NCBI RefSeq assembly: GCF_030012215.1
Contig: NZ_JASCXX010000003.1
Location: 186,001 to 250,000 of the forward strand
Direction: 5' to 3'
Length of the DNA stretch: 64,000 bases
Source: Anaerobaca lacustris
GTDB lineage: Bacteria; Planctomycetota; Phycisphaerae; Sedimentisphaerales; Anaerobacaceae
Part shown: positions 1 to 64,000 of the stretch, piece after piece
Position numbering within the stretch: position 1 is the first letter of the stretch
Layout: the number at the start of each line of letters is the position of its first letter
Notes under the pieces: model-generated
Told to the model about the DNA's origin: nothing
Database searches by the model: none
What the model saw: the letters and a program-made list of their open reading frames with translations, nothing else
Made by a program: the position numbers and the translations under genes

Positions 1-2
1 GG

Positions 3-3000
3 GAGCGGCATCCCGGCGAGCCGGGGCTCGCGTATGGCCTGGCGGTCTGCCACGCGCGATGCGGCCAGCTCGACCAAGCCCGAGACATGCTTGGGCGCGT
101 CGTGCATGACACCAACGATCGGCGTTGTCGACGGCTTTTTGACGATCTCGTCGCGCGCGTCGGTCCCTGCGACGAGCCGCAGCCCCACATCGCACGGGGT
201 TCTTCGCGAAATGCGTCCGGTCTGACGATCTTCGCGATGCCAAAGGCCTTTGAGGGGCATATTGGCACCATACAGAGGAACGCCATTCGGAGTTGGGCCC
301 GGCTCGATCCGGCTCCGGAGATCCTCCTGTTTGGCGATGAGCCGGGGATTTGCGAGATGGCCGAAGAAGTCGGCGCCCGCCACATTCCTCACGTCGATCG
401 AAATGAGTTCGGGACTCCTCTGGTCAACAAGCTCTTCGAGGCCGCCCAAGCGCATGCCTCGCATGAGATTATGGCGTATGTCAACGCGGACATGATCCTC
501 TTTCGGGAGTTCGTCGACGGCGTGCGGAAGGTGAGGACCGAACTGGATCGATTCCTGCTCATAGGGCAACGCTGGGATATTCCGATCCTCGAAGAAATCG
601 ACTTTCGTCAGCCTGGGTGGCAACGGTGGCTCCAGGAGCAGATGGAAGAGCATGCCATGCTTCACGCCGAGTGCGGCCTCGACTACTTCGTCTTCCCCAA
701 AGGGCTGTATCGGCAGATTCCTCCTTTTGCAGTCGGACGGATCGCCTGGGACAACTGGTTGGTCATGGCGCCGCACCGCGACGGTGTTCCCGTCGTGGAC
801 GGCACTGAGTTTATTACGGTGGTTCATCAGGACCATGACTATGGGCATGTCGCTGGAGGGCGACGCGAAGCCTGGACTGGCGCAGAGGCCTCGCGCAACC
901 GCGTTCTGGCCGGCACCGTGGACGATTCGGCCTATACCTCTGGGGCTCACTATATCCTGCGCCGCAACGGTCGGGTAGTGAAGACGCCGCCGCGCGAGCC
1001 CCTGTTCGGCACCACCGCGTATCGAGAGTACCGGCACGCCTGGCTGACCAGAGAGGCGCAGCGGCTCATGGCCCTCGGCCGGATGGAACTGGCGGCGACC
1101 AAGTGGGAGGAATCGCTCCCGATTCTGGAACGGTTGCTGATTGCAGCACGGCGGAAAGCACGCTCAGGAGGCACGGATGGCAAACCGCTGGCAGAGTGCT
1201 ATGTGACCAGTTGTATTTCGATGGCCCAGTGTTATATGAAGCAAGGACGTTACGACCAGGTCGTGACAAGCTATACGCGGCTCCTGGAAACGCCCCTTTT
1301 CGAGCTTCCGCAGAAGCAGCGTGACGACATCCAGCGGGTGTGCGATCAGTTACGGGAGCATCCGCCGCAAGGCGGAAGATCGCAGGGACGGTTGTCCGGC
1401 AATCGAAATGAGCGATACGCTCCGGCTCGAACTGTCGAACGGATGCAACGGGATGCGGCAACGAGGCAGGGCCCGGATCAGAAGCGGCTCGCCCTCGTCG
1501 TCTCGGTCCCGGAGCGCGCCGATGATCTGCGTCGTATCATCACGGACATCGAGGACCAGTTCGACGAGATACGTGTTCTATTGAATGAATACGAGACGGT
1601 CCCGGAGGACCTGCGCCGCTTTGCCAAGGTTTCTCGAATCGAGACGAGTGCCAGAGGAGAGTTGTTCGCCAGCGGAGTGTGGACGTTGTTGACGCCGGAG
1701 GATGAGGGATACGTGTTTGTGCTCGATGACGACATCACGTACCCGCCTGACTACGCCGACACGATGATCGCGAAGATCGAGGAGCATCAGCGTCGAGCCG
1801 TCGTTGTGGTCCACGGAATGGATTTCTGTCCACCGTTCGCCGATTTCGTCGTGGATCGGACGTTGTACCATTTCGAATCCGCCTGCCGACGGGATCGGAC
1901 CGTTCACGCCGGAGGTGTGGGAACGCTGGTATTTCATACCAGCACGATTCGTCCGGACAGCCGCGACTTGTGCTTTGCCGTCCTGGCGGCGAAGCGCAAG
2001 GTGCCCATCGTCTGTATCGCACGCGATGACGGTTGGCTGCTTTCGAAAAGGAAGCGGGGCAGGCAATTGTGGCACATGACCTCTCAGCCGGACCAGCGGA
2101 ACCTGAGGAACGGGCTTTTCCAGATCCATCTTCTTCCTCTGCTGAACATTGACGCACGGCAAGTCTCCTCGACCGACCATTGCTTCAGCATCTTCTCCTT
2201 CACCAACGGTCGAAGCACGTTCGACTACAGCGTTCGATCGCTGACAGACTCCTGGGATCGGCATGAGACGATCGTGGTGCTGCGAGACATGCCTTTTTTC
2301 GAGGCGGCCACCAAGTGCCTGAAAGACTGTCGGACGCCGTACTTCTTCAAAGTCGACGATGATTTCATCCTCCACCCCAAAGCCATCGCGTACATGCGAA
2401 AACAGGTGTTGGAGTATCCCTGTCCGGAGGAACTGGGGATTTATTATTGTCATCTGTGGGAAGACTGGACTGGCCGCGTTCGGCAGAGCATCAAGGTCTA
2501 CCGAGCGGAGGCCCTGCGCCGGATCGGCGGATTCCAGACGAACGATCAAGGAAAGGTGGATGAGGCCACGAAGGTGGCGCTGGAGCGGGCTGGGTTCAAG
2601 GTTGTCGAGGATCCGAGCGTGGTGGCCCTGCATGCTTGTGGCTCCTGGGAAGAACAGTTGGAGTACGAGCGACTCTGGAGCGCCATGGCCGAGGTGCCTT
2701 ACCAGAAGCCCACGCGCGATGCCATGAAGACCTACTGCGGGACCAAGTCGCTCGATACGCAATACGCGATGAGACTCGACATGCTGGAGTCCATCAATCG
2801 GCAGTTGGGTACACCCTTTCATCGGTTCCTGGTCGAAGGTTCGACGGCCCCTCAGAGCGTTGCGTCGCCGGAGGACTTGCGCCGGAGATCGGACGCATCT
2901 CTATCTGCATCTGCGGTCGATGCTGACGATTCGAGCGAGAGCCTGCTCCATCCGCCCTTCAGACCTCATCGACAAAGGGTGCGCGATCTGGGTTTGTGTG

Positions 3001-4283
3001 GTGCGGCGCCCGTGCCGTGTGAGTCGCAGGTCGACGGTGGACGACGCCCGCGAGTGACGGTGATCACAGCGTGCCGCAATGCCGCTCGGTTCCTCCCGGA
3101 ATGTCTGGACAGCATCCTGCCGCAAACTCTGGGCGAGTGGGAGCTGTTCCTGCTCGACGATGGCAGCACCGACGATACGCACCGGATCATGGAGGAGTAT
3201 GCCCGACGCGACAAACGCATCCAGGTGCACGGCTTCGACGACAACCGAGGGCCGTACGTCCGACGCAACTTCGCCATCGAGCGGGCCCGCGCGGACTTCA
3301 TCGTCATTCACGATGCGGACGACATCATGTGTCCGACGAAGCTCGAAACGCTCTACAATGAGATCAGCAGCGACGGCAATCTGGCCATGGTCGGGTCGAA
3401 CTACCGTTCGTTCATCGAGGAATACCAGGGGCCGGAATGCAGCGAGAGCAGCGAGCTGCCCTTGACTCACGACGAGATCCTGGCCCGGTTCCGATCCTGG
3501 CAGCACGGGATGAGTCATGGCTCGGCGATGCTGCGCAGGGCCCTCTTCCGCGAGATTGGTCCCTACGATGAGAATCCGTTCGCCGCCGATTCGTTCTGGT
3601 CGGCGAAACTGGCCTTGTACGCGGAGTCGGGCCGGCCGGTTCGCGTCCAGAACGTGCCCGAGTGTCTGACCCTGGTTCGGATGCACGCCAGCAATCACGC
3701 GCGGCTCCTGTCCACCCTGGATCCCCGCAATCGGAGAATCCGGTACCGGCAATACTGCGAATGCAAACTGCGGCGCGTCCGCGATCGGATGAAGTCACAG
3801 CCGAACATGGATATCGGACGTGAATTGCGTCAATGCACCTGCAGCGACTTCCTGACGCGATTCAAGGCCCAGATCATCGCATGGGAGAACGAACCGTTGG
3901 ACAGTCGAGTCGTCCCGGAGTATCTGCGGAGCGCCGTCCGTCTGTTCGATCTGGGGCGCTACGTCAATTGTGCGAGCATTCTCAACAGTGTGGAGTCCTT
4001 TGAGCCAACCATCGCGGATCGTATGGCGGGCTACGACCTGCTCCGGGGTCTGGCGTACTTCGCCCTGCGGCTGGAGCGACAAGCCCGGCTCCATCTGGAT
4101 CGCGAGATTCGCCGTCACGATACCCCCGCCGCCCGGCGGTTCGTTGAGGACGCCTTCGAGTCCGGAACGGCTGTGGATGTCCGGTCGTGGTGTCGGGACC
4201 ATGCCGAGCGATACAACATGGGTTTGGAGGAGGCCGGACCGAGGAAATCGCCGCAGATCGTACCGTCCATTGGCGCGATCTGA
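3..4283 (+). CDS. Large multi-domain glycosyltransferase with TPR-like segments (5' partial)
   Basis: The frame is open from the window edge and reads TPR-like residues before the first ATG (position 87), so the gene probably begins upstream. Four transferase-like modules can be seen, counted from the ATG at 87. The first spans about 45-290 (acidic YVNADMI). Next comes a helical TPR-like stretch at about 310-420. The second module spans about 467-690 (VLDDDITYPPDY) and the third about 698-920 (FKVDDDFILHP). The fourth is a clear GT2 domain at about 988-1240 (TVITACRNA, LLDDGSTDD, HDADD). A helical tail follows. The DxD-like clusters are typical of GT-A enzymes that bind sugar nucleotides through a metal. 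It lies 125 bp upstream of fliD, which suggests flagellin or filament-cap glycosylation, but that is inferred from position only. The family assignment of modules 1-3 is tentative. Confidence 0.8.
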   Translation, partial: ERHPGEPGLAYGLAVCHARCGQLDQARDMLGRVVHDTNDRRCRRLFDDLVARVGPCDEPQPHIARGSSRNASGLTIFAMPKAFEGHIGTIQRNAIRSWARLDPAPEILLFGDEPGICEMAEEVGARHIPHVDRNEFGTPLVNKLFEAAQAHASHEIMAYVNADMILFREFVDGVRKVRTELDRFLLIGQRWDIPILEEIDFRQPGWQRWLQEQMEEHAMLHAECGLDYFVFPKGLYRQIPPFAVGRIAWDNWLVMAPHRDGVPVVDGTEFITVVHQDHDYGHVAGGRREAWTGAEASRNRVLAGTVDDSAYTSGAHYILRRNGRVVKTPPREPLFGTTAYREYRHAWLTREAQRLMALGRMELAATKWEESLPILERLLIAARRKARSGGTDGKPLAECYVTSCISMAQCYMKQGRYDQVVTSYTRLLETPLFELPQKQRDDIQRVCDQLREHPPQGGRSQGRLSGNRNERYAPARTVERMQRDAATRQGPDQKRLALVVSVPERADDLRRIITDIEDQFDEIRVLLNEYETVPEDLRRFAKVSRIETSARGELFASGVWTLLTPEDEGYVFVLDDDITYPPDYADTMIAKIEEHQRRAVVVVHGMDFCPPFADFVVDRTLYHFESACRRDRTVHAGGVGTLVFHTSTIRPDSRDLCFAVLAAKRKVPIVCIARDDGWLLSKRKRGRQLWHMTSQPDQRNLRNGLFQIHLLPLLNIDARQVSSTDHCFSIFSFTNGRSTFDYSVRSLTDSWDRHETIVVLRDMPFFEAATKCLKDCRTPYFFKVDDDFILHPKAIAYMRKQVLEYPCPEELGIYYCHLWEDWTGRVRQSIKVYRAEALRRIGGFQTNDQGKVDEATKVALERAGFKVVEDPSVVALHACGSWEEQLEYERLWSAMAEVPYQKPTRDAMKTYCGTKSLDTQYAMRLDMLESINRQLGTPFHRFLVEGSTAPQSVASPEDLRRRSDASLSASAVDADDSSESLLHPPFRPHRQRVRDLGLCGAAPVPCESQVDGGRRPRVTVITACRNAARFLPECLDSILPQTLGEWELFLLDDGSTDDTHRIMEEYARRDKRIQVHGFDDNRGPYVRRNFAIERARADFIVIHDADDIMCPTKLETLYNEISSDGNLAMVGSNYRSFIEEYQGPECSESSELPLTHDEILARFRSWQHGMSHGSAMLRRALFREIGPYDENPFAADSFWSAKLALYAESGRPVRVQNVPECLTLVRMHASNHARLLSTLDPRNRRIRYRQYCECKLRRVRDRMKSQPNMDIGRELRQCTCSDFLTRFKAQIIAWENEPLDSRVVPEYLRSAVRLFDLGRYVNCASILNSVESFEPTIADRMAGYDLLRGLAYFALRLERQARLHLDREIRRHDTPAARRFVEDAFESGTAVDVRSWCRDHAERYNMGLEEAGPRKSPQIVPSIGAI

Positions 4284-4318
4284 AAAAACAAGGCTCGGGG
4301 GTTCAGGACCGTCTGGGT

Positions 4319-4352
4319 CGGAACGATAACACTATCGGGGTCGTTCGTTCCG
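4319..4352 (+). other. Inverted repeat in the leader upstream of fliD
   Basis: An 8-bp perfect inverted repeat, CGGAACGA at 4319-4326 and TCGTTCCG at 4345-4352, encloses an 18-base loop. It has no U-tract, so it is not a standard intrinsic terminator. The sequence AACGATAA at 4322-4329 resembles the -10 element of the flagellin sigma-28 promoter in this window, but no good -35 is present. It may be a weak promoter, an operator or an RNA hairpin. Confidence 0.3.
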
Positions 4353-4408
4353 AGGGCCCCAGGTATGGTTCCGCCGACCTGCCGGCGGCAAATGAAGGGT
4401 CGATACAC

Positions 4409-6433
4409 ATGGGCGAATTGCGTCTTTCAGGGTTGTCAACCGGAATTGACACGAGCACGCTGATTACCCAGTTGATGGCGGTGGAGCAGCGCCGGCTCAA
4501 CAAGTACGTCGAACGAAAGGACACGTGGGACCAGCGCAAAGAGGCCCTCAACACACTGAAAAACATGCTCAACGATCTCAAGAACGCGGCGTCGGCCCTT
4601 GCCGACGCCCGGAAGCTGCGGACCTATACCTCCCTGTCCAGCAATGCGGACGTCCTGACGGCCGAATCGTCCCATAATGCATTCGAGGGCAACCATTCGG
4701 TTGTCATCAATCAGCTTGCCAACGCCGAACGCTGGGTCCACACGACCGGAATGACGTACAAGGAAGATTACGTCGGGGAAGGGGTCTTCATCTACTCGTA
4801 CAACGACCGGGAGGTGACCGTCACCACGACCGCCGATACGACCTTGGAGGCCTTTGCCGCCCTGATCAACAACGATGCGAACAACCCTGGAGTGACCGCC
4901 AGCCTGCTGCATCACAACGGCGCCTATCATCTCGTTCTCAACGGCAACGATGCCGGCTCCGACTACGAAATCTCCATCAACACCAGCAACACGGAGGTGT
5001 GGCAAACTGCCTCGCCTTTGACCGTGAAGGGCGAGAACGCCGTGCAGTCCACGAGGATCAGGGACCTCGATCAGTTCAGCGGCACGTTTGCCGGCGATGA
5101 ATCCATCACGATCACGGGCCGACAGCACGATGGGACGGAGGTGAACCACAGCTTCGCCGTCAACCAGAACACCCGGATCGAGCATCTCGTCGAGGAGATC
5201 AACAGCGCGTTCGGAGGGACGGCAACCGCTACCGTCGTGAACGGTCAGATTCGACTGACCGACCGCACCCACGGCACCAGCCAGATGCAGTTGAGTCTCA
5301 GCTACAACCCGGGTTCCGGCTCCACGACGTTGGACCTCCCTGTGGCGGCGCAATCCACGCAAGGCGGAAGCACCGCGGCGAGCCTGGCGGGATTCGCCGA
5401 AGCGGACTTCTCCGAGACGCAATCGGCGCAGGATTCGCAGATCAAGGTGGACGGTTTCCCTCTCGGCGACGACGAATGGATCACCCGCAGCGCCAACACG
5501 ATCGACGACGTTCTCCAGGGCGTGACGTTGTCTCTGCATGACACCGGGACGGTTCAGGTGAATCTGACGCGTGACATCGAATCGGTCAAGGAGAAGCTCG
5601 AGTCGATGATCGACGCCTACAACTCCGTAGTGACGTTCCTCGCCGAGAAGACCGGGTACAACAGCGCGCTCAAGACGGCCGGCGTTCTGATGGGCGACTC
5701 GACGGTGTCGAGCATCGCCAACAGCCTGCGCATGCCGCTGATCCGGCAGACCAGCGGCTTCGTCACCGACATCGACGCGTTTCTCATGCCCGCGCAGGTG
5801 GGCCTCGAACTCGACCGGGACGGGATGCTTTCCCTGGATACGACCGCGTTTGACGAGGCCATCACAAAGAACTACATGGGTGTGCTGGCGCTCATCGGGG
5901 CCGACAAGACCGGCAGTTCCGACAGCAACACAGTCCAGTTCTACAGCGCTTCCGACCAGTACACGCAAAGCGGGACGTACAACGTGCAGGTCACGATCTC
6001 CGGAGGAGTCATCACGAGCGCCGGGATCAAGGCGGCGGGCGAATCGACGTATCGTGACGCGACGGTCAGCGGGAACATTGTCATTGGCAATAGTGCGTTC
6101 AACGACAAGGGCAAGCCGATGTATGCCGAAAACGGCCTGGCGTTGAGCGTCGACCTCAGCCAGGACGGCACGTTCAACGCCACGGTCCGTGTCAAGCAGG
6201 GATTCACCGGTTCCCTGGAGGACGTGATCGACCGGTTCTTGCAGCCCACGGACGGTTGGCTGACGCTGGATCAGAATTCGATCGACGTGCAGATTCGCAA
6301 TCTGGAGGATCGCATCGCCGTGGAGGAGACCCGCCTGTCACGCGTCGAACAGCGTCTGATCACGAAGTACGCGCGTCTCGAGAGGACGCTGACGCTGATG
6401 CAGAACCAGATGGCCGGTCTGCAGATGGGATAG
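4409..6433 (+). CDS. fliD: Flagellar filament cap protein FliD (HAP2)
   Basis: FliD sits at the tip of the flagellar filament as an oligomeric cap and promotes folding of exported flagellin subunits. The predicted protein of 674 residues begins MGELRLSGLSTGIDTSTLI, the characteristic FliD N-terminus, followed by a helical D0/D1 region. Its middle is rich in beta strands. It ends in a predicted coiled coil (about 630-674, RLSRVEQRLITKYARLERT) typical of the C-terminal D0 helix. It is longer than many family members (roughly 450-550), with the extra length in the surface-exposed middle domains. The ATG at 4409 was chosen because the FliD motif begins right there; an AAGGG-like element lies upstream. 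It is convergent with flhB, and a glycosyltransferase gene ends 125 bp upstream. Confidence 0.93.
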   Translation: MGELRLSGLSTGIDTSTLITQLMAVEQRRLNKYVERKDTWDQRKEALNTLKNMLNDLKNAASALADARKLRTYTSLSSNADVLTAESSHNAFEGNHSVVINQLANAERWVHTTGMTYKEDYVGEGVFIYSYNDREVTVTTTADTTLEAFAALINNDANNPGVTASLLHHNGAYHLVLNGNDAGSDYEISINTSNTEVWQTASPLTVKGENAVQSTRIRDLDQFSGTFAGDESITITGRQHDGTEVNHSFAVNQNTRIEHLVEEINSAFGGTATATVVNGQIRLTDRTHGTSQMQLSLSYNPGSGSTTLDLPVAAQSTQGGSTAASLAGFAEADFSETQSAQDSQIKVDGFPLGDDEWITRSANTIDDVLQGVTLSLHDTGTVQVNLTRDIESVKEKLESMIDAYNSVVTFLAEKTGYNSALKTAGVLMGDSTVSSIANSLRMPLIRQTSGFVTDIDAFLMPAQVGLELDRDGMLSLDTTAFDEAITKNYMGVLALIGADKTGSSDSNTVQFYSASDQYTQSGTYNVQVTISGGVITSAGIKAAGESTYRDATVSGNIVIGNSAFNDKGKPMYAENGLALSVDLSQDGTFNATVRVKQGFTGSLEDVIDRFLQPTDGWLTLDQNSIDVQIRNLEDRIAVEETRLSRVEQRLITKYARLERTLTLMQNQMAGLQMG

Positions 6434-6478
6434 CGTACAGGGGGCCGTTTCGCAAGACCTCGGCGCGGGGGCCTCGTG

Positions 6479-7555
6479 TCATCGTGCGGCCTTCTTGCCC
6501 TGTCGGAGCCGGTAGACCATCGCCAGCACTTCCGCCACGGCCACGTACAACGATTCGGGGATGCGCTGGCCCGGCTTGACCGCGGCGTAGATCGCCCGGG
6601 CCACCTCAGGCCGCCGGACGATCGGAACGCCGTGGGAGCGTGCGATCTTGATGATCTTCTGGGCCATATGGTCGGCGCCCTTGGCCAACAGAACGGGGGC
6701 GTCCATGGTCGCCGCCTCATAGCGCAACGCCACGGCCACGTGCGTCGGGTTCACCAGAATGACGCTGGCCTTGGGCACCTCCTGGATCAGACGCTTCATC
6801 GACATTTCGATCTGAATCCGGCGGATCCGGCTCTTGACCTCCGGCGAGCCATCGCTGTCCTTACGCTCCTGTTTGACCTCCTGCCGGGTCATCTTCAGTT
6901 CGTGGATGTACTGCCATTTCTGGTAGAGCGTATCGGCCAGTCCCAGGATGATCACAGCGATGCCGACGCGAATCCCAAGACCGAACGTCATCGACGCGAT
7001 GGAACCGATGAGCTGGGACGACCATGCCCAGCGCAGCGCGGCCATGGCCTCCAGCTTGTCTCTAAGGTAGAACCAGACGATTACACCGACGATCAACAGC
7101 TTGGCGATCTCGGCGAGCAGACGGACCAGGGTCCGTGGGTTGGCGGCTCTCTGGATCGCGGTGGCGGGATTGATGGCGTCCCACTTCAACTGAATGGCCT
7201 GTGGGCTGAACGTCAGGCCCCCGATGACAATGCTCGTGGCGATCCCGGCCACACTGATGACCGCGAGGACGGGCAGCATGACGAGGAGGGCGTCGATGAT
7301 GTTCGCGTTCATATAGGCGGCGAAGATCTGCGGGTTGGCCAAGGGGCCGATCTGGCCGGACGCGCTCGTTTCGACCTGCCCCTTGAACCACTGGAACAGA
7401 CCGGGCGCCAGCAGGGCCAGACTCAGAAACAATGCGAGGAGCGTGACCGCGGCCCCCATGTCCTGGCTCTGGGGGACCTGCCCTTTCTCACGGGCTTTGC
7501 CCAGCTTTCGCGAGGTCGGTTGTTCTGTCTTTTCGGCGGCGGGTTTCTCGGCCAT
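6479..7555 (-). CDS. flhB: Flagellar export switch protein FlhB
   Basis: FlhB is an inner-membrane component of the flagellar type III export gate. It switches substrate specificity from rod/hook to filament after self-cleavage. The 358-residue protein has an N-terminal basic stretch (TSRKLGKAREKGQVPQS), four hydrophobic segments between about 30 and 215, and a cytoplasmic domain. The autocleavage motif NPTH is at residues 269-272 (VILVNPTHVAVALRYE), the same location as in well-studied FlhB proteins. It is the last gene of the minus-strand flagellar operon, 66 bp after fliR, and has no obvious strong ribosome-binding site. FlhA, its usual partner, is not in the window. Confidence 0.96.
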   Translation of the reverse strand: MAEKPAAEKTEQPTSRKLGKAREKGQVPQSQDMGAAVTLLALFLSLALLAPGLFQWFKGQVETSASGQIGPLANPQIFAAYMNANIIDALLVMLPVLAVISVAGIATSIVIGGLTFSPQAIQLKWDAINPATAIQRAANPRTLVRLLAEIAKLLIVGVIVWFYLRDKLEAMAALRWAWSSQLIGSIASMTFGLGIRVGIAVIILGLADTLYQKWQYIHELKMTRQEVKQERKDSDGSPEVKSRIRRIQIEMSMKRLIQEVPKASVILVNPTHVAVALRYEAATMDAPVLLAKGADHMAQKIIKIARSHGVPIVRRPEVARAIYAAVKPGQRIPESLYVAVAEVLAMVYRLRQGKKAAR

Positions 7556-7621
7556 CGTTTTGATCGATTATGGATTACTGACAATCGGAGAGACAAGACG
7601 CATCCACAATCAACAATCCTT

Positions 7622-8383
7622 CTAAAGCGGTAGCAGTTGCGCCATCCAGTCGGCCATTTCGGTTACGTACCCGTGGATGAACGGCAGGAACATTGCGGCC
7701 ATGATCAACCCCAGGCCGATTCGTGCCGGCATGCTGATGAAGAGGATGTTCATCTCCGGAACCAGTCGGGCCAGAAGGGCCAGGGCCACCATGAGGACCA
7801 TGAACGCCGCCAGCATCGGGGCGGCCAGACGCAGGCTGGCGATCAACATGGTCGAGCCGGCGGTGAGCACGCCGCCGGTCAGGGTCTGGATGGTCGGGGT
7901 GGTCCCTATGGGAAAGGCCGCAAAGCTCTTGGACAGGACCAGGAGAAGCAGGTGGTGGCCGTTGGCGCAGAGAAACAGCAGGACGAAGATCATCTCAAGC
8001 AGACCGCCAAGCGGCTGGGCGCCTTCGCCGGTCAGCGGGTCGAGAATCTCGGCCATCGTCAATCCCATCTGGCGTTCAACGATCTGTCCGCTGAGCCTCA
8101 CGACGGAGAACAACGAGCTGACGATCAGTCCCAGGGCCAGGCCATATGTGGCTTCGCCCGCCAACAGCAACAGCGCCTGCACGGTGTCACGCAGGCTGTC
8201 GGAGGCGACGGCGTCGATCCCGATCGCCTTCGGAACGACGCCGGCGAAGAATACCGAGACCAGTACGGTCGCCGCCACTTTGACCCGAACCGGGATCGCC
8301 TGCCATCCGAAGACCGGCACGACCAGGAAGAACGCCGAGACGCGGGTCAGGACCAGGGCGAAGCCGAGCAGTGTTTCGAGCAT
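7622..8383 (-). CDS. fliR: Flagellar export gate protein FliR
   Basis: FliR is an integral membrane protein that assembles with FliP and FliQ into the helical core of the flagellar export gate. The 253-residue product begins MLETLLGFALVLTRVSAF and shows a run of long hydrophobic segments through to LGLIMAAMFLPFIHG, matching the usual length and hydrophobicity of FliR. The order fliP-fliQ-fliR-flhB is the classical one. It starts at an ATG 15 bp downstream of the fliQ stop, consistent with one transcript. Confidence 0.94.
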   Translation of the reverse strand: MLETLLGFALVLTRVSAFFLVVPVFGWQAIPVRVKVAATVLVSVFFAGVVPKAIGIDAVASDSLRDTVQALLLLAGEATYGLALGLIVSSLFSVVRLSGQIVERQMGLTMAEILDPLTGEGAQPLGGLLEMIFVLLFLCANGHHLLLLVLSKSFAAFPIGTTPTIQTLTGGVLTAGSTMLIASLRLAAPMLAAFMVLMVALALLARLVPEMNILFISMPARIGLGLIMAAMFLPFIHGYVTEMADWMAQLLPL

Positions 8384-8398
8384 CCGGGGCCCCCGCGA

Positions 8399-8668
8399 TC
8401 AGTGCCTGATGTTCTCGATCTGGGCGAAGATTTCGGCCGTGAATCGCAACGCGATCTGGAGCATCCAACTGCCAAATGCCATGCCGACTACGGAGACGGC
8501 CAGCAGCTTCGGAACGATGGTCAGGGTCATGTCCCGGATGGACGTGATCGCCTGGAGCAGAGTGATGATGATGCCCACGGCCATGCACGTAATCAGGATT
8601 GGCGCCGACAGAAGCAGCGCGGTTTCCAGCGTATGCCTTCCCAGATAAAGCACGAAACTGCTATCCAT
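8399..8668 (-). CDS. fliQ: Flagellar export gate protein FliQ
   Basis: A small membrane protein of 89 residues with two hydrophobic helices (about 15-40 and 50-78), the normal size and topology for FliQ. FliQ wraps around the FliP-FliR core of the export gate in the inner membrane. The motif LLSAPILITCMAVGIIITLL with the following QAITSIRDMTL segment is typical. It lies between fliP (32 bp away) and fliR (15 bp away). Confidence 0.94.
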   Translation of the reverse strand: MDSSFVLYLGRHTLETALLLSAPILITCMAVGIIITLLQAITSIRDMTLTIVPKLLAVSVVGMAFGSWMLQIALRFTAEIFAQIENIRH

Positions 8669-8700
8669 AGATTTCCATCCTCTCTATCACGAGGCGGCCG

Positions 8701-9543
8701 TCATTGAAATCCGAGACTGAGGCTCTTGGCCAGCAATCCCCACCCATCGACCAGGATGAACAGGATCAGCTTGAACGGCAGCGAGATCATCACGGGGGGG
8801 AGCATCATCATTCCCGCGCTGAGCAGCACGCTGGCGATGACCATGTCGATCAGCAGGAACGGGATGAACAGCAGGCAGCCGATCTCAAAGGCGGTTCGGA
8901 ACTCGCTGATGATGAAGGCCGGGATGACGATGTGAAGCGGAATGTCCATTGCCGTGGCGGGGGGGGAGGCCTTGGCCATCTCAAGAAAGAGCGCCAGATC
9001 GCTTCGGCGGCTCTGACGCAACATGAACTCCTTGAGGCACCCGGCTGCGCTGTCCGTCGCCGCGGCGAAACTGATCTGGTCGGCCAGGTAGGGCTGGATC
9101 GCCTCCGTGTTGACCTTGGAGTAGGTCGGCGCCATCGTATAGAGTGTCAGAAAGAGGGCCAGACCGATGACGGCGACTGTCGGCGGTATGGTCTGTGTGC
9201 TCAGGGCCCGACGGACGAACGACAGCACGATCACGATTCGCGTGAAGGAGGTCGTCATGACCAGCAAGCTGGGCAGGATTGCCAGGCCGCTGAAGATGAT
9301 GACCAGCCTGACGGGCGTGGACCATTCCTTGCCCTCGGTCTCCTGGGCAGTTGCTTTGTCAAGAAGGGTTGCCAGATCGCCGAGGCTCGGGACATTGCCC
9401 GAGGGCGAAATATCCATCACATCGGATTCCGTCTCGGGCAACTCCAGAGGCGCGATTGGGGTGATGATCTGGCCGTATGAGACGGCGCTCATCGCCAGCC
9501 CGACCAGCGATAGGGCGATCAGCCTGATTCGGGTCGAAGCCAT
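8701..9543 (-). CDS. fliP: Flagellar export gate protein FliP
   Basis: FliP forms the pentameric core of the flagellar export gate. The product has 280 residues. Residues 1-24 look like a cleavable signal peptide (basic start, hydrophobic core, VSYGQ), as is usual for FliP. The body has FliP signatures, including VMTTSFTRIVIVLSFVRRAL and, near the C-terminus, SAGMMMLPPVMISLPFKLIL. Its ATG abuts the fliO stop codon with no gap, which suggests coupled translation. The pairing with fliO, fliQ and fliR supports the call. Confidence 0.96.
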   Translation of the reverse strand: MASTRIRLIALSLVGLAMSAVSYGQIITPIAPLELPETESDVMDISPSGNVPSLGDLATLLDKATAQETEGKEWSTPVRLVIIFSGLAILPSLLVMTTSFTRIVIVLSFVRRALSTQTIPPTVAVIGLALFLTLYTMAPTYSKVNTEAIQPYLADQISFAAATDSAAGCLKEFMLRQSRRSDLALFLEMAKASPPATAMDIPLHIVIPAFIISEFRTAFEIGCLLFIPFLLIDMVIASVLLSAGMMMLPPVMISLPFKLILFILVDGWGLLAKSLSLGFQ

Positions 9544-10029
9544 CTACGCACTCACCGAATTGTTGATGTCCTGCTTGGACAGGTCCAGCCAGGCATCGCC
9601 GACGTCGGCCAGCGTGACAATGCTCTCGTTGGTGCTGCCGATCAACAGCCTCTGGCCGCCGATCTCCACGAGATGGAGCGCCTTGCGCGGTCCGAGGTAG
9701 GTGGTCTCGATGACCCGAATCTCCTTGCCGCACGCCTTTGTGACGCGGGGAAGCACCTTCTTGGACAGGTACAGGGCCCCGACGCCCAGACCGACCACCA
9801 GCAGGATCGAGAGCATCATCCGGAAGAACAGCTCGGTGCTCCCAAGACTCCCCGATGGTTCGGAACCCTGGTGGGTCAGACTGGGCCCGTCGAACACGGT
9901 GCGCTGCGCCTGGGGTGTAGGGGCGGCCCCCGCTTCCCGATCGGTCGCGCGGGCGGCCAACCCGACCAGGCCGCCGGCAACGACGACCACGGCGAACATC
10001 GCTGCGATCTTCTTTCTTCTGTCGCTCAC
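9544..10029 (-). CDS. fliO: Flagellar biosynthesis protein FliO
   Basis: FliO is a small membrane protein that helps assemble the FliP ring. The 161-residue call starts at GTG (VSDRRKKIAAMFAV), which has a GAGG-like element just upstream. A first hydrophobic segment follows at about 9-24, and a second at about 62-84 (MMLSILLVVGLGVGALYLSKKVLP). The C-terminal domain has the FliO-type pattern IRVIETTYLGPRKALHLVEI and RLLIGST. The 208 bp between this start and the preceding motB-like gene is the largest gap within the downstream half of the operon and holds nothing I recognise, so the start is less certain than the identity. Confidence 0.85.
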   Translation of the reverse strand: MSDRRKKIAAMFAVVVVAGGLVGLAARATDREAGAAPTPQAQRTVFDGPSLTHQGSEPSGSLGSTELFFRMMLSILLVVGLGVGALYLSKKVLPRVTKACGKEIRVIETTYLGPRKALHLVEIGGQRLLIGSTNESIVTLADVGDAWLDLSKQDINNSVSA

Positions 10030-10237
10030 ACGAACCTCGAAATCCCTGTCCTGCCGTCCCGACGAACGCCGGGATTCAGGTTTCGGATGTACATATGGTG
10101 CCCGATGAGGATGTGCAAACGGCGTGCCGAAACCCTTATGTTCGTCAGGAGGGCTTCCTGGGGGCGCCAGGGCGGATGCGAGCGGCGTTGCGCCTGAAGA
10201 ATGGCCCCGCTGTCGAAAAACTTGACACGGGCTTCGG

Positions 10238-11008
10238 TCAGGAGCCGGATCGCAACATGGCGATGAGGATCTGCGACCGTCCGGGGTCAGGGCGATCCTG
10301 CCCGGCCCAGTGGCCGCCCGGACCGGCGCCCCAGCACAGGATACGCCATGGTGAGCGATCTGCAGCCGGCGGCGTTCCAGAGGGCCGGCTGGCGTGGCGT
10401 GCCAGTTCCTCTCGGAGGAACCGGGCCACAGCTTCCGCCCGGCGGGCCGAGAGCGTCCACTGCTGCATTTGGGTCGCTTCGTCGCCGGCCAGCCCCAGCA
10501 CGTACAGCGTACAGGTCTCCGCACGGAGGTTCTGTTGCAGGTCGATGCAGTATTTCTCTAGATATCGGCGGGATTCGTCGCTGAGAAGGGCCTCTCCCGG
10601 GCTGAATTTGATGGGCGTGATCGAGAAGTTGAGGCGGTGCCCGACGATTTGAGACGGCAGCGTGGTCGTGGATTGGCGGAGGCGCTCGAAGGCCTGACGG
10701 AGCATCTCACGGTACTCGTCGAGCGTTCGATCCTCGGTCACCTGAGGGTCCGTCGTGAGGTATCGGGTGATGGGGGCGCCCAAGTCTGCCTTTGCCTCGC
10801 TGCCCAGAAGGACGCCAAGCCCGCAGAGATGGATCGATTCCCAGAACGAATCGCGACCCTGATTGAAGAGGTCCGGGTCTTGCACCTGAGCCAGTGTCAG
10901 CAGCAGCACGAAGAACGTCAGCAACAACGTCACCATATCGGAGAAGGTGACGATGTAGGCCGGGACCTTCTGTTTTTCTTCCTGTGGCGGCTGGCTGCGC
11001 GATCTCAA
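10238..11008 (-). CDS. Second MotB-like stator protein with OmpA-type domain
   Basis: This 256-residue protein has one N-terminal membrane helix, PAYIVTFSDMVTLLLTFFVL, carrying an acidic residue (Asp24) at the position of the ion-binding Asp of MotB. A C-terminal OmpA-like peptidoglycan-binding region spans about 100-245 (LNFSITPIKFSPGEALL, LSARRAEAVARFLREEL). It begins with TTG overlapping the motB stop (TTGA), so translation is probably coupled. Its C-terminal 45 residues are Gly/Pro/Arg-rich and less typical. It could be a second B subunit sharing MotA with the MotB encoded upstream, or an accessory periplasmic anchor. Which one cannot be read from sequence. Confidence 0.8.
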   Translation of the reverse strand: MRSRSQPPQEEKQKVPAYIVTFSDMVTLLLTFFVLLLTLAQVQDPDLFNQGRDSFWESIHLCGLGVLLGSEAKADLGAPITRYLTTDPQVTEDRTLDEYREMLRQAFERLRQSTTTLPSQIVGHRLNFSITPIKFSPGEALLSDESRRYLEKYCIDLQQNLRAETCTLYVLGLAGDEATQMQQWTLSARRAEAVARFLREELARHASRPSGTPPAADRSPWRILCWGAGPGGHWAGQDRPDPGRSQILIAMLRSGS

Positions 11009-11709
11009 TGGTACGTGCTCCGTTCCAGAACGACGATCTCGATTACCCGTTGGGCCTTCGGGTTGATGGCCGACAGGCCGCTGTGTCGAAGCGTCTCGGC
11101 ATCCACTGTCGCCGTCGCGGTGATGCTCAATCGCGTCTTCTCGATCCCCTGACCGTCGGTCAGGAGTTGAGCGATCGTCCAGGCCCTCCTCAATCCGATT
11201 TCATCAGAGCTGTGCGGACCGGCCTCCATCGCGTGCTCGCCGACGATCACCCGGTTGGATACGGCCTTCAGCAACGTCGCCACGTCGGCCATGATCCGAC
11301 GCCCGTGACCGGTGGTACGGACGCCGCGCCCCAGAAAGACGTCTTCCGACGGTACCAGAAAGACCTTCTGGTCCTGGAAGTCCATGAAGTCCAGGCTCGT
11401 GCCGGGATTCGATTCGTACTGGCCGTCGACGGTCGGCTTCTCACTGCCGTCTTCTGGGTCCTGGTCGTAGATGATGCGAGGGGTGGGCAGAAACGCGTCG
11501 TCGATGGGGGTCAAACGCAGTCCGATCGAGGACAGTCCCTCCGAGAACGCCGACTGCATCTTTGGGAAGACCTTGTTATCAAAGGAAGAGAAGCTCAGCA
11601 GCAGAACGAAGAACGTCAGCAGAAGGGTCATACAGTCACTGAACGTGACCATCCATTCCGGAGCGCCGGCATCCTCGTCCAACGGTCTCTGTCTGCCTTT
11701 GGGGGCCAT
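11005..11709 (-). CDS. motB: Flagellar motor stator protein MotB
   Basis: MotB anchors the stator to peptidoglycan and, with MotA, forms the ion channel that drives rotation. The 234-residue protein has a single membrane helix (about 19-42, EWMVTFSDCMTLLLTFFVLL) with the channel Asp at residue 25, then a plug/linker region. An OmpA-like domain follows (about 120-230) with the RRAWTIAQLL segment in the usual peptidoglycan-binding position. The ATG at 11709 overlaps the motA TGA (ATGA), showing translational coupling. A second MotB-like gene follows immediately with a TTGA overlap. Confidence 0.92.
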   Translation of the reverse strand: MAPKGRQRPLDEDAGAPEWMVTFSDCMTLLLTFFVLLLSFSSFDNKVFPKMQSAFSEGLSSIGLRLTPIDDAFLPTPRIIYDQDPEDGSEKPTVDGQYESNPGTSLDFMDFQDQKVFLVPSEDVFLGRGVRTTGHGRRIMADVATLLKAVSNRVIVGEHAMEAGPHSSDEIGLRRAWTIAQLLTDGQGIEKTRLSITATATVDAETLRHSGLSAINPKAQRVIEIVVLERSTYH

Positions 11710-12479
11710 CAGACGGTCGCCTTGATCTCCTTGCGCCGACTGTGCGAGACGAACGCCTGCATTCGCTCCCTGACGATGGTCGGGTTGTCGCCCTGGGCGA
11801 CGGAGCAGACGCCTTCCAGGATCATCTCCATGGCCAGCGATTCTTCCTTTGAGTAGATGCCGAGTTTGCCGGCCAGAGGGATGAAGACCAGGTTGGCGGC
11901 AAAGGCCCCATAGAACGTCGTCAGGAGGGCCACGGCCATGCCCTGTCCGATCTGGTCGGGCGAGCTGAGGTTTCGCAGCATCTGTACGAGACCGATGAGG
12001 GTCCCGATCATGCCGAACGCCGGGGCGGCGGCCCCCATGAATTCCAGGATCTTCTTGCCGCCGGCGTGACGTTCCTGGAGATACTGAATCTCCGGCTCCA
12101 ACATGTCTCGGATGGCCTCGGCATCCTGTCCGTCCACGAGCAACTGAAGGCCCTTGGCGAAAAAGTGGTCGCTGAGCTTGCTGATCTCCGGCTCCAGGGC
12201 CAGCGTTCCGTCCCGACGATTGATCGCGGCGAAGTTGACCATCTTCTGGACCACCTCGGACTGGCCGGGGATCCTGGCGACGATGGTCTTCTTGATGATG
12301 GAAAAGATGCTGAGGAATTGGGGCAGCGAGAAATGGATCATCGTCGCACAGAGCATCCCGCCGATCGTGATGCACAGCGAGGGGACGTGGAAGAACATGG
12401 CGGCGCCCCCGCCCATGACGATGGCTCCGACGACGACGACGAAGCCCAGCAGTGTTCCGATGATGGTTGCGATGTCCAT
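11709..12479 (-). CDS. motA: Flagellar motor stator protein MotA
   Basis: MotA is the force-generating stator ring around MotB. The 256-residue protein has four hydrophobic segments (about 5-25, 33-52, 150-172, 182-205). The cytoplasmic loop carries the charged motif RRDGTLALEPE (Arg88/89, Glu96/98) that interacts with FliG. The helices after the loop contain the conserved prolines (APAFGMIGTLIGL and NLVFIPLAGKL). It is in the standard motA-motB order and lies 7 bp downstream of the motE-like gene. Whether the motor is H+ or Na+ driven cannot be told from these residues. Confidence 0.95.
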   Translation of the reverse strand: MDIATIIGTLLGFVVVVGAIVMGGGAAMFFHVPSLCITIGGMLCATMIHFSLPQFLSIFSIIKKTIVARIPGQSEVVQKMVNFAAINRRDGTLALEPEISKLSDHFFAKGLQLLVDGQDAEAIRDMLEPEIQYLQERHAGGKKILEFMGAAAPAFGMIGTLIGLVQMLRNLSSPDQIGQGMAVALLTTFYGAFAANLVFIPLAGKLGIYSKEESLAMEMILEGVCSVAQGDNPTIVRERMQAFVSHSRRKEIKATV

Positions 12480-12486
12480 GGACGCG

Positions 12487-13200
12487 TTATCCTCCCGTGA
12501 CCTGTTTGAGCTTCTGGCTCAGCAGGGCGGCCAGAGACGGCTCGCTGGTGGCCAGTTCGGCCAGGACCTTGGCCTTGGTCCGATCCTGCATGAAGAAGAG
12601 GATCTTGACGGCGTCGTCGATATTGCTTGCGCGACCGGTGCCGCCGTTCTTCGACTGCGTCGTGGCCATGTTGCTGAGGATTTCGCTGGCCCGAACGGGG
12701 TCCATCTTGTCGTATGCGGCGGCGATGGCCAGCAGGTTGGTGCGTTCGGCTTGTTCGACCTCCACGCGCGTCTTCTGAAGCAGATCTCGCTCGTTCCTCA
12801 AGGTCGCCACGGTGGCGGCCAGGTCGACGCGCAGGTCGTTCAATGTGGCGATGTCGTCCTGCAGTGTCTGCTGGGCGACAAGCAAACGCTGCCTCTCCTG
12901 GTCCAGGCTATGGGTCTTCGCGTTGTATTCCTGGATCTTCTCGCGGACCTCGAAAATAAGCTCTTTGAGTTGTTCTTCGGTCATCGTGCGGGCGGTGGTG
13001 CCCTCGTGGGCCGGTGGCAGGGTGGGCGTCAGGGCCGAAGGCAGGCCGCCGGCGGGCGATCGGGCCTCTGCGGCGCCTTCGGTCGTCGCCTCCGGCGCCC
13101 CTCGAACGGGCGCCGGTCGAGTGAACCACCCGGCGCCAAAGGCACCGAGGAAACTGACCACTCCCGCAGCGACGCTGATAAGGAGAAGCTTCTTGCTCAC
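12487..13200 (-). CDS. MotE-like flagellar chaperone/MgtE-N-type protein
   Basis: The product is a single-pass membrane protein of 237 residues with a signal-anchor at about 2-25 (KKLLLISVAAGVVSFLGAFG), a Pro/Ala-rich linker, a long coiled coil (about 80-165, rich in E, K, Q and L heptads) and a C-terminal MgtE-N/FliG-like helical domain (MDPVRASEILSNMATT, AKVLAELA). MotE proteins of this design stabilise the export chaperone/stator region in other bacteria. The GTG at 13200 was preferred over a TTG at 13215 because GGGAG sits about 8 bases upstream of it. It lies between fliJ and motA. Confidence 0.8.
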   Translation of the reverse strand: MSKKLLLISVAAGVVSFLGAFGAGWFTRPAPVRGAPEATTEGAAEARSPAGGLPSALTPTLPPAHEGTTARTMTEEQLKELIFEVREKIQEYNAKTHSLDQERQRLLVAQQTLQDDIATLNDLRVDLAATVATLRNERDLLQKTRVEVEQAERTNLLAIAAAYDKMDPVRASEILSNMATTQSKNGGTGRASNIDDAVKILFFMQDRTKAKVLAELATSEPSLAALLSQKLKQVTGG

Positions 13201-13249
13201 AGTGCGTGCTCCCAATTCGTGCCCCTTCGCCGGGGCACAGAATACTGTC

Positions 13250-13702
13250 TCACAATCTCATACTCTCGTTTCGTGCAAAGGCGATGGTGGTTCTGTCATC
13301 CATTTCTTTTTGTTCGAGTTTTTCCTGCTCCTGGATGAATCGGACCTTGGCCTCGGTCCGCAGCTTCTCCAGGGCCTCTTTGAACCGCCTGGCAGCCAGG
13401 ACCTCGGCGGTCTTGTGCTTTCGCTGTGTCTCCAGTTCCTCGATTTCGGCGTTCAACCGTCGAATGAGTTGATCGTCGATGTCGGCGTTCCTGAGAAAGA
13501 ACTCCTGGGCCCCCAGACGTCCAGCCGACCGATCGCGGGTGATCTCGGCCGCGATCTCGCGCAGGATGCGCCGACGCATGAGCAGCTCGCTTCGCCGGAT
13601 GGCGAGCGTCTCCGTCAGGCGGAACAGCTCCATGCGTTTGAGCTGCTCTTCCTTGGTCTTGATGTCCAGCACCTTCTGTAAGCGCCATACGAATCGTCTC
13701 AT
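13250..13702 (-). CDS. fliJ: Flagellar export coiled-coil protein FliJ
   Basis: This 150-residue protein is almost entirely charged helix. It begins MRRFVWRLQKVLDIKTKEEQ, the characteristic FliJ N-terminus, then runs as an antiparallel-type coiled coil. FliJ is the central stalk that couples the FliI ATPase ring to the export gate FlhA. Its size and its position directly after fliI match the family. Sequence conservation in FliJ is low, so the call rests on the N-terminal motif, the coiled coil and gene order. Confidence 0.88.
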   Translation of the reverse strand: MRRFVWRLQKVLDIKTKEEQLKRMELFRLTETLAIRRSELLMRRRILREIAAEITRDRSAGRLGAQEFFLRNADIDDQLIRRLNAEIEELETQRKHKTAEVLAARRFKEALEKLRTEAKVRFIQEQEKLEQKEMDDRTTIAFARNESMRL

Positions 13703-13715
13703 GGCAATATCGGCT

Positions 13716-15080
13716 CTATCCTCGATGGCCGTCGGGACTGAGCAACTGCTCCCACGTCCGTCGGATGTCCGCCAACTGCCGGACCGTCTCGTCGAACGGC
13801 GTCCTCTGACGGACCGGTTGCACGAGGAAATCGTTGATGCGGTCGATCAGGCTGATCGCGCCGTCGATCCGCCGGTTGCTGCCGGGCGAGAACGCCCCGA
13901 TGTTGATCAGGTCTTCTGCGTCGGCATAGGTTGCGTAGATCTCCTTGAGTTTCTGGGCGGCCGTCCGATGCTCGTCGCTTACCACCGCCGACATCAGACG
14001 GCTGACACTCTGTGCAATATCTACGGCCGGGTAGTGCCCTCGGCCCGCCAGCTTTCGCGACAGGACGATGTGTCCGTCCAACAGGCTTCGCGCGCTGTCG
14101 GCGACGGGGTCGGTCAGGTCGTCGTTCTCCACCAGCACGGTCAGAATCCCCGTGATGCTGCCGGCCTCGGAGCAGCCGAGGCGCTCGATCAGCCGGGGCA
14201 TCAGCGCGAAAACGCTGGGGCAATAGCCCTTCGTGGCGGGCGGCTCACCAGCGGCCAGGCCGATCTCCCGCTGGGCTTGTGCGAACCGCGTCAACGAATC
14301 CATCATGAACAGGACGTTCCGGGCCCTGTCTCGGAAGTACTCGGCGATGGTGACGGCCACGAAGGCTGCCTTGACCCGCTGAATGGGCGGGACGTCCGAC
14401 GTGGCGACCACGACCACGCTGCGGGCCAGTCCCTCAGGCCCCAGGTTCTCTTCGAGAAACTCCCGGACCTCACGACCGCGTTCGCCAATCAGCGCCACGA
14501 CGTTGACGGCGGCGTCGCTGCCGTTGGCGATGTCGCCCAGCAGAACGCTCTTGCCGACCCCGCTGCCGGCGAAGATCCCCACGCGCTGGCCTTGGGCGCA
14601 GGTCAGGATCCCGTCGATCGAACGGATGCCAAGTGCAAGCGGTTTCGTGATCTTCTCGCGACTCATCGGCGGCGGACTGCTGACGTCCAGCGGTCTCTTC
14701 TCCAGACCGGCCAGAGGGCCTTTGTTGTCGATCGGCTCGCCCAGACCGTTCAGGACGCGACCCAGGATGCCAGGGCCCAGCATGATGTGTCGGGGTGTGG
14801 TCCGCGTCGTTACGATGTCGCCCGGCGAGACACCCTCGATGTGCTCCAAAGGCAACAGGATGACGTGATCGTGACGGAAGCCGACGACTTCGGCCAGGAC
14901 GCGCCGGTCGGGGCCGATGTGAATGCCGCACAGTTCACCCAGGCCGATGACCGGACCGGCCGACTCGATGGTGGAGCCCGAAACGCGTACGACGTAACCC
15001 TGGCAGCTCACAGGCTCTACCGTCTCGAGGGCCGAGTGGTACTTGTCGAAATCGATGGTGGGACAGTTGGTGTCGATCAT
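13716..15080 (-). CDS. fliI: Flagellum-specific export ATPase FliI
   Basis: FliI is the hexameric ATPase of the flagellar type III export apparatus, related to the F1 beta subunit. The 454-residue product has an N-terminal beta-barrel (about 20-100), the Walker A motif AGSGVGKS at 171-178, and a nucleotide-binding core. That core contains the Walker B-like NVLFMMDSLTRFAQAQREI segment and EPPATKGYCPSVFA. The C-terminal helical domain includes YPAVDIAQSVSRLM. Length and motifs fit full-length FliI. It is flanked by fliH (3 bp upstream) and fliJ (13 bp downstream). Confidence 0.97.
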   Translation of the reverse strand: MIDTNCPTIDFDKYHSALETVEPVSCQGYVVRVSGSTIESAGPVIGLGELCGIHIGPDRRVLAEVVGFRHDHVILLPLEHIEGVSPGDIVTTRTTPRHIMLGPGILGRVLNGLGEPIDNKGPLAGLEKRPLDVSSPPPMSREKITKPLALGIRSIDGILTCAQGQRVGIFAGSGVGKSVLLGDIANGSDAAVNVVALIGERGREVREFLEENLGPEGLARSVVVVATSDVPPIQRVKAAFVAVTIAEYFRDRARNVLFMMDSLTRFAQAQREIGLAAGEPPATKGYCPSVFALMPRLIERLGCSEAGSITGILTVLVENDDLTDPVADSARSLLDGHIVLSRKLAGRGHYPAVDIAQSVSRLMSAVVSDEHRTAAQKLKEIYATYADAEDLINIGAFSPGSNRRIDGAISLIDRINDFLVQPVRQRTPFDETVRQLADIRRTWEQLLSPDGHRG

Positions 15081-15083
15081 GGA

Positions 15084-15686
15084 TTATTGCGCTCTCTCAA
15101 GTGCTTCTCCGATGCGTGCGAGATGTTCCTCGACGAACGATTTGACGATGCCTTTGGGGGTCTCCACCAGGCAGTCGGCGCGGGCGATGGACCAGTCCGC
15201 GACGAGGTCCAGTTCGGCGAATTGGCTGTCGGGGTTCTCCTGCTGGAACCGCTGGCAGGCGGCCAGGTCTTCGGGGTTCAGGCGGACCACGAGGTTCTGA
15301 CGGGCGGGCGCGCGTTTCAGCACCTCTTCGACGATGGTCTGAATGTCGTACTCGCCGTTCTCGATTCTCGGCGCCAGGATCTTCCTGGCAATCTCCACGG
15401 CCAGCCTGGCGATATCGCCACGATGATGGGCGATGGTCTGCTGATGCAGGTCATTCAACCTGGTGGCGAGCGTGTTGACCGTCTGCACCAATTGCACCAG
15501 GGTCGCGGTCTGTTGTTTGACGGCCTCCGACGGTTCCGGCGGGCCGGCCGACGCCGCACTGGGCCGCTCCGTCTCCCGTTCCATCTGTGTCGAGGGACCG
15601 TGCGCCGGGGCCTCGTGGCCCGGCGCTTCGACGACGCGAAGTCCTGCCACAGGTCTCGCAAGACGGATTGTCAATGCCTCGGTCAT
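15084..15686 (-). CDS. fliH: Flagellar export regulator FliH
   Basis: FliH binds and restrains the FliI ATPase and links it to the C-ring. The 200-residue protein has an unstructured N-terminus rich in Pro, Glu and Ala. A coiled-coil segment follows (about 55-90). The C-terminal FliH/HrpE-type domain contains EIARKILAPRIENGEYDIQT and LVVRLNPEDLAACQ. It lies 4 bp from the fliG stop and 3 bp upstream of fliI, the usual order. Confidence 0.9.
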   Translation of the reverse strand: MTEALTIRLARPVAGLRVVEAPGHEAPAHGPSTQMERETERPSAASAGPPEPSEAVKQQTATLVQLVQTVNTLATRLNDLHQQTIAHHRGDIARLAVEIARKILAPRIENGEYDIQTIVEEVLKRAPARQNLVVRLNPEDLAACQRFQQENPDSQFAELDLVADWSIARADCLVETPKGIVKSFVEEHLARIGEALERAQ

Positions 15687-15690
15687 CCTT

Positions 15691-16695
15691 CTACTCTTCC
15701 AGGAAGGTCAATTCCCCGTTGCGGTTGAGTTCCCGCAGCGCGTTGACGATTCGCTCTCGCGCCTCGCGGACGTCTTCCTTCTTCGGCGCCGACATCAGAG
15801 ACGCTTCTTCGTTCACCATCGCCGCCGCACGCTCGGAGATGTTCGACTTGATCTTGTTGGCGATCTCCTCCGGGCTCTCGTGCAGGGCCAGCGCCAGTTG
15901 TCGCTCGTCGATGCCGCGCAGGGCCTGCTGAAGCGAGCGGTCGCCCACCTGCGGCAGATCGTCCCAGATCACCATGAGGTTCATCACCTTCTCCTTCGCG
16001 TCGCTGTCCTTCTGTTCGATGGCCTCCAGGACACCGTCGCGGACCTCCTTGTCCAGATTGCGCACGATGATGGCGACCTTGCGAAGTGATTCCTCCGGCG
16101 GGGCCTGGACGGCGCTGCCGATCTGCTGCGTCGATCCAAGTCCCTCGATGCGTTTGCGTACCATTCGAGCGATGCTGGCTTTGGCCTCCGGTGTGACGCT
16201 GCCGATGGCCGTCATGCGGCTGATCGCGCTGACCCGCATGCCGTCGCCCAGGCGTCCGAGAACCTCGGAGCCTTTCTTCGGGGGCAACTCCGACAGGACG
16301 ACCGCGACGGCCTGGGGGTGTTCGGTTTCGAGCACCGTCGCCAGCTTCTGCTGGTCGGCCGAACGAATCGTCATGAACGGATCGCGCTTCTGAAGGAGGT
16401 CTTGGATCTCCTGTTGGACCTGTTCGGCCTTGTCCTCGCCCACGGTGTTCCTGAGGACCTCGCGCAGGAAGTTCTTGAACTGGAACCCGGATTCGTTCTC
16501 CAGCGACTGGCAGAACTGTCGGGCGACCTCGGCAGTCTGCTTGGCGTTGCGAAACCCGGACGCGTCGAGATAGCTCAGCTCGACGGCCAGATCCTGGACC
16601 ATTCTGGGGTCCACGCCTCTGAGCAGCTCGGCGGCGGTGGCCACGTCGAGGCTGGTCAGCAGAAGGGCGGCTTTCTGTTTTCCGGTCAGTGCCAC
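15691..16695 (-). CDS. fliG: Flagellar motor switch protein FliG
   Basis: FliG is the rotor protein on which the MotA stator exerts torque. It sits on the MS ring made by FliF. The 334-residue product starts at GTG (MALTGKQKAALLL). The middle domain has the EHPQ motif (ETEHPQAVAVVLSELP). The C-terminal domain carries the charged motor helix GDRSLQQALRGIDERQLALA, with Arg and Asp residues in torque positions. Length is normal. It is flanked by fliF and fliH. Partner switch proteins FliM and FliN are not in this window. Confidence 0.97.
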   Translation of the reverse strand: MALTGKQKAALLLTSLDVATAAELLRGVDPRMVQDLAVELSYLDASGFRNAKQTAEVARQFCQSLENESGFQFKNFLREVLRNTVGEDKAEQVQQEIQDLLQKRDPFMTIRSADQQKLATVLETEHPQAVAVVLSELPPKKGSEVLGRLGDGMRVSAISRMTAIGSVTPEAKASIARMVRKRIEGLGSTQQIGSAVQAPPEESLRKVAIIVRNLDKEVRDGVLEAIEQKDSDAKEKVMNLMVIWDDLPQVGDRSLQQALRGIDERQLALALHESPEEIANKIKSNISERAAAMVNEEASLMSAPKKEDVREARERIVNALRELNRNGELTFLEE

Positions 16696-16705
16696 AGCTT
16701 CCTCG

Positions 16706-18205
16706 TCACTCCTTCTCTTCGATCCAGTTAAGGAACATCTCTCGGACCTGCTCCGGGTTGTTTCGCAGGGCGTGGGTGATCTGTCGTCGCAGCATGATCG
16801 GTTCTCCGGCCGGACCTCCGGGCGTCAGCAGTCCGGCGGTCACACTGCCGCCTTCGGCCAGTTGCTTCGCCTCCACGGCGGCAACCGCCTTGCCCCGCGC
16901 CCGACTGAAGATGCGGAAGACGATCAGGGCGCAGACCGCCATGATCCCCAGCGACAACTGGCGCGCCAACGCAAGATAGTGCGACCAGGCCACCGGTTCC
17001 TCCTCGATCAGGGGATCGACCGACGGGCGGAACCGCGCGTTGGCGACTCTCAGTGAGTCGGTCTCCTTCAATCCCAGCGCCGTGCGAACGATCTGCTCGA
17101 CCTCGGAGACCTCCATGATGAGGGCCGGCGCTCCTCCGGCCGTGACGTCATTGGCGTCGGTGGCATACAAATCCACGAGCACGGCCACCGAGAGCGAACG
17201 AATCTCTCCCGGCACGACAACCTGCTGCTTGATGGTCTTGCCGACCTTGTATTCGGTCAGGACGGTCTCGTCCTTCCGCGTGCTGCCGGCGCCCGCTTGT
17301 TGTCCCGGACCTCCGGCGCCGGTTTCCGAGTTGTTGGTGATCTCCTCCTTCATTGCGACCTTGGCCGAGGGATCGTACGTCTCCGTAACGGTGCTGATGC
17401 TGTTCATATCGACCACCGCGCTGACACGAACGGTGGCGCGCCCCGGCCCCAAAACCATCGTGAGCATGTCTTCGGCCTTCTTGACCAGGCCCAGCTCGAC
17501 GCGTTCCTTGTAGTCGTGGACGGTGCCGGCGCCGGTGGCCAGTTTGGTGTCATCCTGGCCCGAAAGGAGATTGCCCTGGCTGTCGATCACGGTGACGTCC
17601 TGCGACCTGAGGCCCTTGACGCTTCCGGAGACCATATGCGTAATGGCGGCGATGTTGGTGCCGCTGAGACGATAGCCCGGCCGCAATCGCAGGACGACGG
17701 AGGCGGAGGTCTGACCCTGCTCGGAGGCGAACAGGCGTTGTTCCGGGTTGACGATGTGGACCCTGGCGTGCGCGACGCCGTCGATCATCTGGATGCTCTT
17801 GGCCAACTCGTCCTGCAGGGCCCGGCTGAGATTGACGTTCTGGACGAAGGGGCTGACGCCGATCTTCTCATCGTCGAAGAGTTTGTAGCCGCTCTGCTCG
17901 CCGGCCGGCAAACCCTCCTTGGCCAGGTCCAGTCGAAGCTGGTAGACGCGCTCCTGGGGAACGTAAATCGTGGTGCCGCCGTCCCGCAACAGGTAGGCGA
18001 CCCCCTTTTCACTGATCTTCTCCGTGATCCTGGCCGCCTCACCCACACTCAGGTCCTGGTAGAGCATCCGCATATCGGGTCGGCGCGCCCAGTGGACCAG
18101 GAGCGCGCCGATCAGGGCTGAGGCCACCAGGACGGTGACCAGCAGGGCCCGCTGGATCAGGCTGACCTTCTGCCATACGGAGGCGATCTTGTGCTGGAGT
18201 TCCAT
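16706..18205 (-). CDS. fliF: Flagellar MS-ring protein FliF
   Basis: FliF builds the inner-membrane MS ring and is the foundation of the basal body. The 499-residue protein has a first membrane helix at about 18-38 (RALLVTVLVASALIGALLVH). Periplasmic ring-building motifs follow, including LPAGEQSGYKLFDDEKIGVS and ALQDELAKSI. The second helix is near 415-433 (LSLGIMAVCALIVFRIF). The C-terminal FliG-binding tail (EQVREMFLNWIEEKE) is present. It is somewhat shorter than enterobacterial FliF (about 550). It is cotranscribed with fliE upstream and fliG downstream. Confidence 0.96.
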   Translation of the reverse strand: MELQHKIASVWQKVSLIQRALLVTVLVASALIGALLVHWARRPDMRMLYQDLSVGEAARITEKISEKGVAYLLRDGGTTIYVPQERVYQLRLDLAKEGLPAGEQSGYKLFDDEKIGVSPFVQNVNLSRALQDELAKSIQMIDGVAHARVHIVNPEQRLFASEQGQTSASVVLRLRPGYRLSGTNIAAITHMVSGSVKGLRSQDVTVIDSQGNLLSGQDDTKLATGAGTVHDYKERVELGLVKKAEDMLTMVLGPGRATVRVSAVVDMNSISTVTETYDPSAKVAMKEEITNNSETGAGGPGQQAGAGSTRKDETVLTEYKVGKTIKQQVVVPGEIRSLSVAVLVDLYATDANDVTAGGAPALIMEVSEVEQIVRTALGLKETDSLRVANARFRPSVDPLIEEEPVAWSHYLALARQLSLGIMAVCALIVFRIFSRARGKAVAAVEAKQLAEGGSVTAGLLTPGGPAGEPIMLRRQITHALRNNPEQVREMFLNWIEEKE

Positions 18206-18264
18206 CAGGCTTCCAAACCCGTGCTACCGCAGACGATCGGAGACATCATCGTGCACAGCCACAC

Positions 18265-18576
18265 TCAAAGCGGCATGTTCATCGTTTGTTTGTAGGCCTC
18301 GATCAGTTTGTTCCGGACGCCGACCAGGACCTTGAAACTGACGTCCGCCTTGGCGACGCTGGAGACGACGGCCGTGATGTCGTTGTTCTTGCCGGTCAGG
18401 AGGTCCTCGATGGATGCGTCGGACGTTTGCTGGAGGTCATCGACCTGGGACACATACTTGTCGAGGGCCTTGACGGCCTGGGAGAAGTCGGCCTTGCCGC
18501 CGGGACCTTCGGTCTGCGGCATGGTGGACCCGGCACGCGGCAAGGTCGAACTGACGTTGGGATCGAACTGGATCAT
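18265..18576 (-). CDS. fliE: Flagellar hook-basal body protein FliE
   Basis: FliE joins the MS ring to the proximal rod. The 103-residue protein has a disordered N-terminus and a C-terminal helical hairpin with KADVSFKVLVGVRNKLIEAY, the typical FliE signature. An AAGGAC-like ribosome-binding site lies just upstream of the ATG. It lies between flgC and fliF, the conserved flgB-flgC-fliE-fliF order. Confidence 0.93.
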   Translation of the reverse strand: MIQFDPNVSSTLPRAGSTMPQTEGPGGKADFSQAVKALDKYVSQVDDLQQTSDASIEDLLTGKNNDITAVVSSVAKADVSFKVLVGVRNKLIEAYKQTMNMPL

Positions 18577-18591
18577 TGGGCTGTCCTTCCG

Positions 18592-19005
18592 TTACCGGAG
18601 CAATTCGAGTGTGGTCTCAATCATCTTCTGATAGCGCTTCAGGATGGCGGCGTTGGCCTGATACGCCCGGGTGGCGGTCGACATGTTCATCATCTCGATC
18701 GGCAACTGGACGTTCGGCATCCTGACGTAGCCTGCGGCGTCAGCCTGGGGATTCCCGGGATCGAAGACTTGTTCCAGGGCACCCATATCCTGGGCGATAT
18801 TGTAGACGGCAACACCGGCGACGCCGTGGTTGTCCTCGTTGTCGGTGCCGAAGAGCGCCTGGAGCCGGCGATAGGGCTGGCCTTGCCCGTCGTCAACAGT
18901 GCGGGCGTTGGCGATGTTGGACGAGATGACCTCCATCTGCGTGCTCTGGGCTCTCATGCCCGAGACGGCGATATCGACGGGGCCGAACGTGCTGTCTACT
19001 CGCAT
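18592..19005 (-). CDS. flgC: Flagellar proximal rod protein FlgC
   Basis: FlgC is a proximal-rod subunit exported through the type III gate. The 137-residue protein has the family motif VISSNIANARTVDD near its start (about residues 26-40), a short central domain, and the C-terminal helix MMNMSTATRAYQANAAILK that packs in the rod core. It follows flgB by 63 bp and precedes fliE by 15 bp. Confidence 0.95.
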   Translation of the reverse strand: MRVDSTFGPVDIAVSGMRAQSTQMEVISSNIANARTVDDGQGQPYRRLQALFGTDNEDNHGVAGVAVYNIAQDMGALEQVFDPGNPQADAAGYVRMPNVQLPIEMMNMSTATRAYQANAAILKRYQKMIETTLELLR

Positions 19006-19068
19006 GGTGGTGAATCCTTTCTTTCAATACCCATCGTGTCGGGCGCACGGCCGGGTGACGGGTCTGCC

Positions 19069-19431
19069 TCAGCTCCCGACGCGGATGGCTGCTTCGATCT
19101 GGGTGAACCGCTTCGCCAGGAGTCTGACATATGCGGTGTGGCGAAGGGTGTTCTTGACGAGGTTCCCCACCTCTGCCTCCATATTGACGTCGTTGCCGTT
19201 CGGTCGGACGGGGGTATTCCTGGGTTGATGGATCTCGGGCTCGAGCTTGTCGAGATCGACCCCGCCGGACGAGGTCAGGGCCTTGGCCAGCAGTTCGTCG
19301 AACTTGACGTCAAGTCGCCGGTATCCGGGCGTCTCGATGTTGGCCATGTTGCTGGCGATCGTCTTCTGGCGAAGCCCTTCGGCCTTGATCCCGGCCTCGA
19401 GCAAGTCGGTGATGCTGTTCGACTGTGACAT
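19069..19431 (-). CDS. flgB: Flagellar proximal rod protein FlgB
   Basis: FlgB is the rod protein adjacent to FliE. The product carries the rod-family motif TIASNMANIETPGYRRLDVKF and the C-terminal EVGNLVKNTLRHTAYVRLLA helix. I place the start at the second ATG (19431, MSQSNSITDLL; 120 residues). GGAAGG sits 9 bases upstream of it, whereas the same element abuts the first ATG (19440) with no spacer. It is the first gene of the minus-strand flagellar operon and follows a consensus sigma-54 promoter. Confidence 0.93.
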   Translation of the reverse strand: MSQSNSITDLLEAGIKAEGLRQKTIASNMANIETPGYRRLDVKFDELLAKALTSSGGVDLDKLEPEIHQPRNTPVRPNGNDVNMEAEVGNLVKNTLRHTAYVRLLAKRFTQIEAAIRVGS

Positions 19432-19482
19432 CCCGTGCATCCTTCCATGTGCGTACGAACGTTCTCTGACGCGAATATGGTG

Positions 19483-19498
19483 TGCAATAACCGTGCCA
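19483..19498 (-). promoter_or_regulatory. Sigma-54 (RpoN) promoter for the flgB operon
   Basis: On the minus strand the sequence reads TGGCACGGTTATTGCA. This matches the -24/-12 consensus TGGCAC-N5-TTGCA in every defined position, with GG to GC spaced 12 bases. Transcription would start about 12 bases downstream, leaving a leader of roughly 30-40 bases before flgB. Sigma-54 needs an AAA+ activator such as FlrC/FleQ-type proteins, none of which is in this window. The 431 bp between flgB and fliK holds this promoter, the divergent fliK promoter, and nothing else I recognise. Confidence 0.88.
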
Positions 19499-19813
19499 AG
19501 TCCGGTTTCCCCATTCGGACATCGCCGACAGGGCGACAGAGGGTCGTCGGAGAGCGTGGAGGGCCCTTCTGGCCCCGCCGGTAGGCTGTGACGTGGGTGT
19601 CAGGATTCTATACGCGCGGTTGGGTAATTTGACACGCACCGCCGCGCCGACGGGCTCGGCTGCGATCGTGGAAGAGACTTCCTTGCCTGCGGAACAATTC
19701 TCCGCCTGACGACAGGTTGATTGCGGGATTGGTCCGTCATTGTTTTTCTTGTAGAAGCGTAAAACCTTTACCTGTAATGGTTTGCGGTGTGTGTGCTGCG
19801 TCGGTCCAAGGTG

Positions 19814-19829
19814 TGGCATACAGATTGCA
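19814..19829 (+). promoter_or_regulatory. Sigma-54 (RpoN) promoter for fliK
   Basis: TGGCATACAGATTGCA matches the sigma-54 consensus with one deviation (T instead of C at the end of the -24 box) and the correct 12-base GG-to-GC spacing. It lies 42 bp upstream of the fliK ATG and is oriented towards it. It is separated from the divergent flgB sigma-54 promoter by about 315 bp, room for shared upstream activator sites. Confidence 0.82.
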
Positions 19830-19871
19830 GATCAGTGCACGTGTACATAGCCTGCGTTGAGGAATTCGTGC

Positions 19872-21533
19872 ATGAACAATGTTGCGATGATCGTCGGTAA
19901 CATGCTGGCAGCCACGTCCGGTGAGGGTGTGGCAGTATCTCCGGAGGCTCCTCAGTCGACGGGCAAAGGGACGCGCACAGCGTTTGCCGATGCGCCGCCT
20001 TTGGCCAAGTTGCGGGAGGAACTCAGGTCCCATAAGAAGCCGTCGCCTGGCACAGCCCCGTCGCCGGAGGCGGATGCGGCGGCGTGTCAGCCTTGCACGA
20101 CGCCCAAAGACGGTGCGATCTCGGATTCGTCCCCGGCGTCGACGGAGCCAAGGCTGCCATCTGTCGCCGTTGCCGACCTGACCGCGGAAGAGTTGGTCTC
20201 GCTGGCGATTGTGCCGCCGGCCGACGAGATCGCACCGTTGCCCGCTCCGGCGCAGGAGGGTGATGTGGCTGAACTCGATGCAGGCAGCGACCTTTCGCTT
20301 CTGTTCAGCGGTCAGCAGCTCAATGTTGTGCCGCAGACGCCATCCGCCGACGGTCCGGTTCCGACCGCCGCGCAGGTGAGCGCGGCAGCCGAAGCAACGG
20401 AGGCGAAGGTGCTCTCCATCCCGTCGGATGTGACGATCTCCCAGGGCCAGGACGCTGCGCAGGTCTCGGCAACGCCTTCCGTTCAGAGTGAGATCAGCGT
20501 CGGTGGCCGCGACGGAGAAGCGATGCCTCCGGCCGTTGCGCCTGGCGCCGAAGGGCCGAAGGACGCCGCCCTGAACGTGGTGCCGGTGGTCGCGGAGGGA
20601 CGGACCGATGGATCGACGACTGGTGAAGCCAAGATCGCTATGGCCGCCAACGAGACGGCCGGCACATCCAAACCGGTCGATAGCCAGGCAGCGGCCGCCC
20701 AGCAATCGCGTGGGCCATTGGAGGGGCAGCTTCCGACGGAAGGAGCAAGAAGCCCTGATTCCAGTGGCGCCGCAACCACAGTCCGTGTGTCGGACACGCC
20801 CGAGCGCAGTTCGGACGGCACGCGTCAGGAAGAGGGAAAGGCCTTCTCGCAACAGGACAGCGCTGCGCAGCAAGCCGTCGTGACGGCGACGCCGGCCAGA
20901 GAAACACCTGATCTGAAGTCCGCAGAGCCATTGCCGTCTCCGATCGAACTGACCGTTTCGTCCGAGACTGGCCCGGCCGGCGGCTCTCCCCGTCTGTCCG
21001 TTCAGATGCCCAGCGGCGCCGGCCCGGACGCCGCGTCACTGCGAAGCCCGGTGCAGGACATTGGGGAACAGATTCTCAGCTCGGTTCATGCCTCGATGGC
21101 TCGCGCAGACAAACAGGTGCAGATTCGGCTGAATCCGCCGGAGCTTGGCAGCGTCCTGGTGCGCATCCAGGAAACGAACGAGCAGGTCCGTGGGATCATC
21201 GAGGTGATTCGGGACGAGACGCGGCGAGAGATCGAACGGGCGCTGCCGCAGGTCCTGAAGGGATTGCAGGACGCCGGTGTCCAGGTTCGCCGGCTGGAGG
21301 TGGTCGTCTCCGATCAGCCGGACAGGGGGCTGGGCAAAGAACAGTCGCAGCAGGATGCCTGGGCCCAGCAACAGGATTCAGCCCGGCAGGGACATCGCCC
21401 TCACGATACGTCCTCCCATTTCGCGGGGACAGGTAGGAGTCTCGGAGCGGCGCATCGAGGTCATTCGGCCGCTCACGATTCGGCATCCTCAATCGGCACC
21501 GGTTCTTACGATCGCATCGATATGCTGGTGTAA
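19872..21533 (+). CDS. fliK: Flagellar hook-length control protein FliK
   Basis: FliK measures hook length and triggers the FlhB specificity switch. The 553-residue protein has a long low-complexity N-terminal region rich in Ala, Pro, Ser and Glu (about 1-390), as expected for the extended ruler. A compact C-terminal Flg_hook domain follows at about 400-485 (VQIRLNPPELGSVLVRIQ, VLKGLQDAGVQVRRLEV). The tail is rich in Gln, His and Ser. The ATG at 19872 has GAGG 9 bases upstream; a TTG at 19857 is an alternative. No flgD or flgE follows, so the usual fliK-flgD-flgE block is broken here by a glycosyltransferase on the opposite strand. Confidence 0.88.
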   Translation: MNNVAMIVGNMLAATSGEGVAVSPEAPQSTGKGTRTAFADAPPLAKLREELRSHKKPSPGTAPSPEADAAACQPCTTPKDGAISDSSPASTEPRLPSVAVADLTAEELVSLAIVPPADEIAPLPAPAQEGDVAELDAGSDLSLLFSGQQLNVVPQTPSADGPVPTAAQVSAAAEATEAKVLSIPSDVTISQGQDAAQVSATPSVQSEISVGGRDGEAMPPAVAPGAEGPKDAALNVVPVVAEGRTDGSTTGEAKIAMAANETAGTSKPVDSQAAAAQQSRGPLEGQLPTEGARSPDSSGAATTVRVSDTPERSSDGTRQEEGKAFSQQDSAAQQAVVTATPARETPDLKSAEPLPSPIELTVSSETGPAGGSPRLSVQMPSGAGPDAASLRSPVQDIGEQILSSVHASMARADKQVQIRLNPPELGSVLVRIQETNEQVRGIIEVIRDETRREIERALPQVLKGLQDAGVQVRRLEVVVSDQPDRGLGKEQSQQDAWAQQQDSARQGHRPHDTSSHFAGTGRSLGAAHRGHSAAHDSASSIGTGSYDRIDMLV

Positions 21534-21556
21534 GTACGCCGGGAGGCCCGCCGGGC

Positions 21557-22612
21557 TCAGCGGGCGGTTGTGACAAGAGGCAACGAACTTGTTGGGATCG
21601 TTGCGGGCGCGATCTTTCGCGTGTACCACCGGCGTCGGGCGATCTCGATCGACCGCAGAAATGAGTGTTTGAATCGCGTCGGAGAGAACCGCTCGGTGAC
21701 GGTCTTTCGGGCCTGCTGTCCCATCAAGGCGGCAAGGTCTCGATCTTCCAGCAGGATCCGCGCGTAATGCTGCAGTTCCTTCGGATCATCGCTGAGGAAC
21801 CCGCTGGTTCCGTGCCGGATCGGTGAGGTGGGGTGTCGGTTTCCGAGCACGGGCAACCCGGCGGCCATCGCTTCGATGGTGGCCATGTTGTGGCCCGCTT
21901 CGAGGAGCGGGTCGGCCGTGTGGATGTAGAAACGGTGGGTCTGAAGGGTCCTCTTCAGATCGTCCCAGTTGCGGGCGGCCCGCACGCCCGGGATGTCCGG
22001 GTTGTGGCCCACGAGGGTGACCGGGATTCCGTTGAACGCCCGTTCGTGAATGTCCCAACGCAGTATGTGCCGGCGAGAACTGATGAAGTTGCAGATGCGC
22101 AGGCCGCGGGCCGTTTCGCCCGAGTACGGCCGATAGTCCTTGACGTCGATGCCCACGTGGACGATGTCGTCGGTGAATCCCCATGACTCGCCTTTGAACA
22201 TGGAGATGGCCACGACGTGGGCCCCGATCAGTTCGACGTACTTGTGGAGCATATCTTTGAACCGCTCGGGATCGCAACCCGGCCCTTCCTCCCGGATTCG
22301 TCCCTCCAGGCTGTGGTGAAGCACCAGGACCCTGGGCTCGCCGCGTGTACGCACGTCCAGGAGATCGGTTACGTTGTGGGTGACGATGCAGTAGTAGTTC
22401 ACCGGAGACGCAAGGGCTTCGGGCAGGGTGATCAGGCGGGCCTTGGGGGGCAGCGGACGCATGCGTTCGTCCCAGCCCGGGTTGTACTTGCCGTGCAAAT
22501 CGACGATGATGTCGAGCCGATAACCCAGCGTCCCGAGCTGATAGGCCCACGGCTCGTGACAATTGAAGACCAGCAGGGTCCTTTCGGGTGTGTTTGCCTG
22601 CCTGTTCTCCAT
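21557..22612 (-). CDS. Glycosyltransferase, GT4-like, between fliK and flagellin
   Basis: A 351-residue protein with GT-B features. The N-terminal Rossmann-like half includes LLVFNCHEPWAYQL and HHSLEGRI. The C-terminal half includes EAGHNMATIEAMAAGLPVLGNRHPT, a region matching the nucleotide-sugar binding E-x7-E-type motif of GT4 enzymes. A GAGG element precedes the ATG. Its place between fliK and the flagellin gene makes flagellin glycosylation a reasonable guess, but no acceptor or sugar can be read from sequence. It is convergent with fliK, separated by 23 bp, and divergent from the flagellin gene. Confidence 0.8.
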   Translation of the reverse strand: MENRQANTPERTLLVFNCHEPWAYQLGTLGYRLDIIVDLHGKYNPGWDERMRPLPPKARLITLPEALASPVNYYCIVTHNVTDLLDVRTRGEPRVLVLHHSLEGRIREEGPGCDPERFKDMLHKYVELIGAHVVAISMFKGESWGFTDDIVHVGIDVKDYRPYSGETARGLRICNFISSRRHILRWDIHERAFNGIPVTLVGHNPDIPGVRAARNWDDLKRTLQTHRFYIHTADPLLEAGHNMATIEAMAAGLPVLGNRHPTSPIRHGTSGFLSDDPKELQHYARILLEDRDLAALMGQQARKTVTERFSPTRFKHSFLRSIEIARRRWYTRKIAPATIPTSSLPLVTTAR

Positions 22613-23135
22613 GTGGCCTCTGTTCAGTTGATTTCTTGGAAACCCCACCGGCGACGCCTGTCGCGGGAACTCCGCTTGTGGGTCCGTGTGGCGTGGGGAA
22701 CTGGAGAGACGAATCGATACATGCCCCCATGCGGCCACGCCCCTGGGATTATCGGCGCGCAGGACGGATCGGCATGAGAAAAAGCCCCTCCCGAAGAGGC
22801 GAAAGACGGGCCGGGAACTCGTTGCAGGCGGTTCCCAGATCGCGGGCAAGCCCCCCCCATATGCGGACCGATTCAAACGGTTTTTTACGGGAGGCGCAGG
22901 TTTTTCTGTCGGAATTTGTTCTCCTGTGACACGAGCCGGCAGGCCGTATCAGTTGCGCCAGGACGTGTTTTAGAGGGCCGTGGCGTTTTGTGACGGCACA
23001 GTCTCCCCCGTTGCCTTAAGTCCTGATGGCTTTGGACGATAATGACCACTGAACATCGAAACACGGTGAAGTGAATGTGCTGACGAAAGTGAGTAGGGGC
23101 CAAACTGGGGTCTTTGTGAAAAAGGAGATGGAAAC
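22613..23135 (+). other. Intergenic leader region upstream of flagellin
   Basis: This 523-bp stretch separates the minus-strand glycosyltransferase from the flagellin gene. The only sites I can support in it are the sigma-28-type promoter near 23016-23042 and a strong ribosome-binding site (AAAAAGGAGATGG) just before the flagellin ATG. Open frames running through it lack ribosome-binding sites and family motifs. The 5' leader from the predicted start is about 85 bases long and contains two GGA triplets around the ribosome-binding site, which could be CsrA contacts; that is speculative. Confidence 0.5.
23016..23042 (+). promoter_or_regulatory. Sigma-28 (FliA)-type promoter for flagellin
   Basis: TTAAGTCC, an 11-base spacer, then GACGATAA resembles the sigma-28 consensus TAAAGTTT-N11-GCCGATAA. 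The -10 box differs at one position and the -35 at four, but the spacing is exact. It is oriented into the flagellin gene. Late filament genes are commonly under sigma-28, so this fits the predicted role. Confidence 0.7.
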
Positions 23136-23945
23136 ATGTTAGCAATCAAGAACAATCTTATGGCCTCGAACGCCGCCCGATACCTCGGGATGAGCTACGA
23201 CGCCCTGGCCACGTCGGTTGAGAGGCTGTCATCCGGCCTTCGCATCAACAGCGCCAGCGACGACGCCGCCGGTATGGCCGTCCGCGAGTTGATGCGTGCC
23301 AACATCGCGGTGTTGCAGCAGGGGACCAGAAACGCCCAGGACGGCGTGAGTCTGCTGCAGACGATGGAAGGAGCCCTGCAGGTCATCGACAACCTCCTCG
23401 TGCGTATGCAACAGCTCGCCGAGCAGGCGGCCACGGGCTCGTACTCGTCCACCCAGCGGGTCATCATGGACAACGAGTTCTCCGAGATGGCCAGCGAGAT
23501 CACGCGTATTGCCGAGTCCACCGACTTCAACGGCATCAAGATGCTCGACAACTCGGCTACGGTGTCGATCCATTTCGGTGGCGAGACGGACAAGATCGAT
23601 GTTACGGGCGCGAAGATGGATGCTTCGTCCCTGGGCGTCAAGGCCCTGTCGATCACGAGCGACGGCAGTGCGCGGAGCGCGCTGACCACGCTGACCAGCG
23701 CGATCGAGACCAAGGACACGGCGCGGGCGAAGTTCGGATACATGATCAACCGACTGGATGCGACCGGCGAGGTGCTTGGGATTCAGGCCGAGAACCTGAT
23801 GGCAGCCGAGTCGCGTATCTCGGACGTCGACGTGGCCACGGAAATGGCGACGCTGACGCGGAATCAGGTGCTCTCGCAGGCCGGTGCGGCGATGTTGGCG
23901 CAGGCCAACTCGATTCCGCAGATGGCCCTGACGCTCCTGAGGTAG
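23136..23945 (+). CDS. fliC: Flagellin
   Basis: Flagellin is the filament subunit exported by the flagellar type III system. The 269-residue protein has the conserved N-terminal D0/D1 helices (about 1-135: LERLSSGLRINSA-like ERLSSGLRINSASDDAAGMA, GTRNAQDGVSLLQTMEGAL, STDFNGIKML). A very short variable centre lies at about 140-185. The C-terminal D1/D0 helices follow (ESRISDVDVATEMATLTRNQ, ending QMALTLLR). It is a compact flagellin without a long D2/D3 domain, and the last residues replace the common VLSLL with ALTLL. Translation starts at an ATG with a strong AAGGAG element. fliS lies downstream, past a hairpin. Confidence 0.97.
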   Translation: MLAIKNNLMASNAARYLGMSYDALATSVERLSSGLRINSASDDAAGMAVRELMRANIAVLQQGTRNAQDGVSLLQTMEGALQVIDNLLVRMQQLAEQAATGSYSSTQRVIMDNEFSEMASEITRIAESTDFNGIKMLDNSATVSIHFGGETDKIDVTGAKMDASSLGVKALSITSDGSARSALTTLTSAIETKDTARAKFGYMINRLDATGEVLGIQAENLMAAESRISDVDVATEMATLTRNQVLSQAGAAMLAQANSIPQMALTLLR

Positions 23946-23977
23946 TCACGGCGGTAGTCGGATCGCATGACGAATAA

Positions 23978-24013
23978 GGGGAGGTGGCTGATAAGGCCAT
24001 CGGTCACCTCCCC
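23978..24013 (+). terminator. Stem-loop between flagellin and fliS
   Basis: A perfect 9-bp inverted repeat, GGGGAGGTG at 23978-23986 and CACCTCCCC at 24005-24013, encloses an 18-base loop. There is no U-run after it, so it may terminate weakly, act with Rho, or stabilise the abundant flagellin transcript. It starts 33 bp after the flagellin stop. Confidence 0.6.
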
Positions 24014-24112
24014 ATTCATAAGTGTCTGTGTGGGGCTTGTCTCCCTTCTCGGCCTTTTCGAGCGGCCAGCCGCAGCGACCTCCAGGCCGATGTCTTTGAC
24101 GAGGGCACAACC

Positions 24113-24472
24113 ATGAACGGAATCGGTGCATATCAGCAAGCTGCCGTCGGAACCCAGAGCAAAGGCCGTTTGATCGTCATGCTGTACGATGGAGCGATCA
24201 AGTTCCTCAAGCTGGCCGTTCGCGAACTGGAAGCACAGAACTACGCCGCCAAGGGACAGTACATCAATCGCGCTCAGGACATCATCAGCGAGCTCAACGC
24301 TGTGTTGGATATGGAAGCGGGCGGCGAGATTGCCGAGAATCTCCGCAAGCTCTACGTGTTCATGGGACGGCGCCTGAGCCAGGCGAACGCCAAACGCGAT
24401 CCCCAGATGGTCCAGGAAGTTATCGCGTTGCTGGAAGAGCTGAATCTGAGCTGGAAGACCATCACCGGATAG
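24113..24472 (+). CDS. fliS: Flagellin chaperone FliS
   Basis: FliS binds the C-terminus of newly made flagellin, prevents premature polymerisation and delivers it to the export gate. The 119-residue protein is mostly helical and has the FliS signatures YQQAAVGTQSKGRLIVMLYDGAIKFLK and LNAVLDMEAGGEIAENLRKLYVFM in the usual order. The ATG at 24113 gives the canonical N-terminus MNGIGAYQQ. It lies 167 bp after flagellin, past a stem-loop. Confidence 0.95.
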   Translation: MNGIGAYQQAAVGTQSKGRLIVMLYDGAIKFLKLAVRELEAQNYAAKGQYINRAQDIISELNAVLDMEAGGEIAENLRKLYVFMGRRLSQANAKRDPQMVQEVIALLEELNLSWKTITG

Positions 24473-24532
24473 ACGGCGTCTCTTCGGTCGTTTCGCCGCA
24501 CGTGCCGTGAGCGGGCGGATCGGAGATCCACG

Positions 24533-26029
24533 TCAGAAGTCGCGAATCCACTGCACCTGGAAGATGTGGTTGTCGCGGTAGCCGGCGCCTTTGCCGTCCT
24601 CATATCGATACCCAGCCGCCATCTGCCAGTTGGGCCACGCGAAGGTGGTCAGATCGCACTGGTAGATATTCACCGAGGGATGGGTATCCGCCGACAAATC
24701 GTGCGTCAGTCGATCGTACGAAAGGTTGATTGCGACGTCATCGGTCAGGTAGTGCGACAACTGCACGAACACGCTCCGCGAATCCGTCCCCATGAAGTGA
24801 CCCATGACCCGGCCTTCATACGTGTATCCCGACTGATAGATGCTGTGTGTGTAGAACACGTTCGGCTTGCGATGGTGGTTGTTGGCGTATTCGATGCGCA
24901 GATCGGTCCGCCCGGTCTTGAGGATGTCGTTGAGTTGCATCCCATACAGCCATCCCCAGTTGCTGGGCAGGCCGCCCGCCTCGTCTTCCCCCGCCCCATC
25001 CACATAGAGTTTGACTGACCGCAGCGGAAGGCTGCCGCAGTACGGAATGTCGCCCAGAGGCAACAGGATCGACGTATCGAATCCTGCGATCTGGTTGTCG
25101 TTCTCCTGATTGCGCACGGCCATCAGCAGCTTGGCGTAATCGAGCAAGCCCACGCTCGGCATTCCTCGTCCGCCGAACATGAAGACGCGGGAAAACCCCA
25201 CCTCCCATACGGCCAAAGGCTTGAAATTGAGCCGGACCCCGGACAACCTGGCCCTGGGGACGTGGCGATCCTCCTCCAACTCGCTGAGAAACCACTGCGC
25301 TCGATAGGGTCCCAGATGACGCAGGACCCAGGGAAGCCGCATTGGCTGTGGGTTCGTCACCTTGATCATCGTCAGGGGTTGGGCGTTGTTGCTCATCAGG
25401 ATCGAGCCACGATACCCCGGACCCCACCAGAGCGAATCCCGTCCAAGCTGCACCTCGAACCGCTCGGCCTGCACCTTGCCGTAGCCCTCGATCAGCCGCA
25501 GGCCGCCATCGGAGTCGTCCGAGGCGATGTGGAATTCCGGGTGCACGTAGAACGCGGCCCGCTCCCACAGCTTCATGCGCGATGCGAAACCGGCCCGAAC
25601 ATTGGAGCCGGACTTGAAGGTGTCGCCCCGAAGATTCTCCAGATCGGGCTCGCGATCCGCGTACACAAACTTGACGTACGGATCTTCCACCGGTTTGAGG
25701 AAGGACCCGCCGTAAGCGCCGTCGAGGGCGCCGATCAGGATCAGCTCCCCTCGGAACTCGTTCGTGAGCCGGTCCATGATGCTCGAAAGCATCTCGGGCG
25801 GATCGTCCATGCGCCCAAGCCCCTGCATGGCCTGGGTGATGTGCCGAGCCATTTCGACGCGGGAGATGGGCTTCATCGTCAGCATGGCGCTGTCAATCAG
25901 CCCGTAATTCGCCAGTTTGTCGACCTCGCGATAGCTCCAGTGGTCGAGCGGAACGTTCGTCGAGACCAGCGCCCCACAGGGCACAGGCAGAACGATCATC
26001 AGGATGAGAGACGCCGCAATCCTTCGCAT
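24533..26029 (-). CDS. Wzi-like outer-membrane capsule assembly protein
   Basis: The 498-residue protein has a signal peptide (MRRIAASLILMIVLPVPCGA), a short helical domain (about 25-110) resembling the N-terminal bundle seen in Wzi-type proteins, and a long beta-strand-rich region (about 115-498) ending in an aromatic residue (QVQWIRDF), as outer-membrane barrels do. WGPGYRGSILMSNNAQPLTMIKV is typical of the capsule-assembly Wzi family, which retains capsule polysaccharide on the cell surface. I start at the ATG at 26029, where the signal peptide begins; an ATG at 26080 would add 17 residues. It is divergent from the Wza-like exporter, which supports a polysaccharide role. Confidence 0.8.
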   Translation of the reverse strand: MRRIAASLILMIVLPVPCGALVSTNVPLDHWSYREVDKLANYGLIDSAMLTMKPISRVEMARHITQAMQGLGRMDDPPEMLSSIMDRLTNEFRGELILIGALDGAYGGSFLKPVEDPYVKFVYADREPDLENLRGDTFKSGSNVRAGFASRMKLWERAAFYVHPEFHIASDDSDGGLRLIEGYGKVQAERFEVQLGRDSLWWGPGYRGSILMSNNAQPLTMIKVTNPQPMRLPWVLRHLGPYRAQWFLSELEEDRHVPRARLSGVRLNFKPLAVWEVGFSRVFMFGGRGMPSVGLLDYAKLLMAVRNQENDNQIAGFDTSILLPLGDIPYCGSLPLRSVKLYVDGAGEDEAGGLPSNWGWLYGMQLNDILKTGRTDLRIEYANNHHRKPNVFYTHSIYQSGYTYEGRVMGHFMGTDSRSVFVQLSHYLTDDVAINLSYDRLTHDLSADTHPSVNIYQCDLTTFAWPNWQMAAGYRYEDGKGAGYRDNHIFQVQWIRDF

Positions 26030-26250
26030 GGCCTCGGTCAAATCAGTCTGTTGCGCGAATCCTTGCCAAAACGGGCCCAAGGATACGCCCTGGTGTCCCG
26101 CCGGTCAAGGTCAATGTTCGACGGTCGAGGCCGACAATCCGCACAAACGAGTAAAGATTCTGCCGCGTGTTGTCCGATAAACAGCATGGAGCCAGTGTTA
26201 TCTCGGTTGTGCTGCGCGCCGTGGCGTGGCGGCCCGTCGTCGGAACAGGC

Positions 26251-26278
26251 TTGACAACGAAGGTGGGCCTTGTACTAT
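26251..26278 (+). promoter_or_regulatory. Sigma-70-type promoter for the polysaccharide export genes
   Basis: TTGACA at 26251-26256 and TACTAT at 26273-26278 are separated by 16 bases. The -35 is a perfect match and the -10 differs from TATAAT at two positions. It lies 135 bp upstream of the ATG of the SLBB exporter gene in the divergent region between the Wzi-like gene and the exporter. Confidence 0.6.
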
Positions 26279-26412
26279 CGCCGACTCGTCAGCCATGGTG
26301 CCGGGCGGGGTGGCGAGTTCGGCGCAGTGTGTTTGCAGGTGCTTTTCGCAAGGCCGGGTCAGGCGGGCCGCAGAGGGCAGTTCGTCCGGCCGTGATGCAA
26401 GAGGAGTCTGGA

Positions 26413-29010
26413 ATGGAGTCCGGTGAGTCCTTGTCCCGGGGCGGATCGGCGGATCGAACGACCGTCGAGGGTCCCGCTCCGTCTCAAGCGCAGAGGTCGT
26501 CCTCGGCACCTGCCACAGGCTTGGTCTATGCATTCGTGCTGTTGGTGTCGGGATTCGGTGTCCTGGCCGGCGGTACCGTCATGGCCCAGCCGATCCCTCG
26601 TGCGGCCGAGATGGGTCAGGTCCCGACGGGAACCTTGTCCAACCAGGGCCGGATCGACGCCCAGCGCATCCAGGAGACCCTCCGGTCTTCTGCGGCCCAA
26701 CTGGAACCCGAGGCGGAGCCCAATGACCTCGATGTGCCCGAGCCGGTCGAGCGTCTCGCCGAACGAGAACCGTCAGCCGTGGAGCGATTGATCGCAGGCG
26801 ACATCACCCCCGAAGTGTCCACCCGCCTCCAGCAGTTCGGATACGACGTCTTCGCCCGGCCCGTCTCCACCTTCGCCCCGGTCACCCACGTACCTGTCGG
26901 GCCGGACTATGTGATCGGGCCAGGAGACAGCTTCAGCGTAACGCTCTGGGGCCGTGTTGACGCCCAGTTTGCCCTTCAGGTCGATCGCGACGGCCAGGTC
27001 GTTGTGCCCCAGGTCGGGGCGCTGCGGGTCTGGGGGATGAAATTCGGCGAACTCGAAAGCTACCTCCAGCACGAGTTGGGCCGCAAGTATACTGACTTTC
27101 GAATGTCGATCGCCATGGATCGGCTTCGCACGATGCGCGTCTTCGTCGTCGGAGAGGCTGCTGCGCCAGGCAGTTATACGGTCAGTTCGCTATCGACGGT
27201 CATCAATGCCCTGGTCGCCGCCGGCGGGCCGTCCAGGAACGGCAGCCTCAGGACGATCCAGTTGCGGCGCAGCGGCGCCGAAGCGATTACGATCGACCTC
27301 TACGACTTTCTGCTGGGCGGCGACCGTAGCGGCGACCTGCGGCTTCAAGATGGCGACGCGATCTTCATCCCCCTGATCGGCCCCGTCGCGGGCGTGGCCG
27401 GCAACGTCAAGCGCCCGGCGATCTATGAGATGGCCGGACCGGCGACGCTGGGTGAGGTGCTGGACCTGGCCGGAGGAGTGACCTTCGCCGGATGGCTCCA
27501 GCGCGTCCAGGTGGAGAGGATCGAGAACCACCGCAAGAGAATCGTGGTGGATTTCAATCTGGCCGACAGCCCCGGCGACAACGACCAGCAGGGCTCGCTG
27601 GACACGCCGGTCCGGGACGGGGACGTCGTCAAGATCTTCTCCGTCGCCGCCGGCGAGCACGAAATCGTCCGCCTGGAGGGTCACGTCGTGCGGCCGGGCA
27701 CGTACGAATGGAAGCAGGGCATGCGTCTCGCCGACATCCTTACGTCGTACGAAGTCCTTCTGCCGCAACCGAACCTCGACTACGGCCAGATCGAGCGGCT
27801 CGTGCCCCCCGACCTGCACGCAACGTATCTTCCGTTCGATCCCGGCAGGGTGCTCGCCGGCGATGAGGCGGCCAATCTCGAATTGGAGCAGTACGACACC
27901 ATTCGCATCTTCCGCTGGGACCAGAGGAATTTTCAGACCGCCACGATCTCCGGCATGGTGTTCGATCCGAACCAGTATCGTCTGGTTCCCAACATGCGGG
28001 TCAGCGATCTCATCGACGCGGCGGGGGGGCTCCGGAAGGACGCCTATCACCGAGCCGCCGAAGTCACGCGCCGACACATCAGCCAGGACGGCGTCAGCAC
28101 CGAGACGATCGACGTCGATCTGGCCAGGGCCCTGACCGGCGACCCCGAACACGATATCCTCCTGTCCGACCGCGACACGCTGGTCGTGCGGCCCGTGCCG
28201 GAGCTGGATTTCGACCGCACGGTTGCGATTCGCGGCGAGGTCCGCTTCCCCGGCCGCTATCCGATCCGGCGGGGCGAGGCGCTCAGCTCGCTCATCGAGC
28301 GGGCCGGCGGCTATACCGAGAAGGCCTATCTCAAGGGCGCCGTCTTCACCCGCGACAGCGCCCGGCAGACCCAGCGCCGACGCCTGGAACAGATGATCCG
28401 GCAACTGGAAGAGTCCATGCTCGGCGGCGCCGAGCAGGCCCTGGGTGCTGCGCTCGACGCCGAGACGGTCCGAGGCCAGCAGGCCGCCCTCGATGCCAAG
28501 AAGGAGCTGCTCGCCCGGCTCCGGGCCAGCGAGATCACCGGCCGCGTCGTCGTCCGGCTGACGCCGGTGGAGCAGCTTCGCGGAACGAATTACGACCTCG
28601 AACTCGAAGACGGCGACGAGCTGCTCGTCCCCCAGATGCCCGGGGTCGTCCACGTCGTCGGCGAGGTCTTCAACGAGACCAGCCTGTTGTACGAACCGGA
28701 AGGCACGGTCAACTACTACCTGCGCCGCGTCGGCGGGATGACCAGGGACGCCGACACCAAACAGGTCAGCGTCATCCGGGCCGACGGCTCGGTGATCAGC
28801 CGGCAGCAGGACCGCGGAGGGCTCGTCTTCTGGGACAACCAGTACAATCAATGGTCCTTCGGCGGCTTCCTGAACGCCCCGCTCGAACCCGGCGACACGA
28901 TCGTCGTGCCCAGAAAGCTCGATCGCTACTTCTGGCTCAAGACCACCAAGGACATCACCCAGATCGTCTTCCAGATCGCCGTCGCCGCCGGCGTGGTGCT
29001 CGCGATCTAA
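26413..29010 (+). CDS. Wza-like polysaccharide export protein with multiple SLBB domains
   Basis: This 865-residue envelope protein has an N-terminal hydrophobic segment at about 43-62 (a signal anchor or signal peptide ending near VMAQP). A Poly_export domain follows at about 155-245 (YVIGPGDSFSVTLWGRV, VVVPQVGALRVWG). Several SLBB-type beta-grasp repeats come next (FVVGEAAAPGSYTVSS, IRGEVRFPGRYPIRRGE, VHVVGEVFNETSLLYEP). A short coiled coil lies near 655-700, and a hydrophobic C-terminal helix ends the protein. Proteins of this family form the outer-membrane channel for capsule or exopolysaccharide. It is much longer than enterobacterial Wza (about 380) because of the extra SLBB repeats. 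The ATG at 26413 has GAGGAG 6 bases upstream, better than the ATG at 26395. Confidence 0.9.
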   Translation: MESGESLSRGGSADRTTVEGPAPSQAQRSSSAPATGLVYAFVLLVSGFGVLAGGTVMAQPIPRAAEMGQVPTGTLSNQGRIDAQRIQETLRSSAAQLEPEAEPNDLDVPEPVERLAEREPSAVERLIAGDITPEVSTRLQQFGYDVFARPVSTFAPVTHVPVGPDYVIGPGDSFSVTLWGRVDAQFALQVDRDGQVVVPQVGALRVWGMKFGELESYLQHELGRKYTDFRMSIAMDRLRTMRVFVVGEAAAPGSYTVSSLSTVINALVAAGGPSRNGSLRTIQLRRSGAEAITIDLYDFLLGGDRSGDLRLQDGDAIFIPLIGPVAGVAGNVKRPAIYEMAGPATLGEVLDLAGGVTFAGWLQRVQVERIENHRKRIVVDFNLADSPGDNDQQGSLDTPVRDGDVVKIFSVAAGEHEIVRLEGHVVRPGTYEWKQGMRLADILTSYEVLLPQPNLDYGQIERLVPPDLHATYLPFDPGRVLAGDEAANLELEQYDTIRIFRWDQRNFQTATISGMVFDPNQYRLVPNMRVSDLIDAAGGLRKDAYHRAAEVTRRHISQDGVSTETIDVDLARALTGDPEHDILLSDRDTLVVRPVPELDFDRTVAIRGEVRFPGRYPIRRGEALSSLIERAGGYTEKAYLKGAVFTRDSARQTQRRRLEQMIRQLEESMLGGAEQALGAALDAETVRGQQAALDAKKELLARLRASEITGRVVVRLTPVEQLRGTNYDLELEDGDELLVPQMPGVVHVVGEVFNETSLLYEPEGTVNYYLRRVGGMTRDADTKQVSVIRADGSVISRQQDRGGLVFWDNQYNQWSFGGFLNAPLEPGDTIVVPRKLDRYFWLKTTKDITQIVFQIAVAAGVVLAI

Positions 29011-29034
29011 CCCGGAAAAGGAAAGGGCCCGGCA

Positions 29035-30042
29035 TTGGCTCAGCCATATGAAAACCAGTGTGGATCGCCGCCGCAGGGACCGGGACCGGTCGGCGTCGAA
29101 GAGATCGATCTGTTCGACTACCTGCTCGTCATCTGGCGGCACCGCTGGATGATCGTGCTCTTGTCGTTCGCCGCGATGGCGGCCACCGTCGGTCTCATGC
29201 TCCTCCAGCCGCGCCGCTACCAGGCCAGCGCGACGATCGTCCCGCCGGTCGAGGTCCTGCAACGCCAGTCTTCGGTCGGCGGCCTTGGCGGACTGGGCAA
29301 CACCATGCTCCGCAGCATCATGGACAGCGGCAGCGTCGCCGGCATCTACGTCGAGATCCTCACGAGCCGCGAGGTCGCCGATGTCCTGATCGAGAAGTTC
29401 GACCTGATGAACGTTTACGAGAACATCGAGAACCGCACCAAGGCCCGCCGCCGGCTGGCGAGCAACACCAGCATCAAGACCACCGATGAGCGGGCGGTCA
29501 AGATCGCCGTGACCGACCTCGACCCCAACCGGGCCGCCGCGATGGCCAACGCCTATATCGAAGAGCTCGACCGCCGCAACAAAAAACTCTCGGCCGGCGA
29601 GGCGACCAGCAAGCGCATCTTCCTCGAAGGCCGTCTCAAGGAGGTCGAGACCCGGCTCAGCCGGATCGACAGCATCCCCACCCATGAGGCCCAGGTCCAG
29701 GAGATGCTCTACGAGCTGCTCGTCCGCGAAACCGAGCTGGCCAAGATCGAAGAGGCCAAGAGCATGCCCACGCTCCAGGTGCTCGACGAGGCCATTGTGC
29801 CCGAGCTGCCGGTCGCGCGTGGCACGGTGACCAAGGGCGTGCTGGCGGGCACCGTCGCCTTTGTCTTCGGCGTCTTTGTGGCCTTCCTGCGCGAATACAT
29901 CGCCGCCGCCAGGGTCCGCATGCGACCGGGGTTGCCCCCGGCGGATTGCGGTCATCGCCCATCGCAGGGCGAGCAGGCGACGAAGCCTTCGCGCGCCAAA
30001 GAGCGAAGGCCGCCCGCCGAAGTGGGCGCCAACGCCGGATAG
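29035..30042 (+). CDS. Wzz-like polysaccharide chain-length determinant
   Basis: This 335-residue inner-membrane protein has the two-helix Wzz layout: TM1 at about 37-57 (WMIVLLSFAAMAATVGLML), a periplasmic part with a coiled coil (about 170-240), and TM2 at about 262-285 (TKGVLAGTVAFVFGVFVAFL). Family members set polysaccharide chain length. It starts at TTG 24 bp after the exporter stop. The C-terminal 43 residues beyond TM2 are Arg/Pro/Gly/Ala-rich and do not look like a folded domain. They run to the edge of the repeat-rich region, so the original C-terminus, or an attached kinase domain, may have been lost. Confidence 0.85.
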   Translation: MAQPYENQCGSPPQGPGPVGVEEIDLFDYLLVIWRHRWMIVLLSFAAMAATVGLMLLQPRRYQASATIVPPVEVLQRQSSVGGLGGLGNTMLRSIMDSGSVAGIYVEILTSREVADVLIEKFDLMNVYENIENRTKARRRLASNTSIKTTDERAVKIAVTDLDPNRAAAMANAYIEELDRRNKKLSAGEATSKRIFLEGRLKEVETRLSRIDSIPTHEAQVQEMLYELLVRETELAKIEEAKSMPTLQVLDEAIVPELPVARGTVTKGVLAGTVAFVFGVFVAFLREYIAAARVRMRPGLPPADCGHRPSQGEQATKPSRAKERRPPAEVGANAG

Positions 30043-30146
30043 AACGCCGTCGGGCTGCGGCCACGACGATGGCCGCCGCAGACCCGCGTCGATGTTGCGC
30101 CGTCGCTGCCAGCGGCCCGGCGCAACCGACCCGGACGGAGTCTGCC

Positions 30147-30300
30147 CGGCCGCAGGCCGTCGAGCGTGAAGCGTGAAGCGTGATTCGTATCTCGTGACTC
30201 GTCGCTCGTCGCTCGTCGCTCGCATAACGCAAGACGCACGACGAATCCGGCCGCAGGCCGCAGACTTCAAACTTGACACTTGAAACTTGAAACCCAAAAC
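30147..30300. repeat. Low-complexity repeat family, copy A
   Basis: A roughly 150-bp block built from short recurring words: GTGAAGCGTGA, TCGTATCTCGT, CTCGTCGCTCGTCG, the palindrome GGCCGCAGGCC (twice), and ACTTGAAACTTGAAAC. The same words recur in five other blocks between here and 33870. The stretch from wzz to the first cassette (30043-30366) contains this block and no gene I can support. Confidence 0.75.
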
Positions 30301-30366
30301 GCGCCATAGTCAATCATCAACAATCCATGTTTCGCCCCTTGACAACGCCGTAGGACCGATTGCATC

Positions 30367-30636
30367 ATGGATGTTGTATGGACCGATTACCTGCGCTACA
30401 GAGCCGCCTTGTGAGGATTTGATCTTGAAACCATTGGGGAGATCGTCAGGCATTCGAAGGACCGCTATCGGGACACGGTAACGGGTCGTTACGTGGTGGT
30501 AGGGCATTGCGGAGACGCGCTGGTGCTGGTCCCTTACGAGACGGACGCTGGGCAGATGACGCCGGTAACGATCCACGCGACGACGCGGCGGCAAATCGCA
30601 TTTCGCTTGAGGACCGGGAGGTTCGTTCATGGGTAA
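30367..30636 (+). pseudogene. DUF4258-like toxin-type gene interrupted by an in-frame TGA
   Basis: From the ATG at 30367 the frame reads MDVVWTDYLRYRAAL, then TGA at 30412-30414. The same frame then continues without another stop to TAA at 30634 and encodes GFDLETIGEIVRHSKDRY, GRYVVVGHCGDALVLVPYE and TIHATTRRQIAFRLR. Both halves read like one small protein of about 89 residues of the DUF4258/BrnT-like kind. A single C-to-T change in CGA would create the TGA. The last 8 bases overlap the start of the DUF2283 gene, the arrangement of a two-gene cassette. I see no alternative ATG, GTG or TTG just after the stop, so it is probably inactive. Confidence 0.65.
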
Positions 30637-30850
30637 GCCGCATTTGGCCTATTTCGAGAAAGAGGATGTCTTGCACCTGGCGCTGGCCGAAGGGCCGGAG
30701 GCCCGGAGTGTCGAATTGAGCCCGAATATCACCGTCGAGTTGGACGACAAAGGCGAATTGATTGGCATTGAGATACTCAAAGCCAGCTCCTACCTGCGCG
30801 ATACGATCCTGGAATCAGCGCAGGCGAAGCTGCTTTCCGTCGGCCGGTAG
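30629..30850 (+). CDS. DUF2283 family protein, probable antitoxin partner
   Basis: This 73-residue protein reads MGKPHLAYFEKEDVLHLALAEG, then VELSPNITVELDDKGELIGIEIL, the compact DUF2283 pattern (beta strands around a D-x-x-G-x-L-x-G-I-E-I-L motif). DUF2283 genes often sit beside DUF4258 genes and are regarded as likely antitoxins. That is family knowledge and not shown here. The ATG overlaps the end of the upstream interrupted gene (ATGGGTAA). If the partner is dead, this is an orphan antitoxin-like gene. Confidence 0.75.
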   Translation: MGKPHLAYFEKEDVLHLALAEGPEARSVELSPNITVELDDKGELIGIEILKASSYLRDTILESAQAKLLSVGR

Positions 30851-30871
30851 GCTGTGTTTCGTCGGGCGTCG

Positions 30872-30947
30872 GTCGTGATTCGTATCTCGTATCTCGTATC
30901 TCGTATCTCGTGTCTCGTGTCACGTGTCGCTTGAAACTCAAAACTGG
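30872..30947. repeat. Low-complexity repeat family, copy B
   Basis: Four tandem TCGTATC/TCTCGTA units, then TCGTGTCACGTGTCGC and TTGAAACTCAAAACTGG. It sits between the DUF2283 cassette and the first MNT/HEPN cassette. The words match copies D, E and F closely. Confidence 0.75.
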
Positions 30948-31040
30948 TTCCTGGTCATTGGTTGTTGGCTACGGGCAACTGACGACCGCCAACCGATAGG
31001 CTCAACCCATCGGAAGATCGGCAGCGCTGGGCTTTAGCCC

Positions 31041-31346
31041 ATGACTCGAGAAGAGACCATCAAGGAACTCATCAAGCAGCAACTGCGCAAGGCAGCGCCC
31101 AAGCTGAAAGGGTACAAGGTCGTCCTTTTTGGATCGCGGGTCACGGGAAAGGCTCGTGACCGCTCGGACTTCGACGTCGGCATCGTTGGAGACCGGCCTG
31201 TCGGGCTGCGGACTTTTTACGAGATTGAGGACCTGCTGGAGAGCATCGAGACCCTGTATCAGATCGACCTGGTGGATTTGAACCGGGCCGCGCCGGCCCT
31301 CAGGAGAGAAGCCCTCAAAGCGGTGGAGCCCCTGTACGATGGATAG
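31041..31346 (+). CDS. MNT-type nucleotidyltransferase (antitoxin of an MNT/HEPN pair)
   Basis: A 101-residue minimal nucleotidyltransferase. The active-site motif is GS at 31-32 followed by D43 and D45 (GSRVTGKARDRSDFDVGI). A third acidic position lies in the QIDLVDL strand (D76/D79). MNT proteins paired with HEPN RNases act as antitoxins, in some systems by adding AMP to the HEPN toxin. The gene overlaps the HEPN gene by 8 bp. No convincing promoter is visible between copy B of the repeat and this gene. Confidence 0.88.
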   Translation: MTREETIKELIKQQLRKAAPKLKGYKVVLFGSRVTGKARDRSDFDVGIVGDRPVGLRTFYEIEDLLESIETLYQIDLVDLNRAAPALRREALKAVEPLYDG

Positions 31347-31770
31347 CCGGACCATCCTCGGCGATTTCGAAAGGGCCTTTGAAAACCTCAAGGAGGTCCT
31401 TGCCGTTCCCGCGCGAACGGACCTGGAGAAGGCAGGCTGCATCCAGTATTTCGAGTTTTGCTTCGAGCTGGCCTGGAAGAGCGTGCAGGTGGTGGCCGGG
31501 GAGGCAGGTCTCTCTGAATGCAATTCGCCCAAGGCCTGTTTCCGACAGGCCTTCGCACAACGGTGGATCGACGAGGAGATCGTCTGGCTGAAGATCCTCT
31601 CGGACAGGAATCGCATGGCCCACACATACAGCGCCGCCGATGCCCTGCAGATCTACGAGTCGCTGTGCAGGTACCTGCCTGCCTTCGAGAGCCTGCTGGC
31701 CGCGCTGAAGACCGAGCGCCGCGAGGGACCGTCCGAAGACCAACCGAAAGGCGGCAAGCGTCCCGCGTGA
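31339..31770 (+). CDS. HEPN-domain toxin, HI0074-type
   Basis: This 143-residue helical protein contains RNRMAHTY; Arg90 and His95 form the RX4-6H motif of HEPN RNases. It resembles the nucleotidyltransferase substrate-binding (HI0074) group that pairs with HI0073-type MNT proteins. The expected target is RNA, but which RNA is unknown. The C-terminal 20 residues are polar and run into repeat copy C, so they may be an extension gained from the repeat. Confidence 0.87.
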   Translation: MDSRTILGDFERAFENLKEVLAVPARTDLEKAGCIQYFEFCFELAWKSVQVVAGEAGLSECNSPKACFRQAFAQRWIDEEIVWLKILSDRNRMAHTYSAADALQIYESLCRYLPAFESLLAALKTERREGPSEDQPKGGKRPA

Positions 31771-31851
31771 AGCGTCCCACTGAAAACTTCAAACTGAAAA
31801 CTTGAAACTCAAAACTCAAAACTCGCCACTGCGGCCGCAGGCCGCCAGGCT
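31764..31851. repeat. Low-complexity repeat family, copy C
   Basis: This block has CGCGTGAAGCGT, then ACTTCAAACTGAAAACTTGAAACTCAAAACTC and the palindrome GCGGCCGCAGGCCGC. It lacks the TCGTATC units. It overlaps the last codons of the HEPN gene and runs directly into the 21-bp tandem array. Confidence 0.7.
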
Positions 31852-31978
31852 TCAGATGACCTGAACCAAGCTTCGTATGGCTTGGATCAAGCTTGATATG
31901 ACGTAAATCAAGCTTCATATGAGGCAAATCAAGCTTCATATGACGTAAATCAAGCTTGATATGCCCCGGATCAAACGC
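31847..31978. repeat. 21-bp tandem repeat array centred on AAGCTT
   Basis: Five AAGCTT hexamers start at 31868, 31889, 31910, 31931 and 31952, exactly 21 bases apart, with degenerate flanking units at 31847 (AGGCTT) and 31973. The unit is close to ATCAAGCTTSATATGACGTAA. On the minus strand it would encode a seven-residue repeat (about MKLDLRH), but no gene is supported there. Two helical turns per unit puts every palindrome on the same face of the DNA. The 539 bp from 31771 to 32309 hold this array, repeat copies C and D and a promoter. Confidence 0.85.
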
Positions 31979-32032
31979 CCGATGCCGCCGATGCGGTCGG
32001 CCGCTTCGCCGATAATGCCCGGCCGATCAGGC

Positions 32033-32205
32033 CTGCGGGCCGCAGGCCGCCGGCCGTCGCGCGTGAAGCGTATCTCGTCGCTCGTATCTTCCCTCGACGT
32101 CGCTCGGGACAGGCTTCTCTCGTCGCTCGTATCTCGTGTCGCTTGAAACTCAAAACTGGAAACTGCGGCCACAGGCCGCCCCTCGTATCTCGTAAATCGT
32201 AAATC
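32033..32205. repeat. Low-complexity repeat family, copy D
   Basis: The block contains GGGCCGCAGGCCGCC, CGCGTGAAGCGTATCTCGTCGCTCGTATC, CTCGGGACAGGCTTCTCTCGTCGCTCG, CGTGTCGCTTGAAACTCAAAACTGG and GGCCACAGGCCGCC in that order. The central segment (about 32092-32121) is nearly repeated in copy E. Confidence 0.75.
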
Positions 32206-32233
32206 CAAAGCCCGCTTGAGCGACTTGGACAGG

Positions 32234-32262
32234 TTGACTTCACTGTTCTGCTGATTTACAGT
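32234..32262 (+). promoter_or_regulatory. Sigma-70-type promoter for the second MNT/HEPN pair
   Basis: TTGACT at 32234-32239 and TACAGT at 32257-32262 are separated by 17 bases, 48 bp upstream of the GTG start. The HicBA cassette has a promoter with the same unusual -10 word TACAGT. Confidence 0.55.
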
Positions 32263-32309
32263 GGAGGTAGCTGTCCGTTCGGTCCTGTTACCGACTAAGG
32301 AGCCGTGGT

Positions 32310-32633
32310 GTGGATACGCCCGTTCGTGAAGTCGTCAAGAAGCTGATCGACGGTCTGGGGCCCCAGACCGGTATCGTTCGGGTCTATGCCTATGGCTCGC
32401 GGGTCCGAGGGGACTATGGTCCCGGCTCGGACCTGGATCTTCTGGTCGAAGTGCGGGAGGTGACCGCTGCGGCTAAACGGCGAATTCTGGATCGGGCCTG
32501 GGAATTGAGTCTGGAGGAAGGCTACGTCATCTCCGCAGCGATCGTCAGCCAGGAGGCGTTTGAGGCCGGGCCGCTGTCTGTGTCCCAGTATGCCCGGAAC
32601 GTCCGCCGTGAGGGCATTGAGGTAGCCGCATGA
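32310..32633 (+). CDS. MNT-type nucleotidyltransferase (second MNT/HEPN pair)
   Basis: This 107-residue protein has the MNT motif GSRVRGDYGPGSDLDLLV with G29-S30 and D41/D43. The third acidic position is not obvious (YVISAAIVSQEAF), as in other members of this subgroup that end in a ...RNVRREGIEV-type tail. It starts at GTG 7 bases after AAGGAG. The stop overlaps the HEPN start (ATGA), so the two are coupled. It differs clearly from the MNT protein 1 kb upstream, so the two cassettes are not a recent duplication. Confidence 0.87.
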   Translation: MDTPVREVVKKLIDGLGPQTGIVRVYAYGSRVRGDYGPGSDLDLLVEVREVTAAAKRRILDRAWELSLEEGYVISAAIVSQEAFEAGPLSVSQYARNVRREGIEVAA

Positions 32634-33028
32634 GAGACGCGGACTTCCAATCGCTGATCGATTACCGTCTCGAGCAAGCCAACGAGGCCCTGCAGGACGC
32701 CGAGCTTCTCCTGGCAGCCGGTCGATATCGAGCGACCGCCAATCGGTTGTACTATGCCGCTTTCTACACGGCGGTAGCGGTGCTCTTGACCAGACGGCTG
32801 CAATACGCCAAACACTCCGCCGTGATCGCATTCTTCGACAGGGAATTCATCCGTTCGGGTCAAGTGCCGAGAGAGTATTCCAGGACGCTTCACCGAGCGT
32901 TTCATGAGCGACAGCAGGATGACTACCTACCCTTTGTCGAGCCGGATGCCGATGAAATCAAGTTGCTCTTGACAGATGTTCAAGCCTTGGTCGCCGGTCT
33001 CCGCAATTACGTAATGGAGCAGTGTTGA
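32630..33028 (+). CDS. HEPN-domain protein (toxin of the second pair)
   Basis: This 132-residue, all-helical protein of the common HEPN type (COG1895-like) has ANEALQDAELLLAAGRY and NRLYYAAFYTAVAVLL as its core helices. An RX5H motif (Arg56, His62 in RLQYAKHS) fits the HEPN RNase signature. It is translationally coupled to the MNT gene. Function as an RNase toxin neutralised by the MNT partner is known for related pairs and inferred here. Confidence 0.87.
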   Translation: MRDADFQSLIDYRLEQANEALQDAELLLAAGRYRATANRLYYAAFYTAVAVLLTRRLQYAKHSAVIAFFDREFIRSGQVPREYSRTLHRAFHERQQDDYLPFVEPDADEIKLLLTDVQALVAGLRNYVMEQC

Positions 33029-33052
33029 CAGAATCAAACGGAACGACAAGGG

Positions 33053-33150
33053 CGTCGCGCGTCGCCTTCCTCGACTCCGCTCGGAACAGGCTTCGCACGT
33101 CGCTCGTCGCTCGTATCTCGTGTCACGTGTCGCGTGTCGCGTGTCGCTTA
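33053..33150. repeat. Low-complexity repeat family, copy E
   Basis: The block contains CTCGGAACAGGCTTCGCACGTCGCTCG, TCGTATCTCGTGTCACGTG and three TCGCGTG units. It sits between the second MNT/HEPN cassette and the HicBA promoter. Confidence 0.75.
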
Positions 33151-33190
33151 TCACCTAGATCTTGGCCCCCCAGCCACCGGCCGGCCCGAC

Positions 33191-33219
33191 TTGACAATCC
33201 CGCACGGGCCGACTACAGT
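33191..33219 (+). promoter_or_regulatory. Sigma-70-type promoter and possible operator for hicBA
   Basis: TTGACA at 33191-33196 and TACAGT at 33214-33219 have a 17-base spacer, 46 bp upstream of the hicB ATG. TACAGT recurs at 33225-33230, giving an 11-base direct repeat over the start region that could be a HicB operator. An AAAGGAACG ribosome-binding region precedes hicB. Confidence 0.65.
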
Positions 33220-33265
33220 GACCATACAGTAATCTGATCGGGTTCATCGGAAAGGAACGCAACGA

Positions 33266-33469
33266 ATGAAGCTGAAAGTCGTCATTCACGAGGCCGACGA
33301 GGGCGGTTTCTGGGCCGAAGTGCCCGCCATCGCCGGATGCGCGACCCAGGGGGAGACCTTCGACGAGCTGCTCCAGAACATCTATGAGGCCGTAGAAGGC
33401 TGCCTTGCCGTCGAGGTCCGGGATATCGCCGTTACGGATAAGGATAAGGTCGTGGAGATCGCGGTTTGA
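33266..33469 (+). CDS. HicB-like antitoxin
   Basis: This 67-residue protein shows the HicB partial-RNase-H fold pattern: LKVVIHEADEGGFWAEVPAIAGC, then ATQGETFDELLQNIYEAVEGCL. It lacks the C-terminal DNA-binding domain of longer HicB proteins, so autoregulation through this protein alone is uncertain. It precedes hicA, the reverse of the classical hicA-hicB order but a known variant. Its stop overlaps the hicA TTG start. Confidence 0.88.
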   Translation: MKLKVVIHEADEGGFWAEVPAIAGCATQGETFDELLQNIYEAVEGCLAVEVRDIAVTDKDKVVEIAV

Positions 33470-33672
33470 AGACCGTCAGTGGCAAGAGATTCTGCCGCCT
33501 CCTCGAAGACAGGGGCTGGGAACGGAGGCGGATCAACGGCAGCCATCATATCTACGTCAAGGCCGGAATCGACGCTCGTATCTCCGTTCCGGTCCATGCC
33601 AACCGGCCCCTGAAGGTCGGCCTGCAGAATCACCTGATGAAGATCGCAGGCATTCAGCAAGCCCAATTATAG
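33466..33672 (+). CDS. HicA-like mRNA interferase toxin
   Basis: This 68-residue dsRBD-like protein has the HicA signature GSHHIYVK with the catalytic-type His27, a C-terminal VPVHANRPLKVGLQNHLMKIAGI segment and the usual length. It starts at TTG in a TTGA overlap with hicB. HicA toxins cleave mRNA and are blocked by HicB. The frame is intact, so the pair may be functional. Confidence 0.88.
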   Translation: MKTVSGKRFCRLLEDRGWERRRINGSHHIYVKAGIDARISVPVHANRPLKVGLQNHLMKIAGIQQAQL

Positions 33673-33679
33673 CAGGGCA

Positions 33680-33870
33680 CTCGTGTTTTGTATCTCGTGA
33701 TTGGTATCTCGTATCTCGTATCTCGTCGCTGGTCGCTCGCACGACGCAAGACGAATAACGCAAGACGAACCCGGCCGCAGGCCGCCCCTCGTATCTCGTC
33801 GCTCGTATCTCGTGTCACGTGTCACGTGTCGCTTGAAACTGAAAACTTCAAACTGACAACTGGAAACTCG
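33680..33870. repeat. Low-complexity repeat family, copy F
   Basis: The longest copy: TCGTATCTCGTATCTCGTCGC units, GACGCAAGACGAATAACGCAAGACG, CCGGCCGCAGGCCGCCCC, then TCACGTGTCACGTGTCGCTTGAAACTG and ACTTCAAACTGACAACTGGAAACT. It fills nearly all of the gap between hicA and wzx and ends about 15 bp before the wzx ATG. Confidence 0.75.
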
Positions 33871-33884
33871 GCCGTCCGGCCAAC

Positions 33885-35243
33885 ATGGAAACCATAATCA
33901 ACCTCTGGACTGATAACCGCCGCCGGGTGTGGTCCTGGTTTCAGGACGACGTTTTTCGTCGGCTGTTCATCAACGCCGGCAAGCTGCTCTCGGCCAATGT
34001 GGTCGGGGCTGTCTTGGGCTTGATTGCGGCCGTGCTGACGGCCCGGGCCCTGGGGCCGCAGAACTATGGCGTTCTCGCCCTGGTCCTGGTCTACGAATTG
34101 ACCGTCGGCAAGCTGGTGACGTTCAACGCCTGGCAGGCCGTGATCAAGTTCGGCAGCGAGGCCCTGCACACCGATGACCGCGCGAGCCTGCGGCAACTCG
34201 TCAAGTTCGGCTTCACCCTCGATGTCGCCAGTGCGATCGTCGGGACGGTGCTGGCCGTGGTTCTTGCCGGACCGGTGATCCGGCTCCTGGGCTGGGACGC
34301 ATCGGTCCGGCCCTTGCTGGTCCTCTACAGCTTGCTGATCCTGTTCAGTCTCAGCGGCACACCCATTGGCATTCTGCGGCTGTTTGACCGTTTCGACCTG
34401 CTCAGCTACACGGCGATCCTCAGCGGCGTGGTCCGGCTCGCAGGGGTGGCCTGGTGCCTGGTCACGAGGCAGGCCCTGTTCGGCTTCGTGCTGGTCTACC
34501 TGGTCACCGGGATCATCGGCCAGTTGTACCAGGTCTTCGCTTCGCTCTGGGTCCTTCACGCCCAGCGAATCATGAATATTGTGCAGGAGCCGCTGCGCGG
34601 CGTCCGGTCCCGGTTTCCTGGGATCGTAGATTATGTATGGACGACGAACCTCAACTCCACGATCCGGATGTTGTCCCGCGAGGCAGACGAGTTGATTATT
34701 GCTGCTCTGACCACACCGGCCGCCCTGGGCATCTTCAAGGTCGCCAAGCAGTTCGCCCAGGTCCTGCCGAGATTTCTCGACCCGCTCTATCAGTCGATCT
34801 ATCCGGAACTGAGCCGCCTCTGGGCGGCCGACCGAAGGCGCGCATTTGTCTCCCTTATCAAACGCGCTACGCTGATTGTCGGCAGCGTGGCCATGCTGGG
34901 TTGGCTGGTGTTCATTCTCTTGGGGCAACGGCTGATTGTTTGGACCGTGGGTCCGGCGTATTCCCAGGCGTACCTTGTCGCCGCGATCTACCTGCTGGCG
35001 CTGGTCATCGCCTTGTGTGCTTTTGCGCTGCACCCAGCGATGCTTGCCGTAGGCATGCCCCGCAAGTCCTTCAAGGCGCAGGTAGCAGCTACTATCCTTT
35101 ACCTCGTCTTGCTCTTTCCGGCTGTTCGAACTCTCGATATCTCAGGGGCGTCGTTGGCCTACGTTGTCTATTATGTTCTCTGGTCGGTCCTCATGTTATA
35201 TTACCTTCGCCCATCTTTGGGGCGAGAACCCTGCCATATCTGA
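33885..35243 (+). CDS. Wzx-like polysaccharide flippase
   Basis: A 452-residue membrane protein with about 12 hydrophobic segments of the MATE/MOP (Polysacc_synt) type. It flips lipid-linked repeat units across the inner membrane. The first helices read LLSANVVGAVLGLIAAVLTARALGPQNYG, a classic Wzx/RfbX start. Other signatures are EADELIIAALTTPAALGIFKVA and the last helices to about 440. A poor ribosome-binding site precedes the ATG, which follows closely on repeat copy F. It is the first gene of the plus-strand transferase block. Confidence 0.9.
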   Translation: METIINLWTDNRRRVWSWFQDDVFRRLFINAGKLLSANVVGAVLGLIAAVLTARALGPQNYGVLALVLVYELTVGKLVTFNAWQAVIKFGSEALHTDDRASLRQLVKFGFTLDVASAIVGTVLAVVLAGPVIRLLGWDASVRPLLVLYSLLILFSLSGTPIGILRLFDRFDLLSYTAILSGVVRLAGVAWCLVTRQALFGFVLVYLVTGIIGQLYQVFASLWVLHAQRIMNIVQEPLRGVRSRFPGIVDYVWTTNLNSTIRMLSREADELIIAALTTPAALGIFKVAKQFAQVLPRFLDPLYQSIYPELSRLWAADRRRAFVSLIKRATLIVGSVAMLGWLVFILLGQRLIVWTVGPAYSQAYLVAAIYLLALVIALCAFALHPAMLAVGMPRKSFKAQVAATILYLVLLFPAVRTLDISGASLAYVVYYVLWSVLMLYYLRPSLGREPCHI

Positions 35244-35282
35244 CGAGGCCGGCCCTATACTATTGAAAGCACAGCAGTAACC

Positions 35283-35966
35283 GTGTTTACAGACCGAATG
35301 TTCAGACTAGCGCGTCACTGGTCAAATCGAGAGTTGGCCAAACTTGGTCCATTGTTCTCCGGTGATATTGTCAATGTCTCTGCCTGGGATGATCGGGACA
35401 AGGAAAGCGGCTACTACAAGGACTACTTCGCGAACGCTGCCAGTTACTCGTACACGAACTACGGTGGTTATCGTGGGTTCCAGGGCCGGCCGAATGAATA
35501 CGCACTCGATCTGACGGGCGAGGTGCCGGATGAGCTGAAGCAGCGGTTCGACGTGGTCTTCAACCACACGACACTTGAGCACATCTTCGACGTGCGAAAG
35601 GCATTTGCCAATCTCTGCGAACTCTCCAGGGACATCGTCATCGTCGTTGTGCCCTTTGCGCAGGTCCAGCATGAATCCGAAGACTGGAAAGACTACTGGC
35701 GCTTCACGCCCACTTGTCTACGCGGCCTCTGTGAAGAGAACGGTCTGACTGTCATCTATGAGGCGCAGAGCCCGCATAGGAACTCCGCCGTCTATCTGCT
35801 TTCTGTAGCATCGCGTCATCCGAATCGCTGGCATGGACGGCTTCCGCCTCATCAGCCTATTCACATGGCCGGGGAATGGATCGGCGTCACTTTGTTTGGT
35901 CAAGTACGCCAAGCCGTTCTATCCGGCTTGCAGAGCGTTCGCAGGCTTAAGAACGCAGAGAGATAG
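35283..35966 (+). CDS. SAM-dependent methyltransferase-like protein
   Basis: A 227-residue soluble protein with FDVVFNHTTLEHIFDVRKAF (motif II-like region of class I methyltransferases) and later YWRFTPTCLRGLCEENGLTVIYE, the arrangement seen in polysaccharide-locus methyltransferases. No clear glycine-rich GxGxG SAM loop is visible at the N-terminus, so the protein could be a degenerate or divergent member. GTG start; no obvious ribosome-binding site. Confidence 0.65.
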   Translation: MFTDRMFRLARHWSNRELAKLGPLFSGDIVNVSAWDDRDKESGYYKDYFANAASYSYTNYGGYRGFQGRPNEYALDLTGEVPDELKQRFDVVFNHTTLEHIFDVRKAFANLCELSRDIVIVVVPFAQVQHESEDWKDYWRFTPTCLRGLCEENGLTVIYEAQSPHRNSAVYLLSVASRHPNRWHGRLPPHQPIHMAGEWIGVTLFGQVRQAVLSGLQSVRRLKNAER

Positions 35967-35982
35967 CGCAGGAGGAAGCAAT

Positions 35983-36696
35983 ATGCACAAGATACTGTCC
36001 GCAAGTGGCAGAAGGATACTCGGCAGGCTCGGCTATGATATTCGCAGGGTCGATCCGTCGCGGCAGCGGAAGGCGGGCTACGCGCTCTATACGTATCTGA
36101 GGGAAGATGGTACTTTGGATTACGAAAAGTATAGACGGACCCAGATCGAGGGCAATAAGCGGAAGACAGATCGGGTCTGGGTGATTGAAGAAAATATCGC
36201 CTTCCTGGCTCGACAAATCGAGCGTATTGTGGGATCTCCGCGATTCGGGTTGTGCCATGGCACCCGGCGTGGTTTGGAACAGGCGTGGTTCAAGAAATAC
36301 CTCGATTGCGATGTCCTGGGCACCGAGATCTCCGACACGGCGAGTCAGTTCCCGGACACAATTCAATGGGATTTTCACGACGTGAAGCCCGAATGGATCG
36401 GCGCTACCGATTTCATTTACTCTAATGCGTTCGATCACAGCTACGATCCCGAGAAGTGCCTCAACGCCTGGATGAGCTGCCTGAGGAAGGGAGGAATCTG
36501 CATCCTCGAACACAGCTCCGGCCATGCGGCGTCGGCCGTCACTGCGTTGGATCCCTTCGGGGCAGACATCGTCATGATGCCCTACCTGGTCGTCACGTGG
36601 GGCAAGGGCCTCTATGGCGTCCGCGAGATCGTGGAAGCTCCCGAGAAGAGCGAGGATGTGCAATACCTGTTCTTCCTTATCATCCAGAAATGGTAG
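35983..36696 (+). CDS. Methyltransferase-like protein of the polysaccharide locus
   Basis: A 237-residue protein with FGLCHGTRRGLEQAWFKKYL, CDVLGTEISDTASQF, then ATDFIYSNAFDHSYDPEKCLNAWM and RKGGICILEHSSGH. These fit a class I methyltransferase fold (acidic strand 2, motif LRKGG before strand 5). The glycine loop is atypical (CHGTRRG). The ATG at 35983 has GGAGG upstream. It shares its last 7 bases with the asparagine-synthase-like gene. The substrate is unknown. Confidence 0.65.
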   Translation: MHKILSASGRRILGRLGYDIRRVDPSRQRKAGYALYTYLREDGTLDYEKYRRTQIEGNKRKTDRVWVIEENIAFLARQIERIVGSPRFGLCHGTRRGLEQAWFKKYLDCDVLGTEISDTASQFPDTIQWDFHDVKPEWIGATDFIYSNAFDHSYDPEKCLNAWMSCLRKGGICILEHSSGHAASAVTALDPFGADIVMMPYLVVTWGKGLYGVREIVEAPEKSEDVQYLFFLIIQKW

Positions 36697-37991
36697 AGGT
36701 CGTCCTTCCACACGAAATGCCCCTGCTCGCACACGATCATGCAGTCAACCAGTTCCTGCACTATGGATATGTCATAGGGGAGCGGCCCGAACTGCCGATC
36801 TCCATGCAACAAAATAGCACATGCAGAGATAGATTGGTAGAGCATCGTGCATCCCCTAACGCCTTGGTCTCTGAGGGAGTGGACCTACTCTCGACCGCCT
36901 GTGGAGCTACACTGGACTCTCAAAGACACGCTTCCATCCACGTCGTGCCGATTAGCGGCGGCATGGATTCCCGTGCCATTCTGGGGGGGCTTCTTGAGAA
37001 TGTCGATCCTTCGTGCATCCAGACGGTGACGTTCGGCACGCCGGGCACGCTGGATTTCGAAATCGGAAGGTCGGTGACGAGGGTGGCGGGTGTCGCCCAT
37101 ACGCAGATTGACTTGTCCACCGCGTCATGGGATGCCGAGGCGCTCATCCGCTTCGCAGGCCGATGCGAACGTCCCCTCGCCCTGTTCGAGCCGTACCTGT
37201 TCCACCTGGTCCGAGTGCGATTTGGCTGCGAGTGCCTGTATTGGAGCGGGTTTATGGGGGATCCAGTGAGCGGATCACACCTGCTCGATGAAGACAGCAG
37301 GACATGGGATCAGGCCAGACACCGCTTTGCCGGGCGGAACCGTTACTGTCGGTCCACTGAACTGGCGCCGCCGGGTTTTGATGCAGGGGAGGGCCTGCCC
37401 TCAGCCCCCTTCGTCGAGCCGGATCAGTTATGCTACGATGAGCAACTAGATTTCGCTGTTCGGCAGGGGTGCTATATCAAACCGATTGTCTTGTTGAGGG
37501 GTTATCACTATAGGACCCCATTTCTGCATCCGGTGTGGACGCGCTTCATTCTCGGCGTGCCACGGCGGTATCGGCAGGGGCAGTATCTCTATAAGGAGAT
37601 TCTCAAGGCGGCGTATCCACGTTTGTTTGCACTTCCCATGAAGAACCACTTCGGTTTGCCGCTGGCCGCGCCACGATGGCGGCGAACTCTGCGCAGGCAG
37701 CAGTTGCGCATGCGGGGTGCTGCGAAGCGATTCTTTCCCTGGATCGATTGGGGGATATCGCCGGGCACGAACTACATCGACTTCGATTGCGGCCTTCGCG
37801 AGCGAGCGGACTTGAAGGCCGTGGTTCATGACAGCATTCAGGATCTCAAGAAACGGCGGATCGTCGAGTGGATCGATATCGACGCGATCTGGGACCGCCA
37901 CCAGAAGCGGCGGGGCAACCACGCCGACGCCCTGACCCTGCTCGCCTCCATCGAGATCAATCTGAAGGCCGAGGAGATGGGACGGAAATGA
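36690..37991 (+). CDS. Asparagine-synthase-like protein lacking the glutaminase domain
   Basis: A 433-residue protein with the PP-loop SGGMDS at residues 89-94, typical of the asparagine synthetase B synthase domain. It also has conserved GFMGDPVSGSHL and RTPFLHPVWTRFILGVPRRYRQG segments. The N-terminal Cys2 glutamine amidotransferase domain of AsnB is absent, and length is below the usual 500-650. In polysaccharide loci such proteins may amidate uronic-acid sugars, but the substrate here is unknown. The start at 36690 overlaps the upstream gene; an ATG at 36717 is an alternative. Its stop overlaps the next start (ATGA). Confidence 0.75.
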   Translation: MVEVVLPHEMPLLAHDHAVNQFLHYGYVIGERPELPISMQQNSTCRDRLVEHRASPNALVSEGVDLLSTACGATLDSQRHASIHVVPISGGMDSRAILGGLLENVDPSCIQTVTFGTPGTLDFEIGRSVTRVAGVAHTQIDLSTASWDAEALIRFAGRCERPLALFEPYLFHLVRVRFGCECLYWSGFMGDPVSGSHLLDEDSRTWDQARHRFAGRNRYCRSTELAPPGFDAGEGLPSAPFVEPDQLCYDEQLDFAVRQGCYIKPIVLLRGYHYRTPFLHPVWTRFILGVPRRYRQGQYLYKEILKAAYPRLFALPMKNHFGLPLAAPRWRRTLRRQQLRMRGAAKRFFPWIDWGISPGTNYIDFDCGLRERADLKAVVHDSIQDLKKRRIVEWIDIDAIWDRHQKRRGNHADALTLLASIEINLKAEEMGRK

Positions 37992-39094
37992 GAATCGTCT
38001 ATCTCTCCGCCTCCAGCATTCCTTCGCGCAGCGCCAACAGCATTCACGTCATGCGGATGTGTGAAGCCCTCGGCAAGAACGGGCATGAGACGACCTTGGT
38101 CGGCAAGCAGTATGACAGCCGTCTGACTGAAGATGTCTATGGCTACTACGGTGTGGAGAGGGCCTTCGAATTGGCCCTGATTCCTTGTCGGCGGATCAAA
38201 GGGGTGGGCGTATTCGTCCTGCCGAAGCTATACCTGCGGCTTCGGCAATACGATCCGAAAGAGGTGCTGATCTACGCCCGCGACGTCTATGGTGCATCCG
38301 TCGCGATCAGAATGGGCTTCCAGGTGATCTATGAAGCGCATGGGTTGCCCTATAACAGGCTGATTCGGGGCCTTGAGGCAAGCCTCTTTCGGCATGCCCG
38401 CTTGCTTCGCCTGGTGGTGATCTCCGAGGCGCTCAAAGCGCTATACGTGTCCAGGTTTGACATCGCGGACAAGATCGTTGTCTGCCACGATGCCGCCAGT
38501 GTTCCGAGTTGGTCATCGAATGGCGACTTGCCGTGGCCTGCCTCCCGGGATACGCTCCAGATCGGCTACACGGGACATCTGCATCCGGGCAGGGGGATTG
38601 ACATCATCATCGAATGTGGAAAGCGACTGCCTCAGTACGATTTCCACGTCATCGGAGGAGACGACAAGGACATTCTGCATTGGAGACAGCAGGCCTCTGC
38701 GAATCTCTACTTTCACGGGTTCGTTGAGCCGGGCCTGATTTCCTCTGTCTGCAGGCATTGTGATGTACTAATGATGCCATATCAGACGAACCTTGCTCTG
38801 CCTTACACCCAGGCCAATACGAGTGGCTGGATGTCCCCGATGAAGTTGTTCGAGTATATGGCTTCTCGCAGAGCGATCATCGCTTCAGACTTGCCCGTGT
38901 TGCGCGAGGTCCTGGATGAGCGGATGGCGATTCTGGTTCCGCCCGAAGACACGGACCGATGGGCCGAGGCCATCAAACGCTGTGAAGATGGCCAATTCCG
39001 CGACAACTTGGCACAGAATGCCTACGAAGCCTTTCTCAAAGACTATACCTGGGAGAAGAGGGCGCAGAAGGCCCTTGAAGGAATTGGCGTGTGA
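37988..39094 (+). CDS. Glycosyltransferase, GT4 family
   Basis: A 368-residue GT-B enzyme. The N-terminal domain begins MRIVYLSASSIPSRSANSIHVMRMCEAL. The C-terminal domain has IGYTGHLHPGRGID and SPMKLFEYMASRRAIIASDLPVLRE, the conserved sugar-nucleotide loop of GT4. It is coupled by an ATGA overlap to the asparagine-synthase-like gene and by GTGA to the polymerase gene downstream. The product is probably a sugar in the repeat unit; donor and linkage are not predictable. Confidence 0.87.
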   Translation: MRIVYLSASSIPSRSANSIHVMRMCEALGKNGHETTLVGKQYDSRLTEDVYGYYGVERAFELALIPCRRIKGVGVFVLPKLYLRLRQYDPKEVLIYARDVYGASVAIRMGFQVIYEAHGLPYNRLIRGLEASLFRHARLLRLVVISEALKALYVSRFDIADKIVVCHDAASVPSWSSNGDLPWPASRDTLQIGYTGHLHPGRGIDIIIECGKRLPQYDFHVIGGDDKDILHWRQQASANLYFHGFVEPGLISSVCRHCDVLMMPYQTNLALPYTQANTSGWMSPMKLFEYMASRRAIIASDLPVLREVLDERMAILVPPEDTDRWAEAIKRCEDGQFRDNLAQNAYEAFLKDYTWEKRAQKALEGIGV

Positions 39095-40401
39095 TCCCGC
39101 TGACACTATTCATCCTACTGCTGTGTGCACTGGCTTTGTGTTTCGCCAGCAATCGGGATATTTTCTCGCCGGGCAAGTTCTATCATATGTCGCTGACGGT
39201 GTACTTCGTGGATATCTTCCTGTCCAAGCAGAATGCCTACATCTATGCCATCTATCTCGGATATGTTCTCGTTGGAATGGGCCTATCCGTTCTCGAGGCA
39301 TACACACTATCGAGGTCCGGCGCTGTCCCGCCCCTGCGGAAGCCGTCCGGCATGGTTCCCCCACGGTTTGTCCTCGTCCTGTGGGCCCTTTCGATCATCC
39401 CAATCCTGGCCCAGTGCTATCTCATCCATATCACAGGTGGTTTGGTAGCATTGGCCATGACAATTGCCCATCGTGTCGGTGAATGGCGCGGTTTGGGACA
39501 TATCGTGATGCTTGTCAAGCTGATCGCACCAATCAACCTGGTCTACTTCGCCGTTGGCTTGGCCTTCACCAAGCGTCATGCCGGTATTTGGTGGATGGTG
39601 TATCTCCTGCACCTGCTTGTCTTTGCTGTGATGGCATTGCTGCAGGGGTCGCGTGGTTTCATTCTGCTGCAATTCGTCTCCATGGCGATAGTGTACCACT
39701 ATCTCAGAAGGCCGGTCAAACTTCGGTATGCTCTTGCAGGTGGCGTCGCCCTGCTGGTCATCGCTGGCTTTCTGGGGACGGTTCGCAACAACCTCACCAG
39801 GCTTGAGAACCTACATGATCTCCGTGAGATGCAGGGCGATACGCTGAATCTGAGGATGTTGTCATATGGTGTCAATCCTTTGAACGTTGTCTTCGAACGC
39901 GAGTTTACGGACTATCAGTACGGAAAGACCTTTCTCACACCCGTGACAAACTTCATCCCGCGCAGAATCTGGCCCGACAAGTTCGAGTCGGGCGGCGTGG
40001 TTCTCACCAAGTTTCTGCGCGGCCGCCACTACCTGGGTCTGAGTCACATGAGCACCGGCATCGTTACCGAGAGCATCCTGAACTTCGGCCGTCCCTTGGG
40101 CATTCTCTGGGGTTTCTTGCTCCTGACGCTTGTGATTGTTTTGCTTGCAGTGCTGTATACCAAGCTCCGTACTACCCTCGACAAATCGGGCCGTCTTTCG
40201 CGCGTGTGGATCGTACTGGTCTATGCGTATTTGGCAGGCATCGGTGGCAACTTGCTCTTTGGTGAGTTGCAGGCACAAGTGGGTGGGCTATTTATCCGGC
40301 TCATACTGCTCTCGATGGTGATGTTGGCGTTGCGGGTGCGGATTCTCCCACGCTGGATGTTCGCGCGTGTTGGGCCATCTGTGCATGAAGGCAGGCCGTA
40401 A
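39091..40401 (+). CDS. Wzy-like polysaccharide polymerase
   Basis: A 436-residue polytopic membrane protein (about 10-12 hydrophobic segments) with a large central loop (about 250-320) containing TRLENLHDLREMQGDTLN and TPVTNFIPRRIWPDKF. This resembles the periplasmic region of Wzy/O-antigen polymerase-like proteins of the oligosaccharide repeat-unit polymerase type. Wzy proteins are very divergent, so the call rests on topology, the NFIPRxIWPDK pattern and its place between wzx and transferases. It starts at GTG overlapping the previous TGA. Confidence 0.78.
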   Translation: MIPLTLFILLLCALALCFASNRDIFSPGKFYHMSLTVYFVDIFLSKQNAYIYAIYLGYVLVGMGLSVLEAYTLSRSGAVPPLRKPSGMVPPRFVLVLWALSIIPILAQCYLIHITGGLVALAMTIAHRVGEWRGLGHIVMLVKLIAPINLVYFAVGLAFTKRHAGIWWMVYLLHLLVFAVMALLQGSRGFILLQFVSMAIVYHYLRRPVKLRYALAGGVALLVIAGFLGTVRNNLTRLENLHDLREMQGDTLNLRMLSYGVNPLNVVFEREFTDYQYGKTFLTPVTNFIPRRIWPDKFESGGVVLTKFLRGRHYLGLSHMSTGIVTESILNFGRPLGILWGFLLLTLVIVLLAVLYTKLRTTLDKSGRLSRVWIVLVYAYLAGIGGNLLFGELQAQVGGLFIRLILLSMVMLALRVRILPRWMFARVGPSVHEGRP

Positions 40402-40404
40402 CTC

Positions 40405-41565
40405 GTGCGGATTTGCATGTTGAATATCACGGCGGGGGGGATGAGCGGGGGGTACAAGACCCATCTGGCCCGGCTGGTGCCTCTTCTGGCGGAGTATCCG
40501 GAAGTAGAATCCCTTCTGGTGGGAATGCCGCAGACCGTCGATATCGCCGAGTGGCGAGAGAGTGCCCCGTCGGTGCAGTGGGTGCCGTTGCGTTGCACTC
40601 TGGCGGCCAGGGGCCGAGAGGTGGGGCGAGAGGCCAGGATGATGATCGAGCGATTTAGGCCCGATGTGCTTTTCATTCCCACGGCCCGGCATTTCGCATG
40701 GAACGGAACTCCCGTGGTCAGCATGGTCCGCAACATGATGCCGGCCGTGCTGGGCCACAGTGTCTATCCAACCGAGTGGATCAGGAACTGGGGCCGCCTG
40801 CGGCAGATGCAAAGCGCGGTGCGCCGGTCCGACCGGGTGATTGCCATTTCGCAATTCGTACGGGATTATCTCACCGATGATCTCGGCCTGGACCAGAGCA
40901 GGGTCGGGGTGGTCTATCACGGCATCGATCCAGTCGATGAGCGCGACATGCGGCAGCCGGTCGCGGTTTCGGACGAGTTGAGAGGTGGGTTCGTGTTTAC
41001 CGCCGGACTGATTTATCCCTACCGAGGTCTGGAATACCTGATCGAGGCGTGGGGGCATCTGCGCACGGGTTCGGACCGGCCGCCGCTGGTCATTGCGGGC
41101 AAGATCGGGCAGGGGATGAAGCGCTACTACCGCAAGCTGGTTGGCATGGTTGAGAGGAGGGGTCTGGCTTCCCACATCCGTTTTGTGGGCGTGCTGAATC
41201 GCGGCGAGATGGCGTGGTGCTATCGGAACTGTTCGGCGTTCGTGATGACCAGCCGCGTCGAGGCCTGCCCCAACATCGCCCTGGAGGCCATGGCCCACGG
41301 CTGTGTGTGCATCTCGACGGACAATCCGCCCATGCCCGAAGTGTTCGGCGAGGCGGCCCGCTACTATCGCGCTGGCGCGGCGGATCAACTGGCGCAACAC
41401 ATCCGCGACATTGTGGCCCTGCCCCGCGACCAACGCGAGCAAATCGGCCGCCACGCCCTGACCCAGGCAGGCCGGTTCACCTGGCAGGCATGCTGTGAAA
41501 AGACGGTTGAAGAGTTGCAGAAAGCCATAACGCACCACGATCGCGATTGGAAGGGGAACGGGTGA
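40405..41565 (+). CDS. Glycosyltransferase, GT4 family
   Basis: A 386-residue protein starting at GTG (MRICMLNITAGGMSGGYKTHLARL) 3 bp after the polymerase. The C-terminal half has VFTAGLIYPYRGLEYLIEA, IRFVGVLNRGEMAWCYRNCSAFVMTS and ACPNIALEAMAHGCVCISTDNPPMPE, all typical of GT4 enzymes (EALxxG nucleotide loop). The gene ends by overlapping the next start (GTGA). Confidence 0.9.
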   Translation: MRICMLNITAGGMSGGYKTHLARLVPLLAEYPEVESLLVGMPQTVDIAEWRESAPSVQWVPLRCTLAARGREVGREARMMIERFRPDVLFIPTARHFAWNGTPVVSMVRNMMPAVLGHSVYPTEWIRNWGRLRQMQSAVRRSDRVIAISQFVRDYLTDDLGLDQSRVGVVYHGIDPVDERDMRQPVAVSDELRGGFVFTAGLIYPYRGLEYLIEAWGHLRTGSDRPPLVIAGKIGQGMKRYYRKLVGMVERRGLASHIRFVGVLNRGEMAWCYRNCSAFVMTSRVEACPNIALEAMAHGCVCISTDNPPMPEVFGEAARYYRAGAADQLAQHIRDIVALPRDQREQIGRHALTQAGRFTWQACCEKTVEELQKAITHHDRDWKGNG

Positions 41566-42665
41566 CGGTGCAGATAACTGCCGAGCGTCCGATTGTTGTC
41601 ACGGCGGGGACGTGGTCCACGAACATTGGCAACGCGTTCTTCCAGTTGGGCGCTCGCTACATCGTCTCGCAGGCGGCGGTGGGTCGGCCGGTCCACCTGC
41701 TGACGGACCAGGCGGGGTACTGGCGGTACGGGCCGAAAGTCGAGCCGGGGCACAGCGCCCATCTGCTCGATCACGTCGATGCGGCGTATATCGTGCTCAG
41801 CGGCAGTCTGCTGACGTACAGCTTCCCGGCCCTGTGGCGGCGATCCTTCGATGTGCTCCGGGAGCGGGGCACGCGCATCGTTCTGCTGGGCGTGGGGCAG
41901 TTCGACTACAGCGAGCGGGAGACATCGCTGTGTCGGGACTTCCTTGGGCAGTATCGGCCGCATGTGCTCGTCTCGCGCGATTCGGCGACGTATGAGAATT
42001 TCAAAGACCTCGCCGAGCACGCCTACGATGGCATCGACAACGCCTACTTCCTACCGCTGGCGTATCCGGCGCTCAAGCTGGACTATCCGCCCTTCATCGT
42101 GCTCAACTTCGACAAGGGGCCGGAGCCGGTCTGCGAGTTCGTATCGCCCAACGGCTCTGCGATGCTGGCCGGGCGGCCGGGCTACCATTCCTGCCGTGTG
42201 CCGTTCGAGTCGGCCGTTCTCGATATCCGGTTCCCCGGCGGCAAGCGGTTCCTCAGCGACCACCTCGGCAAGTACTACGGCTATCTCGCAGGCGGCCTGG
42301 GCCTCAAGGAGGCCAGGCAGGAGCGGCTCGGCCCGTACCTGCTGCTTCGGACCGACCATCAGACAAACCCGCTGTGCCATCGCAAACTCTATTACGGCCC
42401 AGGCGCTTTTGCGATGGATGTTCCATACGGTTACTTCGCCCTGTATGGCAATGCCGCCATGACGTTGAGCGACCGCATCCATGCGTGTGTGGTGACGATG
42501 GCCTATGGCGGTACGGCGATGCTGTTCTCGAAGAGCCCACGCGCGCAGATCATCGAGCGCGTTGGGGCTACGGGCATCTTCGAGGGTCCGACCACGCTGG
42601 ACCTGACAAGACTCGATCAGTTGCGGAGCGAGGAAATCGCGTTTCTTGCATCCGTGATGGAATAG
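41562..42665 (+). CDS. Polysaccharide pyruvyltransferase-like protein
   Basis: A 367-residue protein beginning TVQITAERPIVVTAGTWSTNIGNAFFQLGA. This resembles the start of polysaccharide pyruvyl transferase (CsaB/WcaK-like) proteins, with TNIGNAFFQLGARYI in place of the usual NxGDxxL motif. The C-terminal LSDRIHACVVTMAYGG matches the conserved D-R-x-H motif of that family. GTG at 41562 overlaps the preceding TGA and has AAGGGG upstream; a TTG at 41547 is less likely. Pyruvyl addition to a sugar is inferred. Confidence 0.65.
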   Translation: MTVQITAERPIVVTAGTWSTNIGNAFFQLGARYIVSQAAVGRPVHLLTDQAGYWRYGPKVEPGHSAHLLDHVDAAYIVLSGSLLTYSFPALWRRSFDVLRERGTRIVLLGVGQFDYSERETSLCRDFLGQYRPHVLVSRDSATYENFKDLAEHAYDGIDNAYFLPLAYPALKLDYPPFIVLNFDKGPEPVCEFVSPNGSAMLAGRPGYHSCRVPFESAVLDIRFPGGKRFLSDHLGKYYGYLAGGLGLKEARQERLGPYLLLRTDHQTNPLCHRKLYYGPGAFAMDVPYGYFALYGNAAMTLSDRIHACVVTMAYGGTAMLFSKSPRAQIIERVGATGIFEGPTTLDLTRLDQLRSEEIAFLASVME

Positions 42666-42673
42666 GGGGACCG

Positions 42674-43462
42674 ATGCAAGTTTCGATTGTCACGGTCTGT
42701 TATAACAGTGCCGACACGCTGGGCGATACGGTGCAGAGCGTTTTCGGCCAGGGGGGTGCGAACGCCGAGCATGTCATCGTCGATGGGGGCTCGACGGATG
42801 GGACGGCCGAGCTGGTCGGCGGGTACAACGGGCAGATTGCGAAGTTCATCTCGGAGCCGGATGAGGGGATCTACGATGCGATGAACAAGGGGCTGCGGAT
42901 GGCGGCCGGCGAGATCGTTGGGTGCCTCAATGCCGACGATGTATACGCCGATAACAGCGTCCTCTCGGATGTGGCCGAGGCGATTGAATCGCAGGAACTC
43001 GATGCGGTCTACGGCGATCTGCTCTACGTTCGCCGGGACGATGGCGATAAGGTGGTCCGCTACTGGAAAGCGGGGCCGTACCTGCCCGGGGCCTTCCGCG
43101 TCGGCTGGGTGCCGCCGCATCCGACGTTTTTCTGTCGTCGGGAGTTGTTCGAGCAGTTCGGCTATTACGGGGCGCACTATCGGATCGCCGGGGATTTCGA
43201 GCTGATGCTGCGTCTGATGGAGAAGAATCGGATTCGCACGGGGTATATCCAGCGGCCGCTGGTGCGGATGCGGGTCGGCGGGCGGGCCAACACGCTTCGC
43301 GGCATGCTGCGCGGCAATCGGGAGATTCTGCATGCCTTTGCGGCCAACGGGTTGCGGCCGTCGGCCGGGTTCTTTTTGCGGAAGCCGCTGGCGAAGCTGG
43401 GGCAACTGGCCCGGCGGCCTCGCGAGCGGGAAGTTCTCGGCTCGGGCGGCCGATTGGGCTAA
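42674..43462 (+). CDS. Glycosyltransferase, GT2 family
   Basis: A 262-residue GT-A enzyme with the GT2 start MQVSIVTVCYNSADTLGDTVQSV, VIVDGGSTDGT, SEPDEGIYDAMNKGL and the metal-binding region GCLNADDVYAD. C-terminal HPTFFCRRELFEQFG and IAGDFELMLRL match the WcaA/WbbD-like subgroup of exopolysaccharide transferases. It begins 8 bp after the pyruvyltransferase-like gene. The next 112 bp to the sugar transferase hold no site I can name. Confidence 0.92.
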   Translation: MQVSIVTVCYNSADTLGDTVQSVFGQGGANAEHVIVDGGSTDGTAELVGGYNGQIAKFISEPDEGIYDAMNKGLRMAAGEIVGCLNADDVYADNSVLSDVAEAIESQELDAVYGDLLYVRRDDGDKVVRYWKAGPYLPGAFRVGWVPPHPTFFCRRELFEQFGYYGAHYRIAGDFELMLRLMEKNRIRTGYIQRPLVRMRVGGRANTLRGMLRGNREILHAFAANGLRPSAGFFLRKPLAKLGQLARRPREREVLGSGGRLG

Positions 43463-43574
43463 TGCTCCGGGTCTGCTCTGGCCGATGTAAATCCTATAAT
43501 CCATTAATCCATATCGATGTGTGTCGTGCGGGAACACTGGCGGCCGGGCTTTTGTAGAGGCAGACCGGGGTAGT

Positions 43575-44312
43575 ATGGAGCAACGAGCGCGTCTTGGTGA
43601 GGCAAGTCGAGCGGTGACGGCGGATTGCGAGCCGGTGGCCCAGACGGGCGTGATTCGGTTTCGCCCGTCCGCTGCGGCGCCGCGTCTTCGCGGGGTCGAT
43701 GGGCATGTCGAACCTTCGACCTTCGCGATCGCGCAGCCGTCGAAGGCGGTGGAACTGCTGATCCGGCTGCTGGACATTATCGGCTCGCTGTTCATCCTCG
43801 CCTGGACCCTGCCGTTCATGGTCGTTGCGGCCGTGGCGATCAAGCTCAGTTCGCGCGGCCCGGTCCTGTACCGTCAGCAGCGGGTCGGCGAGGGCGGGCG
43901 TCTGTTCAATCTGTACAAGTTCCGCACGATGATCGACAATGCGGAAAAGCACGTCGGCCCGGTCCTGGCGTCGAAGGACGACAGCCGGGTTACCGCCGTC
44001 GGCCGCATCCTCCGGCGGACGCGGCTGGATGAGCTGCCCCAACTGTACAACATCCTGCGAGGCGATATGAGCCTGGTCGGGCCCCGGCCCGAGCGGCCCT
44101 ATTTCGTCCAACGGCACAAGGCCCTTCAGGGCGTGCGGCTGGTCGTCAAGCCGGGCCTGACGGGCTTGGCCCAGGTCCGCAGCTTCTACGACCTCAAGCC
44201 GGCCCACAAGGTCAAGTACGACTACATCTACATCCAGAACCGCTCCTTCCTGCTGAACCTCTACATCCTCCTCCAGACCGTCCCGGTGCTCTTCGCAAAG
44301 AAGGGCTGGTAA
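43575..44312 (+). CDS. Undecaprenyl-phosphate sugar phosphotransferase (WcaJ/PglC-like)
   Basis: This enzyme probably loads the first sugar phosphate onto undecaprenyl phosphate and so starts repeat-unit assembly. The 245-residue protein has an N-terminal polar region (1-55), one membrane hairpin at about 60-85 (LLDIIGSLFILAWTLPFMVV) and the catalytic domain of the bacterial sugar transferase family. Motifs there are RGPVLYRQQRVGEGG, FNLYKFRTM, RLDELPQLYNILRGDMSLVGPRPE and KPGLTGLAQV. It lacks the N-terminal helix bundle and Rossmann domain of long WbaP/WcaJ proteins, so it is a short PGT. The ATG at 43575 was chosen; a GTG at 43521 is possible. Confidence 0.92.
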   Translation: MEQRARLGEASRAVTADCEPVAQTGVIRFRPSAAAPRLRGVDGHVEPSTFAIAQPSKAVELLIRLLDIIGSLFILAWTLPFMVVAAVAIKLSSRGPVLYRQQRVGEGGRLFNLYKFRTMIDNAEKHVGPVLASKDDSRVTAVGRILRRTRLDELPQLYNILRGDMSLVGPRPERPYFVQRHKALQGVRLVVKPGLTGLAQVRSFYDLKPAHKVKYDYIYIQNRSFLLNLYILLQTVPVLFAKKGW

Positions 44313-44402
44313 GCCCGCGATGCTCTGCGGTCGGATCGCCCGACCGTCCCACCCTCCCGTGCTCCCAGAGAAACCTTTCCACGTATCCCGGCGAGAATCC
44401 CG

Positions 44403-45065
44403 ATGACCTGGCTACGCAATCGGGCCCGAGACGGCTCCTGGCTGTGGTTCGTTCTGCGGCGAAGGGTTTACCAGAAAGGGCACGCTCTCCAGCGGCTCCT
44501 GATCGGACCTCGGCTGCCGGTCAATCCGGACGGCAGGGTCAGGGTTCACCTCGGTTGCGGCGACGTGAATGCCACCGGGTTCATCAACGTGGATGCCTCT
44601 GCGGTGCCGCACGTCCACTACGTTCGCGACGTGACGGACCTGTCCATCTTCCCCGACGGCTTCGCCGACCTGGTCTACGCCTGCCACGTCCTGGAGCACG
44701 TCCGGCATCCGATGGTGACGCGGACGCTCTGGGAGTGGCGGCGGGTTCTGAAGCCGGGCGGTGTCCTGAGGCTGTCCGTTCCCGACTTCGAGCGGATTCT
44801 GCACGTCTACGAGGCCTGCGACCGCGATCTGCAGAGCGTCGTCGGTTTTTTTATGGGGGGGCAGCAACTCCCACACGATACGCACTGCAGCGTGTTCGAT
44901 CGGGCGTACCTTTCGCAGAAGCTCGTCGAGAGCGGCTTTCGCGAGGTCAGGCAGTGGGATGCGCGCCGTGCGGAAGATCATGAGATGGACGATTGGGCGT
45001 CGCGGCAGATCGAGCGGTCGGGCCGGTGGTTCGACATCAGTCTCAACCTCGAGGCCGTCAAGTAG
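44403..45065 (+). CDS. SAM-dependent methyltransferase (sugar-modifying)
   Basis: A 220-residue class I methyltransferase: VHLGCGDVNATGFINVDA (SAM-binding loop plus acidic strand 2), FADLVYACHVLEHVRHPM, then WRRVLKPGGVLRLSVPDFERI, all in the usual order. The family is common in polysaccharide clusters, where it methylates a sugar. It is 90 bp after the sugar phosphotransferase and 15 bp before a GT2 gene. Confidence 0.88.
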   Translation: MTWLRNRARDGSWLWFVLRRRVYQKGHALQRLLIGPRLPVNPDGRVRVHLGCGDVNATGFINVDASAVPHVHYVRDVTDLSIFPDGFADLVYACHVLEHVRHPMVTRTLWEWRRVLKPGGVLRLSVPDFERILHVYEACDRDLQSVVGFFMGGQQLPHDTHCSVFDRAYLSQKLVESGFREVRQWDARRAEDHEMDDWASRQIERSGRWFDISLNLEAVK

Positions 45066-45080
45066 CGTAAGAGTGTCGCT

Positions 45081-45923
45081 GTGAGCATGAAGGAAGATGT
45101 GTTGGAGCGCGACTTTCCGTGGCCGAAGATCACCGTCGTAACGCCCTCGTACAACCAGGGGCAGTACCTGGAGAGCACCATTCTCAGTGTTCTCGATCAG
45201 AGCTATCCCCATCTTGAGTACATCGTCGTCGACGGCGGCAGTACGGACGACAGCATCGAGATCATCCGGCGATACGAGCGGCATCTGACCGGCTGGATCA
45301 GTGAAGAAGACGGTGGTCAGGCCCATGCGATCGAGAAAGGATTCGCCGGGGCGACCGGCGAGCTTCTGAACTGGATCAACTCCGACGACCTTCTCTTTCC
45401 CGGGGCCCTGAGGCGCATCGCTCGCGCATGGATGGCCGAACCCCGCGCCGATCTGGTTGCGGGAGTGCACGCTTCGTGCGACGCCGACGGACGCATCACG
45501 CGGATCAGCGTGCCGCCGTGCCGGGCGGCGTTTTCTCCCCGATGCTGGATATTTCCCATCGGGCAGCCTTCCACGTTTTTCACGCGGAGGGGCTATCTGC
45601 GGGTCGGGGGCATACGCCGGGACCTCCATGCCATCATGGACCGCGAGTTGTACTATCGGATGATGAGATCGGGCGCCCGGCTGGTTGCGGCGAAAGGGCT
45701 TGTGGGGGCCTTCCGGTACCACGATCGGGGCAAGACGGCGTGCCGCAGGGATCTGTGGCGGCGGGAAATCCCCGAGTTTATGGGGTCCAACGGCATCTCG
45801 TCGAGGCGGCATGCGGCGGCGAGGTGCTGGATGCGCCTGGTCCGCTGCATCGACGGCAGCTATTGGCGGTCCTGGGCGATGACGCGGCGGCTGCGCGGTA
45901 TGATGCCGCAGGCCGTGGAGTGA
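45081..45923 (+). CDS. Glycosyltransferase, GT2 family
   Basis: A 280-residue GT-A transferase with ITVVTPSYNQGQYLESTILSVL, YIVVDGGSTDDS, SEEDGGQAHAIEKG and the catalytic-metal motif LNWINSDD. GTG start, with an ATG two codons later. It appears to be the last gene of the polysaccharide block on this strand, followed by 239 bp containing a sigma-70-type promoter for the next gene. Confidence 0.92.
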   Translation: MSMKEDVLERDFPWPKITVVTPSYNQGQYLESTILSVLDQSYPHLEYIVVDGGSTDDSIEIIRRYERHLTGWISEEDGGQAHAIEKGFAGATGELLNWINSDDLLFPGALRRIARAWMAEPRADLVAGVHASCDADGRITRISVPPCRAAFSPRCWIFPIGQPSTFFTRRGYLRVGGIRRDLHAIMDRELYYRMMRSGARLVAAKGLVGAFRYHDRGKTACRRDLWRREIPEFMGSNGISSRRHAAARCWMRLVRCIDGSYWRSWAMTRRLRGMMPQAVE

Positions 45924-46032
45924 ACCGGCCTTCGCTTCCTCTCGGCTGTTTCACGGGCAAGCTGCGAGACGGCCTTGTGGCCCGCGATTTATTCGGACCT
46001 AAAGTATTCAGACCCACATTGTTCTTTTTCTC

Positions 46033-46061
46033 TTTACACGCACCTGGCCGGTCGCTATAAT
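46033..46061 (+). promoter_or_regulatory. Sigma-70-type promoter for the anchored secreted protein
   Basis: TTTACA at 46033-46038 and a perfect TATAAT at 46056-46061, 17 bases apart. It lies 101 bp upstream of the ATG at 46163 and downstream of the last polysaccharide gene. Confidence 0.75.
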
Positions 46062-46162
46062 GAGGGCATGGTAGGACGCCTTCCCGGCGCATGGCGCTTG
46101 GGAGGGGCTTCCGCATAGGGGGTGCGTCGGCTGCGACCGACGCGGTTACGGAGATTGGGGTG

Positions 46163-46831
46163 ATGAAAAGCACTTGGAAAGTCTACGGGTCCGTTCTCGG
46201 CGTTATGTCGCTATTCGGTGCGATGCCGCTGCCGGCCGGCGCCAACCTGATCCAGAACGGCAGCTTCGAAGACAGCATCTATTCGTCCGTCGCTACATGG
46301 GAAACGCTCTATGTGGGCTCGACGGCAATTGCAGGCTGGACGGTGATCGGGACGGGGAAAGCGACGGACTCGATCGACTACGTTGGCGGATACTGGGAGG
46401 CCTCGCACGGCGTTCGCAGCGTGGACCTGGACGGTCGCGCCGCGAGCGGGGGCGTGGAGCAGGCCTTCGGCACGAATCCCGGAACGACGTACCACGTCTC
46501 GTTCGACATCGCCGGCAATCCGGATTGGATCGGGATCAAGACGATGGCGGTTTCCGCCGTCGGCGAAGCGACGCAATCGGCGATCTTCAGCTTCGACAAC
46601 ACGGGGCATTCCCATGACTCGATGGGCTGGACGACGGTGGAGTGGTTCTTCGTCGCCGACGCTCCGAGCACGACGCTTCGATTCGTCTCGCTGACCGAAG
46701 CCAACAAGGGATATGGCATGGCGCTGGACAACGTCGTGGTGCACGTGCCGGTCCCCGGGGCGGTGTTGCTGGGAGTGCTGGGGCTTGGCGGCAGCGGCGG
46801 CCTGCTGCGGTGGCGTCGGCGTACGGCCTGA
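46163..46831 (+). CDS. Secreted choice-of-anchor/DUF642-like protein with PEP-CTERM-type tail
   Basis: A 222-residue exported protein: a signal peptide at 1-28 (ending near LPAGA), then NLIQNGSFEDS and WTVIGTGKATDSIDYVGGYWEASHGVRSVDLDG, a beta-sandwich pattern shared with DUF642 and choice-of-anchor C proteins. The tail VPVPGAVLLGVLGLGGSGGLLRWRRR is a short motif, a hydrophobic helix and a basic cluster, as in PEP-CTERM sorting signals. Such tails direct surface sorting by exosortase-type enzymes; no exosortase gene is in the window. Start chosen at 46163, where the signal peptide begins. It may be surface- or matrix-associated, near the polysaccharide genes. Confidence 0.8.
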   Translation: MKSTWKVYGSVLGVMSLFGAMPLPAGANLIQNGSFEDSIYSSVATWETLYVGSTAIAGWTVIGTGKATDSIDYVGGYWEASHGVRSVDLDGRAASGGVEQAFGTNPGTTYHVSFDIAGNPDWIGIKTMAVSAVGEATQSAIFSFDNTGHSHDSMGWTTVEWFFVADAPSTTLRFVSLTEANKGYGMALDNVVVHVPVPGAVLLGVLGLGGSGGLLRWRRRTA

Positions 46832-46931
46832 CGGCAGTCGCGAGGCCGGCGCATAGGCCATCCGCTTCGGTGCCTCTCGGCGATGCTTTGTCTTTCATGT
46901 CTGCGGCCGGCGGGTCGGCACGTGAACCAGG

Positions 46932-48254
46932 TCACACCTTCGGATAGACCCAGGGGCCCCGGTACTCACGGCGCAGCAGCTTGTTGGCGTCGGGGTCGTC
47001 CACGCACACCTCTTTCGCGCCGTCCCACGTGACACTGCGTCCGAGCTTGTACGACAGCATTCCCAGCAGGCTCAGGTTCGTCGAGTAGTGAATCGCCTCA
47101 ACGTCGCACACGGGCCGGCGGCTCGTCTCGATTGCTTCGAGGAAGTCGGCCCACAGCTCCTTGATGTTCTGTGCATCCGGCTGGTTCAGCTTCGGCTCTT
47201 CATGGATCTCCGGCTCGCCCCGGCCGCTCGGATAGAACGTCCAGCCCCGCTGCCAGCCCATGTGGAACGTCCCTTTGGTCCCGTAGAAATAGCAGCCGAC
47301 GCTCTCGGTCTTGTCCGTCGGATTGCCTGCGAACTGCCGGTGCTCCCACGTGACCGTGAAATCCTCGAACTGATAGTTCGCCACCTGGTGGTCGGGCGCA
47401 TCGGTCGTCTGGTGTTCGGCCGTGAGGATCGGCGCGCCCTTGATCGGCCGCCCGCCGGTCGAATGGACGCTCTTGGGCCACTTCTCGTCCATGACCCACA
47501 GGACCTGGTCCATCCAGTGGACGCCCCAGTCGCCTAAGGTGCCGTTGGCGTAGTCGAGATAGTTGCGGAACCCTCGCGGATGCGCGCCGCCGTTGAACGG
47601 CCGCAGCGGCGCTGGGCCGCACCACAGGTCCCAATTCAATTCTTTTGGTGGCTCGATGTTCTTGCGAGGCTGCTCGGGCCCGCCGCCGTAGAGCACGAAG
47701 CACTTGACCATTCCGATCTTGCCGGCCCGGCCTTCGCGCAGAAACTGCCTGCCGGAGATATTGTGCGGCGAGACCCTCCGATGCGTGCCCACCTGTACGA
47801 CGCGGCCGGCGGCGCGCGCGGCATCGACCATCGCCCGGCCTTCCATGATCGTATGACTGATCGGCTTCTCCACATACACGTGGGCGCCCGCCTCGACGGC
47901 GGCGATCGTCGGCAGGGCGTGCCAGTGGTCCGGCGTTGCGACGATCGCGATGTCGGGCTTCTCGGCCGCCAGCATCTCGCGATAGTCCTCATAGTGCCTG
48001 GGCGTCTCGCTGGTCCACTTGGCGACTTCCTCGCCGCATCGGGCGAGCTGGCGACGGTCCACGTCCACCAGCGCCACCGGCTTGCAGTGGCCGCAGGCCA
48101 CTGCCTCCCGCAGGATATTCGTGCCCCACCAGCCGGCGCCGATCAGGGCGGTGCGGTAGGTCTTGTCCTTCTGGGCGGCGACGATGCCGGGAAAGCTCAG
48201 GGCCAGTCCGGCCGCGAGCGAACCTCTCAGGAAACGGCGGCGATTCATCAACAT
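46932..48254 (-). CDS. Tat-exported Gfo/Idh/MocA family oxidoreductase
   Basis: A 440-residue NAD(P)-dependent sugar oxidoreductase-like protein. The N-terminus MLMNRRRFLRGSLAAGLALS is a twin-arginine signal. The Rossmann domain follows (YRTALIGAGWWGTNI). The family motif EKPISHTIMEGRAM contains the EKP catalytic Lys. The C-terminal beta domain is typical of planctomycete-rich members (DWGVHWMDQVLWVMDEKWP). The double ATG-TTG-ATG start is preceded by GGAGG at a good distance. Substrate unknown. It is divergent from hemA; a weak -35/-10-like pair on the minus strand near 48341-48371 has a 19-base spacer. Confidence 0.9.
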   Translation of the reverse strand: MLMNRRRFLRGSLAAGLALSFPGIVAAQKDKTYRTALIGAGWWGTNILREAVACGHCKPVALVDVDRRQLARCGEEVAKWTSETPRHYEDYREMLAAEKPDIAIVATPDHWHALPTIAAVEAGAHVYVEKPISHTIMEGRAMVDAARAAGRVVQVGTHRRVSPHNISGRQFLREGRAGKIGMVKCFVLYGGGPEQPRKNIEPPKELNWDLWCGPAPLRPFNGGAHPRGFRNYLDYANGTLGDWGVHWMDQVLWVMDEKWPKSVHSTGGRPIKGAPILTAEHQTTDAPDHQVANYQFEDFTVTWEHRQFAGNPTDKTESVGCYFYGTKGTFHMGWQRGWTFYPSGRGEPEIHEEPKLNQPDAQNIKELWADFLEAIETSRRPVCDVEAIHYSTNLSLLGMLSYKLGRSVTWDGAKEVCVDDPDANKLLRREYRGPWVYPKV

Positions 48255-48402
48255 GGCGATGCCTCCATTGTCGGTTGTGTACGATCTGCGAATCCGGATT
48301 TCGTCATTCACTCGGCCGGACAGGGCCGTTTCCGACCGCTGTAGTATTGACCGGCTGCGTTGCCAAGTCAAGCGCCAACCGCCAGGACGCGGACGGGAGT
48401 GC

Positions 48403-48431
48403 TTGATGAAGAACCGTCGTGCTGCTACACT
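48403..48431 (+). promoter_or_regulatory. Sigma-70-type promoter for the hemA operon
   Basis: TTGATG at 48403-48408 and TACACT at 48426-48431 are spaced 17 bases, 43 bp upstream of the hemA ATG. Each box differs from consensus at two positions. Confidence 0.5.
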
Positions 48432-48473
48432 GTATAGCTCTGTAATGGTTCTCTTCCCGGATTCGACCGTCGC

Positions 48474-49745
48474 ATGAAGCTGGTTCTGGACAATCTGACG
48501 TATCACGACTGCCCCGTGGAGCTGCGGGAGAAGGTCACCTTTGCGCCCGAGCAGCGACAGGGGCTGCTCAAGGCCCTGCACCGCAGCGACGCCGTGCAGG
48601 AGGCGGTGATTCTCCAGACCTGCAACCGACTGGAATTCTACCTCTACGCCAAGAAGGACTGCGATTGCCGGGCCCTTCTGGGCGAGATGCTCGCCTCGCA
48701 GGGGGCCGAGGCCGCCGGCGTCTGGGCCGAGCATGGGCGCGAGACGACGGGGATCGACGTGGCCCGCCACCTGTTTGAGGTCGCGGCCGGCCTGGATTCG
48801 CAGATGGTCGGCGAGAACCAGATCCTGGCCCAGGTCAAGGCGGCCTACACCGAATCGCTCGAAGCGCGGATGAGCAAGCTGATCTTCCATCGGCTCTTCC
48901 ACCACGCGTTTCGCGCCGGCAAGGCCGTCCGCACGCACACGGATATCAACTGCGGGGCCGTCTCCATCGGTCTGGCGGCCGTCGAGCTGGCGCGAGATAA
49001 GGTGAATCTGCGCCGTGCGCGCGCCCTGGTGATTGGGGCCGGCGAGAACGCCGAGCTGGTGGTCCGCTACCTGATCAAGGCGGGCCTGTCCAATCTGGTG
49101 ATCGCCAATCGGGATGTGGAGAAGGCCCGGGCGATGGCCCGCCGCTTCGGCACAGCCAAGGCGATCGGTCTGGCCGAGATCGGCGGCCAGCTTGCCGACG
49201 TCGATCTGATCGTCGGTTCGACGGCGGCGGCCGAGCCGATCCTGACGTACGACAACGCCGCGTGGCATTTGTCGGGCCGGACCAAGCCGATGCTGATCGT
49301 CGATATCGCCGTGCCGCGCGACATCGATCCGGCGATGGAACGCTTCGACTTCGTGACGCTCTACAACATCGACGACCTCAACGGCCAGATCGACGCCAAC
49401 CGCGACAAACGCAATAGCGAAGTGCCCAAGGCCCGCGCCATCGTCGAGGAGTTCGTCGGTGTGTTCTCGCTGTGGTATGAGTCGCTCGATCTGGTTCCCG
49501 TGATCGCGCGATTGACGCAGGCCGGGCTCGATCTGGCCCGCAGCGAGGCCCGACGCTACGCGGGCGATTTCGGCGACGGCAACGCCGACAAGCTTCAGGC
49601 GTTCGCCGAGTCGCTCGTCAAGAAGGTCCTGCACGGCCCGATCAGTATCATCAAGGACGGCTCCGGCGAGCCGACCGTCGAGCAGCTCCAGGCCGTCGAT
49701 CTGATCAACCGGATGTTCCTTACGCAAGACAAGGGCGGACAATGA
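48474..49745 (+). CDS. hemA: Glutamyl-tRNA reductase
   Basis: HemA reduces glutamyl-tRNA to glutamate-1-semialdehyde, the first committed step of C5-pathway tetrapyrrole synthesis. The 423-residue protein has the catalytic Cys50 in LQTCNRLEFY, GLDSQMVGENQILAQVKAAY, the NADPH-binding RALVIGAGENAELVVRYL and the C-terminal dimerisation helices. Length is normal. The stop overlaps hemC (ATGA). It is the first gene of a hemA-hemC-cobA/hemD block. hemL, which makes ALA from the semialdehyde, is not in the window. Confidence 0.96.
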   Translation: MKLVLDNLTYHDCPVELREKVTFAPEQRQGLLKALHRSDAVQEAVILQTCNRLEFYLYAKKDCDCRALLGEMLASQGAEAAGVWAEHGRETTGIDVARHLFEVAAGLDSQMVGENQILAQVKAAYTESLEARMSKLIFHRLFHHAFRAGKAVRTHTDINCGAVSIGLAAVELARDKVNLRRARALVIGAGENAELVVRYLIKAGLSNLVIANRDVEKARAMARRFGTAKAIGLAEIGGQLADVDLIVGSTAAAEPILTYDNAAWHLSGRTKPMLIVDIAVPRDIDPAMERFDFVTLYNIDDLNGQIDANRDKRNSEVPKARAIVEEFVGVFSLWYESLDLVPVIARLTQAGLDLARSEARRYAGDFGDGNADKLQAFAESLVKKVLHGPISIIKDGSGEPTVEQLQAVDLINRMFLTQDKGGQ

Positions 49746-50695
49746 GTCGGGTCCTGACCGTTGCGACGCGCCGAGGCGACCTGGCTGTCGTCCAGACGCA
49801 GAGCATCATCGCCGCAATCCGGCAGCGACACCCCGACGTCGAGGTCCGAATCCGGGAGGTGACCAGCGAAGGCGACCGCGACCGTCAGACGATCCTCTGG
49901 CAGCTCAAGGACACCGGCTTCTTCACGTCCCGGCTGGAGGATGTGCTGCTGGCGTGCGAGGCGGATTTCGCGGTGCACAGCTTCAAAGACCTGCCGACGC
50001 GCCCGCGCGAGGGATTGACCGTTGCGGCGGTCTGCCGGCGGCGCTATCCCGAAGACTGCGTGCTGGCCCGGGAGCCTGTCGGTTCCCTCGATGCGCTTGG
50101 CGCCGGTGCGCGGGTGGGCACATCGAGCCTGCGGCGGGGGGCCCAACTGCGGCACCTGCGGGGCGATCTCGAACTGGTCCCCATCCGGGGCAACGTCCCG
50201 ACCCGCATCGGCAAGCTGCACGACGGCGACCTGGACGCGATCGTTCTGGCCCGAGCCGGGATCGAACGGCTGGATCTGGCCGCTGAAATCTCCTTCGTCT
50301 TCGATCCGCATCGGTTCCTTCCCGCCCCGGCCCAGGGCGCCCTGGCCGTGCAGACCCGCTGCAACGACGAGGCGACCAACGAGATCGTCGCGACGCTGGA
50401 CGATCCGCCCGCGCGGGTGGCGACCGACGCCGAACGCGAGGTGCTCACGGCGATGAAGTGCGGCTGCCATGCCCCGGTCGGGGCGTATGCCGAAGTGGCC
50501 GGCGACGAGATGGTCCTGGCGGCGTTCATCGCCGAGCCGAGCGGCTGTCGCCTGCTTCGGTCGCGGATGGCCGGGCCGTCGGCAAAGCCTCATGAGTTGG
50601 GCAGGAAGGTGGCGCGCGACTTGCTCGACGCCGGTGGAAGAGAGATCCTCGACGAGTTGGAAAAGGACAGGGACAAGGGCGATGGTACAACCTAA
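49742..50695 (+). CDS. hemC: Porphobilinogen deaminase (hydroxymethylbilane synthase)
   Basis: HemC joins four porphobilinogen units into hydroxymethylbilane. The 317-residue product has the substrate-binding patterns TVATRRGDLAVVQTQ, FAVHSFKDLPT and GTSSLRRGAQL, and the Cys that carries the dipyrromethane cofactor (Cys242 in MKCGCHAPVGAYA). Domain order and length are standard. The start overlaps hemA (ATGA) and the end overlaps the cobA/hemD fusion by 14 bp. Confidence 0.96.
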   Translation: MSRVLTVATRRGDLAVVQTQSIIAAIRQRHPDVEVRIREVTSEGDRDRQTILWQLKDTGFFTSRLEDVLLACEADFAVHSFKDLPTRPREGLTVAAVCRRRYPEDCVLAREPVGSLDALGAGARVGTSSLRRGAQLRHLRGDLELVPIRGNVPTRIGKLHDGDLDAIVLARAGIERLDLAAEISFVFDPHRFLPAPAQGALAVQTRCNDEATNEIVATLDDPPARVATDAEREVLTAMKCGCHAPVGAYAEVAGDEMVLAAFIAEPSGCRLLRSRMAGPSAKPHELGRKVARDLLDAGGREILDELEKDRDKGDGTT

Positions 50696-52217
50696 GAAGG
50701 GCTTTGTGTACCTGGTCGGCGCCGGTCCGGGCCGGGCGGACCTGATCACCTTGCGCGGGGCCGAGCTGATCCGCGTCGCCGATTGCATCCTCTGCGACAA
50801 ACTGGCAAATCCGGCCCTCCTGGAACTGGCCCGACCCGATGCCGAGATTGTTCACGTCCCCAAGCGGATCGGTCCGGGCTCGGTCACGCAGGAGCAGATC
50901 AACCAGACCCTCGTCGCCAAGGCGCTCGAAGGCAAGACCGTGGTCCGGCTCAAAGGCGGTGATCCGTGCATCTTCGGACGGGTCACAGAAGAGGTGGTCG
51001 CGCTAAACGAGGCGGGTGTGGGCTTTGAGATCGTCCCCGGCGTCACAGCGGCGATCGCCGCCTCGGAGTACACCGGGATCATGCTGACCGACCGGCGGTA
51101 CAGCTCGCAGGTCGCGTTCATCACGGGCCGCGAGGCCGACGGCAAGGAAGACAGCAACATCGACTGGGAGGTGCTCGCCCGGTTCCCCGGAACGCTCGTG
51201 TTCTATATGGGCATCGGTGTGTTGGGGCGGATCGCCGAGCGGCTGATGGCCTGCGGTCGGGCCGCCGAGACGCCGGCCGCCCTGGTCGCCAACGCGACGC
51301 TGCCCACTCAGCGGGTGGTGCGAGCGTCGCTGAACGAGATCGTTGAAACGTGTCGGGCCGAGCGGATCGAGCCGCCCGCCCTGATCATCATCGGCGCCGC
51401 CGCCGAGGGCGACAGCGAGCTGGACTGGTTCATGAAGCAACCGCTGTTCGGCAAGACCATCGTCACGACGCGCGATACGGCGGGCAATGCGGAGTTCGCC
51501 AAGAAGATCCTCGATCGCGGCGGCAATCCCGTGGCCTTTTCGACGATTGCGATCCAGCCGCTAACGGATAGTAATGAATTCCTCCGTGTCTTGACGCATC
51601 TGGGCGACTATGACTGGGTGATCTTCACCAGCCCCAACGGGGTCCGGATCTTCTTCGAGGCGATGGCGGCCCTCGGCAAAGATGCGCGGGTGTTTGCCTC
51701 GAAGAGGCTGGCGACGCTCGGCGTCAAGACCGCGGCGACTCTGGCGCAGTATGGGATCAAGGCCGATTTCGTGCCCACGGTGTTCACCGGACGCGAACTG
51801 GGTCGGCAGCTCGTCGCCATTGCGAATCTGAACGGCAAGAAGGTCCTGTCGCTGCGCTCGGAACTGGCGACGAACGATCTCCTGGAGGTCCTGGAGACAG
51901 GCGGGGCGATCGTTCAGGATGTCCCACTGTACACCGCAGTTCCAAAGACCGGCGATGTCGAGGCCTTGCGCCGGCAGATCGAAGACGGGCAGATCGACTG
52001 GCTGACATTCGCCAGCCCGTCGGCGGCGCGGAACTTCTTCGATGCGATCCCGCCGGACGCGGTCAACGCCGGCCGGGCGAAAGTCGCCTCCATCGGCCCG
52101 GTGACTTCGGAGCAGTTGAACAAGCTGGGTGTGCGTGTCGATCTGACGGCCGTCGAGTACACTACCGATGGACTGCTGGACGCCATCGAGGCGGTCGAAA
52201 GGGGTGACGGCTCATGA
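50682..52217 (+). CDS. cobA-hemD: Uroporphyrinogen-III methyltransferase / uroporphyrinogen-III synthase fusion
   Basis: A 511-residue two-domain protein. Residues 1-245 are a SAM uroporphyrinogen-III C-methyltransferase (VYLVGAGPGRADLITLRGAE, VVRLKGGDPCIFGR, VPGVTAAIAASEYTGI, YMGIGVLGRIAERL), which makes precorrin-2. Residues 260-505 are uroporphyrinogen-III synthase (KTIVTTRDTAGNAEF, WVIFTSPNGVRIFFEAM, IDWLTFASPSAARNFFDAI, VASIGPVTSEQL). One polypeptide therefore both closes the macrocycle and diverts it to siroheme or cobalamin. The ATG at 50682 starts inside the end of hemC, so translation is coupled. Known fusion architecture. Confidence 0.95.
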   Translation: MVQPKKGFVYLVGAGPGRADLITLRGAELIRVADCILCDKLANPALLELARPDAEIVHVPKRIGPGSVTQEQINQTLVAKALEGKTVVRLKGGDPCIFGRVTEEVVALNEAGVGFEIVPGVTAAIAASEYTGIMLTDRRYSSQVAFITGREADGKEDSNIDWEVLARFPGTLVFYMGIGVLGRIAERLMACGRAAETPAALVANATLPTQRVVRASLNEIVETCRAERIEPPALIIIGAAAEGDSELDWFMKQPLFGKTIVTTRDTAGNAEFAKKILDRGGNPVAFSTIAIQPLTDSNEFLRVLTHLGDYDWVIFTSPNGVRIFFEAMAALGKDARVFASKRLATLGVKTAATLAQYGIKADFVPTVFTGRELGRQLVAIANLNGKKVLSLRSELATNDLLEVLETGGAIVQDVPLYTAVPKTGDVEALRRQIEDGQIDWLTFASPSAARNFFDAIPPDAVNAGRAKVASIGPVTSEQLNKLGVRVDLTAVEYTTDGLLDAIEAVERGDGS

Positions 52218-53944
52218 CAGGATGGCGCATGCTTCTGCTCGTTGTGCTGATGGCGGTCCGAATTGCCGCCGAGGACATGCGAAACATTCGCACGGGCTGG
52301 GAGATCCCGTCAAAGAATTATGCCGATCAGCCCTACGTTGTCCGGACCGACGACGACGCATGGCTGTGCATTCTCACGACCGGCTCGGGCCATGAAGGCG
52401 CCGTCGGGCAGCATGTTATGACGCTGCGCAGCACGGATCAGGGCCGGACGTGGTCGACGCCGGTCGATGTCGAGCCGGCCGATGGACCGGAGGCCTCGTA
52501 CGCCGTTCTGCTGAAGGCCCCGACCGGGCGCATCTTCGCCTTCTACAACCACAACACCGACAACCTGCGTCGCGTCAAGGCCGACGATCCGCCGTACAAG
52601 GGCGGCTGGTGCAGCCGCGTCGATACGCTGGGCTACTACGTTTTCAAGTACAGCGACGATCACGGCCGCACGTGGTCGAGGCAGCGCTTTGCCGTCCCCG
52701 TCCGCGAGTTCGAGATCGACCGTGAGAACCCGTACGCCGGCGAGGTGCGGTTCTTCTGGAACGTCGGCAAGCCCTTCGTCCACGACGGCGTGGCCCACGT
52801 TCCGCTGCACAAGGTCGGCCGGTTCGGGCAGGCCTTCCTGGCCCGCACCGAAGGCGTGCTGCTGGCGAGCGGCAACCTTCTGACCGAGGCCGACCCGAAT
52901 CGTGTGACGTGGCGAACATTGCCCGACGGCGACATCGGTCTGCGCGCGCCGGCCGGCGGCGGTCCGATTGCCGAGGAGCAGAACTTCTGCGTCCTCAGCG
53001 ACGGCTCGTTCTTCTGCGTCTACCGCACGATCGACGGCCATCCGGCGTGCACCTACAGCCGTGACGGTGGACACACCTGGAGCCCGCCCCAATGCATGCG
53101 CTATGCCGACGGCCGGCTCATCAAGCACCCGCGCGCCGCCAACTTCGCCTGGAAGTGCTCGAACGGCAAGTATCTCTACTGGTTCCACAATCACGGAGGG
53201 CGAACCTACGACGACCGCAATCCCGCCTGGCTCTGCGGAGGCGTCGAGGCCGATGCGCCCCAGGGCAAGGTCATTCGCTGGTCTCAGCCGGAGATCGTGC
53301 TATTCGACGACGATCCTCGCGTGCGCATGAGCTATCCCGACCTGATCGAAGACGACGGCGAATTCTATCTGACCGAGACGCAGAAGACGATTGCCCGCGT
53401 TCACCCAATCGACGGGACCTTGCTCGAAGGGCTCTGGAATCAGTTCGAGAACAACGAGGTCGCGCCCTATAAGCGGGCCTCTGCTCTCGAAGGCCTCGCC
53501 ATCGATCTCTGGATCGAGTTCGAGTCGCTGACGCCGGGCCAGACGATTCTGGACGGCCGCAACGAGCAAGGGCAGGGGGTATGCCTGTGGACCGCAGCCG
53601 GCGGCGCCGTCGAGATCGTCCTGACCGACGGCGATATCGAGAGCCGCTGGAGTTGCGATGGCGGGCTTCTCAAGGCGGGACAACTGCACCACATCGTCGC
53701 GAACGTCGATGCGAGCCCGAGAATCATTACATTTGTCATCGACGGCAAGCTTTGTGACGGCGGCCAGACTCGCCAGTTCGGCTGGGGACGCTTCGACGCC
53801 GATTGGCGTCTGGCCGACCTCGGCGGATCGTTTCGGGTCGTCCCGGAGTTCGGCGGCCGCATCCACCATCTGCGCATCTACAATCGATCCCTGCGCACCA
53901 GCGAAGCCGTCGGCAACTACCGCGCCGGTCTCAATGCTCGCTGA
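52214..53944 (+). CDS. Sialidase/BNR-like glycosidase with C-terminal LamG-type domain
   Basis: A 576-residue protein with a short hydrophobic N-terminus (MTGWRMLLLVVLMAVRIAAE, possibly a weak signal peptide) and several Asp-box-like repeats (STDQGRTWS, SDDHGRTWS, SRDGGHTWSP) of six-bladed sialidase propellers. The C-terminal concanavalin/LamG-like domain spans about 425-570 (GLAIDLWIEFES, GGRIHHLRIYNRSLRTSEAV). It may act on a host or environmental glycan; the substrate is unknown. The ATG overlaps the cobA/hemD stop (ATGA), so it is translationally coupled to tetrapyrrole genes with which it has no known link. Confidence 0.82.
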   Translation: MTGWRMLLLVVLMAVRIAAEDMRNIRTGWEIPSKNYADQPYVVRTDDDAWLCILTTGSGHEGAVGQHVMTLRSTDQGRTWSTPVDVEPADGPEASYAVLLKAPTGRIFAFYNHNTDNLRRVKADDPPYKGGWCSRVDTLGYYVFKYSDDHGRTWSRQRFAVPVREFEIDRENPYAGEVRFFWNVGKPFVHDGVAHVPLHKVGRFGQAFLARTEGVLLASGNLLTEADPNRVTWRTLPDGDIGLRAPAGGGPIAEEQNFCVLSDGSFFCVYRTIDGHPACTYSRDGGHTWSPPQCMRYADGRLIKHPRAANFAWKCSNGKYLYWFHNHGGRTYDDRNPAWLCGGVEADAPQGKVIRWSQPEIVLFDDDPRVRMSYPDLIEDDGEFYLTETQKTIARVHPIDGTLLEGLWNQFENNEVAPYKRASALEGLAIDLWIEFESLTPGQTILDGRNEQGQGVCLWTAAGGAVEIVLTDGDIESRWSCDGGLLKAGQLHHIVANVDASPRIITFVIDGKLCDGGQTRQFGWGRFDADWRLADLGGSFRVVPEFGGRIHHLRIYNRSLRTSEAVGNYRAGLNAR

Positions 53945-53947
53945 GTC

Positions 53948-53976
53948 TTGACGTGCGGGTCGTCGGCGGATATACG
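53948..53976 (+). promoter_or_regulatory. Sigma-70-type promoter for hemB
   Basis: TTGACG at 53948-53953 and TATACG at 53971-53976 are spaced 17 bases, 41 bp upstream of the hemB ATG and just after the sialidase-like gene. Confidence 0.6.
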
Positions 53977-54016
53977 TGCGGGCGTACCGGAGATTTGAAC
54001 TTGAAGGGGTGTTGGC

Positions 54017-55015
54017 ATGGGCTTTCCCGAAATTCGAATGCGACGGCTTCGCAGCAGTGCCGCGATGCGGCGGATGGTGCGCGAGACGACGTTGAGCGTC
54101 GACGACTTGGTCTATCCGCTCTTTGCCCGTCCTGGCAGCAACGTGCGAGAGCCAATCGCTTCGATGTCGGATTGCTTCCATCTTTCCGCCGACCGGATTG
54201 CCGACGAGGCAGTCCAGGTTGCCGACCTGGGCATTCCGGCGGTGTTGCTCTTTGGCCTGCCGGAGCGGAAGGACGAGAAGGGTTCGGAGGCCTGGTCGGA
54301 AAGCGGGGCGGTTCAGCAGGCGATTCAGGCGATCAAGAAGCGGGTCCCCGGTCTGCTCGTGATTACCGATGTGTGTTTGTGTGCCTACACGACGACAGGC
54401 CATTGCGGCGTGATTAAGGGCCACCGCCTCGACAACGACGCGACGTGCGAGCTGCTGGCGAAGATGGCGCTGTCGCATGCCCAGGCGGGCGCCGATATCG
54501 TGGCGCCGTCGGACATGATGGACGGCCGGATCGGCGCGATCCGTCAGGTGCTGGAGAGGAACGGTTTCGATCACGTGGCGATCCTGTCGTATGCGGCCAA
54601 GTTTGCCTCGGCCTTTTACGGCCCGTTCCGCGACGCCGCAGAATCGGCGCCGTCGCCCGAGATGGCCGCCGCCGGCCTGGGCGACCGCAAGACCTACCAG
54701 ATGGACCCGGCCAACGCCCGCGAGGCGGTTCGCGAGATTGCCCTCGATATCGAGGAAGGCGCCGACATGGTGATGGTCAAGCCGGCGTTGAGCTTTCTCG
54801 ACGTGATCTGCCGCGCCCGCCAGCAGTTCGACTGTCCCATCGCCGCCTATAACGTCAGCGGAGAGTACATGATGCTCCACGCGGCCGCCGAACGCGGCCT
54901 GCTCGACCGCGATGCCGCCATGATGGAAGTCCTGACCAGCATCAAACGCGCCGGCGCCGACATCGTCATCACCTACCACGCCAAGGCCGCCGCCTCGTTA
55001 CTCGGACGCAGGTAA
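54017..55015 (+). CDS. hemB: Delta-aminolevulinic acid dehydratase (porphobilinogen synthase)
   Basis: HemB condenses two 5-aminolevulinate molecules into porphobilinogen. The 332-residue product has Schiff-base lysines in SYAAKFASAFYGPFR (Lys195) and MVKPALSFLD (Lys255). Cys120, Cys122 and Cys130 (DVCLCAYTTTGHCG) are the zinc-binding triad, so this looks zinc-dependent. Full-length for the family. It has its own promoter and follows the sialidase-like gene by 72 bp, and a glucan-branching enzyme follows 35 bp later. Confidence 0.96.
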   Translation: MGFPEIRMRRLRSSAAMRRMVRETTLSVDDLVYPLFARPGSNVREPIASMSDCFHLSADRIADEAVQVADLGIPAVLLFGLPERKDEKGSEAWSESGAVQQAIQAIKKRVPGLLVITDVCLCAYTTTGHCGVIKGHRLDNDATCELLAKMALSHAQAGADIVAPSDMMDGRIGAIRQVLERNGFDHVAILSYAAKFASAFYGPFRDAAESAPSPEMAAAGLGDRKTYQMDPANAREAVREIALDIEEGADMVMVKPALSFLDVICRARQQFDCPIAAYNVSGEYMMLHAAAERGLLDRDAAMMEVLTSIKRAGADIVITYHAKAAASLLGRR

Positions 55016-55050
55016 ATCCCGTACTCTCTCACTGGAGGGCGTATTCACTC

Positions 55051-56829
55051 ATGGAGCGGAAGACCCGTGTGAAAGGCGCCGTTGCTTACGAAGGCGGTGT
55101 GCGGTTTGGCGTGTGGGCCCCGCATGCCGGCCAGGTGTATGTCGTCGGCACGTTCAACGGTTGGGACAAAACCGGCCATCGGCTCACCAGGCAGCGCGGC
55201 GGATGGTGGTCGGGCGATGTCGCGGGCGCGAAGGTGAGCGATGAGTACCGCTTCCGGATTGTCTCAGATGCGGGCGAGAGGCTCAAGATCGATCCCTACG
55301 CGCGCAATGTGACGAGTTCGGTCGGCAATGCGATCGTCATGGCGGCGGTCGGAGGAATGCGTCCGTTCACGCCGCCGCCGTTGAATGAAATGGTGATCTA
55401 CGAGCTGCACATCGGCACCTTCGGAAAGCACGGGCAATCCGGTCCGGGCAACCTGGAGGGCGCTCTGGAGCGGCTGGACCACCTGAAGGAGCTCGGCGTC
55501 AACGCCATCGAGGTCATGCCGTTGAGCGAGTTTCCCGGCGGCTATTCCTGGGGCTACAACCCGTCGCATATCTTCGCCGTTGAGAGCGACTACGGCACGC
55601 CGGCGTCCTTTCGCGACTTCGTCGCCAGGGCCCACGAGTCGGGGATCGCCGTGATCGTCGACGTGGTCTACAACCATCTCGGTCCCGACGATCTGTGCCT
55701 ATGGAAGTTCGACGGGTGGAGCGAAAACGACAAAGGCGGCATCTACTTCTACAACGACGAGCGGGCCGAGACACCCTGGGGTCACACGCGTCCGGATTTC
55801 GGGCGGGGCGAGGTCCGCGAGTACCTTCGCGACAACGCGCTGATGTGGATTCGGGACTATGGCGTCGATGGTCTGCGTTTCGATGCGACGAACTACATCC
55901 GTAACGTGTACGGCCAGCGGGGTCCAGAGGGCGATCTTCCCGACGGCTGGTCGCTGATGCAGTGGATCAATCAGGAGATCCACAAGGCCTGGCCTGACGC
56001 CCTGACCATTGCCGAAGACATGCAGGATGATGCCGCACTCGTCGCGGCCCACCAGGACGGCGGTGCGGGATTCAACACGCAATGGGATGGGCGATTCGTG
56101 CACGAGGTTCGTCAGGCTCTCCTCGCCGTCGACGACCCGACGCGGAATCTCCACGCGGTGCGTGACGCAATCGTTCGCCGTCTCGGCCACGATGCATTCG
56201 CACGCGTGATCTACACCGAATCGCATGATGAGGTGGCCAACGGCAAGGCCCGCATTCCGGAAGAGCTGGCGCCCGACGATGCGGCAACGTGGATTGCCAA
56301 GAAGCGGTCGACGCTGGGCGCGGCCCTGGTGTTCACGGCGCCGGGCATTCCGATGATCTTCCAGGGTCAGGAGTTCCTCGAAGACGACTGGTTTCGCGAC
56401 GACGATCCGATCGACTGGTCGAAGAAGGAGCGGTTTGCCGGCATCTTTCGCTTATACAAGGACCTGATTGGCCTGCGTCTGAACCGGACCGGACACACCC
56501 GGGGGCTGTGCGGCCAGAACGCCGATGTCCTCCATGTCAATCCCGATCAGAAGGTCCTTGCCTATCACCGATGGGACCAAGGCGGGCCGGGCGACAGCGT
56601 GGTGGTTGCGGCGAACTTCTCTGCCGAGCCCCGGCGCGATTATCGGATCGGTCTGCCCGCTGTGGGCCACTGGCCGGTGCGGTTCAACAGCGACAGCAAG
56701 GTGTACGATGCGGAATTCGGCGACCTGGGCGGCCCGGCCGTGACGGCCGAGCCACAGGGATATGACGGCCAACCGGCGTCAGGGACCGTCGCCCTGGCGC
56801 CGTACAGCGTGATCCTTCTTTCCCAATGA
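55051..56829 (+). CDS. Alpha-glucan branching enzyme-like GH13 protein
   Basis: A 592-residue alpha-amylase-family enzyme with an N-terminal CBM48-like domain (about 10-100, VRFGVWAPHAGQVYVVGTFNGW), a GH13 barrel (about 115-480) and a C-terminal beta domain. Catalytic residues are visible: nucleophile D278 (GVDGLRFDATNYI), acid E322 (LTIAEDMQ) and D393 (YTESHDEV). Motifs HIGTFGK, MPLSEFPGGYSWGYNPSH and APGIPMIFQGQEFLEDDW resemble 1,4-alpha-glucan branching enzymes and the related trehalohydrolases. I prefer branching enzyme, without certainty. It likely acts on storage glucan in the cytoplasm. Confidence 0.82.
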   Translation: MERKTRVKGAVAYEGGVRFGVWAPHAGQVYVVGTFNGWDKTGHRLTRQRGGWWSGDVAGAKVSDEYRFRIVSDAGERLKIDPYARNVTSSVGNAIVMAAVGGMRPFTPPPLNEMVIYELHIGTFGKHGQSGPGNLEGALERLDHLKELGVNAIEVMPLSEFPGGYSWGYNPSHIFAVESDYGTPASFRDFVARAHESGIAVIVDVVYNHLGPDDLCLWKFDGWSENDKGGIYFYNDERAETPWGHTRPDFGRGEVREYLRDNALMWIRDYGVDGLRFDATNYIRNVYGQRGPEGDLPDGWSLMQWINQEIHKAWPDALTIAEDMQDDAALVAAHQDGGAGFNTQWDGRFVHEVRQALLAVDDPTRNLHAVRDAIVRRLGHDAFARVIYTESHDEVANGKARIPEELAPDDAATWIAKKRSTLGAALVFTAPGIPMIFQGQEFLEDDWFRDDDPIDWSKKERFAGIFRLYKDLIGLRLNRTGHTRGLCGQNADVLHVNPDQKVLAYHRWDQGGPGDSVVVAANFSAEPRRDYRIGLPAVGHWPVRFNSDSKVYDAEFGDLGGPAVTAEPQGYDGQPASGTVALAPYSVILLSQ

Positions 56830-56842
56830 TGCGGCGGTTGCG

Positions 56843-57409
56843 CTACACGTGGGGCAGGGCGATGCCGTCCTGGTGCTGGTACTTGCCGCAGCGGTCGGCG
56901 TAAGAGACCTCGCAGGGCGTCTCGGACTCGAAGAACAGGACCTGGGCGAGCCCCTCGTCGGCGTAGACCTTGGCCGGCAGGGGCGTGGTGTTGGAGATCT
57001 CCAGTACGGCCCGGCCTTCCCAGCCCGGCTCGAAGGGCGTGACGTTGACGATGATCCCGCAGCGGGCGTAGGTGGACTTGCCCACGCAAAGGGTCAGCAC
57101 GTTCTTGGGGATGCGGAACGTCTCGACGCTCAGGGCCAGCGCGAAGCTGTTGGGCGGGATCAGGCAGACATCGCTCTCGACTTCGACCAGTCCCCTGGGG
57201 TCGAACGCCTTGGGATCGACGACCGATCCGTAGACGTTGGTGAAGATGCGAAAGTGCCTCGACACGCGAATGTCGTAGCCGAAGGAGGACAGGCCGTAGG
57301 AGACGACGGAACGGCCGTCTCGCTGGCGCACCTGCCTGTCGACGAACGGCTCGATCATCCGCTGCTCGATCGCCATCTTCTTGATCCACACGTCCGGGCG
57401 TATGCTCAT
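56843..57409 (-). CDS. dcd: dCTP deaminase
   Basis: Dcd converts dCTP to dUTP for thymidylate synthesis. The 188-residue product has the family core [56 protein letters not shown] with the catalytic Glu137, and a Gln/Asp-rich C-terminus that folds over the substrate. It lies 31 bp after metE, so it may be the last gene of the B12-switched operon. It is an ordinary housekeeping enzyme, so it may also have another promoter. Confidence 0.94.
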
Positions 57410-57440
57410 CGCTTTGCTCCTGTTCTGGCCGTTGCGGCAA

Positions 57441-59720
57441 TCACGCCAATTCCTCTCGCATCTTTCGGGCGGCGAGGACCATGTTCTTCAGAGATGCCTC
57501 GACCTCGGGCCACTGCCGCGTCTTGAGGCCGCAGTCGGGATTGACCCACAACTGGCCGACGCGGAGCGTCTCGGCCATCCGGCGGATCAAGTCCACCATC
57601 TCTTCGGTCGATGGCACTCTCGGACTGTGGATATCATACACGCCCGGCCCGATGTCGTTGGGATATTTGTAGTCCACGAAGGCATCGAGCAGTTCGACAT
57701 CGGAGCGGGACGCCTCGATCGAGATCACGTCGGCGTCGAGACCGGCGATGGCCTCGATGATCTCGTTGAAATCGCTGTAGCACATGTGCGTGTGGATCTG
57801 GGTGCGGTCCTGGACGCCGCAGGTGGCCAGGCGAAAGGCCGCAACCGCCCATCGCAGGTATTCCGGCCGCTGAGACTTTCGCAGCGGCAGTCCTTCGCGG
57901 ATGGCGGGCTCGTCGATCTGGATAATGCCGATGCCGGCCGCCTCCAGATCGCTCACCTCATCGCGAATGCACAGGGCGAGTTGGTACGCGGTGTCCTTGC
58001 GGGGCTGGTCCTCACGAACGAAAGACCACTGCAGGATGGTGATCGGGCCGGTCAGCATCCCCTTGACGGGTTTGTCCGTCAGCGACTGGGCATAGGTGCT
58101 CCACTCGACGGTCATCGGTCTGGGCCGGCGGACATCGCCGTAGATGATCGGTGGCTTGACGCAGCGCGAGCCATAACTCTGCACCCAGCCGTTCTGCGTG
58201 AAGGCGACACCTTCGAGCAACTGGCCGAAGTACTCGACCATGTCGTTTCGCTCGGGCTCGCCGTGGACCAGGACGTCCAGCCCGATGTCTTCCTGGAAAC
58301 GAATCACCGCCTCGATCTCGCGTTGCATGGCCCGCCGATAGTCTGCTTCGCCCAGCGCTCCGGCTTTGAAGTCGGCCCGGGCTCTGCGAATCTCGCGGGT
58401 CTGCGGGAACGACCCGATCGTCGTTGTGGGCAGCGCGGGCAGGCAGAAGCGGGCCTGCTGCGTCTGTTTGCGCTTGGCGAAGGGGTTGCGTCGTTCGAAC
58501 ATTTCGTCGGAGAGCTCGGCGAGGCGCTTGCGAACGGCCGGGTTGCGAACCTGGACGGAGCTATCCCGGCGAGCGAAGATGTCGCGACTGGCCTGCAATT
58601 GTGCTTCGATGGCGTCGGCGCCTTCGTGGACGCCTCGGGTCAGTATGCTGATTTCCTCCAGCTTCTGTGCGGCGAAGGCCATCCGCTCGCGCAGCTCGGG
58701 CGATAGCGCCTGTTCATTCGCCAGATCGACGGGACAGTGAAGCAGCGAGCACGACGGCGCGATCATGATCCGGTCGGGGCCGAGCTTCGCGACGGCCTGC
58801 CGGACCAGATCGAAGGCGCCTCTCAGGTCGGTCCGCCAGATGTTCCGCCCATCGACGACGCCCAGGCTCAGCATGCGGCCTTCGCCCAGCAGGGCGACGG
58901 CCCGTTCCAGTTGGTCGGGGCCCCGAACCAGGTCGAGGCCGATTGCATCGAACGGCAGCGCCATGGTCCAGTCGAGATCGTCGGCAAGGCCGCCGAAGTA
59001 GGTGGTCAGGCACAGCTTCAGGGTTCTCCTGGCCTGGGCGATGCGTTCGTAGGCGGTCTTGAAGGCGGCGGGGGCTCGCTCATCGAGATCGAGGACCAGC
59101 ACGGGCTCATCGACCTGAATCCACTCGGCGCCCGCCGATTCGAGCCGACCGATGACCTCGACGTAGACCGAGAGCACGCGATCGAGCAGATTGAGGGGGT
59201 TGATGTCGGGACTCTTGGCCTTGCCCAGGAGCAGATAGGAGACCGGGCCGAGCAGCACCGGCCGCGTGACGATGCCCTCATCCTTCGCTTCGAGGAACTC
59301 ATCGACGATCTTCGCGGACGCCCGCCGCAATTCCATGCCGGCCTCGAACTCCGGCACAATGTAGTGGTAGTTCGTATCGAACCACTTGGTCATCTCCATT
59401 GCGTGGGCCTTCTCGGCACCTCGGGCCATGGCGAAATACGTGTCCACATCGACGAGCGGGCCCTCGAAGCCGAATCGCGATGGGACCGCGCCGAGCATGC
59501 ACGTGGTGTCGAGCACCTGGTCGTAGAGCGAGAAGTCGTTCGATGGGATATGCTCGAGGCCGGCATCCTTCTGGAGCCGCCAGTGGTCGAGCCGAAGACG
59601 CTTGCCCGTTGTTAAAAGGGCCTGGAGGTCGGTCCGCCCGGCCCAGTAGTCCTCCACGGCTTTCTTAAGCTCTCGATGGGCGCCGATGCGGGGAAATCCA
59701 AGGTTAGCACTGATCGCCAT
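57441..59720 (-). CDS. metE: Cobalamin-independent methionine synthase MetE
   Basis: MetE transfers a methyl group from methyl-tetrahydropteroyl-glutamate to homocysteine without B12. The 759-residue protein has the usual two-barrel length. The N-terminal half begins [24 protein letters not shown]. The C-terminal zinc site is visible: [10 protein letters not shown] (His and Cys), a Glu in ISIEASRSD, and Cys in [10 protein letters not shown]. It starts 3 bp after the nrdG stop, so it belongs to the riboswitch-led nrdD-nrdG-metE transcript. Confidence 0.97.
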
Positions 59721-59723
59721 GTT

Positions 59724-60404
59724 TTACTCTCCTGAAAACCAGTCAAGATGATGAGGGATGTCGTCTGTCCTGTCACGCGGGAGTTCTGTTGCCGAGCGAA
59801 GCGACGTGTCGAGTGCGTTGTCGGCAACGAACGCCTGCACGGTGTATCGCGTGTGGGCCGGCAGGTAGGATCGAATCTCGTCGATGTCGCGTTCCGAAAG
59901 CAGCGAGGGAACGAACGTCGTGCGAAACCCACACGGCGTCTGGCCTTCGACGAGCAGGGCGATGCTCTCGCGGATGGCCTCGATGGGGGCCTCGGCGCCG
60001 GTCAGTCGGTCGTACTTGCCGAATGGGGCCTTGATGTCCATCGCCACGCAGTCGAGTTGTCGGCCTCCCAGCAGGTCCCGCAGAACCTGCGGGCGACTGC
60101 CGTTCGTATCGAGCTTGACCTTCAGTCCCATCGTTCTGACCCGTTCGATGAACGCCACAAGGTCCTCTTGTATCGTCGGCTCGCCGCCGCTGAGCACGAC
60201 GCCGTCGAGGAAGGCGGCCCGGGCCCGCAGGCAATCGAGCACGCGGCCTTCGTCGATCCGCTCGGCGAGCGGGCGGTCGCAGGCCAGCAGCGATCCGTTG
60301 TGGCAGAACGGACAGCGGAAGTTGCAGCCCTGCGTGAACACGATCGACGCCATATGGCCCGGATAGTCACTCAATGTCAATGCCTGAAAGCCACCGATTC
60401 TCAT
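59724..60404 (-). CDS. nrdG: Anaerobic ribonucleotide reductase activating protein NrdG
   Basis: NrdG is a radical-SAM enzyme that installs the glycyl radical on NrdD. The 226-residue product has the cluster motif CNFRCPFC (Cys27, Cys31, Cys34) near its N-terminus, then VVLSGGEPTIQEDL and VKLDTNGSRP of the radical-SAM barrel. The ATG at 60404 overlaps the nrdD stop (ATGA). It is somewhat longer than E. coli NrdG and resembles the form with a fuller barrel. Confidence 0.95.
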   Translation of the reverse strand: MRIGGFQALTLSDYPGHMASIVFTQGCNFRCPFCHNGSLLACDRPLAERIDEGRVLDCLRARAAFLDGVVLSGGEPTIQEDLVAFIERVRTMGLKVKLDTNGSRPQVLRDLLGGRQLDCVAMDIKAPFGKYDRLTGAEAPIEAIRESIALLVEGQTPCGFRTTFVPSLLSERDIDEIRSYLPAHTRYTVQAFVADNALDTSLRSATELPRDRTDDIPHHLDWFSGE

Positions 60405-62560
60405 GAGGTCGCCTTGATCCGGAAATAGCGTCGCTGCTCGAATTCCGCCTGTTTGCCCTCGTTCCACTGATCGACGGGGCGCAGGTAGCCGACCACGCGG
60501 GCATATACTTCGGTTTTCCTGCCGCAGTGCGGACATTGTTGAATCCGGCCGCGCAAATACCCATGCTCGGCGCAGATGCTGAACACGGGGGAGATCGTGA
60601 AATAGGGCAACCGGTAGTTCGTGCAGACCTTGCGGACGAACTGCTTGACCGCCCCGGGATCGGCGACCGCCTCGCCCAGATTGATGTGCAGGCCGGTGCC
60701 CCCGGTGTACCTGGCTTGCAGGTCGTCCTGGAGTTCGAGCACCTCCCAGATGTCGTCGGTGTAGTTGACGGGCAATTGCGTCGAGTTGGAATAGAACGGC
60801 TCGGTCCGGCTGGCCTGTGGCGAGGTGTTGGCGCTGGCGATATCGGGGTACTTCTGTCGGTCGCGGCGAGCCAGACGATAGCTGGTCCCCTCGGCGGGAG
60901 TGGCCTCGAGGTTGTACAGATTGCCGGTCTGTTCCTGGAACGTCAGCAGGCGGGCCCGCATGTGGTCCAGGATTCGGGCGGCAAAGCTCCTGCCTTCGGC
61001 GGTTCCGATGTCCCTGCCCAACAGGCTTCGGGCGGCCTCGTTCATCCCGACCAGCCCGATCGTGGAGAAATGATTGTGCCAGTACTGGTCATAGTGTTCC
61101 TTGACGCTCCTGAGATAGAACCGCGTATAGGGGTAGAGGTTCCTGTCGGTGAGCCGTTCGAGCAGCTTGCGCTTGATCTCCAGGCTGCTGCGGGCCAGGT
61201 CCATGAGCCGATCGAGTTGCTCGACGAATTCGCCCTCGTCGGCGCTGATGTAACCGAGCCGGGGCATGTTGATCGTGACCACCCCGATCGAGCCGGTCAG
61301 AGGGTTGGCCCCGAAGAGCCCGCCGCCGCGCTTCTCCAGGTGACGCAGGTCCAGGCGCAGGCGACAACACATCGATCGGGCGTCGGCCACAGACATGTCG
61401 CTGTTGATGAAGTTCGCAAAGTTGGGGATGCCGTACTTGGCTGTGACCTGCCATAGATTCTCCAACTCCGGCGCGTCCCAATCAAAATCGGAGGTGATGT
61501 TATAGGTGGAGATCGGGAACGTGAAGACCCGGTTCTTGGCGTCGCCCTGGGCCATCACGTCGAGAAAGGCCCGGTTGAACATCCGCATCTCGGGCTCGAA
61601 TTCGCGGTAGGTGCGGTCCATCAATTGGCCGCCGATCACCACAGGCTTCTCGGCCAGCGTCGCCGGCGGCTTCAGATCGAGCGTGATATTGGTGAACGGC
61701 GTCTGGAAACCCACGCGGGTGGGGATGTTCACATTGAAGATGAACTCCTGGAGGGCCTGCCGCACCTCGCGTTCATCGAGACCGTCGTAGCGGATGAACG
61801 GGGCCAGCAGCGTATCCACATTGGAGAACGCCTGAGCGCCGGCGGCCTCGCCCTGGAGCGTGTAGAAGAAGTTGACGATCTGCCCGAGGGCGGTGCGGAA
61901 ATGCCGGGCGGGACTGCTCTCGGTTTTGCCCGCGACGCCTTGGAAACCGCACCGCAGCAGATCGTGGAGGTCCCACCCGACGCAGTAGACGCTGAGCATG
62001 CCCAGGTCGTGCATGTGGAAATCGCCCGATGCGTGCGCTTCGCGGATGTTCTGTGGGTAGATCTTGTTGAGCCAGTAGGTCTTGCTGATCTCACTGGAGA
62101 TGTAGTTGTTGAGCCCTTGCAGCGAATAGGACATGTTGCTGTTTTCCTGGACCTGCCAGTCCAGTTGGTTGAGGTAGTTGTCGATCAGGTCGACGTCGGC
62201 CTTCTGCACCAGTTCGCGGATTCGCGCGTGCTGGTCGCGGTAGAGGATATAGGCTTTGGCGGTCTTCTTGAAGGGGCTGGTGAGCAGGACGTCCTCGACC
62301 AGGTCCTGCAATTGCTCGACGCCCGGCTCGCTCGTCGTCAGGGTCATCTGGGCCAGGCTCAGGACGCGTACGGTCAGTTGGCCGGCCGTCTCCGGCCCGA
62401 ACTCGCCCGTCGCGTCTGCCGCCTTTCGAATGGCCTCGTGGATCTTCGATGCGTCGAACGGGGCCTGTCTGCCGTCTCGTTTCCGCACGGCGGCGAACCG
62501 GCAGGACAGGGGGGTGAGCGTTTTTGATGTGGTGTTGTGCGCTTCGATGAGGTGGGACAT
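60401..62560 (-). CDS. nrdD: Anaerobic (class III) ribonucleoside-triphosphate reductase NrdD
   Basis: NrdD reduces ribonucleotides to deoxyribonucleotides by an oxygen-sensitive glycyl radical. The 719-residue protein has an ATP-cone domain (about 20-110, VRKRDGRQAPFDASKIHEAIR) and a central barrel (NNYISSEISKTYWLNKIYP, MHDLGMLSVYCVGWDLHDLL). A C-terminal zinc-binding CPHCGRKTEVYARVVGYL segment carries the glycyl radical region. AAGGAG precedes the ATG at 62560. It is the first gene after the cobalamin riboswitch. Confidence 0.96.
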   Translation of the reverse strand: MSHLIEAHNTTSKTLTPLSCRFAAVRKRDGRQAPFDASKIHEAIRKAADATGEFGPETAGQLTVRVLSLAQMTLTTSEPGVEQLQDLVEDVLLTSPFKKTAKAYILYRDQHARIRELVQKADVDLIDNYLNQLDWQVQENSNMSYSLQGLNNYISSEISKTYWLNKIYPQNIREAHASGDFHMHDLGMLSVYCVGWDLHDLLRCGFQGVAGKTESSPARHFRTALGQIVNFFYTLQGEAAGAQAFSNVDTLLAPFIRYDGLDEREVRQALQEFIFNVNIPTRVGFQTPFTNITLDLKPPATLAEKPVVIGGQLMDRTYREFEPEMRMFNRAFLDVMAQGDAKNRVFTFPISTYNITSDFDWDAPELENLWQVTAKYGIPNFANFINSDMSVADARSMCCRLRLDLRHLEKRGGGLFGANPLTGSIGVVTINMPRLGYISADEGEFVEQLDRLMDLARSSLEIKRKLLERLTDRNLYPYTRFYLRSVKEHYDQYWHNHFSTIGLVGMNEAARSLLGRDIGTAEGRSFAARILDHMRARLLTFQEQTGNLYNLEATPAEGTSYRLARRDRQKYPDIASANTSPQASRTEPFYSNSTQLPVNYTDDIWEVLELQDDLQARYTGGTGLHINLGEAVADPGAVKQFVRKVCTNYRLPYFTISPVFSICAEHGYLRGRIQQCPHCGRKTEVYARVVGYLRPVDQWNEGKQAEFEQRRYFRIKATS

Positions 62561-62707
62561 GACAGCACTCCTTGCTGAGACGACGGATCTACGGCGTCCT
62601 TCTTCCAAAGACCGTTGACGGCGGATCGGTGGGTGCACGCGCACCGGGTATCCGACTGCTCGGCAATTCGCTGAGGAGGATGCGCAAAGACGTGCTACCG
62701 GCCGCCG

Positions 62708-62725
62708 AGGCAAGGGACCTTGCCT
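62708..62725 (-). other. Hairpin in the nrdD leader
   Basis: An 8-bp inverted repeat, AGGCAAGG and CCTTGCCT, with a 2-base centre. In RNA it would close with a slightly shorter stem and a 4-base loop. It lies in the 236-base leader between the riboswitch aptamer and nrdD and may be part of the expression platform. No poly-U follows. Confidence 0.45.
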
Positions 62726-62779
62726 GCCGGCGTCCGCACGAGCAATTGCCTTTCCTGCGAAAGCGAAATCGCCGTTTGT

Positions 62780-62796
62780 CCACACGGACCGTGTGG
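62780..62796 (-). other. Hairpin abutting the riboswitch aptamer
   Basis: CCACACGG, one base, CCGTGTGG: a near-perfect palindrome directly 3' of the P1 stem on the transcribed (minus) strand. Bases CCACAC can also pair with GUGUGG near 62989-62995 at the 5' end of the leader, so alternative folding is possible. This is a candidate expression-platform element; not proven. Confidence 0.45.
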
Positions 62797-62986
62797 GTCG
62801 TTGGCAGGTCTTCGGACTTGTGGGCGTGTCAGGGTCGGCCCCTGCGTTCCTACCGGCCATCGCTTCCCGCCCGTTGGGGCAGTGCTTGATGATGGCGGTC
62901 GTTCCCACTTACCGCTGCGCGACAGTTCCGGATTTGCACCGGATTCCCTCTTTTCGGTGTCCCCACCTTCGGGACACACCAACAAC
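62797..62986 (-). promoter_or_regulatory. Cobalamin (B12) riboswitch
   Basis: The minus strand carries the B12-aptamer core in order: AATCCGGTGCAAATCCGG (complement of 62928-62945), ACTGTCGCGCAGCGGTAA (complement of 62909-62926), CACTGCC, GGGAAG, and AAGTCCGAAGACCT at the 3' end. P1 pairs GTTGTTGG (62986-62979) with CCAACGAC (62804-62797) with one G-U. These are the conserved elements of the cobalamin riboswitch. It precedes nrdD, nrdG, metE and dcd, and should repress them when B12 is plentiful. Confidence 0.95.
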
Positions 62987-62993
62987 GGGCCAC

Positions 62994-63022
62994 ACCTTAG
63001 AGCGTCCGGCCGTTGGCGTCAA
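62994..63022 (-). promoter_or_regulatory. Sigma-70-type promoter for the riboswitch-led operon
   Basis: On the minus strand, TTGACG (63022-63017) and TAAGGT (62999-62994) have a 17-base spacer. Transcription would begin at the 5' edge of the riboswitch. The -35 is one base from consensus; the -10 is weak. The region 62561-63057 holds only the leader, the riboswitch and this promoter. Confidence 0.55.
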
Positions 63023-63057
63023 CCAGAAAACGGGAAATTCTCCCGACGTCCCGACGG

Positions 63058-63999
63058 TCAGTCGTCGACTTCGGGGCTGGCGGAGATGTAGTCGAGCAGG
63101 TCGGTCATTCTCGTGGTGGCGACGGCCACGGTGCAGTCGGCGGCCCCGTAGTACAGGCGCAGCTCATCCGTCTCCTTGTTCACGGTCGCGCCCGTCGGGA
63201 ACACGACGTCGCCGACGTCGCCGACGCGTTCGTATTGGGCGTGAGGGCCCAGGATCCATTCATCGCTGCGCCGCAGGAGTTTCCAGGGCCGTTGCAGGTC
63301 CAGTAGGGCCAGGCCGGTGCGATAGATCTGTCCGGCGGTCGTGCTCCGCACGCCGTGGTAGAAGATCAGCCAGCCCTGGGGGGTTTCGATCGGCTGGCAG
63401 GCCAGCCCGACGCGGTGGCAGTCCCAGTAAGCCGCACGCGTCGGGATCAGAAGCTGGTGATCGCCCCAGTGCTTCAGGTCGGGCGAAAAGCTGATCCAGA
63501 TGTGGGCTTCGCCTCGCACGATCGGGCGGTGAATCAGGGCGAACCGCCCGTCGAATCGGCGCGGGAACAGGCAGGCGTCTTTGTCCTCCGGTGGCAACAG
63601 GCCGCCCAGGCGAGCAAACGTGCGGAAGTTCTTGGTGATCGCCAGCGAGACGATCGGTCCGCCTTCGCTGAAGGAGACGTACGTGACGGCGAACTGCTTC
63701 TGCTCTTCCAGCCAGACGATGCGCGGGTCTTCCAGGCCCCAGCGTTCCTCGTGTGTGCTTGGGTCGGCCGTCATCGTCGGCTCGCTGTCCACCGTCCAGT
63801 CGGTCAGTCCATTGGGGCTTCGGGCGACCGTCAGATGAGAGAAGCCCCGCATGTCTTCGACGCGAACCAACAGCAGGGTCTGGCCGTCCAGTTGAGCGGC
63901 CGCCGGGTTGAACACCGCGTTGGCGGCGTAGGGCCAGTGATCGGCCGTGAGAATCGGATTGCCCTCGAAGCGGGTGAAGAGGTTGTGTGCTTTCTTCTC
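63058..63999 (-). CDS. GH130-family glycoside phosphorylase-like protein (5' partial)
   Basis: The open frame continues to the window end, so the true start lies outside it. Visible residues (about 313) include RFEGNPILTADHWPYAANAVFNPAA, DMRGFSHLTVARSPNG, ERWGLEDPRIVW, YHGVRS and LYYGAADCTVAVAT, in the order typical of GH130 five-bladed propellers. GH130 enzymes phosphorolyse beta-mannosides such as beta-1,4-mannosyl-N-acetylglucosamine or mannobiose. Which one cannot be told. It ends 36 bp before the riboswitch promoter. Confidence 0.88.
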   Translation of the reverse strand, partial: EKKAHNLFTRFEGNPILTADHWPYAANAVFNPAAAQLDGQTLLLVRVEDMRGFSHLTVARSPNGLTDWTVDSEPTMTADPSTHEERWGLEDPRIVWLEEQKQFAVTYVSFSEGGPIVSLAITKNFRTFARLGGLLPPEDKDACLFPRRFDGRFALIHRPIVRGEAHIWISFSPDLKHWGDHQLLIPTRAAYWDCHRVGLACQPIETPQGWLIFYHGVRSTTAGQIYRTGLALLDLQRPWKLLRRSDEWILGPHAQYERVGDVGDVVFPTGATVNKETDELRLYYGAADCTVAVATTRMTDLLDYISASPEVDD

Positions 64000-64000
64000 T

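Follow-up and report, generated by a model that had tools for sequence, protein, structure and literature searches.

Stator systems with one ring gene and two axle-type genes

MotB is usually regarded as a homodimer whose two Asp sites are equal, and the canonical MotAB and PomAB stators, of 5:2 composition, take this homodimer from a single B gene. A ring subunit accompanied by two paralogous axle subunits is found in the TonB systems of Xanthomonas and other bacteria encoded as exbB-exbD1-exbD2. The AglQ and AglS proteins of Myxococcus xanthus are of the ExbD/TolR type and are not known to have an OmpA domain. They belong to the AglRQS gliding motor, which combines one MotA-like with two MotB-like subunits (PMC9389320, PMC9120999); whether they form hetero- or homodimers is termed unknown in one source (PMC9389320), and the idea that each could be one of two coupled subunits is voiced in the other (PMC9120999). 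Among flagellar stators, the genes motA, motB1 and motB2 of Aquifex aeolicus were reported in a single operon (Takekawa 2015, PMC4525482), with 97% identity between the TM/N-terminal parts of both MotBs and 23% between their periplasmic parts. The full-length stators of A. aeolicus were non-functional in E. coli, and each of the MotB N-termini, once fused to a periplasmic part from E. coli, allowed slight spreading alone with MotA, which speaks against a strict heterodimer requirement in this bacterium; the word heterodimer is absent from the main text of that paper (PMC4525482).

A broad survey of MotAB proteins assigned the B subunits by their nearness to A, and its main text does not contain the phrase 'two motB' (PMC12505986). 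As for the Planctomycetota, no earlier mention of a MotB pair was found in the open-licence literature to the extent that its text was accessible, and MotB is absent from the main text of a planctomycete genome paper. The planctomycete locus described here resembles that of Aquifex in having one motA and two motB genes with similar TM parts and dissimilar periplasmic parts, a likeness of layout that does not imply descent from the same duplication. It also shares its subunit count with AglR-AglQ-AglS and its subunit layout with exbB-exbD1-exbD2, which differ from it as a non-flagellar gliding motor and a non-flagellar transport energizer, respectively. The planctomycete pair is a widespread arrangement with precedents in Aquifex and in the Myxococcus AglRQS motor, so that the original prediction made from this DNA, which considered a mixed B1/B2 stator unusual, has to be tempered by both of them and by the recurrence of the pair in Planctomycetota.

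The stator locus of Anaerobaca lacustris

The window analysed in this work is a stretch of 64,000 nucleotides from Anaerobaca lacustris (contig NZ_JASCXX010000003.1, positions 186,001 to 250,000), in which the stator genes lie inside a flagellar operon with the following features:

13250-13702, minus strand: FliJ, upstream
13716-15080, minus strand: FliI, upstream
15084-15686, minus strand: FliH, upstream
15691-16695, minus strand: FliG, upstream (upstream operon block, 12487..16695)
12487-13215, minus strand: upstream coiled-coil protein
11709..12479, minus strand: motA, stator A subunit, 256 aa, ATG start
11005..11709, minus strand: motB1, 234 aa, ATG start, TM helix and divergent OmpA-like periplasmic domain
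11635..11637, minus strand: codon of the MotB1 channel Asp25, counted from the ATG at 11709
11005..11008, minus strand: TTGA overlap of the motB1 stop and the motB2 start, 4 nt
10238..11008, minus strand: motB2, 256 aa, TTG start, TM helix and OmpA-like domain with LSxxRA
10937..10939, minus strand: codon of the MotB2 channel Asp24, counted from the TTG at 11008
ends at 9544, minus strand: FliO, downstream, start uncertain (the longest ORF extends into motB2)
8701-9543, minus strand: FliP, downstream
8399-8668, minus strand: FliQ, downstream
7622-8383, minus strand: FliR, downstream
6479-7555, minus strand: FlhB, downstream (downstream operon block, 6479..10237)

The operon order is FliG, FliH, FliI, FliJ, the coiled-coil protein, motA, motB1, motB2, FliO, FliP, FliQ, FliR and FlhB. 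The TTGA overlap of four nucleotides formerly described between motB1 and motB2 is indeed present, whereas the motA/motB1 junction is not an ATGA but a TGATG with 1 nt in common. We infer translational coupling from the 4-nt overlap, which also suggests that MotB1 and MotB2 could be made in equal amounts.

MotA carries a PF01618 domain (E 5.8e-31), with MotA_N under its cut-off in Pfam, and its top NCBIfam match is the PomA model (5.7e-75, under the cut-off of that model); this MotA_ExbB domain, together with a flagellar context between the FliJ-FliG and the FliO-FlhB genes, assigns it to the MotA/PomA family. Both B proteins have the MotB_plug (PF13677) TM segment with a channel Asp that is characteristic of the MotB family (E 1.1e-15 and 57.4 bits for MotB1, E 3.9e-11 and 42.8 bits for MotB2, with a cut-off of 24), and the Asp sits in VTFSD in either protein, at residues 25 and 24 exactly as anticipated. 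The OmpA-like region announced for both remains under the Pfam cut-off of 27.2 bits, slightly so in MotB2 (E 9e-6, 26.4 bits) and more clearly in MotB1 (E 0.0029, 18.3 bits), though the AlphaFold monomers (mean pLDDT 76.0 and pTM 0.52 for MotB1, 75.8 and 0.55 for MotB2) match periplasmic domains of the OmpA/MotB type. In Foldseek searches against the PDB, the best match of the MotB1 monomer was 3td5 (E 1.7e-6), with MotS 9ljl (3.0e-6) and PomB 3wpw (1.3e-5) also matched, and the best one of MotB2 was 4rha (E 1.9e-7), with H. pylori MotB 3s0h at 8.2e-6. An OmpA-like fold of both periplasmic domains is supported by these predicted models. Otherwise the two proteins are as divergent as had been noticed, with a BLASTP alignment limited to some 59 N-terminal residues, 26/59 of them identical (44%).

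The signature GHTD...NRRVEI marks peptidoglycan binding. Its GHTD and NRRVEI elements, typical of canonical domains, are either absent from the two MotBs of the window or changed there, and the canonical NRRVEI end is missing from the MotB2 consensus; in two examples from outside the class (L153 and L159), MotB1 retains EGH and NRRVE and MotB2 is devoid of NRRVE. All of 57 MotB2 proteins carry the Arg of the LSxxRA motif, and among 55 MotB1 proteins it is conserved to at least 90%. Such differences in periplasmic elements would fit a division of labour between the domains of MotB1 and MotB2. Compared with the canonical MotAB/PomAB stator, the locus keeps a ring subunit of the MotA/PomA type, a MotB_plug TM segment with Asp and a predicted OmpA-like fold, but neither of its MotBs has the full signature, and two old paralogues are found in place of a single B gene that forms a homodimer.

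In the genome of A. lacustris (5.73 Mb, 98% complete), a MotB_plug search with E up to 1 gave exactly two matches, both at the 10238-11709 locus. Out of four PF01618 matches, one is at the locus and three are on other contigs, one of these next to the sole ExbD match of the genome, and motA is the only PF01618 gene adjoining MotB genes. Two complete A/B systems, as in dual-stator bacteria, were discarded in this way, both MotB_plug matches lying at one locus with one motA. The layout is of the Aquifex type, with the order motA-motB-motB in one operon and no further motA to accompany the extra motB.

Occurrence of the MotB pair

A MotB_plug match was detected in 46 of the 61 genomes of the genus, family and order, A. 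lacustris included. Family f5 of this order has a single MotB in each of its six matched genomes; in the rest of the order, at least two MotBs are present in 39 of the 40 MotB-bearing genomes (again including A. lacustris), and the one exception (G031) shows a single match near a contig end, with a piece of MotB2 opening another contig. In one of the 39 (G017) the MotBs lie on two contigs. The single MotBs of family f5 (L096-L099 and L115) are of another type, with VTYGDMM or VTFGDMM, and perhaps correspond to a replaced stator.

A draw over the whole class gave MotB_plug matches in 144 of 198 genomes. Families f16 and f17 had at least two MotBs in every matched genome (15/15 and 2/2), and most other families of the class one; in L088, L089 and L090, from other families with two matches, a single MotB was found beside motA. 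When the phylum was searched with a MotB2 profile at 1e-20, matches came from 37 of 342 genomes, including 30 from outside the class, and at least two MotB_plug matches occurred in 30/30 of the latter, a pairing that is selected because these genomes were picked by the MotB2 profile. The unselected phylum draw gave MotB_plug matches in 203 of 342 genomes, and among the matches listed there were one, two or, in one genome, four each, many planctomycetes having one MotB or two and some pairs being far apart. Altogether, the arrangement of one motA and two motB genes recurs in many Planctomycetota, more broadly than one window could show. Most of the named relatives belong to Sedimentisphaerales, Phycisphaerae and other Planctomycetota, and a few records are from Desulfuromusa, Desulfovibrio and Nitrospirae. 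A Desulfovibrio MAG (L259), whose genome holds four MotB_plug matches, has a motA-motB-motB tandem with Asp in both B proteins, so similar pairs also occur outside Planctomycetota. Two genomes carry two motA-motB1-motB2 sets each: G041 (L063, contig 8) and G506, where both sets are complete and on different contigs (L163, L164).

Gene order and origin of the pair

We extracted 125 MotB pairs from 123 genomes and named their members by position, MotB1 upstream and MotB2 downstream, so that their relative order is definitional. A motA gene was visible in 124 of the 125 pairs, and it was upstream of both MotBs and on the same strand in 124/124, which makes the order motA-motB-motB more than a matter of chance. 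Taking, among the candidate motB2 starts, the one closest to the stop of motB1, a choice that favours short distances, an exact 4-nt overlap was found in 87/125 pairs and a distance within 20 nt in 118/125. In one pair (L177, genome G171), MotB2 runs over overlapping reading frames, either by an assembly frameshift or in a broken gene; one of its three overlapping ORFs was omitted by hand. The MotB1 proteins of L037 and L059, whose pattern was unmatched, are absent from one alignment (A2) but counted among the 125, and the single MotBs L090 and L105 are absent from another (A3), L090 being unmatched again, which leaves 22 of 23 singles counted.

A tree was built with 62 of the 125 pairs, hand-picked to span the groups, and 22 of the 23 single MotBs, with the long rows L165, L166 and L111 flagged. 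The 62 MotB1, 62 MotB2 and 22 single MotBs each fell on their own side of a branch, so that position and kind agree in 62/62 pairs, with SH-aLRT supports, by a quick method, of 64 for MotB1, 98 for MotB2 and 98 for the single MotBs; the weak MotB1 value accompanies the presence of the long row L165 in the set. Both groups span planctomycete classes, and the duplication thus predates the split of the classes sampled. To judge from this tree, MotB1 and MotB2 are the outcome of one old duplication. The evidence that the two positions represent two kinds of protein is the 62-pair tree and, for the first 57 in-class pairs, profile scores; outside the class of the window the MotB1 and MotB2 profiles separate the proteins poorly.

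Likeness of the transmembrane segments within lineages

When the pairs were grouped into 39 clusters based on MotA, the TM identity between MotB1 and MotB2 was 0.514 within clusters vs 0.463 across them, a value that none of 20000 permutations reached. With 17 clusters the figures were 0.470 and 0.425 (3/20000 permutations), with 7 clusters 0.435 and 0.414 (708/20000), and with 2 clusters no signal was seen (9985/20000). A periplasmic control gave 3235, 4178 and 343 of 20000 permutations at 39, 17 and 7 clusters. The within-lineage likeness of MotB1 and MotB2 sits mainly in the TM segment, and it would fit gene conversion as well as adaptation to a shared MotA pore; by itself, it does not separate heterodimers from two homodimers. 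The same codon encodes 60 of the 94 identical residues in the four most alike pairs, compared with 734/1513 over all 90 pairs, and some TM parts of the MotB genes may have undergone gene conversion. A complementary Met/Ile-Val pattern of MotB1 vs MotB2 two residues after the Asp (within-pair identity of 0.08 vs 0.35 expected) was set aside as a signal of pairing, since it looks like one split between the class of the window and other classes. In L047, L056, L061 and L134 the TM identity between MotB1 and MotB2 reaches 82-86%, and three of these pairs have APLWIISFADMISLLMAFFVML common to both MotBs, the MotB1 of L134 differing by one residue.

Loss of the channel Asp in MotB2

The channel Asp is present in 125/125 MotB1 and in 119/125 MotB2 proteins. 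It is replaced by Thr in the MotB2 of L049, by Ala in L054, L116, L117 and L129, and by Ser in L165. On a tree of MotB2 periplasmic parts (without L079, which is cut at a contig start), these replacements amount to four changes, at least three of which are forced by strong branches; the loss is always in MotB2, which with only 4 events gives a sign test of 0.125. In genus g24 (L054, L116 and L117), where the measurement was made, the Asp-less MotB2 shows dN of 0.015-0.037, dS of 0.117-0.196 and dN/dS of 0.13-0.19, below the value of about 0.50-0.56 of its MotB1 partner. By this measure, the Asp-less MotB2 of the genus is under purifying selection. In three of the Asp-less genomes (G021, G028 and G513) the pair itself accounts for the only two MotB_plug matches, and another one (G268) has an extra MotB-like fragment at a contig end. 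A homodimer of an Asp-less MotB2 would contain no channel acid, so in such genomes MotB2 must act either with MotB1 or outside the channel.

The MotB1 proteins of L054, L116, L117 and L129, which represent two Asp-less lineages on the tree, carry Phe at Asp+13 (0/119 among Asp-bearing pairs) and Met at Asp+5 (1/119), and those of L049 and L165 have neither. Among the members of the window's family, without L165, no well-conserved MotA column is altered in the L054 group and in L129 alike. The MotA of L129 is nearest to that of L120, whose MotB2 retains the Asp, and the periplasmic part of its MotB1 is about equally near to the L054 group (0.60-0.61) and to L120 (0.57). We give little weight to the accompanying MotB1 changes for this nearness to both candidate relatives; recombination may connect L129 to the L054 group, and this would merge two events of Asp loss into one.

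A proposed heterodimeric axle and its alternatives

On balance, the comparative data make it somewhat probable that the locus encodes an obligate MotA5-MotB1-MotB2 stator with a heterodimeric axle. In such a machine (5:1:1), a ring of five MotA subunits would enclose an axle of one MotB1 and one MotB2, with no MotB homodimer, and both TM helices would share one MotA pore, where ions would use the Asp of MotB1 and the Asp of MotB2 alternately. The two diverged periplasmic domains would provide two different attachments of the stator, to the cell wall or to another envelope ring, and the lineages devoid of the MotB2 Asp would run on the Asp of MotB1 alone. We prefer this heterodimeric axle because it would explain at once the gene linkage, the overlap, the tracking of the TM segments and the persistence of an Asp-less MotB2 whose own homodimer would have no channel acid, as well as the near-obligate pairing in 39/40 genomes of the order outside f5. 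The mixed B1/B2 stator of the original prediction stands as the best-supported reading, by pairing, overlap, TM segments and Asp-less MotB2, although it is arrived at indirectly. Some observations weigh against it: the TM signal weakens at coarser clusters, with a periplasmic signal at 7 clusters too; separate homodimers with the same MotA, or gene conversion, would also produce TM likeness; the MotB1 changes to Phe and Met are missing from L049 and L165, and L129 may be a recombinant; the Asp loss restricted to MotB2 is a matter of just four events; and each A. aeolicus MotB N-terminus gave some spreading by itself, which argues against an obligate heterodimer (PMC4525482).

Such chimeras, in which either MotB N-terminus works weakly alone (PMC4525482), would rather agree with two alternative homodimeric stators, MotA5-(MotB1)2 and MotA5-(MotB2)2, sharing one MotA and used for different loads, ions or surfaces, in a manner resembling dual stators but exchanging the B subunit only. 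The TM motif kept by both MotBs, mostly with its Asp, and the strong differences in the remainder of the proteins are in line with such an exchange, which would explain the unlike periplasmic domains. We find it fairly unlikely in view of the Asp-less MotB2 retained in several lineages, with purifying selection measured in a genus, and in G021, G028 and G513 the homodimer of MotB2 would be left without channel acid; the presence of at least two MotBs in 39/40 MotB-bearing genomes, the remaining one being fragmentary, and the equal amounts suggested by the overlap point in the same direction. Alternatively, MotB1 alone could be the axle and MotB2 a non-conducting accessory anchor or regulator derived from a MotB (scaffold, assembly or plug factor). 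Losses of the Asp in 6/125 MotB2, vs its presence in all MotB1, and a consensus without the canonical NRRVEI end would suit an accessory protein, but 119/125 MotB2 retain both the Asp and the pore-helix motif, and a TM segment that tracks the one of MotB1 would be needless outside the pore; we judge this accessory role unlikely, and a purely cell-wall role of MotB2 would seem unlikely as well. That MotB2 is a duplicate in decay or an artefact of assembly, as the sequence divergence, the sub-threshold OmpA score and the apparently broken frame of L177 might suggest, is extremely improbable and in practice ruled out by the spread of MotB2 next to MotB1 (125 pairs in 123 genomes), by the age and support (98) of its group and by a dN/dS well below 1 even without the Asp.

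Returning to the heterodimeric axle, it is conceivable, though rather doubtful, that a large part of the Planctomycetota uses asymmetric 5:1:1 stators, some lineages working on a single Asp and perhaps with 5 ions rather than 10 for each turn of MotA. In the model of Santiveri, the ring turns only with both Asp sites protonated (PMC9389320), so that a stator with a single Asp would have to work in another way; a literature search for mixed one-Asp MotB dimers turned up only this review. If true, a single-Asp stator would break the two-site alternating model. The unlike halves of the axle could then be tagged, mutated and counted one at a time, and nature itself would offer a test of whether one Asp per stator suffices.

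The coiled-coil protein encoded at 12487-13215 on the minus strand, which adjoins motA upstream, has an N-terminal membrane segment as judged by eye. A Pfam search found no family above its cut-off for this protein, and it bears a weak, sub-threshold likeness (E 0.0034) to FlbB, a collar protein of spirochaetes; we presume that it is possibly a stator-recruiting or MotE-like factor.
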